Shown here piece after piece: positions 1 to 64,000 of a stretch of DNA of 64,000 nucleotides. The notes beneath the pieces are model-generated. The model was not told the origin of the DNA, searched no databases, and saw only the letters and a program-made list of their open reading frames with translations. Position 1 is the stretch's first letter; every line of letters begins with the position of its first letter. The position numbers and the translations under genes were made by a program. The stretch lies in NCBI RefSeq assembly GCF_020622065.1, contig NZ_JAHRYQ010000001.1, positions 1-64,000 on the forward strand, in the 5' to 3' direction. The DNA comes from Geothrix sp. Lineage in GTDB: Bacteria > Acidobacteriota > Holophagae > Holophagales > Holophagaceae.

Positions 1-49
1 CGATGATACTGCGCCGGACAGGCGTGGAAAAGTAGGTCGCTGCGACGTT
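1..49 (+). rRNA. rrf: 5S rRNA, 3' end (partial)
   Basis: The first bases match the conserved 3' third of bacterial 5S rRNA: GATGATACTGCG, a short helix arm, then GAAAAGTAGGTCGCTGCGACG, which parallels the GATGGTAGTG...GAGAGTAGGG..CTGCCAGGC end known from E. coli. The 5' two thirds lie outside the window. An ideal terminator follows, so this is the distal end of an rRNA operon reading into the window. Confidence 0.88.
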
Positions 50-57
50 AAAATCCC

Positions 58-94
58 CTCTGGGCCATCACAAATGATGGCCCAGAGCTGTTTT
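58..94 (+). terminator. Rho-independent terminator of the rRNA operon
   Basis: Perfect 13-bp stem: arm 58-70 (CTCTGGGCCATCA), loop CAAA 71-74, arm 75-87, followed by CTG and TTTT at 91-94. It lies just after the 5S rRNA and 35 bases before thrS, so it should separate rRNA transcription from thrS. Confidence 0.9.
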
Positions 95-128
95 ACTGAT
101 AAAATTCTTCACCTATTTCGAGGAATCC

Positions 129-2042
129 ATGGGCATCGAGGTCCGCCTTCCAGACGACTCTCTCCGGCAGTTGGCCGAGGGCGCCACTGGAGCCGATCTG
201 GCAGGTGGCATCGGAGCGCGCCTCTTGGAGGCGGCCTTGGCCGTCAAGGTGGATGGGCGCCTGGCGGATCTGAAGACCCCCCTGGTGGATGGGGCCAAGG
301 TCGAGATCGTGACCAGCAAGGCCCCCGAAAGCCTGGAGCTGATCCGCCATTCCACGGCCCACCTGCTGGCCCACGCCGTGAAGCGCCTCTATCCGAATGC
401 GCGGGTGGGCATCGGCCCGGTCATCGAAGATGGCTTCTATTATGACTTCTGGATGGACAAGCCCTTCACGCCCGAGGACCTGCCAGTCATCGAGGCCGAG
501 ATGCGGAAGATCGTGGCCGAGGGCGTCGAAGTGGTTCGTGAGGACCTCGGCCGGGACGCCGCCGTGGCGCGGTTCCAGGCCATGGGCGAGCCCCTCAAGG
601 TGGAAATCGTCTCCAGCATTCCGGCCAGCGACATCATCAGCGGCTACCGCCAGGGCGACTTCTACGACCTCTGCCGGGGACCCCATGTACCCAACACGGC
701 GAAGCTGAAGGCCTTCAAGCTGCTCAGCATCGCCGGAGCCTACTGGAAGGGCGACGAGAAGAATCCGATGCTCAGCCGCATCTACGGTACCGCCTTCCAT
801 ACTCAGAAGGAGCTCGACGAGCACCTGAAGCGGCTGGAGGAGGCCAAGGCGCGCGACCACCGGAAGCTGGGCAAAGAACTGGGTCTCTACTCCTTCCACC
901 CGGAGGCGCCGGCCTCGCCCTTCTTCCATCCCAAGGGCACCCAGGTCTACAACGAGCTGGTGACCTACATGCGCGAGCTGTACTTCAAATACGGCTATAG
1001 CGAGGTGATCACACCGCAGGTGCTGGATGTGGCCCTCTGGAAGACCAGCGGCCATTACGAGAATTACGCCGAGAACATGTACTTCACCACCGCCGAGGAG
1101 CGGGAGTACGCGTTGAAGCCCATGAACTGCCCGGGCCACTGCATCATGTTCGGCAGCCAAAAACACAGCTACCGCGACCTGCCCATCCGCTACGCGGACT
1201 TCGGCCGCCTGCACCGCTATGAGCGCAGCGGCGTCACCCACGGCCTGACCCGGGTGCGCACCTTCTGCCAGGACGACGCCCACATCTACTGCACGCCCGA
1301 GCAGATCAAGACCGAAATGGCTGCCTTCCTGGCGCTGCTGAAGGAGGTCTATGACACCTTCGGCTTCGACGGGATGCGCGTGGCTCTGAGCACCCGGCCC
1401 GAGAAGCGCCTGGGCTCCGACGAGATCTGGGACGCCGCTGAACGGGCCCTGGGCGAGGCCCTGGACGAGGCCGGGATGCCCTACACCCTGAATCCGGGCG
1501 AGGGCGCCTTCTACGGACCCAAGATCGAGTTCCAGATCCTGGATGCCCTCAAGCGGCCCTGGCAGCTGGGCACCCTGCAGGTGGACTACATGCTCCCGGA
1601 GCGCTTCGACCTGAAGTACACCCAGGCGGACGGCGCCGAGGGTCGCCCCATCATGCTGCATCGCGCCATCCTGGGCAGCCTCGAGCGCTTCATGGGGATC
1701 CTCGTGGAGCACACCGCCGGCGCCTTCCCCGCCTGGCTGGCGCCGGTGCAGGTGGCGATCCTGCCCATCACGGACCGGGCCAATGCCTTCTCCACGGAAG
1801 CCGCGGCCCGGGCGAAGGCCCTGGGAATCCGGGCAGAGCTGGATTCCCGCAACGAGAGCCTGAAGGCCAAGATCCGCGAGGCCCAGCTGGCCAAGGTCCC
1901 CTACATGCTGGTGATCGGGGACCGCGAGGCCGAGGCGGGCACGGTTTCCGTGCGCCACCGCCACCGGGGCGACCTGGGCGTGCAGCCCCTGGACGCTTTC
2001 CTGGAGGCCCTTGCCCTCGAGGTGCGGGACCGCCAACGCTGA
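129..2042 (+). CDS. thrS: Threonyl-tRNA synthetase
   Basis: Charges tRNA-Thr in the cytoplasm. The 637-residue product has the full family layout: an N-terminal TGS domain (about 1-60), the second additional/editing domain with the HSTAHLLAHAV zinc-type motif (about 75-85), a class II catalytic core with MNCPGHCIMF and the FCQDDAHIYC region, and a C-terminal anticodon-binding domain starting near APVQVAILPI. The ATG has a GAGGAA Shine-Dalgarno seven bases upstream. It is the first gene after the rRNA operon and heads a thrS-infC-rpmI-rplT-pheST series. No T-box or other aminoacylation-sensing leader is visible in the 35 bases between the 5S terminator and the start codon. Confidence 0.97.
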   Translation: MGIEVRLPDDSLRQLAEGATGADLAGGIGARLLEAALAVKVDGRLADLKTPLVDGAKVEIVTSKAPESLELIRHSTAHLLAHAVKRLYPNARVGIGPVIEDGFYYDFWMDKPFTPEDLPVIEAEMRKIVAEGVEVVREDLGRDAAVARFQAMGEPLKVEIVSSIPASDIISGYRQGDFYDLCRGPHVPNTAKLKAFKLLSIAGAYWKGDEKNPMLSRIYGTAFHTQKELDEHLKRLEEAKARDHRKLGKELGLYSFHPEAPASPFFHPKGTQVYNELVTYMRELYFKYGYSEVITPQVLDVALWKTSGHYENYAENMYFTTAEEREYALKPMNCPGHCIMFGSQKHSYRDLPIRYADFGRLHRYERSGVTHGLTRVRTFCQDDAHIYCTPEQIKTEMAAFLALLKEVYDTFGFDGMRVALSTRPEKRLGSDEIWDAAERALGEALDEAGMPYTLNPGEGAFYGPKIEFQILDALKRPWQLGTLQVDYMLPERFDLKYTQADGAEGRPIMLHRAILGSLERFMGILVEHTAGAFPAWLAPVQVAILPITDRANAFSTEAAARAKALGIRAELDSRNESLKAKIREAQLAKVPYMLVIGDREAEAGTVSVRHRHRGDLGVQPLDAFLEALALEVRDRQR

Positions 2043-2057
2043 TTTGGTTTTCCGTGC

Positions 2058-2086
2058 TTGGCGAAGGCCGGGCCAAGTGTTAGACT
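2058..2086 (+). promoter_or_regulatory. Candidate sigma70-type promoter for infC
   Basis: TTGGCG at 2058-2063 and TAGACT at 2081-2086 are separated by 17 bases, 31 bases before the infC start. The same stretch can fold as CTTGGC/GCCAAG, with a short T-run at 2086-2090, so part of it may instead act as a weak terminator after thrS. Sequence match only. Confidence 0.35.
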
Positions 2087-2116
2087 TTTTGTCCTTGTGT
2101 AACTAGGGGAGGAACC

Positions 2117-2704
2117 ATTCGTCCGAACGAGACCCGCATCAACGACGGCATCCGGGCCCAAGAGGTCCGCGTCATCTCCGAAGATGGCGAACAGCTTGGC
2201 GTGATGCCTCCCCACCAGGCCATCCGGATTGCAGAAGAGCGCGGTCTTGATCTGGTGGAAGTCGCCGGAAACGCACAGCCGCCTGTTTGCCGAATCATGG
2301 ACTACGGCAAGTACAAGTTCATGGAAGCCAAGCGGGAACACGCAGCCCGGGCGAAACAGAAGAACATCGTGGTCAAGGAAGTGAAGTTCCGCCCCAAGAC
2401 CGATGACCACGACTTCGACTTCAAGGTGAAGCACATCCTGCGGTTCCTGGAGGAAGAAGACAAAGTCAAGGTGGTGGTCATGTTCCGCGGACGCGAAGTG
2501 GTCCATCGCGACATCGGCTACCGGATCATCGAAGAAGTCATTCAACGGGTCGGCGACAAGGCCATCGTCGAAAAGGGCGCCGGCATTGATGGCCGCGACA
2601 TGCACGCCATCCTCGCCCCCCGGATCATCGAGGCGCCCAAACCGCCGAAGAAGCCCAAGCCAGCCAGTCCCGAAACCCCCGCAACCGAAGCCCAGATCCA
2701 GTGA
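2117..2704 (+). CDS. infC: Translation initiation factor IF-3 (ATT start)
   Basis: Binds the 30S subunit, prevents premature 50S joining and proofreads initiator tRNA and start codon choice. The frame from ATT at 2117 reads [20 protein letters not shown] and continues into the conserved [26 protein letters not shown], giving 195 residues with both IF-3 domains and a Pro/Lys-rich tail. ATT is chosen because an in-frame stop lies at 2081-2083, no ATG, GTG or TTG occurs in frame between it and 2117, and GGGGAGGA sits directly upstream at the right spacing. The first in-frame ATG (2201) would cut into the N-domain. An ATT start is known for E. coli infC, where it underlies autoregulation by IF-3. 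Followed by rpmI after 7 bases. Confidence 0.93.
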
Positions 2705-2711
2705 GGAAGCC

Positions 2712-2915
2712 ATGAGCGGTTACAAGATCAAGACCCACAAGGGCGCCCAGAAGCGGTTCAAGAAGACCGCCGGCGGCAAGTTCAAGCGCGGCTGCTCGCA
2801 CCAGCGCCACATCCTGACCAAGAAGACAGCCAAGCGGAAGCGCCAGCTGGACATGGGCCGGATGGTCTCCAAGGCCGATACCAAGGCCGTGGCCGCGATG
2901 CTGCCCTACGCCTGA
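2712..2915 (+). CDS. rpmI: 50S ribosomal protein L35
   Basis: 67-residue basic protein starting [17 protein letters not shown], with the typical [14 protein letters not shown] segment of bL35. An AGGAAG Shine-Dalgarno lies between the infC stop and this ATG. Canonical infC-rpmI-rplT order. The longer open frame upstream is only read-through of infC in another frame. Confidence 0.95.
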
Positions 2916-2926
2916 ATATCATCCGG

Positions 2927-2957
2927 AGTTCCACGCAGGCAGTGCCTGCTTGGAACT
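2927..2957 (+). terminator. Strong hairpin between rpmI and rplT (attenuator or terminator candidate)
   Basis: AGTTCCA (2927-2933) pairs with TGGAACT (2951-2957), and GCAGGC (2935-2940) with GCCTGC (2944-2949), leaving a 3-base loop and one internal mismatch. The T-rich tail is poor (TTGTTCCCC), so intrinsic termination is uncertain. In enterobacteria the rpmI-rplT mRNA is controlled by L20 binding to structured RNA. Whether this hairpin has such a role is unknown. Confidence 0.5.
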
Positions 2958-2985
2958 TGTTCCCCCCCGCCGATGGATCTAAAAT
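2957..2985 (+). promoter_or_regulatory. Candidate promoter for rplT
   Basis: TTGTTC at 2957-2962 and TAAAAT at 2980-2985 are spaced by 17 bases in the 153-base rpmI-rplT gap. A transcript from here would carry a leader with a perfect GGTGGC/GCCACC hairpin (3000-3015) before the rplT ribosome binding site. Consensus match only. Confidence 0.45.
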
Positions 2986-3068
2986 CGGTGGTTCAACCCG
3001 GTGGCTGAGGCCACCCCCGATGAGGCCTTCAAACGCTCTTCCGAGCTGCCTCGAGGAAAGGAAGTAAC

Positions 3069-3416
3069 ATGACTCGCGTCAAACGAGGTTTTAAGCGCGC
3101 CCAGCGCCGCAAGCGCATGATGAAGTTCGCCAAGGGCTTCTACGGCGCCAAGTCCCGCCTGTACCGGTCCGCCAAGGAAGCCGTCGAGAAGGCCCTCGGC
3201 TATGCCTACCGCGACCGCAAGGTCAAGAAGCGCGACTTCCGCCGCCTCTGGGTGGTGCGCATCAGCGCCGCCTGCGGACAGAACGGCACCAGCTACTCCA
3301 AGTTCATGGGCGGCCTGAAGAAGGCTTCCGTGGACCTGGACCGGAAGATCCTCGCGGATCTCGCCGTGCGCAATCCCGAAGCGTTTACCAAGCTCGTGGC
3401 CGTGGCCAAGGGCTGA
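3069..3416 (+). CDS. rplT: 50S ribosomal protein L20
   Basis: 115-residue bL20, beginning [24 protein letters not shown], with a lysine/arginine-rich N-terminal extension followed by the globular domain. It binds 23S rRNA early in 50S assembly and is the known autoregulator of this operon in other bacteria. GAGGAAAGGAAG precedes the ATG. Unusually it is separated from rpmI by 153 bases with a hairpin and a promoter-like sequence, so it may be expressed partly on its own. Confidence 0.96.
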
Positions 3417-3444
3417 TCGCGAACGCAGCAAATCGCAGACACCC

Positions 3445-3475
3445 GAAAGGCCGCGCAAGCGGCCTTTCTTTGTGT
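3445..3475 (+). terminator. Rho-independent terminator after rplT
   Basis: GAAAGGCCGC (3445-3454), loop GCAA, GCGGCCTTTC (3459-3468), then TTTGTGTT. A 10-bp stem with a tetraloop closes the infC-rplT unit just upstream of pheS, so pheS may depend on read-through or on a promoter I cannot identify. Confidence 0.8.
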
Positions 3476-3485
3476 TGAGGGCACC

Positions 3486-4556
3486 ATGGAGCATCTGCTG
3501 CCAGCGGAGATCATCGAGGCGGGCCGGGCCTTTCCGGAGGCGCTGGCCGCCTGTGGCGACCTGGACGCGCTGTTGCGCCTCAAGGGCGAGTATGTGGGGC
3601 GCGACGGCAGCCATGCCGCGCGGCTGATGGAGCTGCTCAAGGCGGCGCCGAAGGAGCAGAAACGCGACCTGGGCGCCGTGATCAACGGCCTCAAGCAGCA
3701 GTGGGAGGAGGGCCTCAAAGCCCGCCAGACCGAGCTGGAGGCGGCGAAGAAGCAGCTGAACGCGCTGGCTGATCGCTGGGATCCTTCACTGCCGCCGCCG
3801 GTCCCGGCCCGTGGCGCGCTTCATCCCCTGAACCGGCTCATGGACCGCCTGGTGGAGGTCTTCCGGCCCCTCGGCTTCCATGTGGAGGAAGGCCCCGAGG
3901 TCGAGACGGAAGCCCACAACTTCGACGGCCTGAACATCCCGGAGGACCACCCGGCGAAGGCTTCCTCGGACACCTTCTATCTGGCGGCCCATCCGGAGCT
4001 GCTGCTTCGCACGCACACCAGCCCTGTGCAGGTCCGCACCCTGCTCCGCGTGGCGCCGCAGCTCGCGGCGAGCGGCGGCATCCGCTTTCTCGCACCGGGC
4101 CGCGTCTACCGAAAAGACGAGATCGATCCCACCCACAGCCCCATGTTCCACCAAGTGGAGGGCATGCTCGTGGGCCGCGGCATCGGCATGCAGCACCTCA
4201 AAGGCACGCTGGAATATGCGCTGCGGGCGCTGTTCGGCCCGCACACGGAGATCCGCCTGCGGCCCTCGTACTTCCCCTTCGTGGAGCCGGGCTGCGAGGT
4301 GGATGTGAGCTGCCCGCTGTGTGACGCCAAGGGCTGCCGCGTGTGCAAAGGCTCCGGCTGGGTGGAGATCCTGGGCGCGGGTCTCATCCATCCGAATGTG
4401 CTCCGCTACGCGGGCATCGATCCGGCGGAATGGTCCGGATGGGCCTTCGGCATGGGCGTGGAGCGCATGGCCATGATGCTGAGCCAGACTCCCGATCTGC
4501 GCTTGTTCTTCGAGAACGACCAGCGCTTCCTCAACACCATGGGAGGGCTCGACTGA
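3486..4556 (+). CDS. pheS: Phenylalanyl-tRNA synthetase alpha subunit
   Basis: 356 residues. An N-terminal coiled-coil tRNA-binding arm (about 1-95) precedes the class II catalytic core: HPLNRLMDRLVEVFRPLGFHV (motif 1 region), DTFYL, the LLRTHTSPVQVR segment, RVYRKDEIDPTHSPMFHQVEG (motif 2), and the GMGVERMAMM motif 3 near the C-terminus. It forms the alpha2beta2 enzyme with the next gene; the stop overlaps the pheT ATG (ATG at 4556), so the two are translationally coupled. Confidence 0.97.
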   Translation: MEHLLPAEIIEAGRAFPEALAACGDLDALLRLKGEYVGRDGSHAARLMELLKAAPKEQKRDLGAVINGLKQQWEEGLKARQTELEAAKKQLNALADRWDPSLPPPVPARGALHPLNRLMDRLVEVFRPLGFHVEEGPEVETEAHNFDGLNIPEDHPAKASSDTFYLAAHPELLLRTHTSPVQVRTLLRVAPQLAASGGIRFLAPGRVYRKDEIDPTHSPMFHQVEGMLVGRGIGMQHLKGTLEYALRALFGPHTEIRLRPSYFPFVEPGCEVDVSCPLCDAKGCRVCKGSGWVEILGAGLIHPNVLRYAGIDPAEWSGWAFGMGVERMAMMLSQTPDLRLFFENDQRFLNTMGGLD

Positions 4557-6478
4557 TGTGGATCGACCGCAAGGCCCTCGCCGCCGAAATCCCCGCCGCC
4601 GCTGCCTTGGAGACCCGCCAGCTCTGTGAGCTGCTCGCCTCCCTCGGTTTTCCCGTGGATGGCGTGGCCGTCCGTGAAGGGTCGGAGGTGCTGGATGTGG
4701 ACATCACCGCCAACCGCGGCGACGCCATGTCCCACCGCGGCATGGCCCGGGAAGTGGCCGCCAAGCTGCAGCAGCCTCTCGCACCCCTGGCCCCTCCGTC
4801 GGTGACCGAAGGCGCGCCCAGGATTCAGGTGCGCCTGGAGAGCCCCGCCTGCCCCCTCTATGCCACGGCCCTGCTCAGCCTGGGCGAAGGGGCCACGCCG
4901 CCGGAGACCCAGGCCTTCCTGCGGGCCCTGGAAGCTTTGCCGAAGCACCTGCCCGCCGTGGATGCCTCCAACGATCTGCTGCACCGATACGGTCATCCCA
5001 CCCACGCCTTCGACGCGGACCGCATCCGCGGTGCGGTGTCGATCCGCCAGGCGAAGGCCGGGGAAACCCTGGTGACGCTGGATGGCGTTGCCCGGACGCT
5101 GGCTGCCGGGGACCTCGTCATCGCCGATGAGGCTGGCCCCATCGCCCTTGCGGGCGTCATGGGCGGCGAGGGCACGAAGGTGACGGAATCCACCCGCCGC
5201 GTGCTGCTGGAAAGCGCCTGGTTCGATCCGAAGTCCGTGAAGGCCACGGCTCGCCGCCACAGCCTGCACACGGACGCATCCCATCGCTTCGGCCGCGGCG
5301 CCGACCCCGCCATGGCCGCCGTGGCGCGGGACCTGCTGGTGCATCGGCTGCAGTCCTGGGCCGGCGCCACACTGGAAAGCGCCTGGACCGTGGGCGGCCT
5401 GCCTCCGGCTCCGGCGCCCGTCTCGGTGCCCGAGGCGCTGCTGACGCGGGTCGCCGGCGAGGCCCGGCCCCTGGCCGAGGGGGTCGAGGCCCTGCGCCGG
5501 CTGGGCTGCACCGTGGAGACCCAGCCGGGCACGCTGGTCGTCCAACCGCCCTCCTGGCGCCATGACCTGGCGATTCCGGAAGACCTGGCCGAGGAGGTGC
5601 TGCGGCTCCGGGGTTACGAGCACATCCCCTCGGTCCTCCCGCCCCTGGAAGGTCCGCCTCTGCCCCTCGCTGCAGAGTACCTGCAGCGCCAGGCCGTGGC
5701 CCGCCGGCTGGCCCACCTGGGCTTCCACCAGACCGTGACCTACGGGTTCATCAGCCTCGATGCGGACGCCGCCTTCGCCGTGGCGGGGAATCCCGCCGAG
5801 GGCCGCACCCTGGTCAATCCGCTGGGCCAGGAGTACTCAGTGATGCGCGGCACCCTGCTGTCGAGCTTGCGGTCCGCTGCCGAGCAGAACCTCCGCCAGG
5901 GAGCCCGAGAGATCCGGCTCTTCGAGCTGGCGCCCACCTACACCAGCGGCCCGCAGGGTCCGGCCGAGCAGTTCACGCTGGGCCTGATCTGGGGCGGCAC
6001 CCTGGGGGGGGAGGACTACCTGAGCCCCGCCCGTCCCGTGCGGGAGGCCGACCTGTCGGGCATGGCCCGGGATCTCGGCCTGGCCCGCCTGCCGGAGATC
6101 CGCGCCCTGGGCGAGGGCCTGTTCGGGTTCGAGCTTCCGGTGGCGGACCTGCCACAGGCGGGGGCCCGGATCATCCCGACCTTCCGCGCCTTCAGCCGCT
6201 TCCCCTCGGTGGAGCGCGACCTGTCCCTGCTGGTGGACCTCGGTCAGTCCCACGAAACCCTGACAGTGGCCATGCGGGCGGTGCTGCCGGCGGGCATCCT
6301 CCAGGACCTGCGCTGCGTGGATGTGTTCCGCCACAAGAGCCTGCCGGAGGGACGCCAGGCCTGGCTCATGCGCCTGCGCTTTCAGGCCGATCGCACTCTG
6401 GTGGGCGACGAGGTGGACGGCTGGGTGGCCTCGGCGTTGGCCGCGGCCGAAGCCCTCGGGGCGAAGCTCCGGGCGTAA
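4556..6478 (+). CDS. pheT: Phenylalanyl-tRNA synthetase beta subunit, short form without tRNA-binding domain
   Basis: 640 residues against the usual 780-820. It starts MWIDRKALAAEIPAAAALET directly at the pheS stop. Residues 1-42 form the small N-terminal module. The next residues are already the DVDITANRGDAMSHRGMARE element, which normally follows the OB-fold EMAP-II-like tRNA-binding domain, so that domain (about 110 residues) is absent rather than lost by frameshift. The B3/B4 editing region (HPTHAFD), the B5 domain, the catalytic-like core (LRGYEHIP...YGFISLD...RGTLLSSL) and the C-terminal FDX-ACB anticodon-binding domain (from FRAFSRFPSVERDLSLLVD) are present. An upstream in-frame extension to 4343 only reads through pheS. 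Confidence 0.95.
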   Translation: MWIDRKALAAEIPAAAALETRQLCELLASLGFPVDGVAVREGSEVLDVDITANRGDAMSHRGMAREVAAKLQQPLAPLAPPSVTEGAPRIQVRLESPACPLYATALLSLGEGATPPETQAFLRALEALPKHLPAVDASNDLLHRYGHPTHAFDADRIRGAVSIRQAKAGETLVTLDGVARTLAAGDLVIADEAGPIALAGVMGGEGTKVTESTRRVLLESAWFDPKSVKATARRHSLHTDASHRFGRGADPAMAAVARDLLVHRLQSWAGATLESAWTVGGLPPAPAPVSVPEALLTRVAGEARPLAEGVEALRRLGCTVETQPGTLVVQPPSWRHDLAIPEDLAEEVLRLRGYEHIPSVLPPLEGPPLPLAAEYLQRQAVARRLAHLGFHQTVTYGFISLDADAAFAVAGNPAEGRTLVNPLGQEYSVMRGTLLSSLRSAAEQNLRQGAREIRLFELAPTYTSGPQGPAEQFTLGLIWGGTLGGEDYLSPARPVREADLSGMARDLGLARLPEIRALGEGLFGFELPVADLPQAGARIIPTFRAFSRFPSVERDLSLLVDLGQSHETLTVAMRAVLPAGILQDLRCVDVFRHKSLPEGRQAWLMRLRFQADRTLVGDEVDGWVASALAAAEALGAKLRA

Positions 6479-6499
6479 GATGAGCTCTGAGAGGCATCC

Positions 6500-6736
6500 A
6501 TGGACCTTCTGAAACAACTCGAATCGAAGATGCAGGCCTTGGTCCAGCAGCGCAACCAGCTGAAAGAAGAGCTGGATGCACTGAAGGCCGCCGGAGCGGT
6601 CGGGGACCAGGAACTGCAGTCCCTCCGGGCCCGGCTGGAAGAAGCCCTCTCGGACAAGCTGGCCCTGGAGAAGGACCGGGAGGCGGTGAAGGAACAGGTG
6701 GCCTCCATCCTGCGGGCCCTGGAGGCCCTGGGATGA
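6500..6736 (+). CDS. Small coiled-coil protein, possibly ZapB-like division factor
   Basis: 78 residues, almost entirely a heptad-rich coiled coil (MDLLKQLESKMQALVQQRNQ ... LEEALSDKLALEKDREAVKE). No catalytic motif. A GAGAGG Shine-Dalgarno precedes the ATG, and the TGA stop overlaps the ATG of zapA (ATGA at 6733-6736), so the two are coupled. Size, coiled-coil character and linkage to zapA suggest a division-associated ZapB-like protein; that role is inferred from context. Confidence 0.75.
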   Translation: MDLLKQLESKMQALVQQRNQLKEELDALKAAGAVGDQELQSLRARLEEALSDKLALEKDREAVKEQVASILRALEALG

Positions 6737-7092
6737 GATCCCTGCCGCCCCTTCCTGGGGTCCGGGCGGCCACGGTGGCGGTCCTGGGGCGGGAGCTCCA
6801 GGTCCAGACGGACCACCCCGAGTCCTTGGCCGCGGCGGTCCGGGTCCTCGAGGAGACCTTCCGCGACATGGACTCGCAATGCCAGGTAAGATGGGGAAGC
6901 GTCCCGAAGGGCCTCGACACCCCGTCGTGGTACCTCCTGGGCGCCCTGAACCTGGCGCACCGCGTGGCGCGCCTGGAGCAGGAAGCCAACCAGCACACCC
7001 AAAACCTGGAACAGACCCTTTCGAAGCTGTTGAACGATGTTCCGGACGAACCTTCCGCCCCCGTGCCTTTCCTCGACGAGGACGGAGACTGA
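6733..7092 (+). CDS. zapA: Cell division protein ZapA-like
   Basis: 119 residues. The N-terminal half (AATVAVLGRELQVQTDHPES...AVRVLEETFRDMDSQ) fits the ZapA head domain. The C-terminal half (YLLGALNLAHRVARLEQEAN) carries the conserved ALNLA-type segment leading into a coiled coil and an acidic tail. ZapA crosslinks FtsZ filaments at the septum. It is translationally coupled to the preceding coiled-coil gene and followed by 6S RNA and rny; a zapA-6S RNA neighbourhood is known in several proteobacterial groups. Head-domain similarity is moderate, so the call rests on sequence plus context. Confidence 0.8.
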   Translation: MRSLPPLPGVRAATVAVLGRELQVQTDHPESLAAAVRVLEETFRDMDSQCQVRWGSVPKGLDTPSWYLLGALNLAHRVARLEQEANQHTQNLEQTLSKLLNDVPDEPSAPVPFLDEDGD

Positions 7093-7263
7093 TTTCCCTG
7101 CGAGGCCCGTGATCATGGCCAAGCTCTTGTTCCGTAAGTCGACTAGGGAGACCTTCCCCCTGTCCTGTGCGTTCCGCGCGTCGGCGCGCCTTAGCCAGGG
7201 ACTCTGGTTTCCCCCCTATAAATTAGGGAACTCGGCAAGCCTCCACGACTGAGCGGGGATTTT
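7093..7263 (+). ncRNA. ssrS: 6S RNA
   Basis: A gene-free 180-base stretch after zapA folds as a long imperfect rod. Closing helix: TCCCTGC (7095-7101) with GCGGGGA (7253-7259), then GAGGC (7102-7106) with GCCTC (7239-7243). The inner helix pairs the GGGAGACC element near 7145 with GGTTTCCC near 7206. These flank a central bubble whose 3' strand contains TATAAATTA, the open-promoter mimic typical of 6S RNA. A GC-rich apical arm and a final TTTT complete it. 6S RNA binds sigma70 RNA polymerase and is a pRNA template. Ends are approximate. Confidence 0.8.
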
Positions 7264-7310
7264 CAATTCGGGTGCTGGTGGCTTCTGGACCTCTTTCCCA
7301 GGAGTCGCTG

Positions 7311-8951
7311 ATGACCTTGATCGATTGGATTTTTCTCTGCCTCGCCATCGCCTCCGGCGGGGTGGCGTTGCTGATGGCCATCAAGGCCCAAAAGGCCACC
7401 CTGGAGAGCTCCCAGGCCCAGGCCAAGGCCGAGGCCGACACCAAGTCCCAGCGGGAGAAGCTGCTGGAGGAGGCCAAGGCGGAAGCCCAGCGCCTCCGTA
7501 AGGCCGGAGAGCAGGAGGCGGAAGCCCTCCGCAAGGAATCCGAACTCAAGGTGAAGGAACAGGCCCTCCAGGCCCGTCAGGAAGCCGAGAAGCTGCTGGC
7601 CGAGCGCCAGAAGAACCTGGAGAAGCAGGAACAGCGGCTCCAGCTGAAGGAGGAAGGCCTGCAGACCAAGGAGGAGGGACTCGACAAGAAGCTCCACCAG
7701 GTCGAGCAGAAGACCAAGGACATGGATGCCCTCACCGAGCGCCGCAAGGCCGAGCTGGAAAAGCTCGAGGCCCAGCAGGCGGAAGTCCGGCAGCTGGTGG
7801 AAGCTCAGGCCAAGCGCCTGGAGGAAGTCGCCGGCCTCACCCGCGAGGACGCGAAGAAGGAGCTGATCGGACAGCTCGAGTATTCCGCGAAGATGGACGC
7901 GGCGAAGCTGGTACGGCGCATCGACGAGGAAGCCCAGGAGGAGGCGGCCAAGAAGGCCCGGTGGACCATTGGCGCCGCCATCCAGCGGGTGGCCTCGGAT
8001 GTGGTGGCCGAGCAGGCCGTGAGTTCCGTCCAGCTGCCCAGCGACGATCTGAAGGGCCGCATCATCGGTCGGGAAGGCCGCAACATCCGGGCCCTGGAAA
8101 AGGCCACGGGCTGCGACCTCATCGTGGATGACACGCCGGAGAGCATCGTCGTGTCGAGCTTCGATCCCATCCGCCGCGAGGTCGCCCGCCAGGCCATCCT
8201 CAAGCTCCTGGCCGACGGCCGCATCCACCCCGCCCGCATCGAGGAGGTGGTGGAGAAGGTCAAGGTGGACATGGATCAGCACCTCAAGGAGATCGGCGAG
8301 GCCGCCTGCATCGAGCTGGGCTTCCCCGATGTCCATCCCAAGCTGCACAAGCTGGTGGGCCGTCTGAACTACCGCACCTCGTACGGCCAGAATGTGCTGG
8401 AGCACACCAAAGAAGTGGCCCGCATCGCCGAGTACATGGCCGGCGAGATGGGCGCCGATGCGCGGCTCTGCCGCCGGGCGGGGCTCTTCCATGACATCGG
8501 CAAGGCCATCGACCGCGAGGTGGAAGGTACCCACATCGAGATCGGCATGCAGCTCATGCAGCGCTATGGGGAGAAGGACGAGGTCATCCACGCCATGAGC
8601 TGCCACCACGGGGATTTCGAACCCCGCACGGTGGAGGCCATGCTCATCACGGCCGCGGACGCCCTCTCCGCCGCCCGTCCCGGGGCCCGGCGCGAGATGC
8701 TGGAGACCTATGTCAAGCGCCTTGAGAAGCTCGAGGAGATCGCTGGGAGCTACAAGGGCGTGCAGAAGAGCTACGCCATGCAGGCGGGCCGCGAGATCCG
8801 CATCCTGGTGGACGCCGGTTCCGTCAACGACGACCAGGCCTACTGGATCGCCAAGGATGTCTCCCGGCGCATCGAATCCGAGATGCAGTACCCCGGCCAG
8901 ATCAAGGTCACGGTCATGCGAGAACTGCGCGCGGTCGAGATCGCCCGCTAA
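7311..8951 (+). CDS. rny: Ribonuclease Y
   Basis: Membrane-anchored endoribonuclease that starts mRNA decay. 546 residues from ATG 7311, which has AGGAG upstream; a GTG at 7272 in the same frame falls too close to the 6S RNA and lacks a ribosome binding site. Residues about 4-24 are a transmembrane anchor (LIDWIFLCLAIASGGVALL). A long charged coiled coil follows (about 30-200), then a KH domain (LKGRIIGREGRNIRALE), then the HD domain with LFHDIGKAIDRE and CHHGDFEP metal-binding residues. Matches the family length of about 515-550. Confidence 0.96.
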   Translation: MTLIDWIFLCLAIASGGVALLMAIKAQKATLESSQAQAKAEADTKSQREKLLEEAKAEAQRLRKAGEQEAEALRKESELKVKEQALQARQEAEKLLAERQKNLEKQEQRLQLKEEGLQTKEEGLDKKLHQVEQKTKDMDALTERRKAELEKLEAQQAEVRQLVEAQAKRLEEVAGLTREDAKKELIGQLEYSAKMDAAKLVRRIDEEAQEEAAKKARWTIGAAIQRVASDVVAEQAVSSVQLPSDDLKGRIIGREGRNIRALEKATGCDLIVDDTPESIVVSSFDPIRREVARQAILKLLADGRIHPARIEEVVEKVKVDMDQHLKEIGEAACIELGFPDVHPKLHKLVGRLNYRTSYGQNVLEHTKEVARIAEYMAGEMGADARLCRRAGLFHDIGKAIDREVEGTHIEIGMQLMQRYGEKDEVIHAMSCHHGDFEPRTVEAMLITAADALSAARPGARREMLETYVKRLEKLEEIAGSYKGVQKSYAMQAGREIRILVDAGSVNDDQAYWIAKDVSRRIESEMQYPGQIKVTVMRELRAVEIAR

Positions 8952-9008
8952 GGGGTGCGTCTGATACAGTCCTGAAAGGTCTCAACCCCCCTTCGGTCTG
9001 GTATCCCC

Positions 9009-12000
9009 TTGGACGCATCTCCTTCCCAGCCCCCTGCGTCCGGTCGTCTCAGCACGGTCGCAGAACGGGCCCTCCGGCACCTGTTCCAGGGGGCTTCCCT
9101 GGCCTTCCTGGTCCTGGACCGGGCGGGCCGTCTCCTGCATGCGAATCCCCGGGCCCTCGTCATGCTGGGGGCCGGCGAGGAGGACCTGCCGCAGGTCGGC
9201 CTTGAGCGGCTTCGGCACGACCTGCCTCCCAGCCTCGCCCAAGCCTGGTTTGAGGCGGCCTTTGAGTCCCGGGTGGATCGTTCCGAGCTGGGAACCTGGC
9301 TGCGCCTCGACGGAACCGTGTTGCCGGTCCGCCTGACGGTGGTGGGCCTCACCACAGAGGAGGGAGGGCACCTCTTCGTGTGGGGACGGGATCAGTCGGA
9401 AGAGCAGCTGATCGGCGCGAGACTGGCGGAAAGCGCGGGACTCCAGCGTCACCTGGCCGAGGGCATCTACGCCTTGAGCCTGGTCCGGACCCGCGAGGAG
9501 GCCTATCGGGTGCTTCTGGGCCAGGCCACCGCGATCCTGACGGGGCCGCACTGGTCCCTGGGGCGGATCGAGATCCGGGAGGGACACCCCAAGGTCATCC
9601 TGGCGGCCTGGTCGCCCTCGCTGGCGGCTCGGCTGGGGCCTTCCCTCAAGGGACTCGAGTTTCCCCTGGCGGACTCCGGCTTCGCCCGGGAAGTCTGTGA
9701 GCACCGCCGCATGTGCTTCGTGGAGGAGGCCTCCACCTCGCCTTCGATGATCCAACCCGCCATCGTGGCGACCTACGGCCTCCGGAGCCTCCTGGGTGTG
9801 CCCCTGGTCTTCGAGGGCCGCATTGCCGGGGTGCTGTTCGGGGCCACCTTCCAGGGTGAGCCGCCGACGCCGCCGCGCGAGACCATGTTCCCCGTCCTTC
9901 AGAGCCTGGCGCGGATTGCCGCTTTGGCCCTGGAGCGCCTCGAAAGCGAAGACCGCCTGGAGGAGGCGGCCCGCCTTTCCAGGGGGCTGGCCCAGGCCGT
10001 CCGGGACCTGGCGGAGGCCGTGGACGAAGAGGCGCTCATTGGCCGCCTGTTTCGCTGGGCGGCGAAGCTCGCGCCGTTCCCGGAGTGGTGGTTCAACCGC
10101 TACGATCCCGAGACGAAGGGCAGCATCACCACCCACTGGACGCCAGGCCTGGAAGCCCTGGGCTCGCCGGAGGCCATCCGCCAGCCGGTCCCAGTGGCGG
10201 GCAACGCCTTCCTGGAGGCCATCCACCTCCAACAGGAGGCGGTCCACATTCCCCAGTGCCGCACGAGGGCGGAGTCGTTCGACCTGGCGACCTGGCCCTT
10301 CCGGTCCGTGGTGGGTCTGCCCTTGGCCCACGAAGGGGCTGTGGTTGGCATCCTCCATGGCGGATCGTTCGGGGAGCAGGGCGAAGTCTCGCTGTCCGAT
10401 GAGCGCTTCGAGGCGCTGAAGAGTTTGGCCGAAGCCGCCGGCCTGGTGATGAAGCGGCTCCACGCCCGGCGTGCGCTCGAGGCGCAGGAAACCCGCTTCC
10501 GCATGCTGTTCGAGCAGACGCCCGATCCCATCGTGCTGCTCTCCGGAGGGCAGGTCGCGGATGTCAATGCGGCGGCCTCCCGGCTCTTCGGGCTGGACCG
10601 CGAGGTCATGCTCGGACAGCCGATGCTGGCCTTCTGCCCGGAGTGGCAGCCCGAGGGCGGATCGAGCGAGGACCTGGGCCGCCGCCACATGGAGGCCGCC
10701 ATGCGCGGCACCTGCGAGCAGTTTGAGTGGGTCTTCCGCTGCGAGGGCGGACGGGAGGCCATCTGCCAAGTGAATCTGACGCGCCTCGACCCTGAGGATC
10801 GGCCTCTGCTGCACGCGATCGTGCGGGACATCACGGCGCAGAAGCGGGCGGAATCCGAACGCGTGGCGCTGGAGCGCCAGCTGTTCCAGGCCCAGAAGAT
10901 GGAGAGCCTGGGCGTCCTGGCGGGCGGGATCGCCCACGACTTCAACAACCTGCTCATGGGTGTGCTCGGCCACGCCGGCCTGGCCCTGGAACAGCTGAAT
11001 CCGCTCCATCCCATCCGCCGCAACCTGGAGGCCATCCAGAAGGCGGGACAGCGCGCCGCGGATCTGACCCGCCAGATGCTGGCCTACTCGGGTCGCGGCC
11101 AGTTCGTGGTCCGTCACCTGGACCTCACCACCCAGGTGGAGGAGATGCTGCACCTCCTGGAGGTGAGCCTCCCCAAGACTGTGGTGCTCAACCTGGACCT
11201 GAAGAAGGGCCTGCCGGCGGTCTCGGCGGATGCCTCCCAGATCCAGCAGGTGATCATGAACCTGGTGATCAATGCCGCCGAGGCCATCGGCGAGACCTCG
11301 GGCGCGATCACCCTCGCCACGGGGGCCCAGCGCCTGGAGGAACCGGGGATCCGCACCATGCTCGTGGGCCAGGATGTGCCGCCGGGCATCTATGTCTATC
11401 TGGAGGTCACCGACACTGGCTGCGGCATGGATGTCGACACCATGAGCCGCATCTTCGAGCCCTTCTTCACGACCAAGTTCACCGGGCGGGGCCTCGGCCT
11501 CTCGGCCATCATGGGCATCGTCCGCGGCCACAAGGGGGCCCTGCGCGTGTATTCGGAAGTGGGTCAGGGGACGACCTTCAAAGTGCTGTTCCCCGCCCAG
11601 GGGGCCATGGCGGACGCCCATGCCGTCCCAGGCCGCGAGGCCGCCTGGGAGGGGACCGGGCTCATCCTGGTGGTGGACGACGACGAGACCGTGCGGACCG
11701 TGGCCCGGCAGGCCCTTGAGCTGAGGGGGTTCCAGGTGCTGGAGGCGGAGGATGGCCGGATGGCCGTGGATCTGGTGCGGGAGCAGGGCCCGGCCATCGG
11801 GCTGGTGCTCCTGGACATGACCATGCCCCACATGGGCGGGGAGGAGGCCTATCGCGAGATGCGCATCCTCCAGCCGGACCTCCGCGTGATCCTGAGCTCG
11901 GGCTACAACGAGGTGGAGGCCATGAGCCGCTTCATGGGGAAGGGGCTCAAGGGATTCATCCAGAAGCCCTACGGTCCGAAGGACCTGCTGGCGAAGATCC

Positions 12001-12020
12001 AGGGCGCCCTGGAGGCTTGA
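9009..12020 (+). CDS. Hybrid sensor histidine kinase (PAS-GAF-GAF-PAS-HisKA-HATPase-REC)
   Basis: 1003 residues with no signal peptide or membrane segment, so a cytoplasmic sensor. An N-terminal PAS-like domain (about 25-130) is followed by two GAF-like regions (about 150-310 and 330-480), a PAS domain (about 490-620), a phospho-acceptor His643 in GGIAHDFNNLLMG, an ATPase domain (VIMNLVINAAEAIG, GCGMD, GRGLGLSA) and a C-terminal receiver with Asp936 (LVLLDMTMP). The His-Asp-Phe-Asn-Asn H-box is typical of kinases that carry their own receiver. The start is TTG by ORF extent; no clear Shine-Dalgarno is visible, so up to about 50 N-terminal residues are uncertain. Signal unknown. No separate regulator is adjacent. 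Confidence 0.88.
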   Translation: MDASPSQPPASGRLSTVAERALRHLFQGASLAFLVLDRAGRLLHANPRALVMLGAGEEDLPQVGLERLRHDLPPSLAQAWFEAAFESRVDRSELGTWLRLDGTVLPVRLTVVGLTTEEGGHLFVWGRDQSEEQLIGARLAESAGLQRHLAEGIYALSLVRTREEAYRVLLGQATAILTGPHWSLGRIEIREGHPKVILAAWSPSLAARLGPSLKGLEFPLADSGFAREVCEHRRMCFVEEASTSPSMIQPAIVATYGLRSLLGVPLVFEGRIAGVLFGATFQGEPPTPPRETMFPVLQSLARIAALALERLESEDRLEEAARLSRGLAQAVRDLAEAVDEEALIGRLFRWAAKLAPFPEWWFNRYDPETKGSITTHWTPGLEALGSPEAIRQPVPVAGNAFLEAIHLQQEAVHIPQCRTRAESFDLATWPFRSVVGLPLAHEGAVVGILHGGSFGEQGEVSLSDERFEALKSLAEAAGLVMKRLHARRALEAQETRFRMLFEQTPDPIVLLSGGQVADVNAAASRLFGLDREVMLGQPMLAFCPEWQPEGGSSEDLGRRHMEAAMRGTCEQFEWVFRCEGGREAICQVNLTRLDPEDRPLLHAIVRDITAQKRAESERVALERQLFQAQKMESLGVLAGGIAHDFNNLLMGVLGHAGLALEQLNPLHPIRRNLEAIQKAGQRAADLTRQMLAYSGRGQFVVRHLDLTTQVEEMLHLLEVSLPKTVVLNLDLKKGLPAVSADASQIQQVIMNLVINAAEAIGETSGAITLATGAQRLEEPGIRTMLVGQDVPPGIYVYLEVTDTGCGMDVDTMSRIFEPFFTTKFTGRGLGLSAIMGIVRGHKGALRVYSEVGQGTTFKVLFPAQGAMADAHAVPGREAAWEGTGLILVVDDDETVRTVARQALELRGFQVLEAEDGRMAVDLVREQGPAIGLVLLDMTMPHMGGEEAYREMRILQPDLRVILSSGYNEVEAMSRFMGKGLKGFIQKPYGPKDLLAKIQGALEA

Positions 12021-12023
12021 GCC

Positions 12024-12122
12024 ATGCGGACCGTCTTGCTGCTCGCGCTCAGCAACATCTTCTTCGCCCTGCGGGCTCAGGCCTCATCTCTGGCTGGGGT
12101 GGCCCCAGGGGGTGGCCGTTGA
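12024..12122 (+). CDS. 32-codon ORF duplicating the start of the DUF486 gene
   Basis: Starts ATG three bases after the kinase stop, with GGAGG upstream, and reads MRTVLLLALSNIFFALRAQA before a stop at 12120-12122. Its first 14 residues nearly repeat the first residues of the following DUF486 protein (RTVLLLVLSNIF), also at DNA level. The stop TGA overlaps the TTG start of that gene. It may be a leftover of a tandem duplication, or a translated leader that couples DUF486 translation. No evidence that the peptide itself is functional. Confidence 0.45.
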   Translation: MRTVLLLALSNIFFALRAQASSLAGVAPGGGR

Positions 12123-12448
12123 GAACCGTCCTTCTGCTCGTCCTCAGCAACATCTTTATGACCTTCGCGTGGTACGGCCACCTGAAGCAGCACCGGGACA
12201 GCCCCCTCTGGGTGGCGATCCTGGCGAGCTGGGGCATCGCCTTCTTCGAGTACTGCCTGATGGTGCCCGCCAACCGCGCGGGCTACGACCGCTTCAGCCT
12301 GCCTCAGCTGAAGGTGATCCAGGAGGTGGTGACCCTCCTCGTCTTCGCAGTGTTCGCGGTGGCGTGGATGCGGGAGCGCCTGCACCTCAACCACCTCTGG
12401 GCGGGGCTCTGTCTGGTGGGTGCGGTGTTCTTCACCTTCCGCAAATAG
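12119..12448 (+). CDS. DUF486 family small membrane protein (DMT-like)
   Basis: 109 residues from TTG 12119, matching the usual DUF486 length of about 110. Predicted hydrophobic segments: LLLVLSNIFMTFAWYGHL, WVAILASWGIAFFEYCLMVPANRAGY (with the family's FEYxxxVPANR element), VVTLLVFAVFAVAWM and LWAGLCLVGAVFFTF. An open frame extends upstream to 12017 but reads through the duplicated leader in another frame and adds a non-homologous polar stretch, so I prefer the TTG. Function unknown; related to the drug/metabolite transporter superfamily by fold. Convergent with the next gene. Confidence 0.8.
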   Translation: MRTVLLLVLSNIFMTFAWYGHLKQHRDSPLWVAILASWGIAFFEYCLMVPANRAGYDRFSLPQLKVIQEVVTLLVFAVFAVAWMRERLHLNHLWAGLCLVGAVFFTFRK

Positions 12449-12461
12449 GCCGGCCGGGGGT

Positions 12462-13097
12462 TCAGGGTTCCAGGTGGATGAGGCCGCGGCGGAGGGCCAC
12501 CACGGCGGCTTCGGTGCGATCCTTCACCTGGAGCTTGCGGAGCAGGTTGTTCACATGGATCTTCACGGTGGGCTCGGCCAACCCCAGGTTCTCGGCGATT
12601 TCCCGATTCCGCTGTCCCAGGGCCAGGAGGCGCAGCACATCGAGCTCCCGCGGCGTCAGGCGTTCGGCCTCCATGGCCTCCACCAGCCGGGCGGCGGTGG
12701 CGGGCGGCAGGTAGCGCTGGCCGGACGCCACGGCCCGCACGGCCTCGATGAGCGTGGCGCGCCGGACGCTCTTCAGCAGGTAACCCCGGGCCCCGGCCTC
12801 GAGGGCGCGCTGGATGTCCGCGTCCCCGTCGAAGGTGGTGAGCACCAGCACCCGGGCTTCGGGATCTTCGCGCCGGATGGCGATGATGGCTTCCACGCCC
12901 GACTGGCCCGGCAGCTGAAGGTCCATGATGGTGACCGTGGGCTTCAGGGTGCGCCAGGCCGTCACGGCCTCGCGGCCGTCCCCGGCCTCGCCGACCACTT
13001 CCAGATCGGGTTCCCCCTGATGGAGGATGGCGACGAGCCCATCCCGCACGACGGGGTGGTCATCCACGATGAGCAGCGTGATGGGGGTCGCGGTCAT
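12462..13097 (-). CDS. NarL/LuxR-type response regulator
   Basis: 211 residues. Receiver domain with acidic pocket VDDHP, phospho-acceptor Asp59 (VTIMDLQLPG) and Lys in YLLKSV; C-terminal LuxR-type HTH (about 145-211, LTPRELDVLRLLALGQRNRE...TVKIHVNNLLRKL). The ATG at 13097 overlaps the stop of the upstream kinase (ATGA), the usual coupled arrangement; a GTG nine bases further upstream is an alternative. It should be phosphorylated by the kinase at 13094-16075 and bind DNA as a dimer. Its targets are unknown, but the pair diverges from the cytochrome cluster, making that cluster a reasonable candidate. Confidence 0.95.
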   Translation of the reverse strand: MTATPITLLIVDDHPVVRDGLVAILHQGEPDLEVVGEAGDGREAVTAWRTLKPTVTIMDLQLPGQSGVEAIIAIRREDPEARVLVLTTFDGDADIQRALEAGARGYLLKSVRRATLIEAVRAVASGQRYLPPATAARLVEAMEAERLTPRELDVLRLLALGQRNREIAENLGLAEPTVKIHVNNLLRKLQVKDRTEAAVVALRRGLIHLEP

Positions 13098-16075
13098 AGG
13101 TGCCACCTTTGGGTGGGAAGGGTGATGGTGATGCGGGTGCCGAGCCCCGGACTGCTGTCGATGTCGATGCGCCCCCGCAGCTGGCGGACGCTTTCCCGGA
13201 TGCTGCGCATGCCGTAGCCCGCCGCGTCGGCGGAAGGGTCGAAGCCCTGCCCATCATCCTCGATGTTGAGGCGGACCTGGCGCCCTTCGTACTGCAGCAC
13301 CACCCGCACCCAGCGGGCCTTGCCGTGGCGCAGGGCATTCGTGAGCGCCTCCTGGGCCATGCGGAGCAGCTCCTCCTCCACCCGCCGGCCCAGGGGGCGG
13401 GGTTCGCCGGTCTGGGCCAACTCCACCTGGATCTCCGTGCCGGCCAGCAGGCGGTCTGACAGCACGCGCAGGGCGCCCAGGAGGTTCGTGCCCTCGGGCC
13501 GGTGGGGGCGGAGGGCCATGACGGACCTTCGGGCCTCCTGCAGGCTGGCTACGGCCAGCTTGCGGGCATGATCGAGGCGGGTCAGCACGGGCTCCGGGTC
13601 GCCTTGCAGCCGGGCCAGCTTGGCTTCGGCGGCCTCGATCTGCAGCAGCACGCCGGTGAAGCCCTGGGCCAGGTGGTCGTGGATCTCACGGGCCATGCGG
13701 TTGCGCTCGCCCAGCACGGCCGACTTCGCCTCCAGCTGCTGAAGGCGCAGGCGGAGGAGCCACCAGGCGAACGCCCCCGCGCCCAGTGCGCACACCACCC
13801 AGAAGACCGGCCGCTGGTACAGGTAGGGCTGGACATGGACCTCGATGGACTGCTCCTGCGGGGGGCTATCCTCATCGAGCCGCCAGGCCTGGAGGACGAA
13901 CCGGTAGGTCCCCGGCGGCACATTGGAGTAGGCCGAGAACCGGCGGTCGCCCACCTCGTTCCAGATGTGCTCCAGGCCCTCGAGGCGGTAGCGGAAGCGG
14001 ACTTTGTCCGCCCTCGTGAGCGAGGTGGCGGTGTAGTACACCTCGAACCGATGGGTGCCCGGGGGGACCTGGATGGGGACGGTGTCGGGCAGAACCGTCT
14101 CGTCGCTTTCGGCCTTCAGGATGTGGAGGCGCAGCGCGGGGCCGGCCTTGGGCGGGGGCGGGGAGGAAGCCCGGCCGTCCAGCCGCGCAAGCCCGCGGCT
14201 GGTGGGGAAGTACAGGTCGCCTTCGCGGGTGAGCCAAGCCACAGGCTGCGGGCCGTTACGGGTCTCCCGGGAGGGCATGCCATCGTGGTGGTCGAAGACC
14301 ACGGCCGGAATGGAGCCTGCTTCATTGAGGCTCTTGATCAGGGCCGCGCGGGCGATCCGGAAGACGCCCTGCCCGGTGCTCAGCCACATCCGGTGCGCGC
14401 CATCCTCCAGGATGCCGTGGATGGCGAGGAGCAGGGGGCCGGGGCGTTCCCCGAAAGTCTGGAAGATGCCGTCCCGGTACCGCCGCAGGCCCTCCGGGGT
14501 GCCGATCCAGAGGAATCCCTCGGCATCCAGGTGCAGGGACAGGGCGCCACTTGAGCCCAGCCCTTCCGCACGGCCCAACCAGCGCACCGTGCTGGAGTCG
14601 AGAATGCCCAGCCCCTGCGTGCGGCTCACCAGATACAAGGGGGCTGATCCGCCTCCCGTCATGGCGAGGGCACCCTGGACGGCGGGGAACAGAACGGGGG
14701 CGGCGCCTGGTGCGAGCTTGAGCAGGCCCTGGCGGGAGGTGGCGACCCACAGGATGTTCTGCGGATCCTCGTACAGCGACATGATGGCGTCCGGCGAGGG
14801 TCCCTCAGGCCGGCGGACCCGGCGGAACTGGCCTTCGTACCGTTCATACAGCTCGCCGTTGCGGGTGCCCACCCACAGTCCCCCGGCCCGGCGGGGCCAG
14901 ATGGCGGTGATGGGGCCACCGGGGTTTCCCGGGCCCACACGATGGACGCGCCCCTGGCGGATCTCCCCCAGGGACTGGTCTCCCGTGACGCACCAGACGG
15001 TGCCCTGGGCGTCCTGGCAGACCATGAGGGCGGGCTCTTCGAGATCCGCGCCGACCACGGGCAGCGTCTGGAACGGCACGGGGTAGAGCACACGCAGGCC
15101 ACGGCCTTCGGTGCCGGACCACAGGGCACCGGAGCTGTCCTCAAGCAGGGCGAGGGGTGTCCAGCGGGAGCCGGCAGGCGCGGGGGCGGTCTCCAGGGAA
15201 CCGGCTGGCGTCCGGCGGAAGAGGCCGGTCTGTTCGAGCCCGACCCACAGGCTGCCCTGTCGGTCCACGAGCAGGGCACTGATGGCCCGGGGCGGCAGGC
15301 CCTTCGCCCAGGCCGCCGCTTCGAGCCGGCCTTCGGTGAGCGTCAGCAGGCCCTGGGAGCGGGTTCCCACCCAGATCTCCCCTTCGACGCCCGCACCGAG
15401 GGCCGTAATGTCCGTGGAGGCCAGCGCGGCCAGGACCAGCCGTCCTCCCTGGAGGCGCCACAAGCCCGATCCTGCGGTGCCCACCCAGAGTGTCCCGTTC
15501 GGGTCTTCGACGATGGCGCGGATGGTCAGCCGGGCCGCATCCGAGGGTACGGTCTGGAACCGGGTGCCGTCGAACCGGAGCAGGGGTCCCTCCTGGGGGG
15601 CTGCCCAGAGTGTGCCGCTGCGATCCTGGAGCAGGCGCAGGATGGGCTGGTCGGGCAGGCCCTCTGCGGCGCCGAAGGCCCGGACCGCGCCGTCCTGGAA
15701 CCGGTAGAGCCCAGCCTCTGAGGTGCCGATCCAGATGCTGCCACCGGGACCTTCCGCCAGGCAGTGGATCTCGTTGTGTGCGAACCCCGGCACATTGAGG
15801 CGGGAGTAGTGATCGAAGGTGGCGCCGTCGAAGCGGACCAGGCCCGCCTCCGTGCCGATCCACAGGAAGCCGTCCCGGGACTCGAGGAGGGCGGTGGCCG
15901 TGTCCTGGAGGAGGCCATCCTCGCTGCGCCAGAGGTGGCTGGCGTGGGTGGAGAGGGGCCGGGCGGGGTCCAGGGCGAAGCCCGTGACGCTGGCCCAGAG
16001 GCATGGCAGGACGATGACAAGGCGCCGCAAGGCCCCCCGAGGGGAAGGTCGGTTTCCTGCAATCTGCGGGCACAT
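13094..16075 (-). CDS. Two-component propeller sensor histidine kinase (Reg_prop, Y_Y_Y, HisKA_3)
   Basis: 993 residues. An N-terminal signal or anchor segment (RRLVIVLPCLWASVTGFAL, about 17-35) precedes a periplasmic seven-bladed-type propeller region with many repeats of the W(I/V)GT...GL.R.. form (about 40-640). Then come a Y_Y_Y domain (about 655-740, VYYTATSLTRADKVRFRYRL), one transmembrane helix (about 748-770), a HisKA_3 dimerisation domain with His799 (REIHDHLAQGF) and an HATPase domain. Such one-gene sensors often detect polymers or surface conditions. It is coupled to the NarL-type regulator and transcribed away from the multihaem cytochrome gene. Confidence 0.94.
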   Translation of the reverse strand: MCPQIAGNRPSPRGALRRLVIVLPCLWASVTGFALDPARPLSTHASHLWRSEDGLLQDTATALLESRDGFLWIGTEAGLVRFDGATFDHYSRLNVPGFAHNEIHCLAEGPGGSIWIGTSEAGLYRFQDGAVRAFGAAEGLPDQPILRLLQDRSGTLWAAPQEGPLLRFDGTRFQTVPSDAARLTIRAIVEDPNGTLWVGTAGSGLWRLQGGRLVLAALASTDITALGAGVEGEIWVGTRSQGLLTLTEGRLEAAAWAKGLPPRAISALLVDRQGSLWVGLEQTGLFRRTPAGSLETAPAPAGSRWTPLALLEDSSGALWSGTEGRGLRVLYPVPFQTLPVVGADLEEPALMVCQDAQGTVWCVTGDQSLGEIRQGRVHRVGPGNPGGPITAIWPRRAGGLWVGTRNGELYERYEGQFRRVRRPEGPSPDAIMSLYEDPQNILWVATSRQGLLKLAPGAAPVLFPAVQGALAMTGGGSAPLYLVSRTQGLGILDSSTVRWLGRAEGLGSSGALSLHLDAEGFLWIGTPEGLRRYRDGIFQTFGERPGPLLLAIHGILEDGAHRMWLSTGQGVFRIARAALIKSLNEAGSIPAVVFDHHDGMPSRETRNGPQPVAWLTREGDLYFPTSRGLARLDGRASSPPPPKAGPALRLHILKAESDETVLPDTVPIQVPPGTHRFEVYYTATSLTRADKVRFRYRLEGLEHIWNEVGDRRFSAYSNVPPGTYRFVLQAWRLDEDSPPQEQSIEVHVQPYLYQRPVFWVVCALGAGAFAWWLLRLRLQQLEAKSAVLGERNRMAREIHDHLAQGFTGVLLQIEAAEAKLARLQGDPEPVLTRLDHARKLAVASLQEARRSVMALRPHRPEGTNLLGALRVLSDRLLAGTEIQVELAQTGEPRPLGRRVEEELLRMAQEALTNALRHGKARWVRVVLQYEGRQVRLNIEDDGQGFDPSADAAGYGMRSIRESVRQLRGRIDIDSSPGLGTRITITLPTQRWHL

Positions 16076-16366
16076 GGAAGCTGAAGATTAGGCCATCGGG
16101 CCGACCGGATCAACGGAGAAGGCGGTAGATCGTTCGATCTAAAAGTAAGGATCCAATCGGGATATGGGCGCCAGGAAGCCGTGGGGAGATAGTGATTCAA
16201 TCCACCCGCGGTCCCGATGTCTCGACCGAAGCTTCGCACTTCTCGGGGATTCCCCTTGCCCTGATCTTCCCGTTGCAAATCGGTGGCATATATTTGGATC
16301 CTCCATCCCCTTCCGAGCTCCACCGCCAACCTCCTCCGCCACGAGTCGCATTCCCTGGGTGTCGCC
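16076..16366. other. Divergent intergenic region between sensor kinase and cytochrome cluster
   Basis: About 290 bases without a supportable gene. It holds a 16-base near-perfect palindrome at 16126-16141 and an AT-rich TATATTT element at 16289-16295 that could serve as a -10 for the cytochrome gene, but no matching -35 hexamer is visible at 16-18 bases. An in-frame extension of the cytochrome ORF to 16283 lacks a signal peptide context and is not used. Confidence 0.6.
16126..16141. promoter_or_regulatory. Palindrome TAGATCG-TT-CGATCTA, possible operator
   Basis: Two perfect 7-base arms around TT in the divergent region, about 50 bases upstream of the propeller kinase and 225 upstream of the cytochrome start. 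Symmetry fits a dimeric regulator such as the adjacent NarL-type protein, but no other copy was compared. Confidence 0.35.
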
Positions 16367-19300
16367 ATGAACAGGACTTGGAATTGGAACCGGACGATGG
16401 GGCTTCTGGGTGGTCTGGCCTTCGCCTTGCTCCTGGTCCTGGTGGGCTGCGGGAGCGGCAAGGGGGCCGCCGGGGTCACTCAATACTATGGGAACTACCA
16501 CCCGGCCGGCTGGATCGGCAACCACGCCGGACAGGCCGTGGCGGGGGTGGATGCCTGCACCAAGTGTCATGAGATCTCCGTCCTCAAGGTCGGCAGCGGG
16601 GTGCCCACCTGCATGACCACGGGCTGCCACCACCAGACCGTTTCCGGATGGGCCGATCCGGCCATCCACGGGGTGCGCGCCAAGATGGCCGCGAGCACCG
16701 TGACCGGCGGAAGCCTCGTCTCCTGCCAGATCTGCCACGGGAAGGCGTTTGCCGGCGGAGGCTCCGCCAATGCCTGCGTCACCTGCCACGGTGTCAGCGC
16801 GCCGCATCCGCCGAAGCCCTGGCGCACCACGGGCGGCACCGTCTTCACCCACATCACCACCGATCCGTCCAATGCCGCCGTCTGCGCCCAGTGCCATTTC
16901 GCCGGATCGCCCAGCAATCCCATCGGGCATCCCGCCACGCCCGCGCCCGCCGGCACCCAGCCCGGCTGCTACAACGCGACCCTCTGCCACGGCGCCAACG
17001 CCGCGCCGCACCCGGTTCCGTTCCTGGTGGGTCAGACCGACTCCCAGCTGAACGGACACATGACCGTCACGGCGGCAGCCTTCGCCGCGGACTGCGCCAG
17101 CTGCCACGCCTATTCGGGCACTTCCCCCACGGCTTCCGCGCCGCTCTGCAACACCTGCCACCAGCTGGCGGATCCCACCGCGGCCGGCACCAATGCCGGA
17201 ACCTGCCTCTCCTGCCACGCCGGCACGGCGGGCCTGCCCAAGGGGCCCGGCGGCACGGGCTTCCCCAGCATCGCCGGGGCCCACGCCAAGCACATGGCAC
17301 TGGCCACTGCGCTGAGCTGCGACACCTGCCATGCGGGCAGCGGGACGGGAACCACCACCCACTACACGAATGCCAACGCGCGCATCGGCGTGCCGACAAG
17401 CCCCGCCAGCGTCTCGATGGATCCGATCTTCATGGCCAAGACCGGGGGCAACCCGTCCTTCAATCCATCTGCGCTCACCTGCTCCAATGTGAGCTGCCAC
17501 GGCGGCCAGGTCACGCCGGGCTGGCAGAACGGAACCATCAACTCCGCAACCCAGTGCACCGCCTGCCACGCGGTGGCCACCAGTGCCGGGACGGCGACCC
17601 AGTTCAATGACGCCTTCGGCCGGCACAGCATCGGCACCCACAATGCCACGGTGCCCGCCAACGCCATCGCCTGCACCACCTGCCACAACATGGGGAACGG
17701 TTCGCCCGGAGCCCTGGCCCACTTCAAGTATCTCAACACGGGGGCCGTGGACGGTCTCTCCACCGGCACCCCGGCGGATCAGCTGCCCAGCGGCACCATC
17801 GTCTTCGACCCCGCCATCGTCTCGGCCCCCGGGACCTACACGGTCACGAGCGCCACCCAGGGCAACGGCGGCTGCGCCCTCACCTGCCACAGCCACATCC
17901 ACACGGTGTCGTTCGATACCTGGACCGCCAGCGGGGCACCGCATCCCGTGCCCTTCCTGGGCAACCAGGTCGATACGCAGAACAACGGCCACCTGACGGC
18001 CACCCAGGCCACCTTTGCGGCGGATTGCGGCACCTGCCATGCCGTTTCCGGCACCTCGCCCGTGGCGGGCAGCCCCCTCTGCGCCACCTGTCACACCCTG
18101 GCCGATCCCACCGTGGCCGCGACCGGGACGGGCACCTGTCTGTCCTGCCATGTGGGCCCCTCGGGGATTCCGGCCGGTCCCACCGGCACCGCCTTCCCCA
18201 ACATCGCCGGCGCCCATGCCAAGCACATGGGGCTGCCCACCGTGCTGAAGTGCGACACCTGCCACGCCGGCAGCGGGACGGGCACGACGACCCACTACAA
18301 CAACGCCAACGCCCGGGTCACGGCCCCGGTAGGCCCGGCCCCGGTGAGCATGGATGCCACCTTCAACGCGCAGAGCGGCGGATCGGCCTCCTTCAATCCC
18401 ACCGCGCTCACCTGCTCCGCCTCGAGCTGCCATGGCGGCCAGGTGACGCCCAACTGGCGCACTGGCACCATCACCTCCACCTCCCAGTGCTCGCTCTGCC
18501 ACGCGATCAACGGCGGCACCGCGACCTCCCAGTACAACGACGCCGTCGGGCGCCACGCCTGGGGCACGCACGCCACCGCCGCCACGCTGGACTGCACCCT
18601 CTGCCACGACATGACCTCCGCCAACACTAGCGGTGGCGCGGTCAACCACTTCGCCGAGCTCAACACCCCCGCCGTCAGCAGCACGAACAAGCTGCCCAGC
18701 GGCACGATCAAGTTCAAGCTCACCAACACCACCTATCCGATCACCGGGGCCGCGACCTACACCATCAACGCCACGACCCCCGAAGGGGACGGTGGCTGCG
18801 CCCTCACCTGCCACAGCCAAGTCCACAATGCCGTCGATAACCACTGGAACGCCCCCAAGGGCTCCGGGATCGCCCACCCCGTGCCCTTCCTGAGCACCGA
18901 TGTCAGCAGCGCAGGCAACCACCACCAGACCCTGACACTCGCCCAGTTCAACGGCGAATGCATCAACTGCCACGATCAGAGCGGGACCACCACCAAGAGC
19001 GGACCCGTGTGCACGGTCTGCCACACCCTTGGTTCCCCCGTGGCCGCGGGCATGACGGCGGGCACCTGCCTCTCCTGCCATGTGGGCGCCAGCTTCACCA
19101 CCCAGGGCCCGACCGGCACCGCCTGGCCGAACCTGCAGGGCTCCCACCCCAAGCACCTCTCCCTGCTCACTTTCACCCGCACCTCACCGGCCCTGCCCGC
19201 GTCGATGACGGCCTCGGCCTATCCGGATTGCGCGGCCTGCCACGCGGGTTCCGTGCCCGGAGATCCGGCCCAGACGCACTACAGCAATGCCAACAAGCGT

Positions 19301-19837
19301 CTGGCCTCGCCGATCACGGCCGGCCCCGCCTCGGTGGCGATCGATCCGGCGTTCAATGCCAAGAGCGGGACGGCCGGCACCACCGCCAGCGCCTCAGCCT
19401 TCACCTGCTCCAATGTGAGCTGCCACGGCGGCCAGACCACGCCCGGATGGCAGACCGGCACCCTGACCGTGAACGCCACCACCTACTGCATCGCCTGCCA
19501 CAAGGTGGCTTCCACGGCCACGCAGTTCAACGACGCCACGGGCCGTCACAACAACCCGAGCCAGCACAACCAGACCTGCGACTACTGCCATGTCATGACG
19601 CAGGCCACACCCGGGGCCCTGAACCACTTCAAGTACCTCGACACCTCCGCCGTCAGCGGCGTCAGTGGCACGCCTTCCGATCAGTACCCCAGCGACACCG
19701 TGAAGTTCGGCGGCGGCGCCACCCCGGCCACGGGCGCGCTCACCTACACCGTCACCTCGGCCACGCAGGGCCGCGGGGGCTGTGCCCTCACCTGCCACGG
19801 GCAATCGCACACCACGGCGGGCAACACCTGGAACTGA
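16367..19837 (+). CDS. Giant multihaem c-type cytochrome lipoprotein, 30 haem-type motifs
   Basis: 1156 residues. The ATG at 16367 gives a lipoprotein signal: basic N-terminus, hydrophobic core GLLGGLAFALLLVLVGC, lipobox Cys28. I count 30 motifs ending in CH: 22 CX2CH, 4 CX4CH (for example CSNVSCH), 3 CX3CH (each CALTCH) and 1 CX5CH (CYNATLCH). Six lie in the N-terminal part. The other 24 lie in three tandem units of 311, 311 and 320 residues, each starting at HPVPF (residues 215, 526, 837) with eight motifs in the same order. The type is the CX4CH/CX2CH family known from Geobacter. Conserved extra histidines (HAKHM, THY, GRH) can supply distal ligands. A cell-surface or periplasmic electron carrier is likely; the lipid anchor and downstream barrel suggest the outer membrane. 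Actual haem number needs measurement. Confidence 0.93.
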   Translation: MNRTWNWNRTMGLLGGLAFALLLVLVGCGSGKGAAGVTQYYGNYHPAGWIGNHAGQAVAGVDACTKCHEISVLKVGSGVPTCMTTGCHHQTVSGWADPAIHGVRAKMAASTVTGGSLVSCQICHGKAFAGGGSANACVTCHGVSAPHPPKPWRTTGGTVFTHITTDPSNAAVCAQCHFAGSPSNPIGHPATPAPAGTQPGCYNATLCHGANAAPHPVPFLVGQTDSQLNGHMTVTAAAFAADCASCHAYSGTSPTASAPLCNTCHQLADPTAAGTNAGTCLSCHAGTAGLPKGPGGTGFPSIAGAHAKHMALATALSCDTCHAGSGTGTTTHYTNANARIGVPTSPASVSMDPIFMAKTGGNPSFNPSALTCSNVSCHGGQVTPGWQNGTINSATQCTACHAVATSAGTATQFNDAFGRHSIGTHNATVPANAIACTTCHNMGNGSPGALAHFKYLNTGAVDGLSTGTPADQLPSGTIVFDPAIVSAPGTYTVTSATQGNGGCALTCHSHIHTVSFDTWTASGAPHPVPFLGNQVDTQNNGHLTATQATFAADCGTCHAVSGTSPVAGSPLCATCHTLADPTVAATGTGTCLSCHVGPSGIPAGPTGTAFPNIAGAHAKHMGLPTVLKCDTCHAGSGTGTTTHYNNANARVTAPVGPAPVSMDATFNAQSGGSASFNPTALTCSASSCHGGQVTPNWRTGTITSTSQCSLCHAINGGTATSQYNDAVGRHAWGTHATAATLDCTLCHDMTSANTSGGAVNHFAELNTPAVSSTNKLPSGTIKFKLTNTTYPITGAATYTINATTPEGDGGCALTCHSQVHNAVDNHWNAPKGSGIAHPVPFLSTDVSSAGNHHQTLTLAQFNGECINCHDQSGTTTKSGPVCTVCHTLGSPVAAGMTAGTCLSCHVGASFTTQGPTGTAWPNLQGSHPKHLSLLTFTRTSPALPASMTASAYPDCAACHAGSVPGDPAQTHYSNANKRLASPITAGPASVAIDPAFNAKSGTAGTTASASAFTCSNVSCHGGQTTPGWQTGTLTVNATTYCIACHKVASTATQFNDATGRHNNPSQHNQTCDYCHVMTQATPGALNHFKYLDTSAVSGVSGTPSDQYPSDTVKFGGGATPATGALTYTVTSATQGRGGCALTCHGQSHTTAGNTWN
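17009..19837 (+). repeat. Three tandem coding repeats, 311-320 codons each
   Basis: Unit 1 spans 17009-17941, unit 2 17942-18874, unit 3 18875-19837. Units 1 and 2 are exactly 933 bases. Each begins with HPVPF and encodes motifs in the order CX2CH x4, CX4CH, CX2CH x2, CX3CH, with shared blocks such as GTCLSCH, GTTTHY.NANAR and CHGGQVTP. Internal protein duplication rather than a mobile repeat. Confidence 0.9.
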
Positions 19838-19876
19838 TCCACCCCTCGCCTTTTCCACCACCCCATAGGAGGTCCC

Positions 19877-20233
19877 ATGCGACGCGCCATCCTCACCGCT
19901 CTGCTGCTTGCCGGAGCGACCCTGTCCGCCGGTGATCCGGCCAAGGACCTGCCGAAGTTCCAGGGTGGCGATCTCCAGAAGTACTGGACGGACGCCTGCG
20001 CCCGCTGCCACGGCGTGAATGGCAACGGCCGCGACAACAGCGGCAAACCCCTGCCCGATGCGGGCTTCGACTTCACCGACAGTCGCAAGGCCAACAAGAA
20101 GAAGGACGGCGACTGGGTGAAGGTCACCCTCGAGGGCAAGGACAAGATGCCGGCCTTCAAGGACAAAATGTCCGAGGCCGATGCCCAGAAGATGATCACG
20201 GAGATCGTCCGCAAGTTCGCCGCCAAGCGCTGA
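19877..20233 (+). CDS. Small monohaem cytochrome c (class I-like)
   Basis: 118 residues. A signal peptide (MRRAILTALLLAGATLSAG, cleavage near 18) leads to one CARCH haem site (Cys41, Cys44, His45) followed by GVNGNGRD, as in soluble class I cytochromes. A likely distal Met sits in KDKMPAFKDKM, and the C-terminal helix AQKMITEIVRKFA closes the fold. AGGAGG precedes the ATG. It lies 39 bases after the multihaem gene and 13 before the barrel gene, so it probably shuttles electrons across the periplasm between the membrane protein and the surface cytochrome. Confidence 0.93.
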   Translation: MRRAILTALLLAGATLSAGDPAKDLPKFQGGDLQKYWTDACARCHGVNGNGRDNSGKPLPDAGFDFTDSRKANKKKDGDWVKVTLEGKDKMPAFKDKMSEADAQKMITEIVRKFAAKR

Positions 20234-20246
20234 TCCTGGAGATCCG

Positions 20247-21116
20247 ATGACACGGAAGCTCGCTCCCCTGCTCGCCTGCTCCCTCCTGGCCGGGGGAGCG
20301 CTTCACGCCGAGTCCTCCGAATACCCGCTGGTGGTGAACCTGCCCTCGGCGGAGCGGATGCAGTACTGGGACATCGGCGTTGCCTTCACCCACCGGTTCA
20401 TCCAGCCCGTGAAGGATCACGGGAAGGATGTCTACGGTCTGGACGGCTACACCTACGCGGGACTCGGCTTCGCCTTCGGCATCAAGCCGATCCCGGGGCT
20501 GAACGCCTTCATCTACCGCACGGCCGACAACAAGACCTTCACCTTCGGCTTGCAGCAGCAGGTGCTGGATCGGGAACGCGTCCGTCTGGCCGTCCGGGCC
20601 GAGCGCTTCGACGAGGTGGTGAAGGAAACCGTGACGCCCATCGGCCGGGTGGGCCTCTCCGGGGCCGTCCTCCAGGTGCCCACGGAGATCTTCATCACGG
20701 ACGACATCATCTTCTCGATCGTGCCGGCCTACATCACGAAGACCACCACCACCGATACGATCCTGGCGGTGCCCCCCGGGGCCACGCCCAACACCACGCC
20801 CAACACCGGCGGAGTCTTCAATGTGGGCCTGGGGCTGCGCGTCAGCTTCACGGAGAAGTTCTCCTTCGTGAGCGAGTACTACCCCCGGCCCTCCAAGTTC
20901 TCCAAGGCCGCGCCCGGCGGCATCACCGATGGAACCACCTACCAGCGGGGCTTCGCGGCCGGTGTCTCCTACAAGACCTTCAAGCACCGCTTCACCCTTG
21001 TGGGCACCAATGTCCCCGGCACCACGGCGAACCAGGTCCTGAGCGGGGACTACGGTGGTGGGCCCCGGCCCTCCTCCCAGTGGTCCATCGGCTTCAATGT
21101 CACCCGCGTCTTCTGA
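20247..21116 (+). CDS. DUF5777-type outer-membrane beta-barrel protein
   Basis: 289 residues with a cleavable signal (ACSLLAGGALHAES). The mature part begins VVNLPSAERMQYWDIGVAFTHRF and contains YGLDGYTYAGLGFAFGI, alternating amphipathic strands and a C-terminal aromatic (TRVF), all typical of DUF5777 barrels. No haem motif. Such barrels are repeatedly found next to cytochromes in Acidobacteria and Bacteroidetes, but I know of no assigned function. Here it could be the porin sheath through which the lipoprotein cytochrome contacts periplasmic carriers; that role is inferred from context. Confidence 0.82.
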   Translation: MTRKLAPLLACSLLAGGALHAESSEYPLVVNLPSAERMQYWDIGVAFTHRFIQPVKDHGKDVYGLDGYTYAGLGFAFGIKPIPGLNAFIYRTADNKTFTFGLQQQVLDRERVRLAVRAERFDEVVKETVTPIGRVGLSGAVLQVPTEIFITDDIIFSIVPAYITKTTTTDTILAVPPGATPNTTPNTGGVFNVGLGLRVSFTEKFSFVSEYYPRPSKFSKAAPGGITDGTTYQRGFAAGVSYKTFKHRFTLVGTNVPGTTANQVLSGDYGGGPRPSSQWSIGFNVTRVF

Positions 21117-21128
21117 GGTCAGCGATTC

Positions 21129-22145
21129 ATGTCCGCTTCACCCCTTCTGGAATTCGTCGCCCGCGAGCATCCGGCCTTCGTCCACATCCCCCTCGGGCTG
21201 GTGGCGGTGCTGCCCCTGGCGATGCTGGCCTCCTTTCATCCCAAGCATGTCCGTCTGTGGACGGGCACTTCATTCTTCCTCGCCCTCGTGGGCTGGCTGG
21301 GCAGCACGGCAGCCCTGTTTAGCGGCCTGATCTGGGGCCGCCAGATCGCCCTCATCCCGCCGAAGGGGTTCTTCCCGGTCGTGGCCACCGAGAAGCAGGT
21401 GCTGCAGCGCATCCTCCAGGTCCATGAGATGGCGGCCCTGAGCGGCTTCCTCATCGGCGGCTTCTGCGTCTGGCTTCTCTGGGGCTCCTGGCGCCAGGTG
21501 GAGGCCCACGACGGCGCCACCCACCGGAGGCACGGAGGCCGCCGTTTCTGGGAACGCGGCGTGGGGGCCGCGCCCCTCCTGGTGGGCGTTCTCTGGCTGG
21601 CCTGTTGGGGGCTCAGCGGCAAGCTGGGGGGCGTGATGGTCTTCGGAAGCGAGGAGACCAACCGGGCCGCAGCCGAGGCGGACGCCGCCAAGCATGCGGA
21701 CGCCGAGGCCGACCTGCCCATCCGGGCCCTGGATTACGCGAGCCTCGAGCCCATCACTCCGGAGCCGGTGCGGAGCAAGGCCCATGGAAACCGCTGGCGG
21801 CGCATCTGGGTCACGGCCTCCGGCGCCGATGCCTACCAGGCGGGCAAGCCCCTGCCCCCGGGGGCCTATGCCGTGATGTCGACCTTTGAGGACGACAAGG
21901 GCAAGCCCAGCCATGAGCCGGGCCCCCTCTACATGAAGGAGACGAAGGCTGATGGCAGCACGGCCTTCGCGTTCTACTGGCCCCGGGTGCCCGAGGCGCT
22001 GCGCAAGGACATGGAGAACCAGGACAGCGTCTACTGGCGGAGTCCCGATTCCCATCTCGCGGTCTGTCTCGGCTGCCACGAGAAGAAATCGGCGCCGGCC
22101 CAGCCACTTACGGCAGGTAGTGCTGGGGGTCCGGGAAAGCGCTGA
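21129..22145 (+). CDS. DUF2231-like membrane protein with C-terminal P460-like haem domain
   Basis: 338 residues. The N-terminal 165 form about four membrane helices beginning HPAFVHIPLGLVAVLPLAMLA, the DUF2231-type HPxxVHxP entry, with another histidine in LQVHEMAALSGF. A charged linker leads to a soluble domain (about 215-325) with GNRWRRIWVTASGADAYQAG, LPPGAYAVM, GPLYMKE and WRSPDSHLAVCLGCHEKK, which resembles cytochrome P460 including the terminal CXXCH. It could be the inner-membrane entry point for electrons in this cluster. Its 3' end overlaps the convergent kinase gene by 38 bases. Domain names are from recognition by eye. Confidence 0.78.
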   Translation: MSASPLLEFVAREHPAFVHIPLGLVAVLPLAMLASFHPKHVRLWTGTSFFLALVGWLGSTAALFSGLIWGRQIALIPPKGFFPVVATEKQVLQRILQVHEMAALSGFLIGGFCVWLLWGSWRQVEAHDGATHRRHGGRRFWERGVGAAPLLVGVLWLACWGLSGKLGGVMVFGSEETNRAAAEADAAKHADAEADLPIRALDYASLEPITPEPVRSKAHGNRWRRIWVTASGADAYQAGKPLPPGAYAVMSTFEDDKGKPSHEPGPLYMKETKADGSTAFAFYWPRVPEALRKDMENQDSVYWRSPDSHLAVCLGCHEKKSAPAQPLTAGSAGGPGKR

Positions 22146-24510
22146 CCTTGATGTCGGGAGGCTCGACGGGCTGCTCTGCCAGCATCTCGGCCATGAGGGC
22201 CGTGAGCCGGGGCAGTTCGAAGGGCTTGGGCAGGAGGCGGACCCGGGGGACCTTGGCCAGGGCCGCCTCCATGCCTTCCAGTCCTTGACCGCTGATGAGG
22301 ATGAAGGGGACGGCCGAACCCGTGGCCCGGATCCGCTCCAGCAGTTCCAGGCCCGTGCAGTCCGGCATGCGGTGATCACTCAGCACCAGATCGAAGGTGC
22401 CCGCCTGCCAGGCCCGCCAGGCGACGCCGCCGTCGGGCGCGGCCGTGACCTGGGCCCGGGCCAGGGTCAGGGCATCCGCCAGCATGTCGCGCAGCAGCAC
22501 TTCATCCTCCACCACCAGGATTCGGCAGCCCACCAGGCTGTTCCGGGCCACGGAGGGGTTCGAGGGAGTGGAGGAGGGCTCGTGCGGGCCCTTCACGCGG
22601 GCCTGGGGGAGGACGACCCGGAAGCAGGCGCCCCCGGTCGGGATGTTCTCGGCGCGGATCTGCCCGTGATGGGCCTTCACGATGCCGAAGACCATGGCCA
22701 GCCCCAAGCCCGTGCCCTTGCCCAGGTCCTTGGTGGTGACGAAGGGCTCGAAGATATGCGGGAGGAGCTCTTCGGGGATGCCGGTGCCCGAGTCCCGGAC
22801 CTCCAGGCCGACCTGGCCCGCTTCGTCCAGGAAGGTGCGCAGGCCGAGGCTGCCGCCCGTGGGCATGGCGTCCCGCGCGTTCACGGCCAGGTTCATGAGG
22901 ACCTGCTCCAGCTGGACGGCGTCGCCGGAAACCGGAGGCAGGTCCGGCTCCAGGGCGAGCTGGAGGCGGATGCGCCCGCCCAGCAGGCGGTCGAGGATAT
23001 TGGCCGTCTCGCTGACGAGGGCGTTCAGGTCCAGCGGGCGCAGCTCGGGCCGGGACTGGTGGCTGAAGGAGAGCAGGGCCTTGGTGGTCTGGGCGCAGCG
23101 CTTGGTGGCTTCCTCGGCCCGGAGGATCCGGTTCATGACGGGATGGCCCTCGGGAAGCAGCTCCCGGCTGAGGTGCAGCTGGCCCAGGATCGCCGCGAGC
23201 TGGTTGTTCACATCGTGGGCGATGCCCCCCGCGAGGGTGCCCACGGTCTCCATGCGCTGGCTGTGCTCCAGCTGCCGCTGCAGGCGGGCCTGATCGGCCA
23301 GGCTTTCACTGGCCTGGCGGAGGGCCCGGTCCAGGCTTTGGATCTCCTGGATGTGGGAGGTGCTGGCCGGGGGCATCTGGCCCTGCCCCAGGACCTCGGC
23401 CAGGGCGCTGAGCTCCGCGATGGGTTCCACCACCCGCCGGGCGATGCGCTCGATGCGCCAGGCCGCCAGGCCCAGGCCCAGGAGGGCCAGCCCCAGCATG
23501 CTCAGCACCCGGAAGTGGGCCGGTCCGAGCAGGTCTTCGATGGGCACGGTCAGCATGAGCTGCCAGTGGATGCCCGGGAGCCCCTCGAAGGGCCGGAGCA
23601 GGCCCATGGTCGCGCGCCCCTCGGATGAGATCAGGCGGGCCCCCTGGGCCCCGGAGCCAGCCATGGCCAATGCTGCATGGAAGGTGGGGAGGAGCGTCGG
23701 CAGGGGTTTGAGGAAGGCCTGACGGCGGCTTTCCTTGGTCTCGAACGCCGGCTCCCGGGGCAGGATCAGGGCCTGTCCCTCGGGATCCACGATCAGGCAG
23801 CGGCTCCCGGCGGTGGGCTGCGCCGCCCAGACCCGCTGGGTGAGGTCGTCCAGCAGGAAATCCAGCGCGGCCACGCCCCGCAGGCCCGCGGCATCCCGGA
23901 TGGGCAGCGCATAGGTGATGCCGGGATCCTGGGTGGTGTAAAAGGCATAGGGATCCGTCCAGATGGGCGCGTCGGCCAGGGCTCCCGCTTGGTACCAGGG
24001 GCGGGACCGGGGATCGTAGGCCATGGGCGTCCAGGGCTCGGACAGCAGTTGTCCGGCTGAATCCAGTCGATGCCAGCGGATCCGGGCTTCGGTCCCGGCG
24101 TTGTCCAGCTCGCGGAAGGACCAGGCCCCGCCGACGCGGAGGAGAAGCAGGGAGTGCCCATCGGTCCGCGCCAGGTTGACGCTGGTGATCCCGTGCTGGG
24201 CGGCCAGCAAGGGCGTGATCAGGCGGGCGGCCTCCGCCGGGCGAGCCGGGTCGAGCACACCCTGGAGCCACCACTCGCGGATCACGAGCCCCAGGGACTG
24301 GGAGGCCTCGAGGTCGTTCCTGACCGCCTCCTCGAGCTGGACCAGCGCGGTTTCGGCCCGGGCCCGGGCCTGGCGCTCCAGGGCCTGCTGTTGGCTCCAC
24401 CAGGACAGCCCGAGGAGAAGCGCCGAAACGCCGGCCATGAGGATCAGCAGATCCGTCAGCAGCAGGCGGCGAATGGGAAGCAGGGGGCGAGGCCCCTCGG
24501 GGCGGTTCAC
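22108..24510 (-). CDS. Membrane-bound hybrid sensor histidine kinase with dCache-like sensor
   Basis: 800 residues. Transmembrane helix about 14-36, a periplasmic sensory region of roughly 280 residues with the YDPRSRPWYQAG element of Cache domains (about 165-180), a second membrane helix about 330-350, and a short HAMP-like linker. Then His432 in GGIAHDVNNQLAAILG, an HATPase domain (QVLMNLAVNARDAMP, GSGIPEE, GKGTGLGLA) and a C-terminal receiver with Asp712 (LVLSDHRMP). Cache sensors bind small molecules such as carboxylates. It follows alaS on the same strand by 47 bases and converges on the cytochrome cluster, overlapping its last gene. Confidence 0.92.
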   Translation of the reverse strand: MNRPEGPRPLLPIRRLLLTDLLILMAGVSALLLGLSWWSQQQALERQARARAETALVQLEEAVRNDLEASQSLGLVIREWWLQGVLDPARPAEAARLITPLLAAQHGITSVNLARTDGHSLLLLRVGGAWSFRELDNAGTEARIRWHRLDSAGQLLSEPWTPMAYDPRSRPWYQAGALADAPIWTDPYAFYTTQDPGITYALPIRDAAGLRGVAALDFLLDDLTQRVWAAQPTAGSRCLIVDPEGQALILPREPAFETKESRRQAFLKPLPTLLPTFHAALAMAGSGAQGARLISSEGRATMGLLRPFEGLPGIHWQLMLTVPIEDLLGPAHFRVLSMLGLALLGLGLAAWRIERIARRVVEPIAELSALAEVLGQGQMPPASTSHIQEIQSLDRALRQASESLADQARLQRQLEHSQRMETVGTLAGGIAHDVNNQLAAILGQLHLSRELLPEGHPVMNRILRAEEATKRCAQTTKALLSFSHQSRPELRPLDLNALVSETANILDRLLGGRIRLQLALEPDLPPVSGDAVQLEQVLMNLAVNARDAMPTGGSLGLRTFLDEAGQVGLEVRDSGTGIPEELLPHIFEPFVTTKDLGKGTGLGLAMVFGIVKAHHGQIRAENIPTGGACFRVVLPQARVKGPHEPSSTPSNPSVARNSLVGCRILVVEDEVLLRDMLADALTLARAQVTAAPDGGVAWRAWQAGTFDLVLSDHRMPDCTGLELLERIRATGSAVPFILISGQGLEGMEAALAKVPRVRLLPKPFELPRLTALMAEMLAEQPVEPPDIKVSAFPDPQHYLP

Positions 24511-24557
24511 TGGCTTCTCATCGGCCGGGCCGGCGGGAATCTGATCTTGGTGCGGTT

Positions 24558-27179
<2,622 letters not shown>

Positions 27180-27204
27180 TTTGCGTACCTGCTAGAAAAG
27201 CGGA

Positions 27205-27272
27205 CCACCAAGGCACCAAGACACCAAGAAGAGAAAAGCCAAGTGGTTCTTGGTGTCTTGGGGCCTTGGTGG
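27205..27272. repeat. Long inverted repeat between purH and alaS
   Basis: Two 26-base arms, 27205-27230 and 27247-27272, complementary at 25 of 26 positions with a 16-base spacer. Each arm is itself an iteration of CACCAAG-like heptamers (ACCAAGGCACCAAGACACCAAG). Minus-strand transcripts would form a very stable hairpin after purH. The repetitive heptamer design recalls dispersed REP-like elements more than a simple terminator; there is no T-run on either side. Confidence 0.8.
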
Positions 27273-27282
27273 TGAATCAATT

Positions 27283-28827
27283 CTAATGTCGGAAGTGTCT
27301 CATCCCGGTGAAGAAGAGCCAGACGCCGAGCTTCTGGGCGGCGGCGATGACCTCGCTGTCACGGAGGCTGCCGCCGGGTTCCACGAAGGCGGTGACGCCA
27401 TGGCTGGCGGCGACTTCAAGGCCATCCGCGAAGGGGAAGAAGGCATCGCTGCCCAGCACGGCGCCGCGGGTGCGGTCGCCGGCCTTGCGGCAGGCGATCT
27501 CCACGGAATCCACGCGGCTCATCTGGCCCGCGCCGATGCCCACGGTGGCGCCGTCCTTCACCAGCACGATGGCGTTGGACTTCACGGCCTTGGCCACCCG
27601 CTGGGCCAGCATCAGGTCCTCGGCCCGGGGTTTGGCGCCGCGGCCGCTGGATTTCACTTCCCAATCCTCGAAGGGCACGAAGGCCTGGTCGGCCCGCTGC
27701 ACCAGGTAGCCGCCGCCGATGGAGCGGGTGTCCAGTCCCTCGGCGCTCTGGGGCCAGCGGTCCGGCGTCTGGAGGATGCGCAGCTGCTTCTTGGCCGCGA
27801 AGACCTCCAGGGCCTCCCCGGTGAAGGAGGGGGCCAGGATGACTTCCCAGAAGTTCTGGGCCATGACATGGGCCACCTCGATGCCCACGGGCCGGTTGAA
27901 GGCCACGATGCCGCCGAAGGCGCTGACGGGGTCGCCGGCCTGGGCACGCATGAAGGCCTCCAGCGCGTGCGGGCCCTGGCCCACGCCACAGGGGTTGTTG
28001 TGCTTGACGATGACGCAGGCGGGCGCGGGGAACTGCCAGACCAGGCGGGCGCAGGCATCGGCATCCAGCAGGTTGTTGAAGCTCAGCTCCTTCCCCTGGT
28101 GCTGCTGGCAGGCGGCCATGCCCTCGGCCTTGCGGCCGGGCTCCACATAGAAGGCCGCGGGCTGGTGGGGGTTCTCGCCGTAGCGCAGGCCCTGCTTCTG
28201 GACCAGGTTCAGGCCGAGGTGGTGGGGGAGGTCCGTGGACTGGTCCTGGGTCAACTCCCGCTCCATCCATCCCGAGATGGCCGTGTCGTAGGCCGCCGTG
28301 CGGCGGAAGGCCTCCAGGGCGCAGCGACGCCGGTCCTCGAGGTTCCAGGTACCCGCCTTGAGCTTGTCGAGAAAGGGACCGTACTGGGCCGGATCGGTCA
28401 GCACCGTGACCGAGGCATGGTTCTTCGAGGCGCTGCGGATCATGCTGGGGCCGCCGATGTCGATCTGCTCGATGGCCTCGGCGGGGGTGACGCCCTCCCG
28501 GGCGATGGTGGCCTCGAAGGGATAGAGGTTGATCACCACCAGGTCGATGGGGTCGATGTCCTGGGACTTGGCGTCGGCCACATGGTCGGCCAGGTCCCGG
28601 CGGTAGAGCAGGCCCCCGTGGATGCGGGGGTGGAGGGTCTTCACGCGGCCGTCGAAGCACTCCGGGGCGCCCGTGTAGGCCGCCACTTCGAGGGCCTCGA
28701 GCTTCGCCTCCTGCAGGGTGCGCAGGGTCCCCCCGGTGGCCAGGAGGCGCCAGCCCTGGGCCAGCAGGCCCTCCGCGAGGGGGATGAGCCCCACCTTGTC
28801 GTACACCGAGATCAATGCCGTCGGCAT
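27283..28827 (-). CDS. purH: Bifunctional AICAR transformylase / IMP cyclohydrolase
   Basis: 514 residues from ATG 28827 (MPTALISVYDKVGLIPLAEG), which has a G-rich Shine-Dalgarno upstream; a GTG 30 bases earlier would add an unlikely tail. The N-terminal MGS-like IMP cyclohydrolase domain (about 1-190, with YPFEATIAREG) is followed by the AICAR transformylase domain (RYGENPHQPAAFY, KHNNPCGVG, DAFFPFADG, EPGGSLRDSEVI). It catalyses the last two steps of IMP synthesis. No other pur genes are adjacent. Confidence 0.97.
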   Translation of the reverse strand: MPTALISVYDKVGLIPLAEGLLAQGWRLLATGGTLRTLQEAKLEALEVAAYTGAPECFDGRVKTLHPRIHGGLLYRRDLADHVADAKSQDIDPIDLVVINLYPFEATIAREGVTPAEAIEQIDIGGPSMIRSASKNHASVTVLTDPAQYGPFLDKLKAGTWNLEDRRRCALEAFRRTAAYDTAISGWMERELTQDQSTDLPHHLGLNLVQKQGLRYGENPHQPAAFYVEPGRKAEGMAACQQHQGKELSFNNLLDADACARLVWQFPAPACVIVKHNNPCGVGQGPHALEAFMRAQAGDPVSAFGGIVAFNRPVGIEVAHVMAQNFWEVILAPSFTGEALEVFAAKKQLRILQTPDRWPQSAEGLDTRSIGGGYLVQRADQAFVPFEDWEVKSSGRGAKPRAEDLMLAQRVAKAVKSNAIVLVKDGATVGIGAGQMSRVDSVEIACRKAGDRTRGAVLGSDAFFPFADGLEVAASHGVTAFVEPGGSLRDSEVIAAAQKLGVWLFFTGMRHFRH

Positions 28828-28940
28828 GCCCGCCCCCTGAACCCTTGATTTTTCCACGCCCAGGCTGCTTTCGGAAGGGTTTGGATGCCCAGGCTTGGGT
28901 TGGACGGGATCCGGCCGAAGAGAGGGGACAGGAGGCGGCC

Positions 28941-29279
28941 ATGGATGTCCAGGTCGAGGTCCAGTTCACGGTCCAGCACACCCTGGCCCAGCTGAAGGCA
29001 GAGTTCGTCCAGCGGGGCCACATCCCGGCCTGGCGCACGCCGGAGGGAGGCGGGGCGCCGGACCTGTTTTTCGAGACCAAGGTCGTGAGTCTCACCCTGT
29101 CCTCGGAAAAGGACCGGCAGGCCTGGTTCGTGTTCTCCCTGGAGGCCACCGGTGAGCTCCGGAAGCGGGTCATCATCCCGAATGTGATCCCCGCCACAGT
29201 GAACCTGGACATCGCGGATCTGGAGGACTTCTTGGACTTCTGCCGACGCTGCATGGTGGGTGCGATCGGGGGGGACTGA
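28941..29279 (+). CDS. Hypothetical protein, 112 residues
   Basis: Not recognised. The ATG at 28941 has GGAGG upstream; the open frame runs further back to 28815 but that part overlaps the purH start in a non-homologous Pro-rich stretch. The product MDVQVEVQFTVQHTLAQLKA is soluble, mixed alpha/beta and acidic at the C-terminus, without signal peptide, with two cysteines (FCRRC). It is divergent from purH and 60 bases before nuoG on the same strand. Confidence 0.7.
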   Translation: MDVQVEVQFTVQHTLAQLKAEFVQRGHIPAWRTPEGGGAPDLFFETKVVSLTLSSEKDRQAWFVFSLEATGELRKRVIIPNVIPATVNLDIADLEDFLDFCRRCMVGAIGGD

Positions 29280-29339
29280 GCCGCTCCTTCTTTACCTGTC
29301 GGGCCGCAGGCCCCATTCTGGAAGGCCTGGAGTGGGCCC

Positions 29340-30788
29340 ATGCCGACGATCAAGATCAACGATGTCGAACTGAGCGTGAACCCCGGCACCCTGGTGCTGG
29401 ATGCCTGCCGAAAGGTGGGCATCGACATCCCGCACTATTGCTACCACCCGGCCCTTACCCCCGTGGCCACCTGCCGCATGTGCCTCGTCGAGATCAAGGG
29501 CCAGCCCAAGCTCGCCACGAGCTGCACCACCACGGTGCCCCCCGCGCCCAAGGACAATCCCGACGCCGTGGTGATGGAGGTGCTCACCAACTCGCCCGCC
29601 GTGGCCGATGCCCGGGCCGGCGTGATGGAGTTCCTGCTCATCAACCACCCGCTCGACTGCCCCATCTGCGATCAGGCCGGCGAGTGCAAGCTCCAGGACT
29701 ACTCGTACCACTACGGCAGCGGCGATTCCCGCATGGCCGAAGTGAAGCGGCGCTACCGCTACGAGGATCTGGGCGCCAAGATCGTCATCGACAAGAACCG
29801 CTGCATCCACTGCACCCGCTGCGTGCGCTTCACCCGCGAGATCAGCGGCGGCGGCGAGCTCATCGTGGCCCAGCGCGGCGCGCACCTTGAAGTCACCACC
29901 TACACCGGCAAATCCATGGACCAGAACCCCTACGCCGGCAATGTGGTGGACCTGTGCCCCGTGGGCGCCCTCACCAGCCGCGACTTCCGCTTCCGAAAGC
30001 GGGTCTGGTACCTCAAGAGCGCGCCATCCATCAGCCGTCACTCGGCCTTGGGCAACCCCATCTGGATCGACCACGAGGGCAACCAGATCCACCGCTTCCG
30101 GCCCCGGCCCCTGGAGGGGAAGGACACCACCCACTTCATCAGCGATGAAGAGCGCTACGCCTACGCCCACTACAACCGCACGGGCCAGGCCCCATCGCCC
30201 CTGCTGAAGGGCGCGCCCGCCAGCCTCGACGCCATCCGCGAGAGCCTCCAGGCCGCCGGTCCCGTGGCCGTCATCGGCCAGGGCACCTTCGGCTGCGACG
30301 CGGCCCAGCGCCTGGGCGAACTGGCCACCTCCGCCGACCTCCGGTACGGCAGCGGCGACAAGACCATTTCCGTGGTGCTGCCCAAGTACCAGACCAGCGC
30401 CGACGGCATCCTGAACCGCCGGGGCTTCACCGAGCGGGGATTCCGCTTCGGCGCCCTTGAGGACCTCCTGGCCAAAGTGCAGAGGGGCGAGGTCAAGGCC
30501 GTGGTGTTGTTGCACGACGCCGCCTTCACCAGCACCAAGGAAGCCGACCTGCTGGGCCAGATCCTCAAGGCCGCGGCCTTCAGCCTGGCGCTGGAGGTGG
30601 AGGCCTCCGACCTGGGCCGCGCGGCCACGGCCTGGCTGCCCATCACCAACTACGCCGAGGAGAGCGACTTCATCGTCAACCACGATGGGGAACTGCGTCG
30701 CTACCAGAAGGCCCTGCAGGCCCCCAAGGGCGTCCGCACCGTGCCCGCCTGGATCAAGGACCTGGCCGCCGTTCCCGCGGCCGTCTAA
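29340..30788 (+). CDS. nuoG: NADH-quinone oxidoreductase subunit G-like iron-sulfur protein (short)
   Basis: 482 residues. All N-terminal cluster ligands are present: [2Fe-2S] Cys34, Cys45, Cys48, Cys62; the His103-Cys107-Cys110-Cys116 [4Fe-4S] site; and Cys155, Cys158, Cys161 with Cys206 (CPVGAL) for a second [4Fe-4S]. From about 230 a shortened molybdopterin-oxidoreductase-like region follows (WYLKSAPSISRHS, then LPITNYAEESDFIVNHDGE near the end). Usual NuoG is 680-900 residues, so the C-terminal domain is much reduced. No other nuo genes lie nearby. It could serve complex I encoded elsewhere, or be the diaphorase-type subunit of another enzyme. A strong terminator follows. Confidence 0.88.
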   Translation: MPTIKINDVELSVNPGTLVLDACRKVGIDIPHYCYHPALTPVATCRMCLVEIKGQPKLATSCTTTVPPAPKDNPDAVVMEVLTNSPAVADARAGVMEFLLINHPLDCPICDQAGECKLQDYSYHYGSGDSRMAEVKRRYRYEDLGAKIVIDKNRCIHCTRCVRFTREISGGGELIVAQRGAHLEVTTYTGKSMDQNPYAGNVVDLCPVGALTSRDFRFRKRVWYLKSAPSISRHSALGNPIWIDHEGNQIHRFRPRPLEGKDTTHFISDEERYAYAHYNRTGQAPSPLLKGAPASLDAIRESLQAAGPVAVIGQGTFGCDAAQRLGELATSADLRYGSGDKTISVVLPKYQTSADGILNRRGFTERGFRFGALEDLLAKVQRGEVKAVVLLHDAAFTSTKEADLLGQILKAAAFSLALEVEASDLGRAATAWLPITNYAEESDFIVNHDGELRRYQKALQAPKGVRTVPAWIKDLAAVPAAV

Positions 30789-30808
30789 CCCAAGAGCGAA
30801 ATTCAGAT

Positions 30809-30842
30809 AAAGAGCGGGCGTCCGAAGACGCCCGCTCTTTTC
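30809..30842. terminator. Bidirectional rho-independent terminator
   Basis: Perfect 14-bp stem, AAAGAGCGGGCGTC (30809-30822), loop CGAA, complementary arm 30827-30840. The arm ends in TTT and is followed by TC on the plus strand, and the A-run at the other end gives T on the minus strand. It lies between convergent nuoG and the lipoprotein gene. Confidence 0.88.
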
Positions 30843-30861
30843 TGAAGGCCGAAGACCGGTC

Positions 30862-31635
30862 TTACTTCTTCACAACCTTCGCGTCTTCCACGATGACGGC
30901 GTAGGCGTAGCCGGAGCCGAAGTCCTTGTCCGTGCGGAGGGTGCCGCGCAGCGTGACCGTTTCACCCTTGGCCACCTGTTCCGCCGAGGTGAAGGTGATG
31001 TCATGGGTGCCCTTGGCGGCCTCGCCGCTGCCGTCCTGGAGGTGGATCCAGTTCTTGCCCATGACGCCGGCGTTGTACTTCACGACCTTGCCGCGGATGG
31101 TGACGGTCTTCTCTTTGAGGCTGGCCTTCTGGGCCCAGGCTTCGGCCACGGTGCGGGCGTCCGCTCCGGTGGCCTTCTCGACTTTGCCCACTTCGACGGG
31201 CTGGGCCAGCTGGCCGTGGGGATTGGGCTGGCCCTGGGCCTGGCCCGGCATGGGGGCGGGGGCGGCTGCCGGAGCCGCGCCACCGGCCGGCGCCAGGGTG
31301 CCGAAGAAGATCTCGGTGAAGGTCTTCTTCAGGGTCTTGGATTCGAAGTCCCTCATGACCATGGCGTTGACGACGGTGACCTCGGCGCCCTTTTCGATCT
31401 TGGCTTCGGGCACCGCGGCCCACACCTCGCCCTGGGCGGTCTGGATGCGCAGGTAGCAGTAGGGGGACGCCTCGATGCGCTCGAGCAGCTTGCCCGTGAT
31501 GGAGGGGCCGGTGGGGGCGGCGGGCGCTGCGGCCTGGGGCTGGGTCGGGGCGGCCACCACGGGGGCCGAGCCCTTGTTCGAATTGCAGGCGAGCGTGGCT
31601 GCGGCCACAAGGGACATGGTGAGAATGCCGCGCAT
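30862..31635 (-). CDS. Lipoprotein with two OB-fold-like domains
   Basis: 257 residues. Lipoprotein signal MRGILTMSLVAAATLAC with lipobox Cys17, then an Ala/Pro-rich linker. The first beta-rich domain (about 45-115, SITGKLLERIEASPYCYLRI) and the second (about 170-257, VTIRGKVVKYNAGVMGKNWI, LQDGSGEA, VTLRGTLRTDKDFGSGYAY) both look like small OB folds, separated by another Ala/Pro/Gly linker. NrfJ-like and related periplasmic OB proteins share this pattern. AGGAG precedes the ATG. Ligand unknown; no cytochrome or nitrite reductase gene is adjacent. Confidence 0.82.
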   Translation of the reverse strand: MRGILTMSLVAAATLACNSNKGSAPVVAAPTQPQAAAPAAPTGPSITGKLLERIEASPYCYLRIQTAQGEVWAAVPEAKIEKGAEVTVVNAMVMRDFESKTLKKTFTEIFFGTLAPAGGAAPAAAPAPMPGQAQGQPNPHGQLAQPVEVGKVEKATGADARTVAEAWAQKASLKEKTVTIRGKVVKYNAGVMGKNWIHLQDGSGEAAKGTHDITFTSAEQVAKGETVTLRGTLRTDKDFGSGYAYAVIVEDAKVVKK

Positions 31636-31714
31636 GGGGGAGACTCCTGTGGGAACCGGGGCATCCCGGCAGCCAAAAGATTAAGTCTAAACCCCTATGA
31701 CCGGTGACACGCCG

Positions 31715-32668
31715 TCAGGTCCGGGATTTTTCCCGGGCCGGATCATCCCAGAAGGGGTAGAAGCAGTACCACTGGCTCGGGTGCTGGCGGATCAAGGCCT
31801 CCAGCCCGGCCACATAAGTCCGCATCCCCGTTTCGATTTCCATCATGCGCTCGCCGCGACCGCCCCGGATGTGGATGGGTTCCCCGAAGCGGGCATGGAA
31901 GCGCCGGGCTTCGTCGGTGAAGAAGAAGCTGGTGATGATGGGCGCGCCCGTCATGGCGGCCAGTTCCCAGGGCCCCCGGGGGAAAGGCACCGTCCGGCCG
32001 AAGAAGGGCATGGGCACACCGTTCAGGCTGAAGTCGCGGTCCCCCTGCATGCCCACCAGGGCCCCCTCCCGCAGGAGCTTCACCAGGGGCAGGGTGGAGA
32101 AGCCCACGCCATCCACGGGGATGCCCACCACGCCGCCCTGGGCGCGCAGGCTCTCCCGCAGGCGCTCCACGGCCTCGAAGCGATCGGGCTTGTAGACCGC
32201 GTGCACCTTCAGATTCCGGGCCCGCAGAAGCACCCCGCCCAGTTCGTAGTTGCCCGCGTGGGCCGTAAGCAGGATGACCCCTCGGCCTTCCGCCATGGCC
32301 GTATCGAGTCGGTCCGCGCCCTCGATGCTGGCGAACTGGGCCAGGGCTTCTTCCACGGGCCTCTGCCCGTAGAAGAAGAAGTCCACCCAGGCCCGCGCGT
32401 GCTGGCGGACCATCTCCCGTGCGGTGCGTTCCACCGCCGGATGCGTGGCCCGCAAGCCCAATACTTGCGCGGTGTTGCCGAGAATCGCCTCCAGGTATTT
32501 GGGGCGCAGCTCCATGAAGGCGTTGGCGATCTGGTCAGCGGTCGCATGGCCGGCTTCGCGCCGGGCGAAGGATCGCGCCGCGAAGTGGAACAGGGGAAAC
32601 AGGGAGCCGAAGACGGCCCCGTAGACGAGCCCGAGGGCCCTGGATTCGCTCTGCATGCGGTCTTGCAT
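31715..32668 (-). CDS. LpxL/HtrB-family lysophospholipid or lipid A acyltransferase
   Basis: 317 residues. N-terminal hydrophobic anchor (ALGLVYGAVFGSLFPLFHFAA), catalytic HxxxxE in LLTAHAGNYELGG, then a second conserved block with GDRDFSLNGV and FFGRTVPFPRGP. C-terminal TYVAGLEALIRQHPSQWYCFY is the typical end of the family. It transfers an acyl chain to lipid A or a related lipid at the inner membrane. Directly downstream of a sensor kinase gene (4-base gap), likely co-transcribed with it. Confidence 0.9.
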   Translation of the reverse strand: MQDRMQSESRALGLVYGAVFGSLFPLFHFAARSFARREAGHATADQIANAFMELRPKYLEAILGNTAQVLGLRATHPAVERTAREMVRQHARAWVDFFFYGQRPVEEALAQFASIEGADRLDTAMAEGRGVILLTAHAGNYELGGVLLRARNLKVHAVYKPDRFEAVERLRESLRAQGGVVGIPVDGVGFSTLPLVKLLREGALVGMQGDRDFSLNGVPMPFFGRTVPFPRGPWELAAMTGAPIITSFFFTDEARRFHARFGEPIHIRGGRGERMMEIETGMRTYVAGLEALIRQHPSQWYCFYPFWDDPAREKSRT

Positions 32669-32672
32669 GGGG

Positions 32673-34385
32673 TCAGGCTAGCAGGAGCCGTTCCGGGGCG
32701 GGCAGCTCGAGGAGGAAGGCGGTGCCTTGACCGACCTGGCTTTCGATCCGGATGCTGCCGCGGTTCTGGATCACCAGGTTGCGGACGGTGGCGAGGCCGA
32801 GGCCCGTACCCTTCGCCTTGGTGGTGAAGAAGGGTTCGAACATCCGAGCCAGGTGCTCGGGTGGAATGCCCGGGCCGTCGTCCCGCACCTCTACCAGCAC
32901 CGAGCCTGGCCCCGCCTGGGCGCGGATGCAGAGGTTCCCGGTCGGGCCCATGGCATCCCGGGCATTGGTCACCAGATTCTGGAAGACCTGGTCCAGGGAC
33001 TGGGGATCGGCGAACACATGCAGGTCGCGCGCCACCTGGAGATTCTGCGTCTGGTCCGGTCGCAGGAGGGCCTGGAACAGGGCCCCGCGGGATTCCATCC
33101 AGTCGGTGAAATCGAAGGCCGTGGGCGCGATGTCCTGGGCCCGTCCGGAGGCGAGGATGCGCCGCGTCATGGTGGCGGCCCGTTCCGTGGTCTCCCGCAG
33201 CACGGCCAGATTCTCCCGCTGCGGCGGGGTGCTGGTCTCCTCCAGGAGATCCACCCGGAGCCTGATGATGCCAAGGATGTTGTTCAGGTCGTGGGCGAGT
33301 CCTGCCGCCAGCCCCGCCATCATGCGCATCCGCAGGTCACCCATGGCTTCGTGGTGGTGGGCCTCGAGTTTCCGGGTGCGCTCTTCGACGCGGCCTTCCA
33401 GGTCCTGCGAAAGCCGCTCGAGGTCCAGGATCAGGAGCCCGTGCCGCAGCATCAGGACGCTGAGCAGGGCCACGCCCAGGCCCAGTAGGGCCCGTTGGGG
33501 TTCCGCATGGGGCCGGAGGATCTGGAAGGCCGCCAGGAGCAGCACCGCCAGCGATACGGCGGAGGGGATGAGTGCCTGCAGGGTCGACGGCGCCCGCTTG
33601 GCTGCCTCGGTTTTGGCAGGGGAGGACGGGCTGAGAGCCGCCAAGGCCAAGAGGAAGTTGGCGGCCTGGTGGAGGACTTCGGACCCATGGGCCGTGTAGC
33701 CCTGGTAGTGTCCCGTGACCCGCAGCAGCGCCGAGATCGAACCGTGGCACAAGAGGGCGATCAGGGCGGCCCGCACATAGCCCTTGGCCTGGGACTGCTC
33801 GGGCAGCATGAGGCGGATTTCCTGCAGGAGCCACAGCGCCAGGACACCGAGCGAGGCGCTGATCTGCAGGGCGTACATCAGCATCACCCGCTGGGGCAGC
33901 CGGCCGACCCAATCCATGGAGCCCATGGCCAGCCAGGCGGCGGTGAACATCGACAAGGCGATGGCCACTCCGTCGAGAACGGTCCGGGCCCGGTCCCGCT
34001 TCATGCGGATCTGCTGGGGCCAGCACAGGAACCCCGCCCCCAGCGCCAGCAGGCCGAGGATGGAGATCGCCGGGCCTGCGAGGGCGGCCTGGGGGAGGTG
34101 CAGCTGGGTCGGCAGGTAGTGCAGGCCGCCCAGGGCGGCGCCCAGCCCCAGCAGACCGAAGGCGGTCGGGCCTTCGCGCCGCGCCCTGGCCCAGGCGAGC
34201 CCTGCCGCCACGAAGGCGAGGGCGTAGGCCACCAGATAGTCCAGGACCCGTGCCACGGGATGGGTGGTGTTGATCATGGGCAGGACCGCGTTCCCCGCCA
34301 GCAGCAGGATCAGGCAGATCAGTACGCCACGGTGAGATCGCCAGGAGGCGGACAGGGGAGCTCGCACGCCTGATGGATCCGTCAT
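32673..34385 (-). CDS. Multi-pass membrane sensor histidine kinase
   Basis: 570 residues from ATG 34385 (MTDPSGVRAPLSASWRSHRG); the frame opens further upstream but that part has no kinase features. About ten hydrophobic segments fill residues 20-300, beginning GVLICLILLLAGNAVLPMI. A coiled linker leads to His365 in AAGLAHDLNNILGIIRLRVD and an HATPase domain (QVFQNLVTNARDAMG, DDGPGIPPEH, GTGLGLATV). There is no receiver. No response regulator is adjacent, so the partner is encoded elsewhere. Linked to an acyltransferase gene downstream. Confidence 0.9.
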   Translation of the reverse strand: MTDPSGVRAPLSASWRSHRGVLICLILLLAGNAVLPMINTTHPVARVLDYLVAYALAFVAAGLAWARARREGPTAFGLLGLGAALGGLHYLPTQLHLPQAALAGPAISILGLLALGAGFLCWPQQIRMKRDRARTVLDGVAIALSMFTAAWLAMGSMDWVGRLPQRVMLMYALQISASLGVLALWLLQEIRLMLPEQSQAKGYVRAALIALLCHGSISALLRVTGHYQGYTAHGSEVLHQAANFLLALAALSPSSPAKTEAAKRAPSTLQALIPSAVSLAVLLLAAFQILRPHAEPQRALLGLGVALLSVLMLRHGLLILDLERLSQDLEGRVEERTRKLEAHHHEAMGDLRMRMMAGLAAGLAHDLNNILGIIRLRVDLLEETSTPPQRENLAVLRETTERAATMTRRILASGRAQDIAPTAFDFTDWMESRGALFQALLRPDQTQNLQVARDLHVFADPQSLDQVFQNLVTNARDAMGPTGNLCIRAQAGPGSVLVEVRDDGPGIPPEHLARMFEPFFTTKAKGTGLGLATVRNLVIQNRGSIRIESQVGQGTAFLLELPAPERLLLA

Positions 34386-34498
34386 CTGTCGAGTGTTCCC
34401 GGGTCTTGGAACGCTGGCAATCCGGACCTCCCCGGGATCCCTACAGTTGTAATGAGTGTCACAGCCCCCATGTGCGGAGCGCGGGAGGGGCCGCCGGG

Positions 34499-35638
34499 CT
34501 ACCGCCAGACATTCTGGTTGGGGTTCCGGTCGTCCATCTCCTGCCAAAGCCGTTGGAGGCTCTGGAGACGCTCGGGATAATCCAGACCCAGGGCCTCGAG
34601 GGTGGCATCGTCACCGGCCTCGAAGGCCAGGGGATCCTCCAGCACCTCGGGCGGGAATTCGGTGAAGACCTGGGCCAGGAGGGTCCGGTCGAGGCCCCGG
34701 ACGCTGAGGGTGCGCACCCCGGGGGTGTCCACCAGCGTCCCCCCCGACTGCAGCGGGAGCCAGCGGGTGGAGGTGGTGGTCTGTTTGCCCGTGCCGAACT
34801 TGGTGAGCCCGCCGGTTTTCAGCGCCATCTCAGGGTGGAGGGCGTTCACCAGGGTGCTCTTGCCCACCCCGCTGTGGCCCAGCAGCACCACGACCTTGTG
34901 TTGGAGGAGGTCCCGCAATGGCTCGATCCCCTCGCCTTTGAGGGCCGAGGTCTCGTGGATGGCCACACCCTGTTCGCGCAGGGGGTCCAGCTCCGGCAGA
35001 GTGTCTTTTTTCGAGGCCCGGTCCCGCTTGGTGACGAGCACGCGGAAGGTGAGTCCGGCGTCGAGGGCGAGCAGCTGAGCCCGCTCCAGGAGACCCGGCC
35101 GCAGCGGAGGATCCACCACGGCCGCGCAGATCCAGAGCTCCTCGGCGTTGGCGCAGATGAGCTGCCAGGGTTCGCGGTCATCGATCCCGCCGCGCCGGAG
35201 CAGCGTTTTCCGGGGCATCACCGCCACCACCTGGGCGGCGGGAGATCCCCCCTCGCCCCGGGGGAGGGTGGGCGCGGGAAGCCGAGGGTCGTCCGGTTCC
35301 ACTGGAATGGTTGAATAGCGCACCCGGTCGCCGCAGACGAGGCGCACGCCCTTGAGCTTGCCGCCCAGAGTGGCGCGCATCACGGTGCGGTCCCCCAGCT
35401 CCAGATCGACCCATTGGCTGTGGCGCTGGATCAGGGTGGCTTCGGGCAGGTGCATCCAGGGGCCGGGGTCCGGAAGCCGCAGCAGGGCATCGGCATCATG
35501 GGCCTCGATGCCGGTTTCCAGCCGCTCGGCCTGGCGCTGACGGCGCTTGCTCTCGCCCCCCCGCTCATGGGAGTAGACCTCCCGGTGGTCCATGTCCTGA
35601 GCCTCACGGCTCTGGCCGAGGCGGAACTTGCGGTTCAT
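34499..35638 (-). CDS. rsgA: Ribosome small subunit GTPase RsgA, without the zinc knuckle
   Basis: 379 residues. After a basic Arg/Gln-rich N-terminus and an OB-fold (about 55-150) come the circularly permuted GTPase motifs in order G4 (TKRD, about 202), G5 (ETSALKG), G1 (GHSGVGKST, about 256), switch region GTGKQTTTST and G3 (DTPGV, about 304). RsgA matures the 30S subunit. The normal C-terminal zinc site (CxxxxxxxCxHxxxxxC pattern) is missing: the tail has no cysteine and shows only an acidic EAGDDATLEALG stretch before the final helix. The ATG overlaps the stop of the EF-P gene (ATGA at 35635-35638), so it is coupled. Confidence 0.93.
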   Translation of the reverse strand: MNRKFRLGQSREAQDMDHREVYSHERGGESKRRQRQAERLETGIEAHDADALLRLPDPGPWMHLPEATLIQRHSQWVDLELGDRTVMRATLGGKLKGVRLVCGDRVRYSTIPVEPDDPRLPAPTLPRGEGGSPAAQVVAVMPRKTLLRRGGIDDREPWQLICANAEELWICAAVVDPPLRPGLLERAQLLALDAGLTFRVLVTKRDRASKKDTLPELDPLREQGVAIHETSALKGEGIEPLRDLLQHKVVVLLGHSGVGKSTLVNALHPEMALKTGGLTKFGTGKQTTTSTRWLPLQSGGTLVDTPGVRTLSVRGLDRTLLAQVFTEFPPEVLEDPLAFEAGDDATLEALGLDYPERLQSLQRLWQEMDDRNPNQNVWR

Positions 35639-36210
35639 GCCCTGCCTGCAAACTCGCCGGTCTCGGTACTCACCTTCACCTTCTCGCCCTCCTTGATGAA
35701 GAGGGGCACCTTGATCTCGATGCCGGTCTCCAGCTTGGCGGGCTTGGTGACATTGCCGCTGGCCGTGTCGCCGCGGGCGCCGGGTTCCGTGTAGGTGACG
35801 GCCAGCTCCACCTGGGTGGGCATCTGGAGGCCGATGGGGTTCCCGTTGAACTTCTGGATCTGCACGATGAGGCCCTCGGTGAGGTAGTCGAGGGCATCCC
35901 CCAGGAGGTCGGGACCCAGGGTGTGGGTCTCGTAGGTCTCCTGGTCCATGAAGTGGGAGCCGTCGCCGTCGCTGTAGAGGTAGCTGGCGGGGGCCAGGGC
36001 GAGGTCGGGTTCCTTGAACTTGTCCCCGGCCTTGAAGGTCTTGTCGAAGACGGCGCGGGTGAGCAGGTTCCGCATTTTGATGCGAACGAGGGTCTGGCCG
36101 CCCCGGGCCGTGGGGGTGGAGATTTCCACATCGAGGCAGTGGAAGGGCGTGTCCTCGAGTTCAAAGAACATCTTCCGCTTGATGGCAATGGCTTCGAGAA
36201 GGGCGGCCAT
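35635..36210 (-). CDS. Elongation factor P family protein with EfpL/YeiP-type loop
   Basis: 191 residues from ATG 36210; the frame is open far upstream (antisense to the kinase gene) but only this part is homologous. The KOW-like N-domain, OB domain II (YLYSDGDGSHFMDQETYETH) and domain III (KPAKLETGIEIKVPLFIKEG) are EF-P-like and would help ribosomes through proline stretches. The tip of the N-domain loop reads STPTARGGQT, like the SPTARG loop of E. coli YeiP (EfpL) and unlike the KPGKG loop whose lysine is beta-lysylated in EF-P. An arginine sits at the tip. No EpmA, EpmB or EarP gene is nearby. Coupled to rsgA, another ribosome-acting factor. Confidence 0.92.
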   Translation of the reverse strand: MAALLEAIAIKRKMFFELEDTPFHCLDVEISTPTARGGQTLVRIKMRNLLTRAVFDKTFKAGDKFKEPDLALAPASYLYSDGDGSHFMDQETYETHTLGPDLLGDALDYLTEGLIVQIQKFNGNPIGLQMPTQVELAVTYTEPGARGDTASGNVTKPAKLETGIEIKVPLFIKEGEKVKVSTETGEFAGRA

Positions 36211-36285
36211 GGGGACTCCGGATGGTCGAATCCTCCATTCTACCTCGCCTTCGGGAGGAGGTCCCGCGGTTAGAATGGCTCTTCC

Positions 36286-37509
36286 ATGGCGGATCCACGA
36301 ACCATCGGGCGGTACCAGATTCTGCGACCCATCGGCCAGGGTGGCATGGGGACCGTCTACCTGGCCGAGGATCCCCTGCTGAAGCGCCGGGTGGCCATCA
36401 AGGTGGTCCGCGTCACCGGGGCGGCCCGGCACCAGGCCATGCTGCGCTTCCGGCGCGAAGCCGAGATCAGCGCCCAGCTGAACCACCCGAACCTGGTGAC
36501 CGTGTTCGATGTGGGGGTCGAGGAGGACCTGGGACCCTTCTTGACCATGGAGTATGTGGAGGGGAAGAGCCTCGGCCGGCACATCAAGGACAAGGACCTG
36601 GACCTGGAAACCAGCGTGAGGGTGCTCATCCAGGCCATGCGCGCCCTGCGGGCCGCCCACCGCCGGGCCATCGTCCACCGCGATGTGAAACCCGACAACA
36701 TCCTGCTCAGCGAGGAGGGGCGCGCCAAGCTCATGGACTTCGGCATCGCCCGCAGCATGGGCCACATGAGCATGGATCCCGAGGGCCCGATGGAGGACAC
36801 CCTCCTGCTGGGCGTGGGCACCGAGGCCCTGGCCCAGACGCTGGCCCTGCGCCTCACCGCCAGCGGGGACTTCCTGGGATCCCCGGCCTATGCGCCCCCC
36901 GAAGTCCTCAAGGGGAGCGAAGGCACCCCGGCTTCGGACCGCTACAGCTTCGCCGCCACAGCCTTCGAACTGCTCACGGGCCAGCTGCCCCATCCCGGCG
37001 AAGGCTTGACCGCCATCATCATCCACATCCTCCAGGAGCCCGTGGCCATTCCGCCGGACATGTCCTCCCGCATGGCCGGTGTGTTCCAGCGCGCCCTGTC
37101 CGTGGATCCCGAGGATCGCTATACCTCGCTGCCCGAGTTCATGGAAGAGCTGATCGACACGCTGCCCGGCCCCGTCAGCCTGCGGGCGCGGCTCTTCGCC
37201 TTGCTGGGCCACGAGGAGGACAGCACCAGCAGCGTCTCCACGGCCCGGTTCCGCATCGCCGAGCTGGGCATGGGGGACACCGGCGCGCACCCCATCGAGG
37301 CCTCCCCCCGGGGTACTCAGCCCGTGAAGATCACCCTGGCGGAAGATCCCGTGGAGACCTACCTCTCCAGCCGGCGATCGCGGATCGAGCCCCAACCCGA
37401 CGAGGTGGATTGGCTCGGGGTCCTGAAATGGGCCGCCCTGGTCTTCCTGCTGCTCCAGGTCTTCTGGTGGCTGGCGCCGGCCTTGTCGAGGCTACAGTTC
37501 AAGCCCTGA
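36286..37509 (+). CDS. Membrane-anchored Ser/Thr protein kinase (Hanks type)
   Basis: 407 residues. Kinase domain about 8-290 with the Gly loop GQGGMGTVYLAE, the catalytic Lys in VAIKVV, HRDVKPDNILL, DFGIARS and the SPAYAPPEVL activation segment. A long insert (about 155-200) sits between DFG and APE. A linker follows, then one transmembrane helix near the C-terminus (about 384-401, LKWAALVFLLLQVFWWLAPA) with almost nothing outside, so no extracellular sensor. Divergent from the EF-P gene by 75 bases. Substrates unknown. Confidence 0.93.
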   Translation: MADPRTIGRYQILRPIGQGGMGTVYLAEDPLLKRRVAIKVVRVTGAARHQAMLRFRREAEISAQLNHPNLVTVFDVGVEEDLGPFLTMEYVEGKSLGRHIKDKDLDLETSVRVLIQAMRALRAAHRRAIVHRDVKPDNILLSEEGRAKLMDFGIARSMGHMSMDPEGPMEDTLLLGVGTEALAQTLALRLTASGDFLGSPAYAPPEVLKGSEGTPASDRYSFAATAFELLTGQLPHPGEGLTAIIIHILQEPVAIPPDMSSRMAGVFQRALSVDPEDRYTSLPEFMEELIDTLPGPVSLRARLFALLGHEEDSTSSVSTARFRIAELGMGDTGAHPIEASPRGTQPVKITLAEDPVETYLSSRRSRIEPQPDEVDWLGVLKWAALVFLLLQVFWWLAPALSRLQFKP

Positions 37510-37528
37510 GACGGGCTGGATTCGGGTT

Positions 37529-38872
37529 CTAGGCCAGGGCACGCATCAGCAGGAAGATTCCCCCGTTCCAGCAGGCGTGGACGAGGATGGGCGGCCAGAG
37601 GCTGCCCGTATGGCGCAGGGCGAGGCCCAGCACGAGACCCAGGGTGGCGAGGGTGGGTAGGCCGGCGGGCTGGAGGTGGATGGCCCCGAACACCAGGGCG
37701 GAGACCAGCAGGGCCAGGCCGACGCGTCCCCGGCGGGCCAGCACGGGCAGGAGGAAGCCCCGGAAGAGAAGCTCCTCGAAGAGGGGCGCCAGCCCGGCCA
37801 CCACCGCGAACATGGCCAGGGTGGGGCCCCAGCCCGAAAGCCCCCGCAGCAGCTCCTGAAGGTCCCGCTGAGGGTTCTGGTCCGGCTTCAGGATCGAGGC
37901 CGAGAGAAGCGTCACCGCCAGCACCATGGCCACGGCCAGGGCCAGGAAGGCCGCGGCCCAGGCCAGGTTCTTCAGGACGGGGCCCGGCGCCACGCGCTGC
38001 CACAGCTCGCGGAAGGAGAGGCCCTCGGCCGCGCAGAGGAGGCGCACACCGACCCCGGCGTGGAGGAGGGTTCCCAGGGGCACGGCCGCCCAGCGCAGGC
38101 TGGGCCAGGGCAGGAGCAGGAGGGCCGCTAGGTTGCCTGCCACGAAGAAGGCCAGGAACCAGACCAGCAGGACCAGGATCGCGGCGCGGTCGGAGAGCCC
38201 CCAGGCGGGCAGGGGCCGCTTCGGCGGCTGTTTGCGCAGGGCCCACAGGTAGAGCCCCATGGCCAGCCCCCCGGCCCCGAGGAGAAAGACCACCAGCCCC
38301 AGGGCTCCCAACGCCCCCAACCGGACCAGCAGGGCGCCGCGGGCCTCGGCCCGCAGGGCGGCGCCCGTGCCGGGTGCTTCCCGATCCAGCAGCCTCGCTT
38401 CCAGCAGTGCGGCCGCATGGCCGCTTCCCAGGCGGTGCCGGATCCCCTCGCGGCTGGCCCGGTCCGGCAGGGGACCGTTCCCGTAGGCGGCGGCAAAGGC
38501 CCGATGAAAGGGTTTGGCCGCTTCGCCGGTGGGGGCGTCGGCCAGCCGGCGGGCCTGGTCCAACTGGTCCGCCTCGCCCAGCTCGGCCATGAGCACCGCG
38601 AGCAGAGCCCGGTCCCAGGGCTCCTTGAGCTGGTGCTCGGCTTGGGTCCAGGCCTTGGGGGCGATCTTGGCGCCGGTCACCAGGTGGGGGCCCGCCAGAA
38701 CCGCCTCCAGCATCCGGCCCTGGAGGCTGGCCCGTTCCGCGGGCCGGCGCAGGGCGCCCGCCCGCGCCCGCAGCGTGAATCCCACCGCCAGCACGGCGAG
38801 GAGGGCCAGGAGGGCGATCAGGGGATCGGCCCAGCGGCGGTCGGGATCCCAGGGGGTGCGGTCGAAGGTCAT
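37529..38872 (-). CDS. CPBP-family intramembrane metalloprotease
   Basis: 447 residues. N-terminal helix (about 17-35), a soluble repeat-like region (about 40-190), then several membrane helices with the CPBP (Abi) motifs in order: PLFEELLFRGF (EExxxR), FGAIHL (FxxxH) and HACWNG (HxxxN). Family members cleave prenylated or other membrane substrates; bacterial roles vary and the substrate here is unknown. Convergent with the kinase gene with 19 bases between. Confidence 0.88.
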   Translation of the reverse strand: MTFDRTPWDPDRRWADPLIALLALLAVLAVGFTLRARAGALRRPAERASLQGRMLEAVLAGPHLVTGAKIAPKAWTQAEHQLKEPWDRALLAVLMAELGEADQLDQARRLADAPTGEAAKPFHRAFAAAYGNGPLPDRASREGIRHRLGSGHAAALLEARLLDREAPGTGAALRAEARGALLVRLGALGALGLVVFLLGAGGLAMGLYLWALRKQPPKRPLPAWGLSDRAAILVLLVWFLAFFVAGNLAALLLLPWPSLRWAAVPLGTLLHAGVGVRLLCAAEGLSFRELWQRVAPGPVLKNLAWAAAFLALAVAMVLAVTLLSASILKPDQNPQRDLQELLRGLSGWGPTLAMFAVVAGLAPLFEELLFRGFLLPVLARRGRVGLALLVSALVFGAIHLQPAGLPTLATLGLVLGLALRHTGSLWPPILVHACWNGGIFLLMRALA

Positions 38873-38881
38873 GGGAAAAGG

Positions 38882-39250
38882 CTACGCGAAGGGCGGTCTT
38901 CCCGTTCGGCGGAAGCGCCAGGCGGCCCAGCGCAGGTAGATCCGGTTCAGCAGCCGGGGCAGGCCGGGGAGGGCGAACACCGGGGCGATCCAGCGCCAGC
39001 CTGGCAGGCGCTGGGCGATGGGGCGGAGCAGGTCGGCCCCGGCCCAGACCTGCCGCGTGCCCAGGTCGAGGCCGTGAATCTCCCGTTCCAGGGGGCGCCC
39101 GGCCAGTTCGGGTCCCAGGGTCCGCAGCTCGGGGTCCCTCAGCGAAACCACCAGCAGGGTTCCCCGCTGGTCCCGCCGGGCCAGCCACAGGGCCATGCGG
39201 CAGCAGAGGGTGCAGGCGGGATCGTAGGCGAGGAGCAGGGGGGCGGGCAT
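38882..39250 (-). CDS. DCC-family (DUF393) thiol-disulfide protein
   Basis: 122 residues from ATG 39250 (MPAPLLLAYDPACTLCCRMA); a GTG 18 bases upstream is possible. The N-terminal YDPACTLCC corresponds to the DxxCxxC motif of DCC proteins, here with an extra Cys. The middle GADLLRPIAQRLPGWRWIAPVFALPGLPRLLNRIY is typical. A thioredoxin-like function is assumed for the family. Nine bases upstream of the CPBP gene on the same strand, so probably co-transcribed. Confidence 0.82.
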   Translation of the reverse strand: MPAPLLLAYDPACTLCCRMALWLARRDQRGTLLVVSLRDPELRTLGPELAGRPLEREIHGLDLGTRQVWAGADLLRPIAQRLPGWRWIAPVFALPGLPRLLNRIYLRWAAWRFRRTGRPPFA

Positions 39251-39302
39251 CGGGACGCATGATGCCACGGGATCCGGCTATGTTGGAGGAACTGGAGGTC
39301 CC

Positions 39303-39698
39303 ATGCCCTTTTCCCATCCCATCGAGGTGCGGTTCAGTGACCTGGACGCCATGGGGCATGTGAACAATGCCGTGGTGGTGAGCTTCATGGAGCAGGCGCG
39401 GTTCCAGTGGTGGCGCACCTTCCTGGGGGGGCGCAAGTTCCAGGACGAGGGCTTCCTCATCGCCCGGGCCGAGGTGGACTACCGCATGCCCATCCTGCTG
39501 GGCGACGATGTCCGGGTGGAGCTGCATTGCACCAAGGTGGGAAACAGCTCCTTCGAGTTGAGCTACCGCCTCACCAAGGGGCTGGATGGCGAGCTGTTCG
39601 CCGAAGGGAAGACCGTTCAGGTGATGCTGGACTTCGCCACCCACCGCCCCAAGCCCCTGGCGCCCGCCACCCGCGAGTGGCTCGCAGCCCAGGATTGA
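39303..39698 (+). CDS. Hotdog-fold acyl-CoA thioesterase (YbgC/4HBT type)
   Basis: 131 residues. The family signature is clear: IEVRFSDLDAMGHVNNAVVV with the catalytic Asp in DLDAMGHVNN, a long helix (FMEQARFQWW), then ARAEVDYRMPILLGDDVRVE. Hydrolyses acyl-CoA or related thioesters. The specific substrate cannot be told. Divergent from the DCC gene. Confidence 0.9.
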   Translation: MPFSHPIEVRFSDLDAMGHVNNAVVVSFMEQARFQWWRTFLGGRKFQDEGFLIARAEVDYRMPILLGDDVRVELHCTKVGNSSFELSYRLTKGLDGELFAEGKTVQVMLDFATHRPKPLAPATREWLAAQD

Positions 39699-39701
39699 CC
39701 G

Positions 39702-40451
39702 ATGCTGCTTGGCACCGCCGCCTGGGCCGAGGGGCCCGTCGAACGCCGGGCCCTCGTGGCGCGGCTGGCCTCGGGCCGCCTGGCGGATCTGAACCGCATC
39801 GAGGCCATCCGCCTGCGCAAGCTGGGCGAGACCGATCCCGAACGCCTGGCGGAGGCGCTCGTCCCCTCGTTCCTCCGCCGCCTGCTGGAGGGGGGGCCGC
39901 GCGCCCTGACCCGGGTGCGCCAGACTCTGGCCTACGCCGAGAAATGGGAGCGCCGCGGCACGCTGCCCGAAACCCTGGCGCCGCTTCCGGAATCAGCGGA
40001 CCTGCTGCCCTGCCTGCCCCGGCCCTCGGCCCTGCGCCGATTCGACGGCCTGGGTCTCGACCGCTTCGGCGTGAAGGGACCGGGCGCGGAACTGTCGGGC
40101 CCGCCCCAGCCGGGCCTGGCGGCCGTGGGCCTGGCCGGAGGCGGGATCGCCGGATTCTGTCTGGCCCTGGAGGAGGCGGGGAGCGCGGTCCTGGGGGCCT
40201 GGATGTCGGACGAATGGCCCGGGGGAAGCCTGGAGGTGAAGGCCGAAGGGCTCCGCCGCAGCGCCCCGCTGAAGGCCTGGGAGAACCTGGAACTGCCCGC
40301 GCTGCATGCCGGCGAAGCCCTGCTGCTCCCCCTGCCTCGGCTGAAGCCGCTGCCGAACCTGATGGCGGGAAGCCCCATCCAGATCACGGTCGCCCATGAG
40401 GTGCTGGTTCTTCACTGCGGACCCGACGGCCTCCACCCGACGGTCCAGTAG
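39702..40451 (+). CDS. Hypothetical protein, 249 residues
   Basis: Not recognised. Starts ATG three bases after the thioesterase stop, so probably co-transcribed. Alanine-, leucine- and arginine-rich, without a clear signal peptide or long membrane helix; a helical N-terminal half (residues 10-90) is followed by a Gly-rich beta-like region (GLAAVGLAGGGIAGFCLALE, about 145-165) and a short hydrophobic C-terminus (ITVAHEVLVLHC). Codon usage matches its neighbours. Confidence 0.7.
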   Translation: MLLGTAAWAEGPVERRALVARLASGRLADLNRIEAIRLRKLGETDPERLAEALVPSFLRRLLEGGPRALTRVRQTLAYAEKWERRGTLPETLAPLPESADLLPCLPRPSALRRFDGLGLDRFGVKGPGAELSGPPQPGLAAVGLAGGGIAGFCLALEEAGSAVLGAWMSDEWPGGSLEVKAEGLRRSAPLKAWENLELPALHAGEALLLPLPRLKPLPNLMAGSPIQITVAHEVLVLHCGPDGLHPTVQ

Positions 40452-40465
40452 TCGAGGCAAGATGG

Positions 40466-41581
40466 TCAGGGCACGGCGCGGATCACAGGTGGATTCTGCG
40501 CCAGGGCTGTGCGGATGAGCGGGTCCAGCTGGGCCTTGAGGTGCTCGGTGGGGAGGATGAGCCCCTGAGCCTGCTTGGTCATGATGATTGCGCCGTACTT
40601 CCCGTCCGCAGCCACCCAGGGGCCCCAACCGAAGGTGCCGGTGCTGGAGTAGCGGACGACGGTGCCAGTGCCGGTGCCATCGCTGGTCTCCAGCCAGTTG
40701 CCGAGGGCGTAGTGGTAGGTCCATCCCGCCGCCTCCTGGAAGGGACTGTAGGCCAGCGTGGTGGCGGGGCCGTACCCGTCGGTGCGCTGGGCCACGATCA
40801 GCGGCGAGGGAAGGAAGAGCTGCGTTCCGTCCATCCCATGGCGCAGTTGCATCATCAGGAACCGCATGTATTCCAGGCCCGTGCACTTCAGCCCGCCCGC
40901 CGGATTCGGGTTGGGGCCGTTGTTGCTGTAGATGCTGGTCCCCGCCCAGCCCATGGGGTCGTGGAGCTGCTCGGCGAAGAGTTGCGACCAGGATTTGCCA
41001 GTGGCGACTTCGGCCATGCGCGCGGCGATGCGCAGGTGAGTGCTGCCGTAGTAGAAATAGCTGCCCGGCCGGGAGGCGGTGGCGGCGAAATCGGCATAGA
41101 TCTGCCTCACGGCCTCGTCGAGAGTGATGAACAGGCTGTCGGAAGCCGCGTCGTCCCCACTGATGCCGGAGGTGAAGCTGAGCAGTTGCCGCAGGGTGAT
41201 GTCGCCCATGTTTCCAGTCCAGGGCTTCCCGTTGGCGTCGACCAGGAGCTCCTTGGCTTGGGTGTCAAGGCCATGGGCGAAGGCGCCGGCATTCACTAGG
41301 CGCAGGATGACGGTGCTGCTGACCCACTTGGAACCGGAGGCGACCAGCACCGAGTCCTGGTTGGTGAACCCGCCGAAGCTGCGGGAGTACACGACGCCCG
41401 AAGGAGTCGCGACCTCCACGCAGAGTCCGGCGGGAAATTGGGATTGGGCGGCCTGAATGGCTGCGGTGACGGCTCCCCAAGGATCCCCCGCCGAGGCGGG
41501 GGCCAGGGTCGGAGCGGTGGCTCCGCCACCGCCGCAAGCGGCGAATGCCAAGAGGCAAAGACTGATCAGGGCGTGCCGCAT
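40466..41581 (-). CDS. Serine hydrolase lipoprotein (beta-lactamase class C family)
   Basis: 371 residues. Lipoprotein signal MRHALISLCLLAFAAC with lipobox Cys16 and a Gly/Ala linker. SxxK appears as SGSK in VLVASGSKWVSST and YxS as YGS in YYGSTHLRIA. The third KTG-type element is not obvious; GTFGWGPWVAADGKYGAIIM occupies its place. Such proteins are penicillin-binding-like esterases or peptidases more often than true beta-lactamases. Convergent with the preceding hypothetical gene. Confidence 0.86.
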   Translation of the reverse strand: MRHALISLCLLAFAACGGGGATAPTLAPASAGDPWGAVTAAIQAAQSQFPAGLCVEVATPSGVVYSRSFGGFTNQDSVLVASGSKWVSSTVILRLVNAGAFAHGLDTQAKELLVDANGKPWTGNMGDITLRQLLSFTSGISGDDAASDSLFITLDEAVRQIYADFAATASRPGSYFYYGSTHLRIAARMAEVATGKSWSQLFAEQLHDPMGWAGTSIYSNNGPNPNPAGGLKCTGLEYMRFLMMQLRHGMDGTQLFLPSPLIVAQRTDGYGPATTLAYSPFQEAAGWTYHYALGNWLETSDGTGTGTVVRYSSTGTFGWGPWVAADGKYGAIIMTKQAQGLILPTEHLKAQLDPLIRTALAQNPPVIRAVP

Positions 41582-41645
41582 GGAGGCTCCAGGATGACCG
41601 TTGGACCCTGCGGGCGCTTCGGGGGTTGAGGCGCATCGACCTGGA

Positions 41646-42974
41646 TCAGCCCCGCATCATCGCGGCGATGAGGAAGGCCATCTCGAGGCTCTGCGTGCCG
41701 TTGAGGCGGGGATCGCAGCCCGTTTCGTAGGCCTTGGCGAGGTCGGCTTCGGACAGCCCCTCGCTGCCGCCGGTGCACTCGGTGACGGCCTCGCCCGTGA
41801 GCTCGATGTGGACCCCGCCCAGGTGCGAGCCGGCGGTCCGGTGGATCTCGAAGGCCTGACGAAGCTCCGAGAGAATGGCGCCGAAGTCCCTCGTCTTCAA
41901 TCCCGTGGCGCTCTCGGCGCCGTTGCCGTGCATGGGATCGCAGCTCCAGAGCACGGGGCGGTCCGTACCCTGGACCGCCTTCAGCAGGGGGGGGAGGGCC
42001 GCCTGGATCTTCGTCGCGCCGAAGCGCGAAATGAGCGTGATGCGACCGGGTTCCCGCTGAGGGTCCAGGTGGTCCAGCAACGCCACCAGATGGTCCGGCG
42101 TGGCGCTGGGTCCCACTTTCACGCCGATGGGGTTGCGGATGCCCCGTAGGTATTCCAGGTGTGCGCCGTCCAGCTGGCGGGTGCGCTCACCCACCCAGAG
42201 CGTGTGGGCGCCGAGGTTGTAGTAGGCGGAGGTTTCCCCGATCCAGCGGGTGAGGGCCTCTTCATAGGGCAGCAGCAGGGCCTCGTGGCTGGTGAAGAAG
42301 TCGATGCGCTCCAGCACCTCCCGCTGCACGCCGCCCAGGGCCTCCAAGAAATCGAGGGACTCGCGCACCTGGTCGAGGGTGCGGCGGTAGGCAGGCACCT
42401 CCCCGGTGCCGCCCGGCAGCTCCCAGCGCTCGGGGTGGTGCAGGTCCGCAAAGCCCCCCGCCGTGAGGGCCCGCAGATGGTTCAGCGTGGCGGAGGCGTG
42501 GAAATAGGCCTCGAGCATGCGGCCCGGGTCGGGCCGCCGGGTGGCCTCGTCGGCCTCCAGGCCGTTGATGAGGTCGCCCCGGTAGCTGGGCAGCTCGCGG
42601 CCGCGCACCAGCTCGGTGGGCTTGCTGCGGGGCTTGGCGAACTGGCCGGCGATGCGGCCCACCCGCACCACGGGTTTCCGTCCGCCATGGGTGAGGGCGA
42701 CGGACATCTGGAGGAGCACCCGCAGCTTGCCTTCGATGGCCTCGGGGAGGCAGTCCTTGAACTGCTCGGCGCAGTCGCCGCCCTGGAGCAGGAAGCGCCG
42801 GCCCGCCGCGGCTTCGGCCAGAAGGCCGCGGAGCCGATCCACCTCCTGGGGTACCACGAGGGGGGGCATGCGGCGAAGGCGCGCGAGCACGCCTTCGAGC
42901 TCCGAAGGATCGGTGTAGGTCGGCTGCTGCATCGCGGGGAAGCGCTGCCAGCTATGGGGGTTCCAGGGGGTCAT
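41646..42974 (-). CDS. Class II 3-deoxy-7-phosphoheptulonate synthase
   Basis: 442 residues, family-typical. Condenses phosphoenolpyruvate with erythrose 4-phosphate to start the shikimate pathway. Class II (plant/Mycobacterium type) features: WNPHSWQ at the N-terminus, FLLQGGDCAEQF, RVGRIAGQFAKPRS, DFFTSHEALLLPYE, NPIGVKVGPS, CDPMHGNG, GGVHIELTGEAVTECTGG. No chorismate mutase domain is fused and no other aro gene is adjacent. Located 55 bases after the OmpR-type regulator on the same strand, so possibly read through from it. Confidence 0.96.
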   Translation of the reverse strand: MTPWNPHSWQRFPAMQQPTYTDPSELEGVLARLRRMPPLVVPQEVDRLRGLLAEAAAGRRFLLQGGDCAEQFKDCLPEAIEGKLRVLLQMSVALTHGGRKPVVRVGRIAGQFAKPRSKPTELVRGRELPSYRGDLINGLEADEATRRPDPGRMLEAYFHASATLNHLRALTAGGFADLHHPERWELPGGTGEVPAYRRTLDQVRESLDFLEALGGVQREVLERIDFFTSHEALLLPYEEALTRWIGETSAYYNLGAHTLWVGERTRQLDGAHLEYLRGIRNPIGVKVGPSATPDHLVALLDHLDPQREPGRITLISRFGATKIQAALPPLLKAVQGTDRPVLWSCDPMHGNGAESATGLKTRDFGAILSELRQAFEIHRTAGSHLGGVHIELTGEAVTECTGGSEGLSEADLAKAYETGCDPRLNGTQSLEMAFLIAAMMRG

Positions 42975-43029
42975 CGGGCCTCGGTGGCGAGGGACCAGTC
43001 TACCTGCGCCCTGCCTGGGCCCGGCCTTC

Positions 43030-43743
43030 CTACTTGCCGGGCAAACCTTCGCCCGGGTCCGTGGCTACCGGAGTGACCCAGCGGTATCCCTCGCCGCCCA
43101 CGGTGGCGATCCAAGGGGCGCCCTGCTCCTCACCCAGCTTGCGCCGCAGGTTGGCGATGTGGACATCCACGGTGCGGGCGCTGGGCCGGGCGTCCCGCTC
43201 CCAGGCCAGCTGCAGCAGCTCCTTGCGGCTGTGGGTCCGGCCGGCGTGGGTGATGAGGATCTCCAGCAGGCGGAATTCCCGGGGAGTGAGCTCCAGCGGC
43301 TTCCCGTCCCGCCGGGCGTCCAGGCGCGGCAGGTCGAAGCGGAAGGGCCCCGACCGCAGCAGGGGGGGGCGATCCAGTGGGCGGGTCCGGCGGAGGATGG
43401 CCTTCACGCGAGCCATGAGCTCGAGCACCGAGAAGGGCTTCACCAGGTAGTCGTCGGCCCCCAGGCTCAGACCTTGCACCCGGTCCGTCTCCTCTCCCCG
43501 GGCCGTGAGCATGAGGACCGGCACCTCATCCTTGCCCTCCCGCAGGATCCGGAGGACCTCAAAGCCATCGAGCTGGGGCAGCATCAGGTCCAGCACGATG
43601 AGGTCGGCCCGGTGCGCTGCGTGGGCCGCGAGAGCGGGCAGACCATCGCCCACCGCCTCGACGGAATAGCCTTCGAAGCCCAGGTTGTTGACGAGGAGCT
43701 GGCAGAGGGAGGGCTCGTCCTCCACCACGAGGATGTGGGTCAC
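43030..43743 (-). CDS. OmpR/PhoB-type response regulator
   Basis: 237 residues from GTG 43743 (MTHILVVEDEPSLCQLL), with GAGCGAGA just upstream; a TTG at 43800 in the same frame would add a 19-residue tail and has no ribosome binding site. Receiver domain with Asp52 (LIVLDLMLPQLDGFE) and the Lys of LVKPF; C-terminal winged helix (LELTPREFRLLEILITHAGR...RTVDVHIANLRRKLGEE). Located just after its likely partner kinase on the same strand. Confidence 0.93.
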   Translation of the reverse strand: MTHILVVEDEPSLCQLLVNNLGFEGYSVEAVGDGLPALAAHAAHRADLIVLDLMLPQLDGFEVLRILREGKDEVPVLMLTARGEETDRVQGLSLGADDYLVKPFSVLELMARVKAILRRTRPLDRPPLLRSGPFRFDLPRLDARRDGKPLELTPREFRLLEILITHAGRTHSRKELLQLAWERDARPSARTVDVHIANLRRKLGEEQGAPWIATVGGEGYRWVTPVATDPGEGLPGK

Positions 43744-43839
43744 GGCGTCTCGCTCAAGGATCGTTGGGATCAAGATCGCGCCCTTTTCTTGGGAATACAA
43801 GTTTCAAGTCCAATAAAATTCCCAATCCTCGAAAGGCCT

Positions 43840-45411
43840 TCAGCTGGCCCGGATCTCCAGGAGGGCCGAGAACCCCTCGCCCGGCCCCGAGGAGAAGGTG
43901 AGGCCCCAACCTTCCTGTTCGGCCACCTGGACCAGCAGGCTCAGGCCCAACCCCTGGCCTTCCCGCAGAAAGCCCTCTCTGCCCTGGGTGCGGAGGCGCT
44001 GGAAGGGCTTGCCGAGGGCCTTCAGCTGATGGGGTTCCAGGCCTTCGCCCTCGTCGGTTACGCGGATGCAGAAGCGGCGCCGGGCTCGCCAGGTCTCCAG
44101 GGTGACGCGGCCCTTGCCATGGCCCAGGGCGTTCTCCACCAGGGTGAGCACCGCCGAGCGCAGGGAGGGGAGGGGGGCCCGGCCGGTGGCCTCCGCCAGC
44201 CGAAGGTCGAGGAGGCGCCCCTCCATCTCGAACCCGGGCCGCAGGTCATCGACGACCTCCTCGAACCAGGCGGGGGTGGCCTGCCCCGGGGGGCCGGAGG
44301 CCCCCCCGCCCCGGATCACCCGCAGGCCGGTTTCGATGATGGTGGTGAGGTGGTCCACTTCTTCGCCGATCTTCAGCAGCTCCTCGTCGGCGCGGTCCGG
44401 GCTGAGCCGGCCCAGACGCAGCGAGTCGCAGCGGAACTTGAGGATGGCGAGGGGCGTCTTGAGGCTGTGGGTCATGGAAGCGAGGCGGTCCGCATCCAGC
44501 ACGGCCTTGCGCCGGGTGCGGTGGCGCAGCCAGAGCCCCAGGAGGATGGCCACGCCCACCAGGGCGGAGATCCCCGAGATCATCCAGTACTGCTGCTTCA
44601 GCTTCTTCCGGAAGGCCTTCTGCTCGGCATCGAAGCCGACGCCCCCCAGGTTCCAGCCGTCGCCGAAGGCGTTGGTCTTGGTGGCGGTGCCCAGGGGCAG
44701 GGTGGCGATGCGCTGGGGATCGACCTGGAGGTTGGGCTCCGCGCCCCAGGGCTGGAGCTTCAAGTCGCCCCGCTCGAGGTCGCTTTCCCGGGCCAGACCC
44801 ATGCGCAGGGTTTGGTGGGGCGCCAGGGCGATGCCGAGTTCCCGCTCCACTTCCGGCGACCCGGGCCGCCAGCGCTTGATGACGAGCCAGCGGTCCGAGA
44901 GCAGGATCACCGTGGCCACCTTCCCGAAGTCCGGATCCTGCTCGCGGGGGGGATTCCACTCGAAGCGCTGCGCCGTTTCCGCGTGGGCCATCCAGCCGAG
45001 GTACTGCTGCACCAGGGCGGGATCCTTGGGGCGGGCGAGCCGCTGCCCATCGCGGATCCAGAGGTTGCGCTCCTCGAAGCGATCCAGGAGGGCCACGACC
45101 AGGGGCTGGTCCGCCAGGAACTGCCGTACATCCGGTTCGTCGCCCGTCCGGATGCTCTGGAGCACCGGCAGGCTCTTCCAGTGGCGTTCAACGGCCTCGA
45201 AATCCACCCAGTGGGCCTCCATGTAGGCTTGGCGGCCCTTGTCGACCTGGTCCAGGCGGTAGTACCGGGGCACGGCGATCAGCAGGGCCCCCAGGACCAG
45301 CCCCGCCAGGACGAGCAGGGCGATGCCGCTGCGCTGCTGGAGGCGCTGCCAACGGGAGGGCCCCAGGCTGGGGTGGAGGGCGCGGTAGCGGGAGGTGCGG
45401 TGGTGGTGCAT
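43840..45411 (-). CDS. Sensor histidine kinase of the OmpR-type pair
   Basis: 523 residues. First transmembrane helix about 28-48 (SGIALLVLAGLVLGALLIAV), a periplasmic domain of about 230 residues, second helix about 281-300 (MISGISALVGVAILLGLWL), then HisKA with His315 (LASMTHSLKTPLAILKF), and an HATPase domain (LVENALGHGKG, DEGEGLEPHQ, GQGLGLSLL). The first N-box residues are slightly degenerate but the ATP lid is present. Followed by the regulator after 97 bases. Signal unknown. Confidence 0.92.
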   Translation of the reverse strand: MHHHRTSRYRALHPSLGPSRWQRLQQRSGIALLVLAGLVLGALLIAVPRYYRLDQVDKGRQAYMEAHWVDFEAVERHWKSLPVLQSIRTGDEPDVRQFLADQPLVVALLDRFEERNLWIRDGQRLARPKDPALVQQYLGWMAHAETAQRFEWNPPREQDPDFGKVATVILLSDRWLVIKRWRPGSPEVERELGIALAPHQTLRMGLARESDLERGDLKLQPWGAEPNLQVDPQRIATLPLGTATKTNAFGDGWNLGGVGFDAEQKAFRKKLKQQYWMISGISALVGVAILLGLWLRHRTRRKAVLDADRLASMTHSLKTPLAILKFRCDSLRLGRLSPDRADEELLKIGEEVDHLTTIIETGLRVIRGGGASGPPGQATPAWFEEVVDDLRPGFEMEGRLLDLRLAEATGRAPLPSLRSAVLTLVENALGHGKGRVTLETWRARRRFCIRVTDEGEGLEPHQLKALGKPFQRLRTQGREGFLREGQGLGLSLLVQVAEQEGWGLTFSSGPGEGFSALLEIRAS

Positions 45412-45467
45412 GGGGGCTCGACAGGAAGGATTCCTGCCAGCTTAACGGCCGCGGGCCCGTCCGGCGA

Positions 45468-46445
45468 TCAGCCGAGGGCCAGCATCCGCTCCAGGGGCTT
45501 CAGGGCCTTCACCCGCACGGCCTCGTCCAGGCGGATCTCGGGCTTGAGGTCGCGCAGGCAGAGGTAGAGCTTCTCAAGGCTGTTGAGCTTCATGTAGGGG
45601 CAGAGGCTGCAGTTGCAGCCGCTGTCCGCCGGGGCGGGGATCAATTCTGCGTCGGGGCGCCGCTGGCGCATCTGGTGGAGGATGCCGGCCTCCGTGGCCA
45701 CGATGAAGGCCCGGGCGCTGTCCTTGGCCACGAAGTTGAGCAGGGCCGCCGTGCTACCCACAAAATCCGCCAGCTGGCTGACCGTGGCGTCGCACTCGGG
45801 GTGGGCGATGAGCTTGGCCTCGGGGTGCTGGGCTTTGAGGGCCGCCAGGCGCTTGGCCGTGAACTGCTCGTGCACGATGCAGAAGCCCGGGAACAGGGCC
45901 ATGTCGCGGCCCGTCTGCTTCATGACCCACTTGCCCAGGTGGCGGTCCGGGGCGAAGACGATCTTGCGATCCTTCGGCAGGCTCTCCACCACGCGCACAG
46001 CGTTGCTGCTGGTGCAGATGACGGTGCTGAGGGCCTTCACGCCGGCCGAGCAGTTGATGTAGCTCACCACATCGTGGCCCGGGTACTGCTTCAGCCACTC
46101 GGCGAAGTGGTCCGCCGGGCAGCGGTCCGCCAGGCTGCAGCCGGCATCCATGTCGGGGATCACCACGGTCTTGGTGGGGTTGAGGATCTTGGCGGTCTCG
46201 GCCATGAAGTGGACGCCACAGAAGGCGATGACCTCGGCGTCGGCCTTGGCGGCCTGCTGGCTGAGCTGGAGGCTGTCGCCCACGAAGTCGGCCAGGTCCT
46301 GGATCTCGGGCTCCTGGTAGTAGTGGGCCAGGAGCACGGCCCGGCGCTCGGCCTTCAGCCGCCGGATCTCGGCGGGCAGATCGATCCCCGCGGGGATGCT
46401 TTCGAGGTCGGGGACATAGGGGGCGGTCAGGTCCATGCCTTCCAT
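45468..46445 (-). CDS. nadA: Quinolinate synthase
   Basis: 325 residues. Iron-sulfur enzyme that condenses iminoaspartate with dihydroxyacetone phosphate to quinolinate for NAD synthesis. Conserved blocks: LLAHYYQEPEIQDLADFVGDS, FCGVHFMAETAKIL, MDAGCSLAD, YINCSAGVKA, CTSSNAV, FAPDRHLG, HPECDATV and CNCSLCPYMKLN near the C-terminus; the [4Fe-4S] ligands are among these cysteines. The ATG at 46445 has AGAAGG six bases upstream; an internal ATG at 46436 lacks proper spacing. The rest of the NAD pathway is not adjacent. An apparent gene remnant ends right at its start. Confidence 0.96.
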   Translation of the reverse strand: MEGMDLTAPYVPDLESIPAGIDLPAEIRRLKAERRAVLLAHYYQEPEIQDLADFVGDSLQLSQQAAKADAEVIAFCGVHFMAETAKILNPTKTVVIPDMDAGCSLADRCPADHFAEWLKQYPGHDVVSYINCSAGVKALSTVICTSSNAVRVVESLPKDRKIVFAPDRHLGKWVMKQTGRDMALFPGFCIVHEQFTAKRLAALKAQHPEAKLIAHPECDATVSQLADFVGSTAALLNFVAKDSARAFIVATEAGILHQMRQRRPDAELIPAPADSGCNCSLCPYMKLNSLEKLYLCLRDLKPEIRLDEAVRVKALKPLERMLALG

Positions 46446-46446
46446 T

Positions 46447-46605
46447 CTAGGCCTTCTCAAGGAACCGGCGGATCCGCTGACCGGGCTCCGGGTGGTCGAA
46501 CACCTCGGTGAAGGCCGCCCGTTCCCAGGCCAGGGCGGCGGCCCGGGCTGTCCCCGCCTGGCGGTGCCGGAGGGCCCCCAGGAGGGCCAGGGCCCGTTCC
46601 TGGAC
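46447..46605 (-). pseudogene. Possible remnant of an enoyl-CoA hydratase-like gene (C-terminal end)
   Basis: Minus-strand frame ending one base before the nadA start. Its last 50 or so residues (ERALALLGALRHRQAG ... WERAAFTEVFDHPEPGQRIR, then RFLEKA) resemble the C-terminal helices of crotonase-family proteins, which end in a similar E.FAE.F...D..EG...FLEK pattern. Upstream of about 46605 the frame has no similarity to that family, and glnA lies divergent beyond. Either a truncated gene or a chance resemblance. Confidence 0.4.
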
Positions 46606-46756
46606 AGGAAAGCCTGTCGCCACAAGCGGGTTTGGGCTATCCTGGGCTTGGATCGCAGGGTCCAGGTGGATGTGGGAATCCGATGACCGCCCCCCGGGGA
46701 TGGACATCGGTCCAGGTTTATTTGGATTCATGCCTCATCGTCCAAGGGGGGGACAC

Positions 46757-48916
46757 ATGGCCAAGGCGCAGGCGTCGGAGACATCCAGCATCTCACGGCT
46801 GGATCAGGTCAAGATCAGCCAGTATTTCGGCTGCAACACCTTCAGTGAGCGCACCATGCGCGAGCGGCTCCAGAAGGATGTCTACAAAGCCTACCGCCAG
46901 GCGCTGAAGCGAGGTGAGGCCCTGTCGCCGGAGGTGGCCAAGAGCGTCGCCCTCGCCATGAAGGAGTGGGCCCTGGAACAGGGGTGCACGCACTTCACCC
47001 ACTGGTTCCTCCCCATGACCGGCGCCACCGCCGAGAAGCACGACGCCTTCATCACCTGGGACGAGCCGGGCCAGGTCATCGAGCGCTTCAGCGGCAGCCA
47101 GCTCATCCAGGGCGAGCCGGATGCCAGTTCGTTCCCCAGCGGCGGCCTGCGCGCCACCTTCGAAGCCCGCGGCTACACCGCCTGGGACCCCGCCAGCCCG
47201 GCCTTCCTGATGGAAGGGCCCCTGGGCAAGACGCTCTGCATCCCCACGGCCTTCGTCGGGTACCACGGGGAGGCGCTGGACCACAAAGTGCCGCTGCTGC
47301 GCTCCATGGAGGTGGTGTCCCGTCGCGCCGTCGAGGGCCTCGCCCACTTCGGCGTCAAGGCCGAGGCGGTCATCGCCCAGTGCGGTCCCGAGCAGGAGTA
47401 CTTTGCGGTGGATCTGGACCTGGCCCAGCAGCGGCCCGACCTCATGTTCGCCAACCGCACCCTGCAGGGCGCCAAGCCGCCCAAGGGCCAGGAGCTGGAG
47501 GACCACTACTTCGGCAGCATCAAGGAGCGCGTGCTGGGCTTCATGCAGGAGGTGGAGCTGGAGTGCTTCAAGCTCGGCATCCCCGCCAAGACCCGACACA
47601 ACGAGGTCGCCCCCAACCAGTTCGAGATCGCGCCCATCTACGAGGCCGCCAACATCGCCAGCGACCACAATCAGCTGCTGATGGAGCTCCTGAAGTCCGT
47701 GGGCGAGCGGCACGGCCTGGCCATCCTCCTGCACGAGAAGCCCTTCGCCGGCGTCAACGGCAGCGGCAAGCATGTGAACTGGAGCCTCGCCACCGATGAG
47801 GGCCACAACTTGCTGGAGCCCGGGAAGACCCCCGAGGAAAACCTGCAGTTCCTCTACTTCCTGAGCGCCACGCTGAAGGCCATCCACACCCACGGCGGCC
47901 TCCTGCGCGCCGCCATCGCCAGCGCCGGCAACGACCACCGCCTGGGTGCCAACGAGGCGCCGCCGGCCATCATGTCGGCCTTCCTCGGCGCCCAGCTCAG
48001 CCATATCCTGAACGCCATCGAGAAGGGCGATGCGGCGGATGCCTCCACCCAGCGCATCCTCGACCTGGGCATCGGCAACCTGCCGCGCATCGAGAAGGAC
48101 GCCACGGATCGCAACCGCACCAGCCCCTTCGCGTTCACGGGCAACAAGTTCGAGTTCCGCGCCGTGGGCTCCAGCCAGCCCATCGCGCTGTCCCTGACGG
48201 TGATCAATGCCGCCGTGGCCGAGGCCCTGGACGACCTGAACGGCAAGCTGGACGCCGAGATCAAGGCCGGCAAGGACCACCGGGCCGCCGTGCTGACGGT
48301 GGTGCGCCAGGCCATCATCGAGACCAAGGCCATCCGCTTCGAAGGCAACGGCTATGCGGAGGAATGGAAGGTCGAGGCCGAGCGTCGCGGCTTGCCCCAT
48401 GCCAAGGACACCGTGGCCGCCCTCCACATCTGGGAGAACCCCGCCTCCAAAGCGGTGTTCTCCAAGCCCGGCATCCTCTCCGAGGGCGAGCTGGAGTCAC
48501 GCGTCCACATCCGTCACGAGCAGTACCAGAAGGCCATCGCCATCGAGACCCAGGTTCTGCGCGAAATGGCGGAGACCCAGATCCTGCCCTCCATCACGGC
48601 GGATCTCGGCGCCCGCGCCAAGAGCCTGGGCCGCCTGGCCGCGGCCGGCATCACCGTGCCCGAGACGCTGAAGGCCGCCCTCCAGGCCCAGGCGACGCTG
48701 GCGGGTGAGGCCCAGGCCCGGCTCACGGCCATGAAGGCCGCCTTGGTCGCCGCCGAGGCCATCGAGGACAACCACGCCCGCACCGAAGCCTTCGGAAAGA
48801 AGGTCAACGAGGCCAAGCATGCCCTCCGCGAGGTGCTGGACCACCTGGAGGAGGCCTGCGACGCCGACCTCTGGCCCCTGCCGAAGTACTGGCAGCTCCT
48901 GTCCCCGCTCCTCTAG
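46757..48916 (+). CDS. glnN: Glutamine synthetase type III
   Basis: 719 residues, typical for GSIII. Makes glutamine from glutamate, ammonia and ATP. Signature parts: N-terminal SRLDQVKISQYFGCNTFSER and the THFTHWFLPMTG segment; FPSGGLRATFEARGYTAWD; EQEYFAVD; NEVAPNQFEIAPIYEAAN; LLHEKPFAGVNGSGKHVNWS; GNDHRLGANEAPPAI; and NRTSPFAFTGNKFEFRAVGSS. A GGGGG-containing Shine-Dalgarno precedes ATG 46757; the longer open frame upstream is non-homologous. No PII or ammonium transporter gene nearby. No sigma54 promoter found. Confidence 0.97.
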   Translation: MAKAQASETSSISRLDQVKISQYFGCNTFSERTMRERLQKDVYKAYRQALKRGEALSPEVAKSVALAMKEWALEQGCTHFTHWFLPMTGATAEKHDAFITWDEPGQVIERFSGSQLIQGEPDASSFPSGGLRATFEARGYTAWDPASPAFLMEGPLGKTLCIPTAFVGYHGEALDHKVPLLRSMEVVSRRAVEGLAHFGVKAEAVIAQCGPEQEYFAVDLDLAQQRPDLMFANRTLQGAKPPKGQELEDHYFGSIKERVLGFMQEVELECFKLGIPAKTRHNEVAPNQFEIAPIYEAANIASDHNQLLMELLKSVGERHGLAILLHEKPFAGVNGSGKHVNWSLATDEGHNLLEPGKTPEENLQFLYFLSATLKAIHTHGGLLRAAIASAGNDHRLGANEAPPAIMSAFLGAQLSHILNAIEKGDAADASTQRILDLGIGNLPRIEKDATDRNRTSPFAFTGNKFEFRAVGSSQPIALSLTVINAAVAEALDDLNGKLDAEIKAGKDHRAAVLTVVRQAIIETKAIRFEGNGYAEEWKVEAERRGLPHAKDTVAALHIWENPASKAVFSKPGILSEGELESRVHIRHEQYQKAIAIETQVLREMAETQILPSITADLGARAKSLGRLAAAGITVPETLKAALQAQATLAGEAQARLTAMKAALVAAEAIEDNHARTEAFGKKVNEAKHALREVLDHLEEACDADLWPLPKYWQLLSPLL

Positions 48917-48928
48917 GCGTTGTTCCGT

Positions 48929-48972
48929 CACTCATAGAAACGGGCCGCATGGGCGGCCCGTTTCTATGAGTG
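48929..48972. terminator. 20-bp perfect hairpin between convergent genes
   Basis: Arm 48929-48948, loop ATGG, arm 48953-48972, all 20 pairs perfect. No strong T-run follows on either strand beyond the internal TTTCTA, but position between convergent glnN and the barrel gene argues for a bidirectional terminator. Confidence 0.78.
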
Positions 48973-48981
48973 GAAGAAAGC

Positions 48982-49572
48982 CTAGCGTCCGAAGCGGAAC
49001 ACGGCGCTCACCTGGGCCCAGGTGGCGGTATCGAAGCCGAAACCGTCGCTGCCGTTCTTGTCCACGAAAACCTGGTTGAGGGTGCCTTCGAGGGAGAAGT
49101 TCCGGTTGAAGGTGTAGCCGCCACCTCCGCGAATGCCGAGCTTGCCGCTCTGACTGGCGCTGCCGCTGACGCGGAAGCCGGCTCCGTTGGTGAATTCCCA
49201 GTCATCCTTGATGCTGTTGATGGAAGCACCGGCGATGGTGTACCAGCCCTGATTGGGGCTCTGGAAGTTGTAGACCCAGTCAGCGCCGACCTGCAGCACT
49301 TTGTAGTCGTTCTGGTTGTCCACGAAGCCGCCCCAGCCGGAGCCCGGGAGGCTGTGGTAGGTCAGCTGGCCGCGGATCTGGTGGTGCGAAGTGAGATTGA
49401 AGTCGAGATGACCGCCCACATGGGCACCGAAGAACTGGTTGGTGCCCAGGCCGGACTTATCCTTCAGGTCCCCGACGGGCAGGGAGAGGCCGGTCTGCAG
49501 GCCACCATTGATGTCCTGGGCGGCGAGAGGCAGGCCCAGAAGGGCGAGGGTGAGGGCAACGCGGTGACGCAT
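48982..49572 (-). CDS. Outer-membrane beta-barrel protein (OmpA/OmpW-like size)
   Basis: 196 residues. Signal peptide MRHRVALTLALLGLPLAAQD, cleaved near 19. The rest is built of alternating amphipathic strands with Gly/Asn-rich turns (GAHVGGHLDFNLTSHHQIRG, GWYTIAGASINSIKDDWEF, VSAVFRFGR) and ends with an aromatic-Gly-Arg tail, consistent with an eight-stranded barrel. No enzymatic motif. Function not assignable from sequence. Confidence 0.85.
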   Translation of the reverse strand: MRHRVALTLALLGLPLAAQDINGGLQTGLSLPVGDLKDKSGLGTNQFFGAHVGGHLDFNLTSHHQIRGQLTYHSLPGSGWGGFVDNQNDYKVLQVGADWVYNFQSPNQGWYTIAGASINSIKDDWEFTNGAGFRVSGSASQSGKLGIRGGGGYTFNRNFSLEGTLNQVFVDKNGSDGFGFDTATWAQVSAVFRFGR

Positions 49573-49655
49573 GAAACCTCCGACAAATGCGGGCCCCAGA
49601 ACGAGGCCGATCCCAGCCTAGCGAGGATTCGTCATCGCGGCGTCATCCGAAGGGA

Positions 49656-50156
49656 CTACCCGGGCCGCTGCTCCAGCGTGACACCACGCCCGCTGCGGAT
49701 CCGCTGCTCGATGCGCGAGGTGCTGTGGCCGGGGAGGAAGGGCAGGAGGACCAGCTTCCCGCCTCGAGCCTCCACAACATCGCGTCCCACCACGGTGTCA
49801 GGTGTGTAGTCGCCACCCTTCACCAGCACATCGGGCTGGAGGGCGCGGATGAGCTCCAGCGGGGTGTCTTCGTCGAAGCGGACGACCGCATCCACGCTGC
49901 GGAGGCCCAGCAGGATGGCGGCGCGGGCCGCCTCGTCCTGGAGGGGGCGGCTGGGGCCCTTGAGTCGCGCCACCGAGGCATCGCTGTTGAGGCCCACCAC
50001 CAGGAAGTCGCCCAGGGCCCGTGCCTCGGCGAGGTATTGCACATGGCCGGGATGGATCAGGTCGAAGCAGCCGTTGGTGAAGCAGAGGGTTCCTGGCCGC
50101 GGAACGACCGCGAGAAAGGCCTCAGGGCTCTGGAAGAAACGGGTCGATGTCGGCAT
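49656..50156 (-). CDS. hldE (C-terminal domain type, rfaE2): D-glycero-beta-D-manno-heptose 1-phosphate adenylyltransferase
   Basis: 166 residues. A cytidylyltransferase-fold enzyme with [20 protein letters not shown] (HxGH) and [16 protein letters not shown], as in the C-terminal half of E. coli HldE. The kinase half is not fused, so it must be encoded elsewhere. Makes ADP-heptose for the LPS core, consistent with a Gram-negative envelope. Divergent from the FmdB-type gene. Confidence 0.93.
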
Positions 50157-50212
50157 CTCAGAAATCGGGATAAAATGATCGGTTCAGGGAGAAGTCCCGG
50201 GAGAAGTCTGCC

Positions 50213-50482
50213 ATGCCCCTCTATGAATACCGTTGTGAAGCTTGCGGCCAGCCTGAAGAGAAGCTGGAAAGCCTGTCCGCACCCGAGACCCATGCGTGCC
50301 CGGCCTGCGGCGCGGCGGCGGGGATGAAGCGTCAGGTATCCGTATCCGCCTTCGCCCTGGCCGGGAGCGGTTGGTACAAGGGCGCAGCCTCCGATCCGAC
50401 CCCCTCCGCTCCGGCAACCGGGGCCCCCAAGAGTGGCCATGGCTGTGCGGCGGGTGGGTGCGGATGTCCCCTCGCGGGGTGA
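50213..50482 (+). CDS. FmdB-type zinc ribbon protein
   Basis: 89 residues, MPLYEYRCEACGQPEEKLES, with paired CxxC zinc ligands (CEAC and CPAC). A flexible Ala/Gly/Ser tail ends in three further cysteines (GHGCAAGGCGCPLAG). FmdB-family proteins are putative regulators with no fixed function. An AGAAGTC upstream is a weak Shine-Dalgarno. Located upstream of the ribosomal str operon. Confidence 0.88.
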   Translation: MPLYEYRCEACGQPEEKLESLSAPETHACPACGAAAGMKRQVSVSAFALAGSGWYKGAASDPTPSAPATGAPKSGHGCAAGGCGCPLAG

Positions 50483-50520
50483 GGGCCCGGTGATCCTGGC
50501 CTCGTTTTTCCGTTGATGCG

Positions 50521-50548
50521 TTGACTTTCCAGGCCGTTCCGATAGCCT
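50521..50548 (+). promoter_or_regulatory. Candidate promoter of the str operon
   Basis: TTGACT at 50521-50526 and TAGCCT at 50543-50548, 16 bases apart, in the 189-base gap before rpsL. The transcript would carry a leader of about 115 bases. Consensus match only. Confidence 0.42.
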
Positions 50549-50671
50549 AGATGGTTCCGGCCCCGTGGGTCGGCGCAAGATTTCATCCGTCCGATGTTCC
50601 CCGAAGCCAGCATCCCGGTGAACCTCTCGGGCCCAGGCCCGGACAACCCGGAGCCTTCCTTGGAGGATGGT

Positions 50672-51070
50672 GTGCCTACCATCAATCAGTTGATCCGCCT
50701 CGGGCGGAAGACCTTCCAGAACAAGACCAAGAGCCCCGCGCTCGACGCCTGCCCGCAGAAGCGCGGCGTGTGCACCCGCGTGTTCACCACCACGCCGAAG
50801 AAGCCGAACTCGGCTCTCCGCAAGGTGGCCCGCGTGCGCCTCACCAACGGCATCGAATGCACGACCTACATCCCGGGCGTCGGCCACAACCTGCAGGAGC
50901 ACAGCATCGTGCTCATCCGCGGTGGCCGCGTGAAGGATCTGCCGGGCGTGCGCTATCACGTGGTCCGCGGCACCCTGGACGCCACCGGCGTCGCTGGCCG
51001 CAACCAGTCCCGTTCCAAGTACGGCGCCAAGCGCCCCAAGGCTGGCGCTGCGCCGGCCAAGAAGAAGTAG
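50672..51070 (+). CDS. rpsL: 30S ribosomal protein S12
   Basis: 132 residues. GTG start at 50672 with GGAGG seven bases upstream gives [20 protein letters not shown], matching the conserved S12 N-terminus; the open frame to 50594 adds a non-homologous stretch. Decoding-site motifs [13 protein letters not shown] and [10 protein letters not shown] are intact. First gene of the str operon. Confidence 0.97.
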
Positions 51071-51082
51071 GGGAGGTAAAAC

Positions 51083-51553
51083 ATGGCCCGTCGTTCCGCC
51101 CCCGCCAAGCGTGAGATCCTGCCGGATCCCGTCTACAACAGCCTCACTGTTTCCAAGTTCGTGAACATCCTCATGGAGCGCGGCAAGAAGGCCACCGCCG
51201 AGCGCATCCTCTACGGAGCACTGGAAATCGTCGCCAAGAAGTCCGGCGAGGAGGCCCTTGAGGCCTTCCAGAAGGCCCTGAACAACATCAAGCCCTCGGT
51301 GGAAGTCAAATCCCGCCGCGTGGGCGGCGCCACCTACCAGGTGCCCGTGGAGGTTCCCCAGAACCGCCGCCAGTCCCTGGCCATGCGCTGGCTCAAGACC
51401 TACTCCGCCTCCCGCGGCGAGCGCACCATGCGCGACAAGCTGGCCGGCGAGATCCTCGACGCCATGAACTTCCGTGGCGCCGCGATCAAGAAGAAGGACG
51501 ATGTCCACAAGATGGCCGAAGCCAACAAGGCCTTCGCCCACTTCCGCTGGTAG
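51083..51553 (+). CDS. rpsG: 30S ribosomal protein S7
   Basis: 156 residues, standard length. Conserved N-terminus [20 protein letters not shown] and the [19 protein letters not shown] beta-hairpin. Binds the 3' major domain of 16S rRNA. GGGAGGTAAA precedes the ATG. Followed by a strong hairpin before fusA. Confidence 0.97.
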
Positions 51554-51566
51554 CAGTCCACCCGAT

Positions 51567-51599
51567 CGGAAGGAGCCGCCCCTCCGGCGGCTCCTTCCG
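51567..51599 (+). terminator. Hairpin between rpsG and fusA
   Basis: CGGAAGGAGCCGCC (51567-51580), loop CCTCC, fully complementary arm to 51599. No T-run follows, so attenuation or mRNA processing is as likely as termination. Confidence 0.5.
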
Positions 51600-51658
51600 C
51601 GAAGGTCTTTGAAGCACCCCCGACTCCGATTCCGTATTGATCCTTTCAGGAGGCCGCT

Positions 51659-53767
51659 GTGGCCCGTCAGACCCCCCTCGAGCGCTACCGGAACATCGGC
51701 ATCATGGCGCACATCGATGCCGGCAAGACCACCACGACGGAGCGCATCCTCTTCTACACCGGCAAGATCCACAAGATCGGCGAGGTGCATGAGGGTGCGG
51801 CGACCACCGACTGGATGGTGCAGGAGCAGGAGCGGGGCATCACCATCACCTCCGCCGCCATCACCGCCGCCTGGACTCCCCAGACGGGCCAGCTGAAGGG
51901 CGTGGAGCATCGCATCAACATCATCGACACCCCCGGCCATGTGGACTTCACGGCCGAGGTGGAGCGTTCCCTTCGCGTGCTGGACGGTGCCTGCGCCGTG
52001 TTTTGCGCGGTGGGCGGCGTCGAGCCCCAGTCCGAGACCGTGTGGCGCCAGGCCGACAAGTACGGCGTGCCCCGCATGGCCTTCGTGAACAAGATGGACC
52101 GTCCCGGTGCGGATTTCTTCCGCGTGGTCGAGATGATGAAGACCCGCCTGAAGGCCCGTCCCATGCCGATCCAGATCCCCATCGGCGCCGAGGAGGACTT
52201 CAAGGGCGTGGTCGACCTGGTGTTGATGAAGGCCCTGACCTTCGACGAGGGCGACAAGGGCTTCAAGGTCCTCTACAGCGAGATCCCCGCCGAGCTGGTG
52301 GACACCGCCAAGGAGTGGCGCGAGAAGATGGTCGAGATGGTCGCCGAGACCGACGACTCGCTCATGGACAAGTATCTCGGCGGCGTCGAGCTGACCGAGG
52401 ACGAACTCCGCAGCGGCATCCGCAAGGGCTGCATCGATCTGACCTTCACGCCGATGATGTGCGGCTCCGCCTTCAAGAACAAGGGCGTGCAGCCCATGCT
52501 CGACGCGGTGGTGAGCTACATGCCTTCGCCCCTGGACATCCCCGCCATCAAGGGCGTCGATTCCGAGGGCAAGGAAGTCGAGCGCAAGGCCGAGGACAAG
52601 GAGCCGTTCTCCGCCCTCATCTTCAAGATCATGGCCGATCCCTTCGTGGGCTCGCTCGCCTTCATCCGCGTCTATTCCGGCGTCCTCGCCGCGGGCTCCG
52701 GTGTCTTCAACGCCGCCAAGGGCCGCCGCGAGCGCATCGGCCGCCTGCTGCAGATGCATGCCAACAAGCGTGAGGACATCGAAGAGGTCCGTACCGGCGA
52801 CATCGCCGCCGCGGTGGGTCTCAAGGAAGTGCTCACCGGCCAGACCATCTGCGACGAGAACCACCCCGTGATCCTCGAGTCCATGGACTTCCCGGATCCC
52901 GTGATCCAGGTGGCCATCGAGCCCAAGACCAAGGCCGACCAGGAGAAGATGGGCGTGGCCCTGAGCCGCTTGGCCCAGGAGGACCCCACCTTCAAGGTCA
53001 AGTCCGACCCCGAGACCAACCAGACGATCATCGCCGGCATGGGCGAGCTGCACCTTGAGATCATCGTCGATCGCATGATGCGCGAGTTCAAGGTGGAAGC
53101 CAATGTGGGCAAGCCCATGGTGGCCTACCGCGAGACCATCCGGAAGCGCGTGGATGCCGAGGGCAAGTTCGTCCGTCAGTCCGGCGGCCGCGGCCAGTAC
53201 GGTCATGTGAAGATGTATGTCGAGCCCAACGAGGCCGGCAAGGGTTACGAGTTCATCAACGACATCAAGGGCGGCGTGATTCCCAAGGAATACATCAAGC
53301 CCATCGACCAGGGCATCCAGGAGGCCATGCAGTCCGGCGTCCTCGCGGGCTACCCCTGCGTCGACATCAAGATCACCATCTACGACGGCAGCTACCACGA
53401 TGTGGACTCCAACGAAATGGCGTTCAAGATCGCCGGCTCGATGGGCTTCAAGAATGGTTGCGAGAAGGCCTCTCCGGTGATCCTCGAGCCCATCATGGCC
53501 GTCGAGGTCGTGGTCCCCGAGGACTACATGGGCGATGTCATCGGCAACCTGAACAGCCGCCGTGGCCGCATCGAGAACATGGAAGACCGGGCTGGCGTCA
53601 AGGTGGTCACCGCCAAGGTGCCCCTGGCCGAGATGTTTGCCTACTCCACCACCCTGCGCGGCATGACCCAGGGCCGCGGCAACTACACCATGCAGTTCTC
53701 GCACTATGAGGAAGCACCCCGGAATGTGGCCGAAGAAATCGTGGCCAAGGTGAAGGGTTCCAAGTAA
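51659..53767 (+). CDS. fusA: Elongation factor G
   Basis: 702 residues, full length. GTG start at 51659 with CAGGAGG upstream. GTPase motifs [13 protein letters not shown] (G1), DTPGHVDF (G3) and [10 protein letters not shown] (G4), then domains II-V with [13 protein letters not shown] and [14 protein letters not shown]. It moves tRNAs and mRNA on the ribosome. In most bacteria tuf follows here; it does not. Confidence 0.97.
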
Positions 53768-53958
53768 TACCCCGGGGGTGTCCGAGCCCCCGCGACACGG
53801 CCCGGCGAAGCCGGCCCCGTGGCAAGCAATAGCAGTCATTTCTTGTTTTACCTATAGTTTAAGCCCCTCCGGGGGTGAGGTCATCCATCGAACCGCAAGG
53901 TTGCCGGGCCTCTTGATCCACCGCTTCCTCCCCCGGGAGGTCGTGCGTTCTCTCAAAT

Positions 53959-53985
53959 AGCCGTTGTATTTCCAGCGGCTTTTGT
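53959..53985 (+). terminator. Probable terminator of the str operon
   Basis: AGCCGTTG (53959-53966), 6-base loop, CAGCGGCT (53973-53980) with one G-T pair, then TTTTG. It would end transcription of rpsL-rpsG-fusA before the S10 operon. Confidence 0.6.
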
Positions 53986-53991
53986 TATGCT
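53964..53991 (+). promoter_or_regulatory. Candidate promoter of the S10 operon
   Basis: TTGTAT (53964-53969) and TATGCT (53986-53991) with a 16-base spacer, lying inside and just after the terminator hairpin. Would give a leader of about 85 bases with two hairpins before rpsJ. Confidence 0.4.
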
Positions 53992-54080
53992 GATCAGCCC
54001 TGTCCCTGTCGTTGGGACGGATTTACATGGGCGGTCAGCGCCCCACGTCTATGGACGGTCGCCGTCCCAATGGAGTGAGC

Positions 54081-54407
54081 ATGAAAGACAACATCCGCAT
54101 CCGTTTGCGTGCCTTCGACCACCGTCTGCTCGATCAGAGCACCCGCGAGATCGTGGACACCGCCAAGCGCACGGGCGCCCAGGTGGCGGGACCGATTCCC
54201 CTCCCCACCCGGACGAACAAGTACACCGTCAACCGTTCCCCCCACGTGGACAAGAAGAGCCGGGACCAGTTCGAGATCCGCACGCACAAGCGGCTGCTCG
54301 ACATCCTGAACCCGACTCAGAACACCGTGGACACTCTCATGCGCCTGGACCTGCCCGCTGGCGTCGACGTGGAGATCAAGGTCTTCAGCCGTCAGGGCAA
54401 CCGGTAG
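54081..54407 (+). CDS. rpsJ: 30S ribosomal protein S10
   Basis: 108 residues from ATG 54081 ([20 protein letters not shown]) with GGAGTGAG upstream; ORF extensions to 54012 are non-homologous. Contains [20 protein letters not shown], the long loop that reaches the head of the 30S. It is also NusE in antitermination. First gene of the S10 operon. Confidence 0.96.
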
Positions 54408-54421
54408 AGGGGGGAGAAAAC

Positions 54422-55048
54422 ATGTCCAAAGGAATCATCGGAAAGAAGCTGGGGATGACCCAGATCTTCAATGAGCAGGGCCAGATCGTCCCCGTGACGG
54501 TCATCCAGGCCGGCCCCTGCGTGGTCGTGCAGCGCAAGACCTCCGCGAAGGATGGCTACGAGGCCGTCCAGATCGGATTCGTCGACCCCAATGGCGGCAA
54601 GCGCGCCTCCAAGGCCGAGAAGGGCCACTGCGAGAAGCTGGGCGTCGCCCCGGTCCGCGTGCTCCGCGAGATCAAGGTTGATGCCTCCGACGCCGCCAAG
54701 CCCGGCGACAGCGTCCTGGCCAGCGCCTTCGAGGCGAAGACCAAGGTCAATGTCACCGGCATCAGCAAGGGCAAGGGTTTCGCCGGCGTCATCAAGCGGC
54801 ACCACTTCGCCGGTGGCCGTGCGACCCACGGCTCCATGTTCCACCGCGCGCCTGGCTCCATCGGCCAGTCCAGCTATCCCAGCCGCGTGTTCCCCGGGAT
54901 GCGCATGGCCGGCCACATGGGCGATGCCCAGGTGACCGTCCGCAACCTGGAGATCGCGAAGGTGGATGTCGAGAACAACCTGCTGCTCATCAAGGGCGCC
55001 GTCCCCGGCCCCAAGGGTGGGTACATCGTCATCAAGCAGGAGGCCTAG
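54422..55048 (+). CDS. rplC: 50S ribosomal protein L3
   Basis: 208 residues from ATG 54422 ([20 protein letters not shown]) with GGGGAG upstream. Contains [20 protein letters not shown] with the loop that nears the peptidyl transferase centre. Fifteen bases after rpsJ and one base before rplD. Confidence 0.97.
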
Positions 55049-55049
55049 G

Positions 55050-55685
55050 ATGGCAGCGTTCCAGCACCCCGTCGTCAATCTCGAGAACAAGCCCGCGGGC
55101 ACTGTTGAGTTGTTGGCCGAAGTCTTCAAGCTCGAGGATGTGAACCAGCACCTGATCTGGGAAGCGGTCCGCCACTTCCTGGCCAAGCGCCGCGCCGGCA
55201 CCGCCAAGACCAAGGACAAGTGGGAAGTGAGCGGCTCCGGCAAGAAGCTCTGGAAGCAGAAGGGCACCGGCCGCGCCCGCGTGGGCTCCATCCGCAGCCC
55301 GCTGTGGAAGGGCGGCGGCACCACCCACGGTCCGCACCCCCGCTCCTATGACTACGCCTTCCCCAAGAAGGCCCGTCGCGCCGCCCTGCGCAACGCGCTG
55401 TCCGCCAAGTTGGCGAGCGGCCAGATCGTGGTGGTCGAGAACTGGGATGTGACATCCCACAAGACCAAGTCCCTGATCCAGACCCTCGGCAAGCTCGGCG
55501 TGACCGGTTCGGCGCTCCTCGTGGGCACCGAGGCCAGCGAGAAGCTCTCCATGGCCGCCGGCAACAACCCCAAGCTGCAGACGATCGAGAGCCTGGGCGT
55601 CAATGTCTATGAGCTCCTCAAGTACGACCAGGTGATCTTCTCCAAGGAAGCCGTCCTGGCCCTCCAGGAAGTGGTGAAGCCATGA
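55050..55685 (+). CDS. rplD: 50S ribosomal protein L4
   Basis: 211 residues from ATG 55050 (MAAFQHPVVNLENKPAGTVE). Tunnel-lining loop in KKLWKQKGTGRARVGSIRSP. In E. coli L4 represses the S10 operon; a similar leader-based control is not evident here. Stop overlaps rplW ATG. Confidence 0.96.
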   Translation: MAAFQHPVVNLENKPAGTVELLAEVFKLEDVNQHLIWEAVRHFLAKRRAGTAKTKDKWEVSGSGKKLWKQKGTGRARVGSIRSPLWKGGGTTHGPHPRSYDYAFPKKARRAALRNALSAKLASGQIVVVENWDVTSHKTKSLIQTLGKLGVTGSALLVGTEASEKLSMAAGNNPKLQTIESLGVNVYELLKYDQVIFSKEAVLALQEVVKP

Positions 55686-55957
55686 CCAAGATCTTCGATG
55701 TGATCCGCAAGCCCCTTCTCACTGAAAAGGGCCAGATCCTCCGGGAGAAGAACATCCAGGTGTTCGAAGTGGCCACCTGGGCCACCAAGCACCAGATCAA
55801 GGAAGCCGTGGAGCTCCTGCTCCAGTCCAAGGTGAAGGGCATCCGCACCGTGCGGATCCCCAGCCGGACCAAGCGTCTGGGCCGTTTCGTGGGGACTTCC
55901 AGCCCCCGCAAGAAGGCCTATGTCGAACTCGTCGAGGGCGCGCCCGCGTCCGAATAA
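55682..55957 (+). CDS. rplW: 50S ribosomal protein L23
   Basis: 91 residues. MTKIFDVIRKPLLTEKGQIL and VKGIRTVRIPSRTKRLGRF are typical. Located at the exit of the peptide tunnel, where signal recognition particle and trigger factor dock. ATGA overlap with rplD; 75 bases before rplB. Confidence 0.96.
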   Translation: MTKIFDVIRKPLLTEKGQILREKNIQVFEVATWATKHQIKEAVELLLQSKVKGIRTVRIPSRTKRLGRFVGTSSPRKKAYVELVEGAPASE

Positions 55958-56032
55958 GGCGACTTCATGGCGGACGGAAAAGCTTTGCCCACTATCGCCC
56001 GCCCCTTTCAACCCTGAGGCAAGAGGACAACC

Positions 56033-56854
56033 ATGAGCATCAAGCAGCTCAAGCCCACGACCCCCGGTCAGCGCGGCATGTCCAAGTTCGGCTTCGAGGA
56101 AATCACCACGGACACGCCTGAGCGTTCGTTGATTGCCAAGAAGAACCGCACTGGCGGCCGTTCCAACACCGGCCGGATCACCACTCGCCACATCGGCGGT
56201 GGCCACAAGCGCCAGTACCGCATCATCGACTTCAAGCGCAACAAGCTCGAGGTGCCCGCCAAGGTGGCCACCATCGAGTACGATCCCAACCGCACCGCCC
56301 GCATCGCCCTGCTGGTCTATGCGGATGGCGAGAAGCGCTACATCCTGGCCCCCGATGGCCTGGAAGTGGGCCGCACCGTGGTGGCCGGCAAGAACGCCGA
56401 CATCCTGGTGGGCAACGCGCTTCCCCTGCGGAACATTCCCGTGGGCAACACCGTTCACAACATCGAGATGAAGCCCGGCAAGGGCGGCCAGATCGCCCGC
56501 GCCGCCGGCACATTCGCCCAGCTCGTGGCCAAGGAAGACGACTACGCCCAGCTCCGCATGCCCTCTGGTGAGATCCGCAAGATCCACCTCGAGTGCTACG
56601 CGACCATCGGCACCGTCGGCAACCTGCAGCACGAGAACATCCAGATCGGCAAGGCCGGCCGCACCCGCTGGAAGGGCATCCGCCCGACCGTCCGCGGCGT
56701 GGTCATGAACCCCGTCGACCACCCGCACGGTGGTGGCGAGGGCCGCACCTCCGGTGGCCGTCACCCCGTGACGCCCTGGGGCCAGCCGACTCGTGGCTAC
56801 AAGACCCGTGGCAACCGTCGCACGGACAAGTTCATCGTCAAGCGGATCAACTAG
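56033..56854 (+). CDS. rplB: 50S ribosomal protein L2
   Basis: 273 residues. Contains the conserved [19 protein letters not shown] segment and the C-terminal [20 protein letters not shown] loop with the peptidyl-transferase-site histidine. GAGGACAACC precedes the ATG. Confidence 0.98.
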
Positions 56855-56865
56855 GAGACACGACA

Positions 56866-57150
56866 ATGGCACGATCCCTGAAAAAAGGCCCGTTCATTGA
56901 CGCCCACCTCCAGAAGAAGGTGGAAGTTGCCCAGGCGGCCAACGACAAGCGCGTGATCAAGACCTGGTCCCGCCGGTCGACGGTCGTCCCGCAGATGATC
57001 GGACTGACCCTCGCCGTGCACAACGGCAACAAGTTCATTCCCGTGTATGTCACTGAGAACATGATCGGCCACAAGCTCGGCGAATTTTCGCTGACCCGCA
57101 CCTTCAAGGGTCACGCCGGCAAGTCCGATTCCAAGGCGAAGGGGAAGTAG
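56866..57150 (+). CDS. rpsS: 30S ribosomal protein S19
   Basis: 94 residues, [20 protein letters not shown], with the conserved [20 protein letters not shown] core. Located in the 30S head. AGGAGACACGACA precedes the ATG; two bases separate it from rplV. Confidence 0.97.
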
Positions 57151-57152
57151 CG

Positions 57153-57509
57153 ATGGCTGAGATCGTTTCCACCGCCACCGTTCGCCACCTGCGCGGCTCG
57201 GCCCAGAAGGCCCGCCTCGTGGTGGACCTGATCCGCGGCAAGCATGTCGGCGAGGCCCAGTGGGTGCTCGCGCAGGCCAAGAAGTACGCTGCCGCCCCCA
57301 TCCGCAAGCTTCTCGATTCCGCCGTGGCCAACGCCATCGACAAGAATCCCTCCGTCAACCCGGACGAGCTTCTGGTGAAGACCGCCTTCGTGGACGAGGG
57401 CTTCCGCATGAAGCGCGTCCGCCCCGCCCCCATGGGCCGCGCCTACCGGGTCCAGAAGCGCACCTGCCATATCACCATCCAGCTCGCGTCCGCGGCCGGG
57501 GAGGAGTAG
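57153..57509 (+). CDS. rplV: 50S ribosomal protein L22
   Basis: 118 residues. [20 protein letters not shown], ending in the tunnel beta-hairpin [20 protein letters not shown] and ITIQLA. Lines the exit tunnel. Two bases before rpsC. Confidence 0.97.
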
Positions 57510-57511
57510 TC

Positions 57512-58159
57512 ATGGGTCAGAAGGTCCACCCGTACGGGTTCCGCCTCATCTACCAGAAGAACTGGCACAGCAAGTGGTTCTCCAAGCGCGACTACGCCAC
57601 GCTGCTCCACGAGGACATCAAGCTCCGCCGCGAACTGAAGAAGCAGCTGCACAGCCTCAACGCGATGGTTTCGAAGATCGACATCGAGCGCGCGGCCGAC
57701 AAGGTCACCGTTCGCATCTACACCGCCCGCCCCGGCATTGTCATCGGCCGCAAGGGTGCTGAGATCGACAAGCTCCGCGAGGACCTGCAGAAGCGCCTGA
57801 ACCGTCCCGTGTCCGTGGACATCCAGGAGATCAAGAAGCCCGAAGTGGATGCCCAGCTCGTGGCCGAGGGCGTCGCCCAGCAGCTCGAGCGCCGCATTGC
57901 CTTCCGTCGCGCCATGCGCAAGGCGGAAGAGGCTGCGATCCGCTTCGGCGCCAAGGGTTTCAAGATCAAGGTCGCCGGCCGCCTGAATGGCGCGGAGATC
58001 GCCCGGACCGAGGATTACCTCTCCGGCCAGATGCCCCTGCAGACCATCCGCGCGGGCGTTGACTACGGTTTTGCCGAGGCCCATACGACCTACGGGATCA
58101 TCGGCATCAAGGTTTGGGTGAATCTGGGCGACCAGGTTGCCGAGACCGTGAAGCGCTGA
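57512..58159 (+). CDS. rpsC: 30S ribosomal protein S3
   Basis: 215 residues from ATG 57512 ([20 protein letters not shown]). Contains a KH domain with [17 protein letters not shown] and the C-terminal VWVNLGD. Forms the mRNA entry site. The open frame upstream to 57260 is read-through of rplV in another frame. Confidence 0.97.
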
Positions 58160-58168
58160 GGTGAATCC

Positions 58169-58588
58169 ATGCTGATGCCCAAGAAGGTCAAGAACCGTAA
58201 AACCCAGAAGGGCCGCACCCGCGGCGTCGCCACCCGTGGCAACGATCTCGCTTTCGGCGATTTCGGCCTCAAGGCGATGGAGCATTGCTGGCTCACCAAC
58301 CGTGAGATCGAAGCTGCCCGTATCGCCATGACCCGCCACATCAAGCGCGGCGGCAAGATCTGGATCCGCATCTTCCCCGATCGTCCCACCACCTCGAAGC
58401 CCGCGGAAACCCGCATGGGCTCCGGCAAGGGGGCTCCGGACGGCTGGGTGGCGGTGATCCGCCCCGGACGCATCCTCTTCGAGATGGAGGGCGTGACCGA
58501 GGAAATCGCACGCGAGGCCCTGCGCCTGGCCCAGATGAAGCTGTCCGTGGCGTCCGAGTTCGTCAGCCGCACGCCGCCGGAGGAGTGA
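58169..58588 (+). CDS. rplP: 50S ribosomal protein L16
   Basis: 139 residues. [20 protein letters not shown], the [20 protein letters not shown] core and the [20 protein letters not shown] loop. Contacts the aminoacyl-tRNA site. Five bases before rpmC. Confidence 0.97.
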
Positions 58589-58593
58589 GAGCC

Positions 58594-58794
58594 ATGACCA
58601 AGAAGAACCCCTTTTCCGATTTGACCGGCAAGAGCGTCGAGGAGCTGGCGCAACTGGAGGCCGAACTGGCCGCCAAGCGCTTCACCCTCCGCTTCCAGCA
58701 CGCCGTGGGCCAGGTCGAGAACACCGCCGAGATCCGCAAGACTCGCCGTGAACTCGCCCGCGTCAAGACGGCCCTGGCCACGAAGCTGGCCTAG
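58594..58794 (+). CDS. rpmC: 50S ribosomal protein L29
   Basis: 66 residues from ATG 58594 ([20 protein letters not shown]). Two-helix hairpin with the [20 protein letters not shown] segment. A GTG nine bases upstream would add three residues but sits inside the Shine-Dalgarno. Confidence 0.94.
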
Positions 58795-58802
58795 GAGATC
58801 CC

Positions 58803-59060
58803 ATGAGCCTCGAAAACAAGATGATTCGTAACGGCGTGGTGGTCTCCAACAAGGCCGACAAGACGGTGGTGGTGAAGGTGGAGCGCAAGTTCCAGCACCC
58901 GCTCTACCACCGCACGGTCAAGCAGACTGCCAAGTTCATGGCCCACGATGAGACCAACGCCTGCGCCATCGGCGATGTGGTCAAGATCGTGGAGACCCGC
59001 CCCCTTTCCAAGCGCAAGCGCTGGATGGTCCTCGAGATCCTCCAGAAGGCCGGCGAGTAA
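58803..59060 (+). CDS. rpsQ: 30S ribosomal protein S17
   Basis: 85 residues. OB-fold protein, with [20 protein letters not shown] and the [17 protein letters not shown]-terminus. A primary 16S rRNA binder. Confidence 0.96.
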
Positions 59061-59069
59061 GGAGCTCAC

Positions 59070-59438
59070 ATGATCCAGATGGGAACCATGCTCACCGTCG
59101 CCGACAACTCCGGCGCCAAGAAGATCTGCTGCATCCTGCCCCTGGGCGGTGGTGTGGGCAAGATCGCCCAGCTTGGCGATGTCATCACCGCCTCCGTCAA
59201 GGAAGCGATCCCCGGTGGCACCGTCAAGAAGAAGGCCGTCGTCCAGGCCGTGATCGTCCGCCAGCGCAAGGCCTACCGCCGCAAGGACGGCTCCTACATC
59301 CGCTTCGACGAGAACGCCGCCGTCATCATCAAGAAGGATGGCGAGCCCGTCGGCACCCGCGTGTTCGGCCCTGTGGCCCGCGAACTGCGTGAGCGGAAGT
59401 ACATGAAGATCGTCTCCCTCGCCCCTGAGGTGCTGTAA
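59070..59438 (+). CDS. rplN: 50S ribosomal protein L14
   Basis: 122 residues, canonical. [31 protein letters not shown] and [20 protein letters not shown]. Binds 23S rRNA near the subunit interface. Its stop overlaps the rplX ATG (TAATG at 59436-59440). Confidence 0.97.
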
Positions 59439-59716
59439 TGGAAGCCACCACCACCAAGATGAAGCTCAAGAAGGGCGATCAGATCGTCGTCATCGCCGGC
59501 AAGGAGAAGGGCAAGACCGGGACCATTTCCAAGGTCAGCCCCGCCACCAACCATGTGGTCGTCGCCGGTCTGAACATGATCAAGAAGGCCACCAAGCCGA
59601 ACGCCCAGACGGGCGAGGGCGGCGGGATTGTGGAGAAGGAGGCCCCCATCCACGCCTCCAATGTCATGCTCCTCGACCCCAAAACCGGCAAGGGCACCCG
59701 CCACCGTTCCAAGTAA
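59438..59716 (+). CDS. rplX: 50S ribosomal protein L24
   Basis: 92 residues, with the KOW motif [20 protein letters not shown] and [14 protein letters not shown]. Initiates 50S assembly. The usual C-terminal RVGF.....K.R..KK is shortened to [16 protein letters not shown] 188-base gap separates it from rplE. Confidence 0.95.
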
Positions 59717-59904
59717 GCCGCTTCCCATCCTCCCGCTTCCGTGGGAGGATGGTCGTTCTGCCCCGTGCGCGGGGTGGAGATCCACGGCGCATCCTGCGCC
59801 ATGACAACTAGAGGTTGGGGGGAAACGGGCCGGACCGCCGTCCCAAGCCCCCTCGCTCTCCCGAACCCCTGGGGCATAGCCGCCTCACGGAAATGGAGGA
59901 ATCC
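59717..59904 (+). other. 188-base gap inside the spc operon with a 10-bp hairpin
   Basis: CCATCCTCCC (59725-59734), 8-base loop, GGGAGGATGG (59743-59752), followed by TCGTTCTG. Further downstream CGGGCCGGACCG-type GC-rich sequence but no supportable ORF. Intrinsic termination is unlikely without a T-run. The hairpin may control or process the long ribosomal mRNA. Confidence 0.6.
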
Positions 59905-60468
59905 ATGACTGCCACGCAAGGCCACGCGGAGCCCCGCGTCAAGGCTCGCTACCACCAGGAGGTGGTGTCGAAGCTCAAGGAAGAGTTCGCCTTCTCTTCC
60001 GCCATGCAGGTGCCCCGCCTGCAGAAGATCGTCATCAACATGGGCGTCGGCGACGCCATCCAGAACATCAAGGTCCTGGATGTGGCCGTGGACGAGCTGA
60101 CCGCCATCGCCGGCCAGAAGGCCATTGTGCGCAAGGCCAAGAAGAGCGTCGCCCAGTTCAAGCTGCGCGCCGGCATGCCCATCGCCTGCATGGTGACCCT
60201 GCGCGGTCCCCGCATGTGGGAGTTCTTCGACCGCCTGGTGACCCTGTCCCTTCCCCGCGTCCGCGATTTCCGCGGCGTGCCCACCAAGTCCTTCGACGGC
60301 CGCGGCAATTACACGCTGGGCCTGAAGGATCAGCTGATCTTCCAGGAGATCGACTACTCGCGGGTGGACAAGATGAAGGGCATGAACATCACCTTCGTGA
60401 CCACCGCTGCCAACGACGCCGAAGCGCGGGCCCTGCTCGCCCACCTCGGTATGCCCTTCCGCAAATAG
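59905..60468 (+). CDS. rplE: 50S ribosomal protein L5
   Basis: 187 residues from ATG 59905, with ATGGAGGAA upstream; an ATG 12 bases earlier overlaps that ribosome binding site. The N-terminus [20 protein letters not shown] is a few residues longer than usual, followed by [16 protein letters not shown] and [18 protein letters not shown]. Carries 5S rRNA. Confidence 0.96.
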
Positions 60469-60485
60469 CCAAGGAGATCATACCG

Positions 60486-60671
60486 ATGGCCAAGATTTCC
60501 AAAATCGTCAAGGATTCGCGCAAGCCGAAGTTCTCGACCCAGCACCGCAATCGTTGCAAGTGCTGCGGCCGTCCCCGGGGCTACATGCGCAAGTTTGAAC
60601 TCTGCCGTCTGTGCTTCCGCAAGTTCGCCCTCAACGGCGAGCTCCCGGGCGTCCAGAAGTCCAGCTGGTAA
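60486..60671 (+). CDS. rpsN: 30S ribosomal protein S14, zinc-binding type
   Basis: 61 residues ([20 protein letters not shown]). Two CxxC pairs (CKCC and CRLC) form the zinc site of the short type Z form. GGAG lies upstream in the rplE-rpsN gap. Confidence 0.96.
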
Positions 60672-60683
60672 GGAGAGGGGACC

Positions 60684-61079
60684 ATGCATACCGATCCCAT
60701 CGCTGACTACCTCACCCGCATCCGTAACGGCATCATGGCCGGTCACGATGCCGTGGTGGTGCCCGCCTCCAAGGTCAAGGCCGGTCTCTGCGGCATCTTG
60801 AAGCAGGAGGGCTACATCCACTCCTTCAAGCAGGTGGAGCACGAGAACCGCGTCTACCTCATCGTCAACCTGAAGTATGTGAAGGATAAGGAGAATGTGA
60901 TCCACGGCCTGCGCCGCGTGTCCCGTCCCGGCCTCCGCATCTACTCCGGCGCGCAGGAGATTCCCGAGGTCCACGGCGGCCTGGGCATTGCCATCCTGTC
61001 CACTCCGAAGGGTCTCCTGACGGGCAAGGACGCCAAGAAGCAGAATGTCGGCGGCGAAGTCCTCGCCCACATCTGGTAA
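60684..61079 (+). CDS. rpsH: 30S ribosomal protein S8
   Basis: 131 residues. [20 protein letters not shown] and the C-terminal [20 protein letters not shown]. In E. coli S8 represses the spc operon by binding the L5 leader; the gap before rplE in this window is a possible counterpart, not shown by sequence. Confidence 0.97.
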
Positions 61080-61127
61080 CCCATCCTGAAATGGGCGGAG
61101 TCCCCGCCCTCATCTAAGGAATCAACC

Positions 61128-61664
61128 ATGTCTCGAATCGGAAAGAAGCCCGTGACGCTGCCCAAGGGCGTGAAGGTCACAGTCACCGGGTCCGAGGCCG
61201 TCGTCGAGGGCGCCAAGGGCAAGCTCAGCTGCCCGATCCCCGCCGGGATCACGCTCGATGTCCAGGCCGACTCCGTCACCCTCACCCGCATCAACGATGA
61301 GGCCCAGAACCGGGCCTACCACGGCCTCACCCGTGCCCTTCTTGGCAACGCCGTCACCGGCGTCACCGAGGGCTGGAAGAAGGAACTGGACATCGTCGGC
61401 GTGGGCTACAAGGCCGCCATGGACGGCGCCAAGCTCCGCCTGGAGCTGGGCTACAGCCACCCCATCAACTACGAGGCCCCTGCGGGCATCCAGATGGCCG
61501 TCGAAAAGGCCACGCACATCGTCGTGAGCGGCATCGACCGGCAGCTGGTGGGCCAGGTCGCCGCCGACATCCGGAAGTTCCGCAAGCCTGAGCCTTACAA
61601 GGGCAAGGGCGTCATGTACACCGGCGAAGTCATCCGCCGCAAGGCCGGCAAGACCGGGAAGTAA
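61128..61664 (+). CDS. rplF: 50S ribosomal protein L6
   Basis: 178 residues. MSRIGKKPVTLPKGVKVTVT, the GYKAAMDGAKLRLELGYSHP repeat-domain junction and KPEPYKGKGVMYTGEVIRRK. Two related domains, binds near the factor site. Confidence 0.97.
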   Translation: MSRIGKKPVTLPKGVKVTVTGSEAVVEGAKGKLSCPIPAGITLDVQADSVTLTRINDEAQNRAYHGLTRALLGNAVTGVTEGWKKELDIVGVGYKAAMDGAKLRLELGYSHPINYEAPAGIQMAVEKATHIVVSGIDRQLVGQVAADIRKFRKPEPYKGKGVMYTGEVIRRKAGKTGK

Positions 61665-61673
61665 GGGGAACCC

Positions 61674-62036
61674 ATGGCGAACGACATCAACATTCGACGC
61701 GACAAGACCAAGGCCCGCATCCGCGGCCGCGTGAGCGGGACCCCCGAGCGGCCCCGCCTCACCATCTACAAGAGCCTGAAGCGGATCTATGTGCAGGCGG
61801 TGGACGACACCCAGGGCATCACCCTGGCTGCCGCCAGCAGCCTGGAGAAGGACCTCCGCGGTTCCCTGAAGAATGGCGCCAACATCGAGGCCGCCAAGGC
61901 CGTCGGTGCCAGCATCGCCGCCCGTCTCAAGGAGAAGGGCATCACCTCGGTGGTGTTCGACCGGAACGGCTACGTTTACCACGGCCGCGTCAAGGCGCTG
62001 GCTGACAGCGCCCGCGAAGCCGGGCTCCAGTTCTAG
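61674..62036 (+). CDS. rplR: 50S ribosomal protein L18
   Basis: 120 residues. The basic [21 protein letters not shown]-terminus and C-terminal [20 protein letters not shown] are typical. Binds 5S rRNA with L5. Confidence 0.96.
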
Positions 62037-62045
62037 GGGATGACC

Positions 62046-62570
62046 ATGGCGACTGCAGAGCTCAAAGACAACAAGGAAACCCGCAACTCCGAATCCGGGG
62101 AATTCAAGGACCAGGTCATTTATGTCGGCCGCGTCACCAAGGTGGTGAAGGGGGGCAAGAACTTCTCCTTCTCCGCGCTGGTGGTCGTCGGCGACGGCAA
62201 CGGCAAGGTCGGCTTCGGCCTCGGCAAGGCCCTCGAAGTGCCTTCGGCCATCAAGAAGGGCATCGAGAGCGCCAAGCGCAACATGATCAAGGTTCCCCTC
62301 ACCCCGAACGGCAGCCTGCCGCACCCGGTGACGGGCATCTTCGGCTCCGGCAGCGTGCTGCTGAAGCCGGCTCCCGAGGGCACCGGCATCATCGCCGGCG
62401 CCGCGGTGCGCGCCATCATGGAAGCGGCCGGCGTCCACAATGTGATGACGAAGAGCCTGGGCTCCTCCAACCCCCACAATGTGGTTCGCGCCACATTCGA
62501 GGGTCTGAAGGACCTCATGGATCCCTACACGGTCCTGACCAATCGGGGCCTGGATCAGGCGGAGGTTTAA
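62046..62570 (+). CDS. rpsE: 30S ribosomal protein S5
   Basis: 174 residues from ATG 62046; an ATG at 62040 would sit on the AGGGGA Shine-Dalgarno. DsRBD-like [20 protein letters not shown] and [20 protein letters not shown]. Part of the decoding region and mRNA helicase function of the ribosome. Confidence 0.96.
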
Positions 62571-62571
62571 C

Positions 62572-62769
62572 ATGTCGCAGTTCATCGGCAAGCAGGTGGT
62601 GCTGACCCTCAAGCGCTCCATCATCTGCACCACTCCCAAGCACCGTGCCTTCATGCAGACCCTCGGTCTGAAGCGGCCCGGCGATACCCGCGAATGCGAA
62701 TACACCCCCAATGTCCATGGGATGGTCAAGCTGGTCCCCCATCTCATCGGCGTTCAGGTGAAGGGGTAG
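62572..62769 (+). CDS. rpmD: 50S ribosomal protein L30
   Basis: 65 residues, one base after rpsE. VVLTLKRSIICTTPKHRAFM and GMVKLVPHLIGVQV fit bL30/uL30. Slightly longer than the usual 58-60 with an N-terminal MSQFIGK. Confidence 0.92.
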   Translation: MSQFIGKQVVLTLKRSIICTTPKHRAFMQTLGLKRPGDTRECEYTPNVHGMVKLVPHLIGVQVKG

Positions 62770-62772
62770 ATC

Positions 62773-63234
62773 ATGAAGCTCAACGAACTCCGGCCCGCAG
62801 AGGGCGCCACCAAGTCCCGCAAGCGCCTCGGCCGCGGCAAGGGCTCCGGCCTGGGCAAGACCTCCGGTCGCGGTGAAAAGGGCCAGAAGTCCCGGTCCGG
62901 CTACCGCAGCAAGCGCGGCTTCGAGGGTGGCCAGATGCCCCTCGTCCGCCGTCTGCCCAAGCGCGGCTTCACCAACATCTTCGCTCCCGAAACCAAGGAG
63001 ATCACCCTCAGTCTCATCTCCATCCACTTCAAGGATGGCGAGACGGTCACGCTCGAGGCCCTCCGCGAGAGGAAGCTCGTCAACTCCCGCGTGGAGAAGA
63101 TCGTGGTGCTGGCCAGTGGCGAGCTCACCGCCAAGGTGAATGTCGTCGCCGATCGCATCACCAAGGGCGCCCGGGAAGCCATCCTGGCCAAGGGCGGCAC
63201 CATTCAGGAGCCCGTCGCGAAGTCTGCCGAGTAA
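62773..63234 (+). CDS. rplO: 50S ribosomal protein L15
   Basis: 153 residues. MKLNELRPAEGATKSRKRLG, the Gly-rich GRGKGSGLGKTSGRGEKGQK arm and LVRRLPKRGFTNIF. Late 50S assembly protein. Three bases after rpmD, six before secY. Confidence 0.97.
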   Translation: MKLNELRPAEGATKSRKRLGRGKGSGLGKTSGRGEKGQKSRSGYRSKRGFEGGQMPLVRRLPKRGFTNIFAPETKEITLSLISIHFKDGETVTLEALRERKLVNSRVEKIVVLASGELTAKVNVVADRITKGAREAILAKGGTIQEPVAKSAE

Positions 63235-63240
63235 CGGCCG

Positions 63241-64000
63241 ATGAACCGCCTCAGGAACCTCTTCGCCATCCCGGAGCTGCGCAAGCGGCTCCTCTTCACC
63301 CTGATCCTCCTGGCCATCTACCGCCTGGGGGTGCACGTCAGCGTGCCCGGGGTGAACGCCGAGAACCTGTCCGCCGCGCTGAAGCGCGGCGGTGGCGGGC
63401 TCTTCGACGTCGTTGACCTGTTCTCCGGTGGTGCGTTCAAGAAGTTCTCGGTCTTTGCCCTCGGCATCGCTCCCTACATCACGGCCAGCATCGTGCTGCA
63501 GTTGATGGGGGCCGTGGTGCCCTATCTGGAGAACCTCCAGAAGAAGGAAGGCGAAGCCGGCCGCCAGAAGATCAACCAGTGGACCCGCTACCTGACGGTA
63601 TTCCTGGCCTTCGTCCAGGGCATGGGCATCGCCTCCCTAGCCCAGAGCCAGAACGCCCCCGGCCTCGAAGTCGTGACCTCCTCGATGTCCCCGACGGCCT
63701 TCCGGCTGCTGGCGGCCTTCACGCTCTCTGTCGGCACGCTCTTCGTCATGTGGATCGGCGAGCAGATCACCGAGCGCGGCATCGGCAACGGCATCTCCCT
63801 GCTGATCTTCGCCGGCATCGTGGCGGGTCTACCCCAGGCCGTCACCACCCTGACCGTGATGATCTCCCAGTCCCTGAGGAACGCCCCGAATGTCCCGCCC
63901 CCGGGCATCTTCATCCTGCTCATCGCGGCGATGATCGTGGTGCTGCTGGCCGTGGTGCTGGTGGAAAACGCCTACCGGCGCATCCCCATCCACTACGCCC
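63241..64000 (+). CDS. secY: Preprotein translocase subunit SecY (5' part; runs off the window)
   Basis: 253 residues visible from ATG 63241. N-terminus [20 protein letters not shown], then a first helix, the plug region ([20 protein letters not shown]), helices 2-5 with [37 protein letters not shown] and part of the next helix pair, ending in [12 protein letters not shown] at the edge. Forms the protein-conducting channel. Usual position after rplO. Truncated by the window, not by mutation. Confidence 0.96.

Follow-up and report, generated by a model that had tools for sequence, protein, structure and literature searches.

A set of four genes in the genome of Geothrix sp. (NCBI RefSeq assembly GCF_020622065.1, contig NZ_JAHRYQ010000001.1) is real and conserved and constitutes a probably unreported variant of the outer-membrane cytochrome-porin systems, for which a capped pore replaces the model, proposed in an earlier note on this DNA, of a barrel that sheathes a multihaem cytochrome. 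Our preferred reading of the locus, put forward tentatively and with only slightly less than even confidence, is that of an outer-membrane redox system whose base is a cytochrome-capped small porin, to which the Holophagaceae have added a multihaem lipoprotein of modular build as well as a membrane cytochrome of the DUF2231 type. Geothrix is an iron reducer living in soil and sediment, and the set appears to point to a little-noticed passage for electrons at its outer membrane.

The genes are located at positions 16367–22145 of the analysed window, a stretch of 64,000 nucleotides. The features of the locus are listed below, with the numbers in the motif layout giving n in CXnCH.

16367–19837, + strand: gene 1, 30-haem lipoprotein cytochrome of 1156 aa, lipobox Cys28, motif layout 242225 followed by three times 22224223
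16448–16996, + strand: hexahaem N-terminal domain of gene 1 (aa 28–210), with a homologue of 216 aa that is encoded elsewhere in the genome as a hexahaem lipoprotein of its own
17093–17890, + strand: octahaem module 1 of gene 1 (haems 7–14), delimited by the repeat layout
18026–18814, + strand: octahaem module 2 of gene 1 (haems 15–22), delimited by the repeat layout
18959–19798, + strand: octahaem module 3 of gene 1 (haems 23–30), delimited by the repeat layout
19877–20233, + strand: gene 2, class-I cytochrome c with a single haem (CARCH, KMP), exported and proposed to cap the barrel; Pfam Cytochrome_CBB3/Cytochrom_C above cut-off
20247–21116, + strand: gene 3, DUF5777 outer-membrane beta-barrel with 12 predicted strands (PF19089, AlphaFold2, structure comparison)
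21129–22145, + strand: gene 4, membrane protein of the DUF2231 type whose C-terminal domain, weakly P460-like, ends in CXXCH (Pfam, homologue alignment)
12462–16075, − strand: divergent two-component pair, a possible regulator (Pfam; neighbourhood kept in Geothrix)
13094–16075, − strand: Reg_prop propeller sensor kinase of this pair (Pfam)
12462–13106, − strand: NarL-type regulator of this pair (Pfam)

The four open reading frames lie in one orientation and carry the predicted features, as the earlier note had described; its range of 11–39 bases for the gaps between them was essentially right but slightly loose, the measured values being 39, 13 and 12. The proposed search for the same order in relatives also bore out the arrangement. 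The succession of the cytochrome c gene, the barrel gene and gene 4 was found in all 32 loci from named Holophagaceae genomes, and the multihaem gene precedes them in 31, the contig of the 32nd beginning at the cytochrome c gene; as these loci were collected via the barrel, the counts measure linkage and not prevalence. The named relatives carrying the set belong to Geothrix and Holophagaceae (Acidobacteriota), and it is present in most, not all, of the Geothrix genomes sampled. The arrangement is also kept in more divergent loci (L080–L084), with gene 4 identities of 50–62%, whose barrels group with those of Geothrix in a single clade (99% SH-aLRT in a quick tree). L143 departs from the pattern in that it retains the multihaem gene and the barrel, whereas genes 2 and 4 were not found. 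Conservation across the 32 loci rules out the gene order as a local accident and supports the four genes forming a conserved unit in Holophagaceae.

The product of gene 1 has a lipobox (LVGC) and 30 CH motifs, as claimed earlier, comprising 22 CX2CH, 3 CX3CH, 4 CX4CH and one CX5CH; the former label of a "CX4CH lipoprotein" was apt in essence and slightly loose. Its cysteines number 61, one in the lipobox and exactly 60 in haem motifs, and therefore a chance origin of the motifs is excluded. The protein matches TIGR01904, the family of CxxxxCH/CxxCH multihaem cytochromes first defined in Geobacter, with 55 bits against a curated cut-off of 27. Its hexahaem N-terminal domain is followed by three octahaem modules, and relatives carry one to five such modules, some with extra four-haem blocks that each end in a long CX9-14CH-like motif. 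Haem totals of 15, 18, 20, 22, 26, 30, 34, 42 and 50 were counted among these relatives, the total of 24 in L055 referring to a gene cut by a contig end. The octahaem module was confined to Holophagaceae (24 genomes of six genera) among the 396 Acidobacteriota genomes searched, and two giant orphans (L211 and L212), one with 54 and one with 72 haems, lie away from any barrel. A phmmer search of gene 1 against PDB sequences returned only chance-level matches, and the AlphaFold2 model of one octahaem module built with 65 relatives (pLDDT 48, pTM 0.31) allows no fold to be claimed. The occurrence of the octahaem repeat in one to five copies in orthologous genes provides a natural series on haem number versus electron transfer.

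Gene 3 encodes a protein of 289 aa that matches DUF5777 (PF19089) with 69.6 bits, well above the Pfam gathering cut-off of 23.1, and contains no haem motif, in agreement with the earlier description of a DUF5777-type barrel without haem. A profile search of gene 3 against PDB sequences gave nothing useful. MtrB_PioB (PF11854) had no match in gene 3 or anywhere else in the genome, which places the barrel outside the MtrB/PioB family, as had been stated. The AlphaFold2 model based on 29 homologues, which is of medium confidence (pLDDT 68.3, pTM 0.69), predicts a barrel of 12 strands. Among the best or nearly best matches in the VIA-align comparison were the 12-strand porins KdgM (Z 17.3, rmsd 2.1 over 166 residues), NanC (Z 16.7) and VhGalP (Z 16.6), and Foldseek agreed (KdgM, TM-score 0.79 by target); these searches rank narrow barrels highest, which does not make the gene 3 barrel unrelated to wider ones. 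The three porins are alike in predicted barrel geometry but share only about 10% sequence identity with gene 3 and are sugar-acid channels without cytochrome partners.

These data bear on the claim that the set is distinct from known porin-cytochrome conduits. In MtrCAB, PioAB and MtoAB an outer-membrane barrel and a multihaem cytochrome are likewise encoded together; however, the Geothrix set has a DUF5777 barrel of 12 predicted strands instead of an MtrB_PioB barrel of 26 (PMC8406198), and the modular lipoprotein with 6+8n haems takes the place of the decahaem MtrA and MtrC. The Geobacter conduits ExtABCD, ExtEFG, ExtHIJKL and OmbB-OmaB-OmcB are similar as multi-gene clusters of a barrel and lipoprotein cytochromes, while the ExtB, ExtE and ExtI barrels have 18–21 predicted membrane strands (PMC6148476), a comparison made by published strand counts only. 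The claimed distinction from MtrCAB and the Geobacter conduits is supported.

The proposal that the barrel is the sheath of the multihaem protein fared differently. A classical porin-cytochrome conduit, in which the DUF5777 barrel would enclose part of the 30-haem lipoprotein and a continuous haem wire would cross the outer membrane, agrees with the adjacency and co-conservation of the two genes, and also with a second occurrence of the hexahaem domain in the same genome, in a cluster rich in MtrC/OmcA that encodes a larger barrel. Nevertheless, known sheaths have 18–26 strands (PMC6148476, PMC8406198), and even the 16-strand barrel of Cyc2 is considered too narrow for the single-haem domain of that protein, which is held to act as a plug at the periplasmic opening (PMC8406198). 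With 12 predicted strands and top matches to narrow porins, enclosure of the multihaem protein by the gene 3 barrel is therefore unlikely, as far as the medium-confidence model can tell; most DUF5777 barrels, moreover, have no multihaem protein, and we regard the sheath arrangement as quite improbable.

The data link the barrel instead to the monohaem cytochrome, and these two genes form the key pair of the locus. Gene 2, immediately upstream of the barrel gene, encodes a 118-aa protein with CARCH and KMP motifs that matches Pfam Cytochrome_CBB3 with 38.4 bits (cut-off 27), and its haem and Met regions are near-invariant in Holophagaceae. DUF5777 was detected in 118 of the 396 sampled Acidobacteriota genomes (about 30%), and 47 of the 66 DUF5777 loci from Acidobacteriota outside Holophagaceae have a monohaem cytochrome c or a cupredoxin, fused to the barrel in 17 and adjacent to it in 30. 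Thirteen of the fusions carry an N-terminal CXnCH domain and four a cupredoxin (L152 by Pfam); among the unfused barrels, 20 lie beside a monohaem cytochrome c with a Met-Pro motif, 10 beside a cupredoxin, and 19 beside neither, the last figure being an upper bound on true absences owing to crude gene calling. In a subset of 25 loci, 15 haem and 6 cupredoxin open reading frames occurred within 600 bp of the barrel on the same strand, as compared with one haem and no cupredoxin frames when both strands of 236 kb of sequence farther from the barrels were counted.

Three of the fusions were confirmed as single open reading frames with both domains above the Pfam cut-offs: Cytochrome_CBB3 (42.2 bits) with DUF5777 (114.4) in L151, PSCyt1 (37.6) with DUF5777 (135.2) in L120, and Cupredoxin_1 (40.4) with DUF5777 (97.4) in L152. 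A Met-ligand-type cytochrome domain was recognised in nine of the 13 haem-fused proteins, and CXXCH lies in other domain contexts in the remaining four (L126, L240, L242 and L256). The fused-haem label changes at least four times on well-supported branches of a quick tree, and therefore the fusion was gained or lost repeatedly, as would be expected for physical partners. By the gene-fusion argument, the fusions of DUF5777 to carriers elsewhere make it most likely that the monohaem cytochrome and the barrel of Geothrix also act together. In each of the four DUF5777 loci found on Bacteroidota plasmids, YceI and a small protein with one haem (two in Emticicia) are encoded no more than two genes away. 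Rieske proteins also occur among the Bacteroidota neighbours.

The known systems closest to such a pair are the fused cytochrome-porins Cyc2 and Cyc572 of iron oxidases, in which a one-haem c-type cytochrome is likewise paired with an outer-membrane barrel; the likeness extends to the 13 Acidobacteriota loci where a single polypeptide carries the cytochrome at its N-terminus. There are also differences. The Cyc2 motif AXPXFAR[Q/K][T/Y] upstream of CXXCH (PMC8406198) is absent from the window cytochrome and from all 13 fused proteins, and the Cyc2 barrel has 16 strands (PMC8406198) against 12 in the medium-confidence model of gene 3. Cyc2 is a single polypeptide, whereas the Holophagaceae encode the two parts in separate genes (19877–20233 and 20247–21116) and DUF5777 fusions are known only from distant relatives. 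Furthermore, a cupredoxin can replace the cytochrome in DUF5777 loci, and the Holophagaceae set has additional multihaem and membrane partners. Because the Cyc2 motif is absent and the genes are unfused, the window set was not classed as Cyc2, although by analogy its way of working would resemble Cyc2 most. We consider it plausible, with confidence somewhat below even, that DUF5777 barrels with a monohaem cytochrome c or a cupredoxin constitute an unrecognised second cytochrome-porin family, analogous and not homologous to Cyc2, fused or split, and distributed in Acidobacteriota and Bacteroidota, whose core in Holophagaceae gained a multihaem lipoprotein that can grow by repeats and so became a new type of outer-membrane electron-transfer system. 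No paper on DUF5777 or PF19089 was found in the open-licence literature, an absence that is not proof.

According to the preferred reading, the DUF5777 protein would be a channel of 12 strands with a narrow bore, at whose periplasmic mouth the monohaem cytochrome c would dock, as proposed for the fused domain of Cyc2. A small soluble redox species, such as an Fe(II)/Fe(III) chelate or a flavin or quinone shuttle, could then trade electrons with the haem through the pore. The lipoprotein with hexahaem and octahaem parts, added in Holophagaceae, would serve as an electron wire and store anchored in the outer membrane, and the DUF2231-type protein with its c-haem domain would connect it to the inner membrane. 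As Geothrix is known to reduce iron, an outward flow of electrons is tentatively favoured. The role of the locus would be in extracellular electron transfer. Since most bearers of DUF5777 have no multihaem neighbour, the general role of the family need not be the same. Should these proteins prove to be channels with a cytochrome cap, electron exchange with soluble metals or shuttles may take place through them in a large share of common soil bacteria, and would escape the current marker-gene searches, which look for MtrB, Ext and Cyc2. Counting against this explanation are the barrel pLDDT of 68, the 19 of 66 loci lacking a carrier, L143, and the paralogous barrels of the same genus (L047–L052, L147 and L148), for which the monohaem gene was not found, L051 probably being a case missed at first by the crude gene calling.

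The genome contains a further cluster of this kind. On contig 2, a 466-aa barrel-like protein is encoded with a pentahaem lipoprotein, a 216-aa hexahaem lipoprotein and three MtrC/OmcA-type decahaem lipoproteins, so that the four-gene cluster was rejected as the only candidate conduit of the genome. The window locus is its second candidate, the contig-2 cluster being more classical and alike in layout to the Geobacter Ext conduits, a resemblance that is a lead to possible membership. Holophaga has been reported to possess MtrB- and ExtB/E-like conduits (PMC7399161), and homologues of extEFG and mtrF have been described from the genomes of both Holophaga and Geothrix (PMC11748539). The hexahaem domain of gene 1 shares 39% identity over 212 aa (blastp, E 5e-39) with the 216-aa lipoprotein of contig 2, and a domain common to gene 1 and the more classical conduit supports the preferred explanation. 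In two other Geothrix genomes (L213 and L214) a modular multihaem cytochrome adjoins a barrel of 461 or 500 aa, L213 also having a pentahaem gene. These contexts likewise count in favour of the preferred explanation, and with the hexahaem homology they indicate that cytochromes of this type go with several kinds of barrel. Together with the orphan forms of 54 and 72 haems distant from any barrel, they would also fit a multihaem lipoprotein that partners the 466-aa barrel and pentahaem lipoprotein of contig 2, leaving DUF5777 and the monohaem cytochrome as an accessory channel in their own right, through which shuttles or metals, for instance, might pass. However, the multihaem gene stays with DUF5777 in all 32 loci, of which one is truncated where its contig starts, and L143 keeps precisely this pair though the other two genes were not found; such a division of roles appears unlikely, albeit with an appreciable chance.

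Gene 4 encodes a protein of 338 aa with a DUF2231-like membrane part at the N-terminus and CLGCH near the C-terminus. DUF2231 (PF09990) gave no match in the window protein at E<=0.1, and 13 of 15 homologues match it at E<=0.01, that of L080 passing the cut-off (27.1 versus 26.4). P460 (PF16694) scored 15.8 bits against a cut-off of 27 (E 0.019) and was matched at E<=0.01 in two of the 15 homologues, with a best value of 0.0019. Of the former assignment, the CXXCH was confirmed, DUF2231 is borne out through the homologues, and the P460 label is weak, which leaves the quinol-side or radical-handling role suggested for gene 4 in the earlier note conjectural. His14, His19, His99, Cys313, Cys316 and His317 are invariant in the 15 homologues, and the membrane His residues could possibly hold a b-haem. 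A profile search of gene 4 against PDB sequences gave nothing useful.

A paralogue of gene 4 adjoins a chemoreceptor-like gene. Such a neighbour, the weak P460 similarity, the conserved divergent two-component sensor, and YceI and Rieske proteins near Bacteroidota barrels would be in line with periplasmic detoxification or sensing (e.g., of NO, hydroxylamine or metal stress), where some small reactive molecule would be processed jointly by gene 4, the monohaem cytochrome and the channel, with the multihaem protein taking up the electrons as a sink. We find this quite improbable, given that the P460 score lies under the curated cut-off and that a lipoprotein with 30–50 haems is far larger than such chemistry requires. 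The Reg_prop kinase and the NarL regulator adjoin the four-gene set and are conserved in Geothrix, and this divergent pair is a possible regulator of it.

Several Geothrix genomes carry a second DUF5777 barrel with about 50% identity, which a stand-alone DUF2231 gene adjoins in divergent orientation (loci L048 and L052), a recurrence of the link between DUF2231 and DUF5777. At locus L119, the gene adjoining a fused cytochrome–DUF5777 barrel encodes a membrane protein that carries a CXXCH domain at its C-terminus, an arrangement which parallels window genes 3 and 4 (barrel and DUF2231-type membrane protein).

L048:6090-6803, minus strand, second DUF5777 barrel beside DUF2231
L052:6010-6600, minus strand, second DUF5777 barrel beside DUF2231
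L119:6911-8916, minus strand, fused cytochrome–DUF5777 barrel

The DUF5777 proteins of L242 and L256 represent a further fusion type, in which CXXCH and then an apparent Reeler-like domain, so named by eye and not from a domain scan, both precede the barrel.

Gene 4 also has a paralogue on contig 2, where its neighbours are a chemoreceptor-like gene and the gene for a CXXCH protein of 459 aa, and homologues of this paralogue are present in most Holophagaceae. The in-frame TAG in the gene 4 homologue of one relative, genome G416, may reflect gene decay or a sequencing error.

L216:7075-8082, minus strand, gene 4 paralogue, contig 2
G416:C1:518873-519763 (L135), gene 4 homologue with in-frame TAG

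Contig 2 of the Geothrix genome studied here (G000) harbours a conduit-like cluster, separate from the window set, that comprises a barrel-like protein of 466 aa, lipoproteins of the pentahaem and hexahaem types, and three MtrC/OmcA-type decahaem lipoproteins, and is adjoined by a ResB/CcsB-like assembly gene.

G000 contig 2:816000-835900 (L188:6142-18488), minus strand, conduit-like cluster

Among relatives of the modular cytochrome (window gene 1), two giants were found, with 72 haem motifs in 2664 aa (L212:6939-14933, minus strand) and 54 (6 + 6 × 8) in 2126 aa (L211:7060-13440, minus strand). Both have a permease gene nearby, and no barrel gene adjoins either, leaving them as orphans.

In multihaem genes of L053, L059, L081, and L082, four-haem blocks terminate in a putative haem motif of unusually great and variable length, approximately CX9CH to CX14CH (for example, CYSASYDNGVHGTVGCH).

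Follow-up and report, generated by a model that had tools for sequence, protein, structure and literature searches.

The 64,000-nt stretch of a Geothrix contig analysed here (the window) encodes a putative cytochrome in which three tandem modules each end in a CX3CH motif, raising the question of whether haem is attached there or whether the motif is a metal or structural site, and of what a protein built in this way might do. The translated frame from 16283 to 19837 contains 30 CXnCH motifs in the order given by an earlier, sequence-only reading. An in-frame GTG lies at 16283, upstream of an ATG at 16367; the ATG (MNRTWNWNRTMG) is the likely start, and the MNR with which it begins is common to the relative loci L070 and L010 (in L010 as MNRNRNWNQQ), both of which also have a lipobox like LVGC. 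The signal peptide terminates in the lipobox LVGC, and the product is therefore a predicted lipoprotein of 1,129 mature residues, or about 38 residues per CXnCH motif. With 30 such motifs and a lipoprotein signal in one exported protein, it classes by sequence as a c-type multihaem cytochrome. Its composition is very odd, with 4 Glu in the 1,129 mature residues, few Arg, and abundant Ala, Thr, Gly and Ser. No GEMM-type riboswitch was found upstream of the gene (zero Rfam matches across the 64,000-nt window), and a promoter and terminator scan gave nothing above chance.

The motifs form a head and three octahaem modules (Table 1). Between 17009 and the stop lie 943 residues in tandem units of 311, 311 and 320, with 311 and 311 residues between the first motifs of successive units, and each of the three copies has four CX2, one CX4, two CX2 and one CX3 motif, the last always CALTCH; unit lengths and motif order are those that the sequence-only reading had described. 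The CALTCH coding pattern has just these three matches in the 3.35-Mb genome. That reading also reached 30 motifs by adding six at the N terminus, a count that holds, and it left unreported the CX4CH (CMTTGCH, at 16610) and the CX5CH (CYNATLCH) among those six. The head order 2-4-2-2-2-5 is kept in nearly all complete relatives, and CYNATLCH directly precedes PHPVPFL, just as CALTCH stands before the PHPVPFL of the next module.

Table 1. Features of the multihaem cytochrome locus, in window coordinates.
Feature	Position	Strand	Basis or remark
LuxR-type response regulator	12462..13106	-	Conserved beside sensor kinase
Divergent two-component propeller sensor kinase	13094..16075	-	Pfam Reg_prop, HisKA_3
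30-motif multihaem c-type cytochrome gene	16367..19837	+	1156 aa from ATG; translation
Predicted lipoprotein signal peptide, lipobox LVGC	16367..16450	+	Lipid Cys 16448-16450, then Gly; sequence
Head module, 6 motifs (CX2, CX4, CX2, CX2, CX2, CX5)	16556..16990	+	Translation; 7 conserved free His
CX5CH closing head (CYNATLCH)	16967..16990	+	Relatives mostly C[YF]NxT[LM]CH
Octahaem module 1	17015..17926	+	Parsing of modules with relatives
Internal CX4CH of module 1 (CSNVSCH)	17480..17500	+	Translation; TIGR01904 matches here
Closing CX3CH (CALTCH), module 1	17873..17890	+	Translation and genome pattern search
Octahaem module 2	17924..18850	+	Parsing of modules with relatives
Closing CX3CH (CALTCH), module 2	18797..18814	+	Translation and genome pattern search
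Octahaem module 3	18857..19834	+	Parsing of modules with relatives
Closing CX3CH (CALTCH), module 3	19781..19798	+	Translation and genome pattern search
Internal CX4CH of other modules	18413-18433 and 19406-19426	+	Translation
Monohaem cytochrome c (CARCH), 118 aa	19877..20233	+	Pfam Cytochrome_CBB3; next gene in 24 relatives
DUF5777 membrane beta-barrel protein, 289 aa	20247..21116	+	Pfam PF19089; conserved neighbour
Membrane cytochrome, one CLGCH	21129..22145	+	Conserved neighbour

Genes for a monohaem cytochrome c, a DUF5777 barrel and a membrane cytochrome follow after gaps of 39, 13 and 12 bases, respectively, and the same three trail the multihaem gene in 24 relatives. The DUF5777 family is here tied to a multihaem cytochrome operon; among the papers searched, none deals with this cytochrome and none names DUF5777. 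The membrane protein is weakly DUF2231-like in its N-terminal part and weakly cytochrome P460-like in its C-terminal domain, both below curated cut-offs, and has a 39% paralogue elsewhere in the genome (G000:C2:918137-919063). Upstream, the sensor kinase and response regulator are divergent from the multihaem gene in many relatives as well, an arrangement in which they probably control the operon. Profile searches placed the cytochrome above curated cut-offs for Pfam Cytochrome_C7, for MtrC/MtrF domain II/IV (50.7 bits against 30) and for NCBIfam TIGR01904 (54.8 bits against 27, in three stretches), and detected similarity to UndA. The MtrC/MtrF domain II/IV profile also matches 30/74 single modules at E 0.01 or better, and a phmmer search of the cytochrome against the PDB gave no meaningful match.

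We consider it likely that the protein as a whole is an outer-surface lipoprotein conduit, consisting of a six-haem head and three octahaem modules with haem on every CXnCH. Each motif, CX3CH included, would bear a covalent and mostly bis-histidine haem. Electrons would run from the membrane cytochrome through the monohaem cytochrome and the DUF5777 barrel to the lipoprotein, then along its 30 haems to an extracellular acceptor, for example Fe(III) or humics. Haem occupancy, surface location, electron route and acceptors are all points that we infer. The signs of a surface conduit are the lipobox, the conserved barrel operon and the similarity to UndA and MtrC/MtrF, and an outer-surface electron conduit is accordingly a reasonably probable role. 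The main competitor is a cytochrome that stores charge or works in the periplasm, with no surface conduit. Such a role would suit the small size of the barrel and its partners and the single haem of the likely periplasmic partner, and what very large multihaem proteins do is for the most part unproven (PMC7096707); a role of this kind is nevertheless unlikely, given a lipobox without Asp at +2, an operon with a membrane beta barrel, and the similarity to UndA and MtrC/MtrF domains.

Relatives of the cytochrome are confined to one family in the genomes scanned. A public-genome scan recovered 16 related loci, every one from Geothrix or Holophagaceae, and a family scan with the module alignment found matches in 32/61 genomes; 20 further relative loci were added and all proteins were parsed into modules. 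Across 297 genomes of the phylum, no strong module matches were found outside the Holophagaceae, and weak matches elsewhere were rejected as proteins with CX2CH alone. The membrane cytochrome has an orthologue, at 62 to 100% identity, in 16 of the 18 phylum-sample genomes with strong module matches. Of the two exceptions, G007 is fragmented, and G050 has its modules in a paralogue that is not part of the operon. Members of the genus without modules (G014, G032, G038, G040 and G049) have just a 40 to 49% paralogue of the membrane cytochrome. At the conserved operon, the number of motifs is 14, 18, 20, 22, 26, 30, 34, 40, 42 or 50, depending on the relative (the first CCH of L069 was left out of the counts). 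A tree of 104 modules gives separate clades for first, for second and for last modules, each drawn from different species; the modules are therefore old, and it was mainly inner ones that were copied during expansion. Giant paralogues also occur in Holophagaceae outside the operon, with 72 motifs in L015 (4656-12671, 2672 aa) and 54 in L014 and L072; since 86 CXXCH motifs have been reported (PMC7096707), the 72-motif protein is no record.

The parsed set contains 107 distinct octahaem modules from Geothrix and other Holophagaceae, and in 107/107 the closing motif retains its two Cys and its His. The closing pattern is thus real rather than due to chance. The sequence-only reading had argued that a CX3CH fixed in all three copies is functional and had asked for an alignment of the CALTCH site across homologues; the alignment showed no loss of Cys or His in any module and supports that argument. 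Only the residues between the Cys vary (CALT, CALS, CTLT, CALA, CALI, CAVV and so on), as does their number, with CX3 in 92 modules, CX4 in 9 (CGTFTCH and similar), CX7 in 5 (for example, CGSGGAFSCH and CTPTTTTGCH) and CX9 in 1. Inner CX3, CX4 and CX7 closings are alike followed by xxxH, W and HxVP, and this shared downstream context identifies them as one homologous place. The closing motif is CX9 or CX14 in short modules of four motifs and CX5 in heads.

Spacing follows position, subject to the main technical caveat that it was taken from the nearest preceding Cys: in all parsed family proteins, every CX3, CX5, CX7, CX9 and CX14 motif closes a module or the protein, CX4CH is internal throughout bar the nine variant closings, and CX2CH is always internal (0/835 at a module end). 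Closings that the regular expression scored as internal were seen by eye to be followed by variant joints (PHPSPF, PHGIPF, PHALG or HPAGW). Among the parsed proteins there was no inner octahaem module without a closing motif, which would show a spacing of 2 at that place, and no complete protein ending one motif short. In three 34-motif relatives outside the operon (L056, L061 and L062), a CX7CH or CX9CH stands at the end of the last module, without the His that usually comes after it. The sequence-only reading had called the CX3CH spacing very unusual, which is too strong, as CXXXCH motifs already figure in the counts of published surveys (PMC11434368, PMC10734462); what the family fixes is the closing position and not the CX3 spacing.

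The closing CX3CH very probably carries haem, given that spacing varies at one place, that free His keep parity with motifs, and that haem on CX3CH has a precedent in MmcA of Methanosarcina acetivorans, where a CXXXCH motif was shown by its mass shift to bear haem (PMC11024163). Conserved free His number 7 for 6 motifs in heads, 4 for 4 in short modules and 9 for 8 in octahaem modules. The short modules have exactly 4 conserved free His in 20/20 sequences; in octahaem modules, eight are present in at least 104/107 and the ninth, which follows the closing motif, in 96/107. If one distal His per haem is assumed, the supply would cover every motif including the closing one, an argument from numbers and not a ligand assignment.

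The alternative that the closing CXnCH is a haem-free structural site, either a disulfide or a Cys2His metal site pinning the module end, draws on a spacing that is never the canonical CX2 and on a structure model of the module (74 sequences, mean pLDDT 68) in which GGCALTC lies in a beta strand with local pLDDT near 80. The strand setting differs from the usual helical CXXCH and is a mild caution, coming from a model that cannot display haem. This medium-confidence model had no Foldseek match in the PDB, and a full-length AlphaFold2 model from 11 sequences reached a mean pLDDT of 26. A disulfide, however, needs no His, and the His beside the second Cys and the Cys themselves are equally invariant; a metal site would hardly tolerate 3 to 14 residues between two of its ligands; the free-His count of the four-motif modules fits exactly only if the CX9 or CX14 site is included; and haems on CX3CH (MmcA) and CX14CH (OmcZ) are already known. 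A haem-free site is thus distinctly improbable, and a haem at the module junction, with a loop of changeable length, is better supported than a metal or disulfide site. Haem could also be held there by a single thioether, to the second Cys, with the first Cys free, oxidised or a spare ligand. Attachment of c-type haem by a single Cys is known in other organisms, and the extra spacing could strain the first thioether, but all 107 modules, with spacings of 3 to 9, keep the first Cys, and MmcA and OmcZ accept haem at such spacings, making this arrangement very unlikely.

The presence of System II ligation genes in this genome agrees with haem attachment. The genome encodes split CcsB (407 aa) and CcsA (590 aa) as well as a fused CcsBA, whereas CcmE, of System I, is absent from 60/61 family genomes. 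The single-contig relatives G043, G053, G015 and G023 have modules and one CcsA-type match each, so a single synthase is probably enough for every spacing, in contrast to CX15CH in Wolinella, which has a special lyase. A special lyase for CX3CH, comparable to CcsA1 for CX15CH in Wolinella, would be a rival on maturation alone and is compatible with haem at the site. In its favour, two System II synthases are present in this genome and such lyases exist elsewhere (PMC6976685), but it is highly doubtful, being weakened by the module-bearing genomes with a single synthase and by the near-absence of CcmE. We note that a ten-haem lipoprotein with a repeated collagen-like GTN stretch near its N terminus adjoins the fused CcsBA gene at locus L082 (G000:C2; 7145-9775 and 4322-6790, both on the minus strand).

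A haem on the closing motif would directly precede the W...PHPVPF start of the next module, so it most likely passes electrons over the joint, and its place at the joint may be why the inter-Cys loop can change length. Coupling of one module to the next by the closing haem is the junction role that we marginally prefer. More tentatively, the family may constitute a length-adjustable haem chain, in which octahaem modules are gained or lost by species (14 to 50 motifs), joint haems have loops of CX3 to CX14 and never the canonical one, and one System II synthase matures them all; this is possible, but we would not yet count on it. If true, the joint haems would couple modules electronically or act as an exit to soluble acceptors. 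What is new here is the position rule and the length series, CX3CH as such being already known. The modules offer a natural series of spacings at one putative haem site (3, 4, 7 and 9, with 5, 9 and 14 at equivalent module ends), so that close homologues can be used to test how much spacing System II ligation tolerates and what long-spaced haem motifs do. The extracellular respiration chain of Geothrix-type bacteria is poorly known, and within a single conserved operon of theirs the family would also supply conduits of differing length.

Several known systems share part of this architecture. MmcA likewise mixes CXXCH, CXXXCH and CXXXXCH in one protein (PMC11024163), but it is archaeal and has seven haems, with one CX3CH that is not at the end of a repeated module. 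In OmcZ, a nanowire cytochrome of Geobacter sulfurreducens, haem 1 is attached to CX14CH and the loop is part of the subunit interface (PMC9473688); as cited in a further report, removal of the loop impaired reduction of soluble acceptors (PMC11208441). The parallel is a long-spaced motif at an interface, here the module joints, and no homology is claimed: OmcZ is a polymer of separate subunits, whereas the modules here are covalently joined, and OmcZ was not among the PDB sequence matches of the cytochrome. The MccA/SirA sulfite reductases have haem on a long-spaced CX15CH, for which Wolinella uses a special lyase (PMC6976685); they are catalytic octahaem enzymes, and no special lyase is indicated for the cytochrome here. 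Geobacter CxxxxCH/CxxCH cytochromes (TIGR01904 / PF09698) have a similar CSNVSCHGG...CxxCH segment, but that domain spans motifs 5 and 6 of a module only, without the CX3CH closing or the octahaem order. MtrC, MtrF, OmcA and UndA are surface lipoproteins to which the profile matches (domains II/IV and UndA) point, but their ten or eleven haems are shared between two haem domains, which alternate with two split barrels, in contrast to 30 motifs of mixed spacing in a head and three modules, with no split-barrel domain among the Pfam matches. Porin-cytochrome complexes (Pcc/Mtr) place a periplasmic multihaem cytochrome in a large porin, while this operon has only a monohaem cytochrome and a 289-residue barrel; shared with them is a barrel encoded together with a predicted outer-surface multihaem cytochrome, here the DUF5777 protein two genes downstream.
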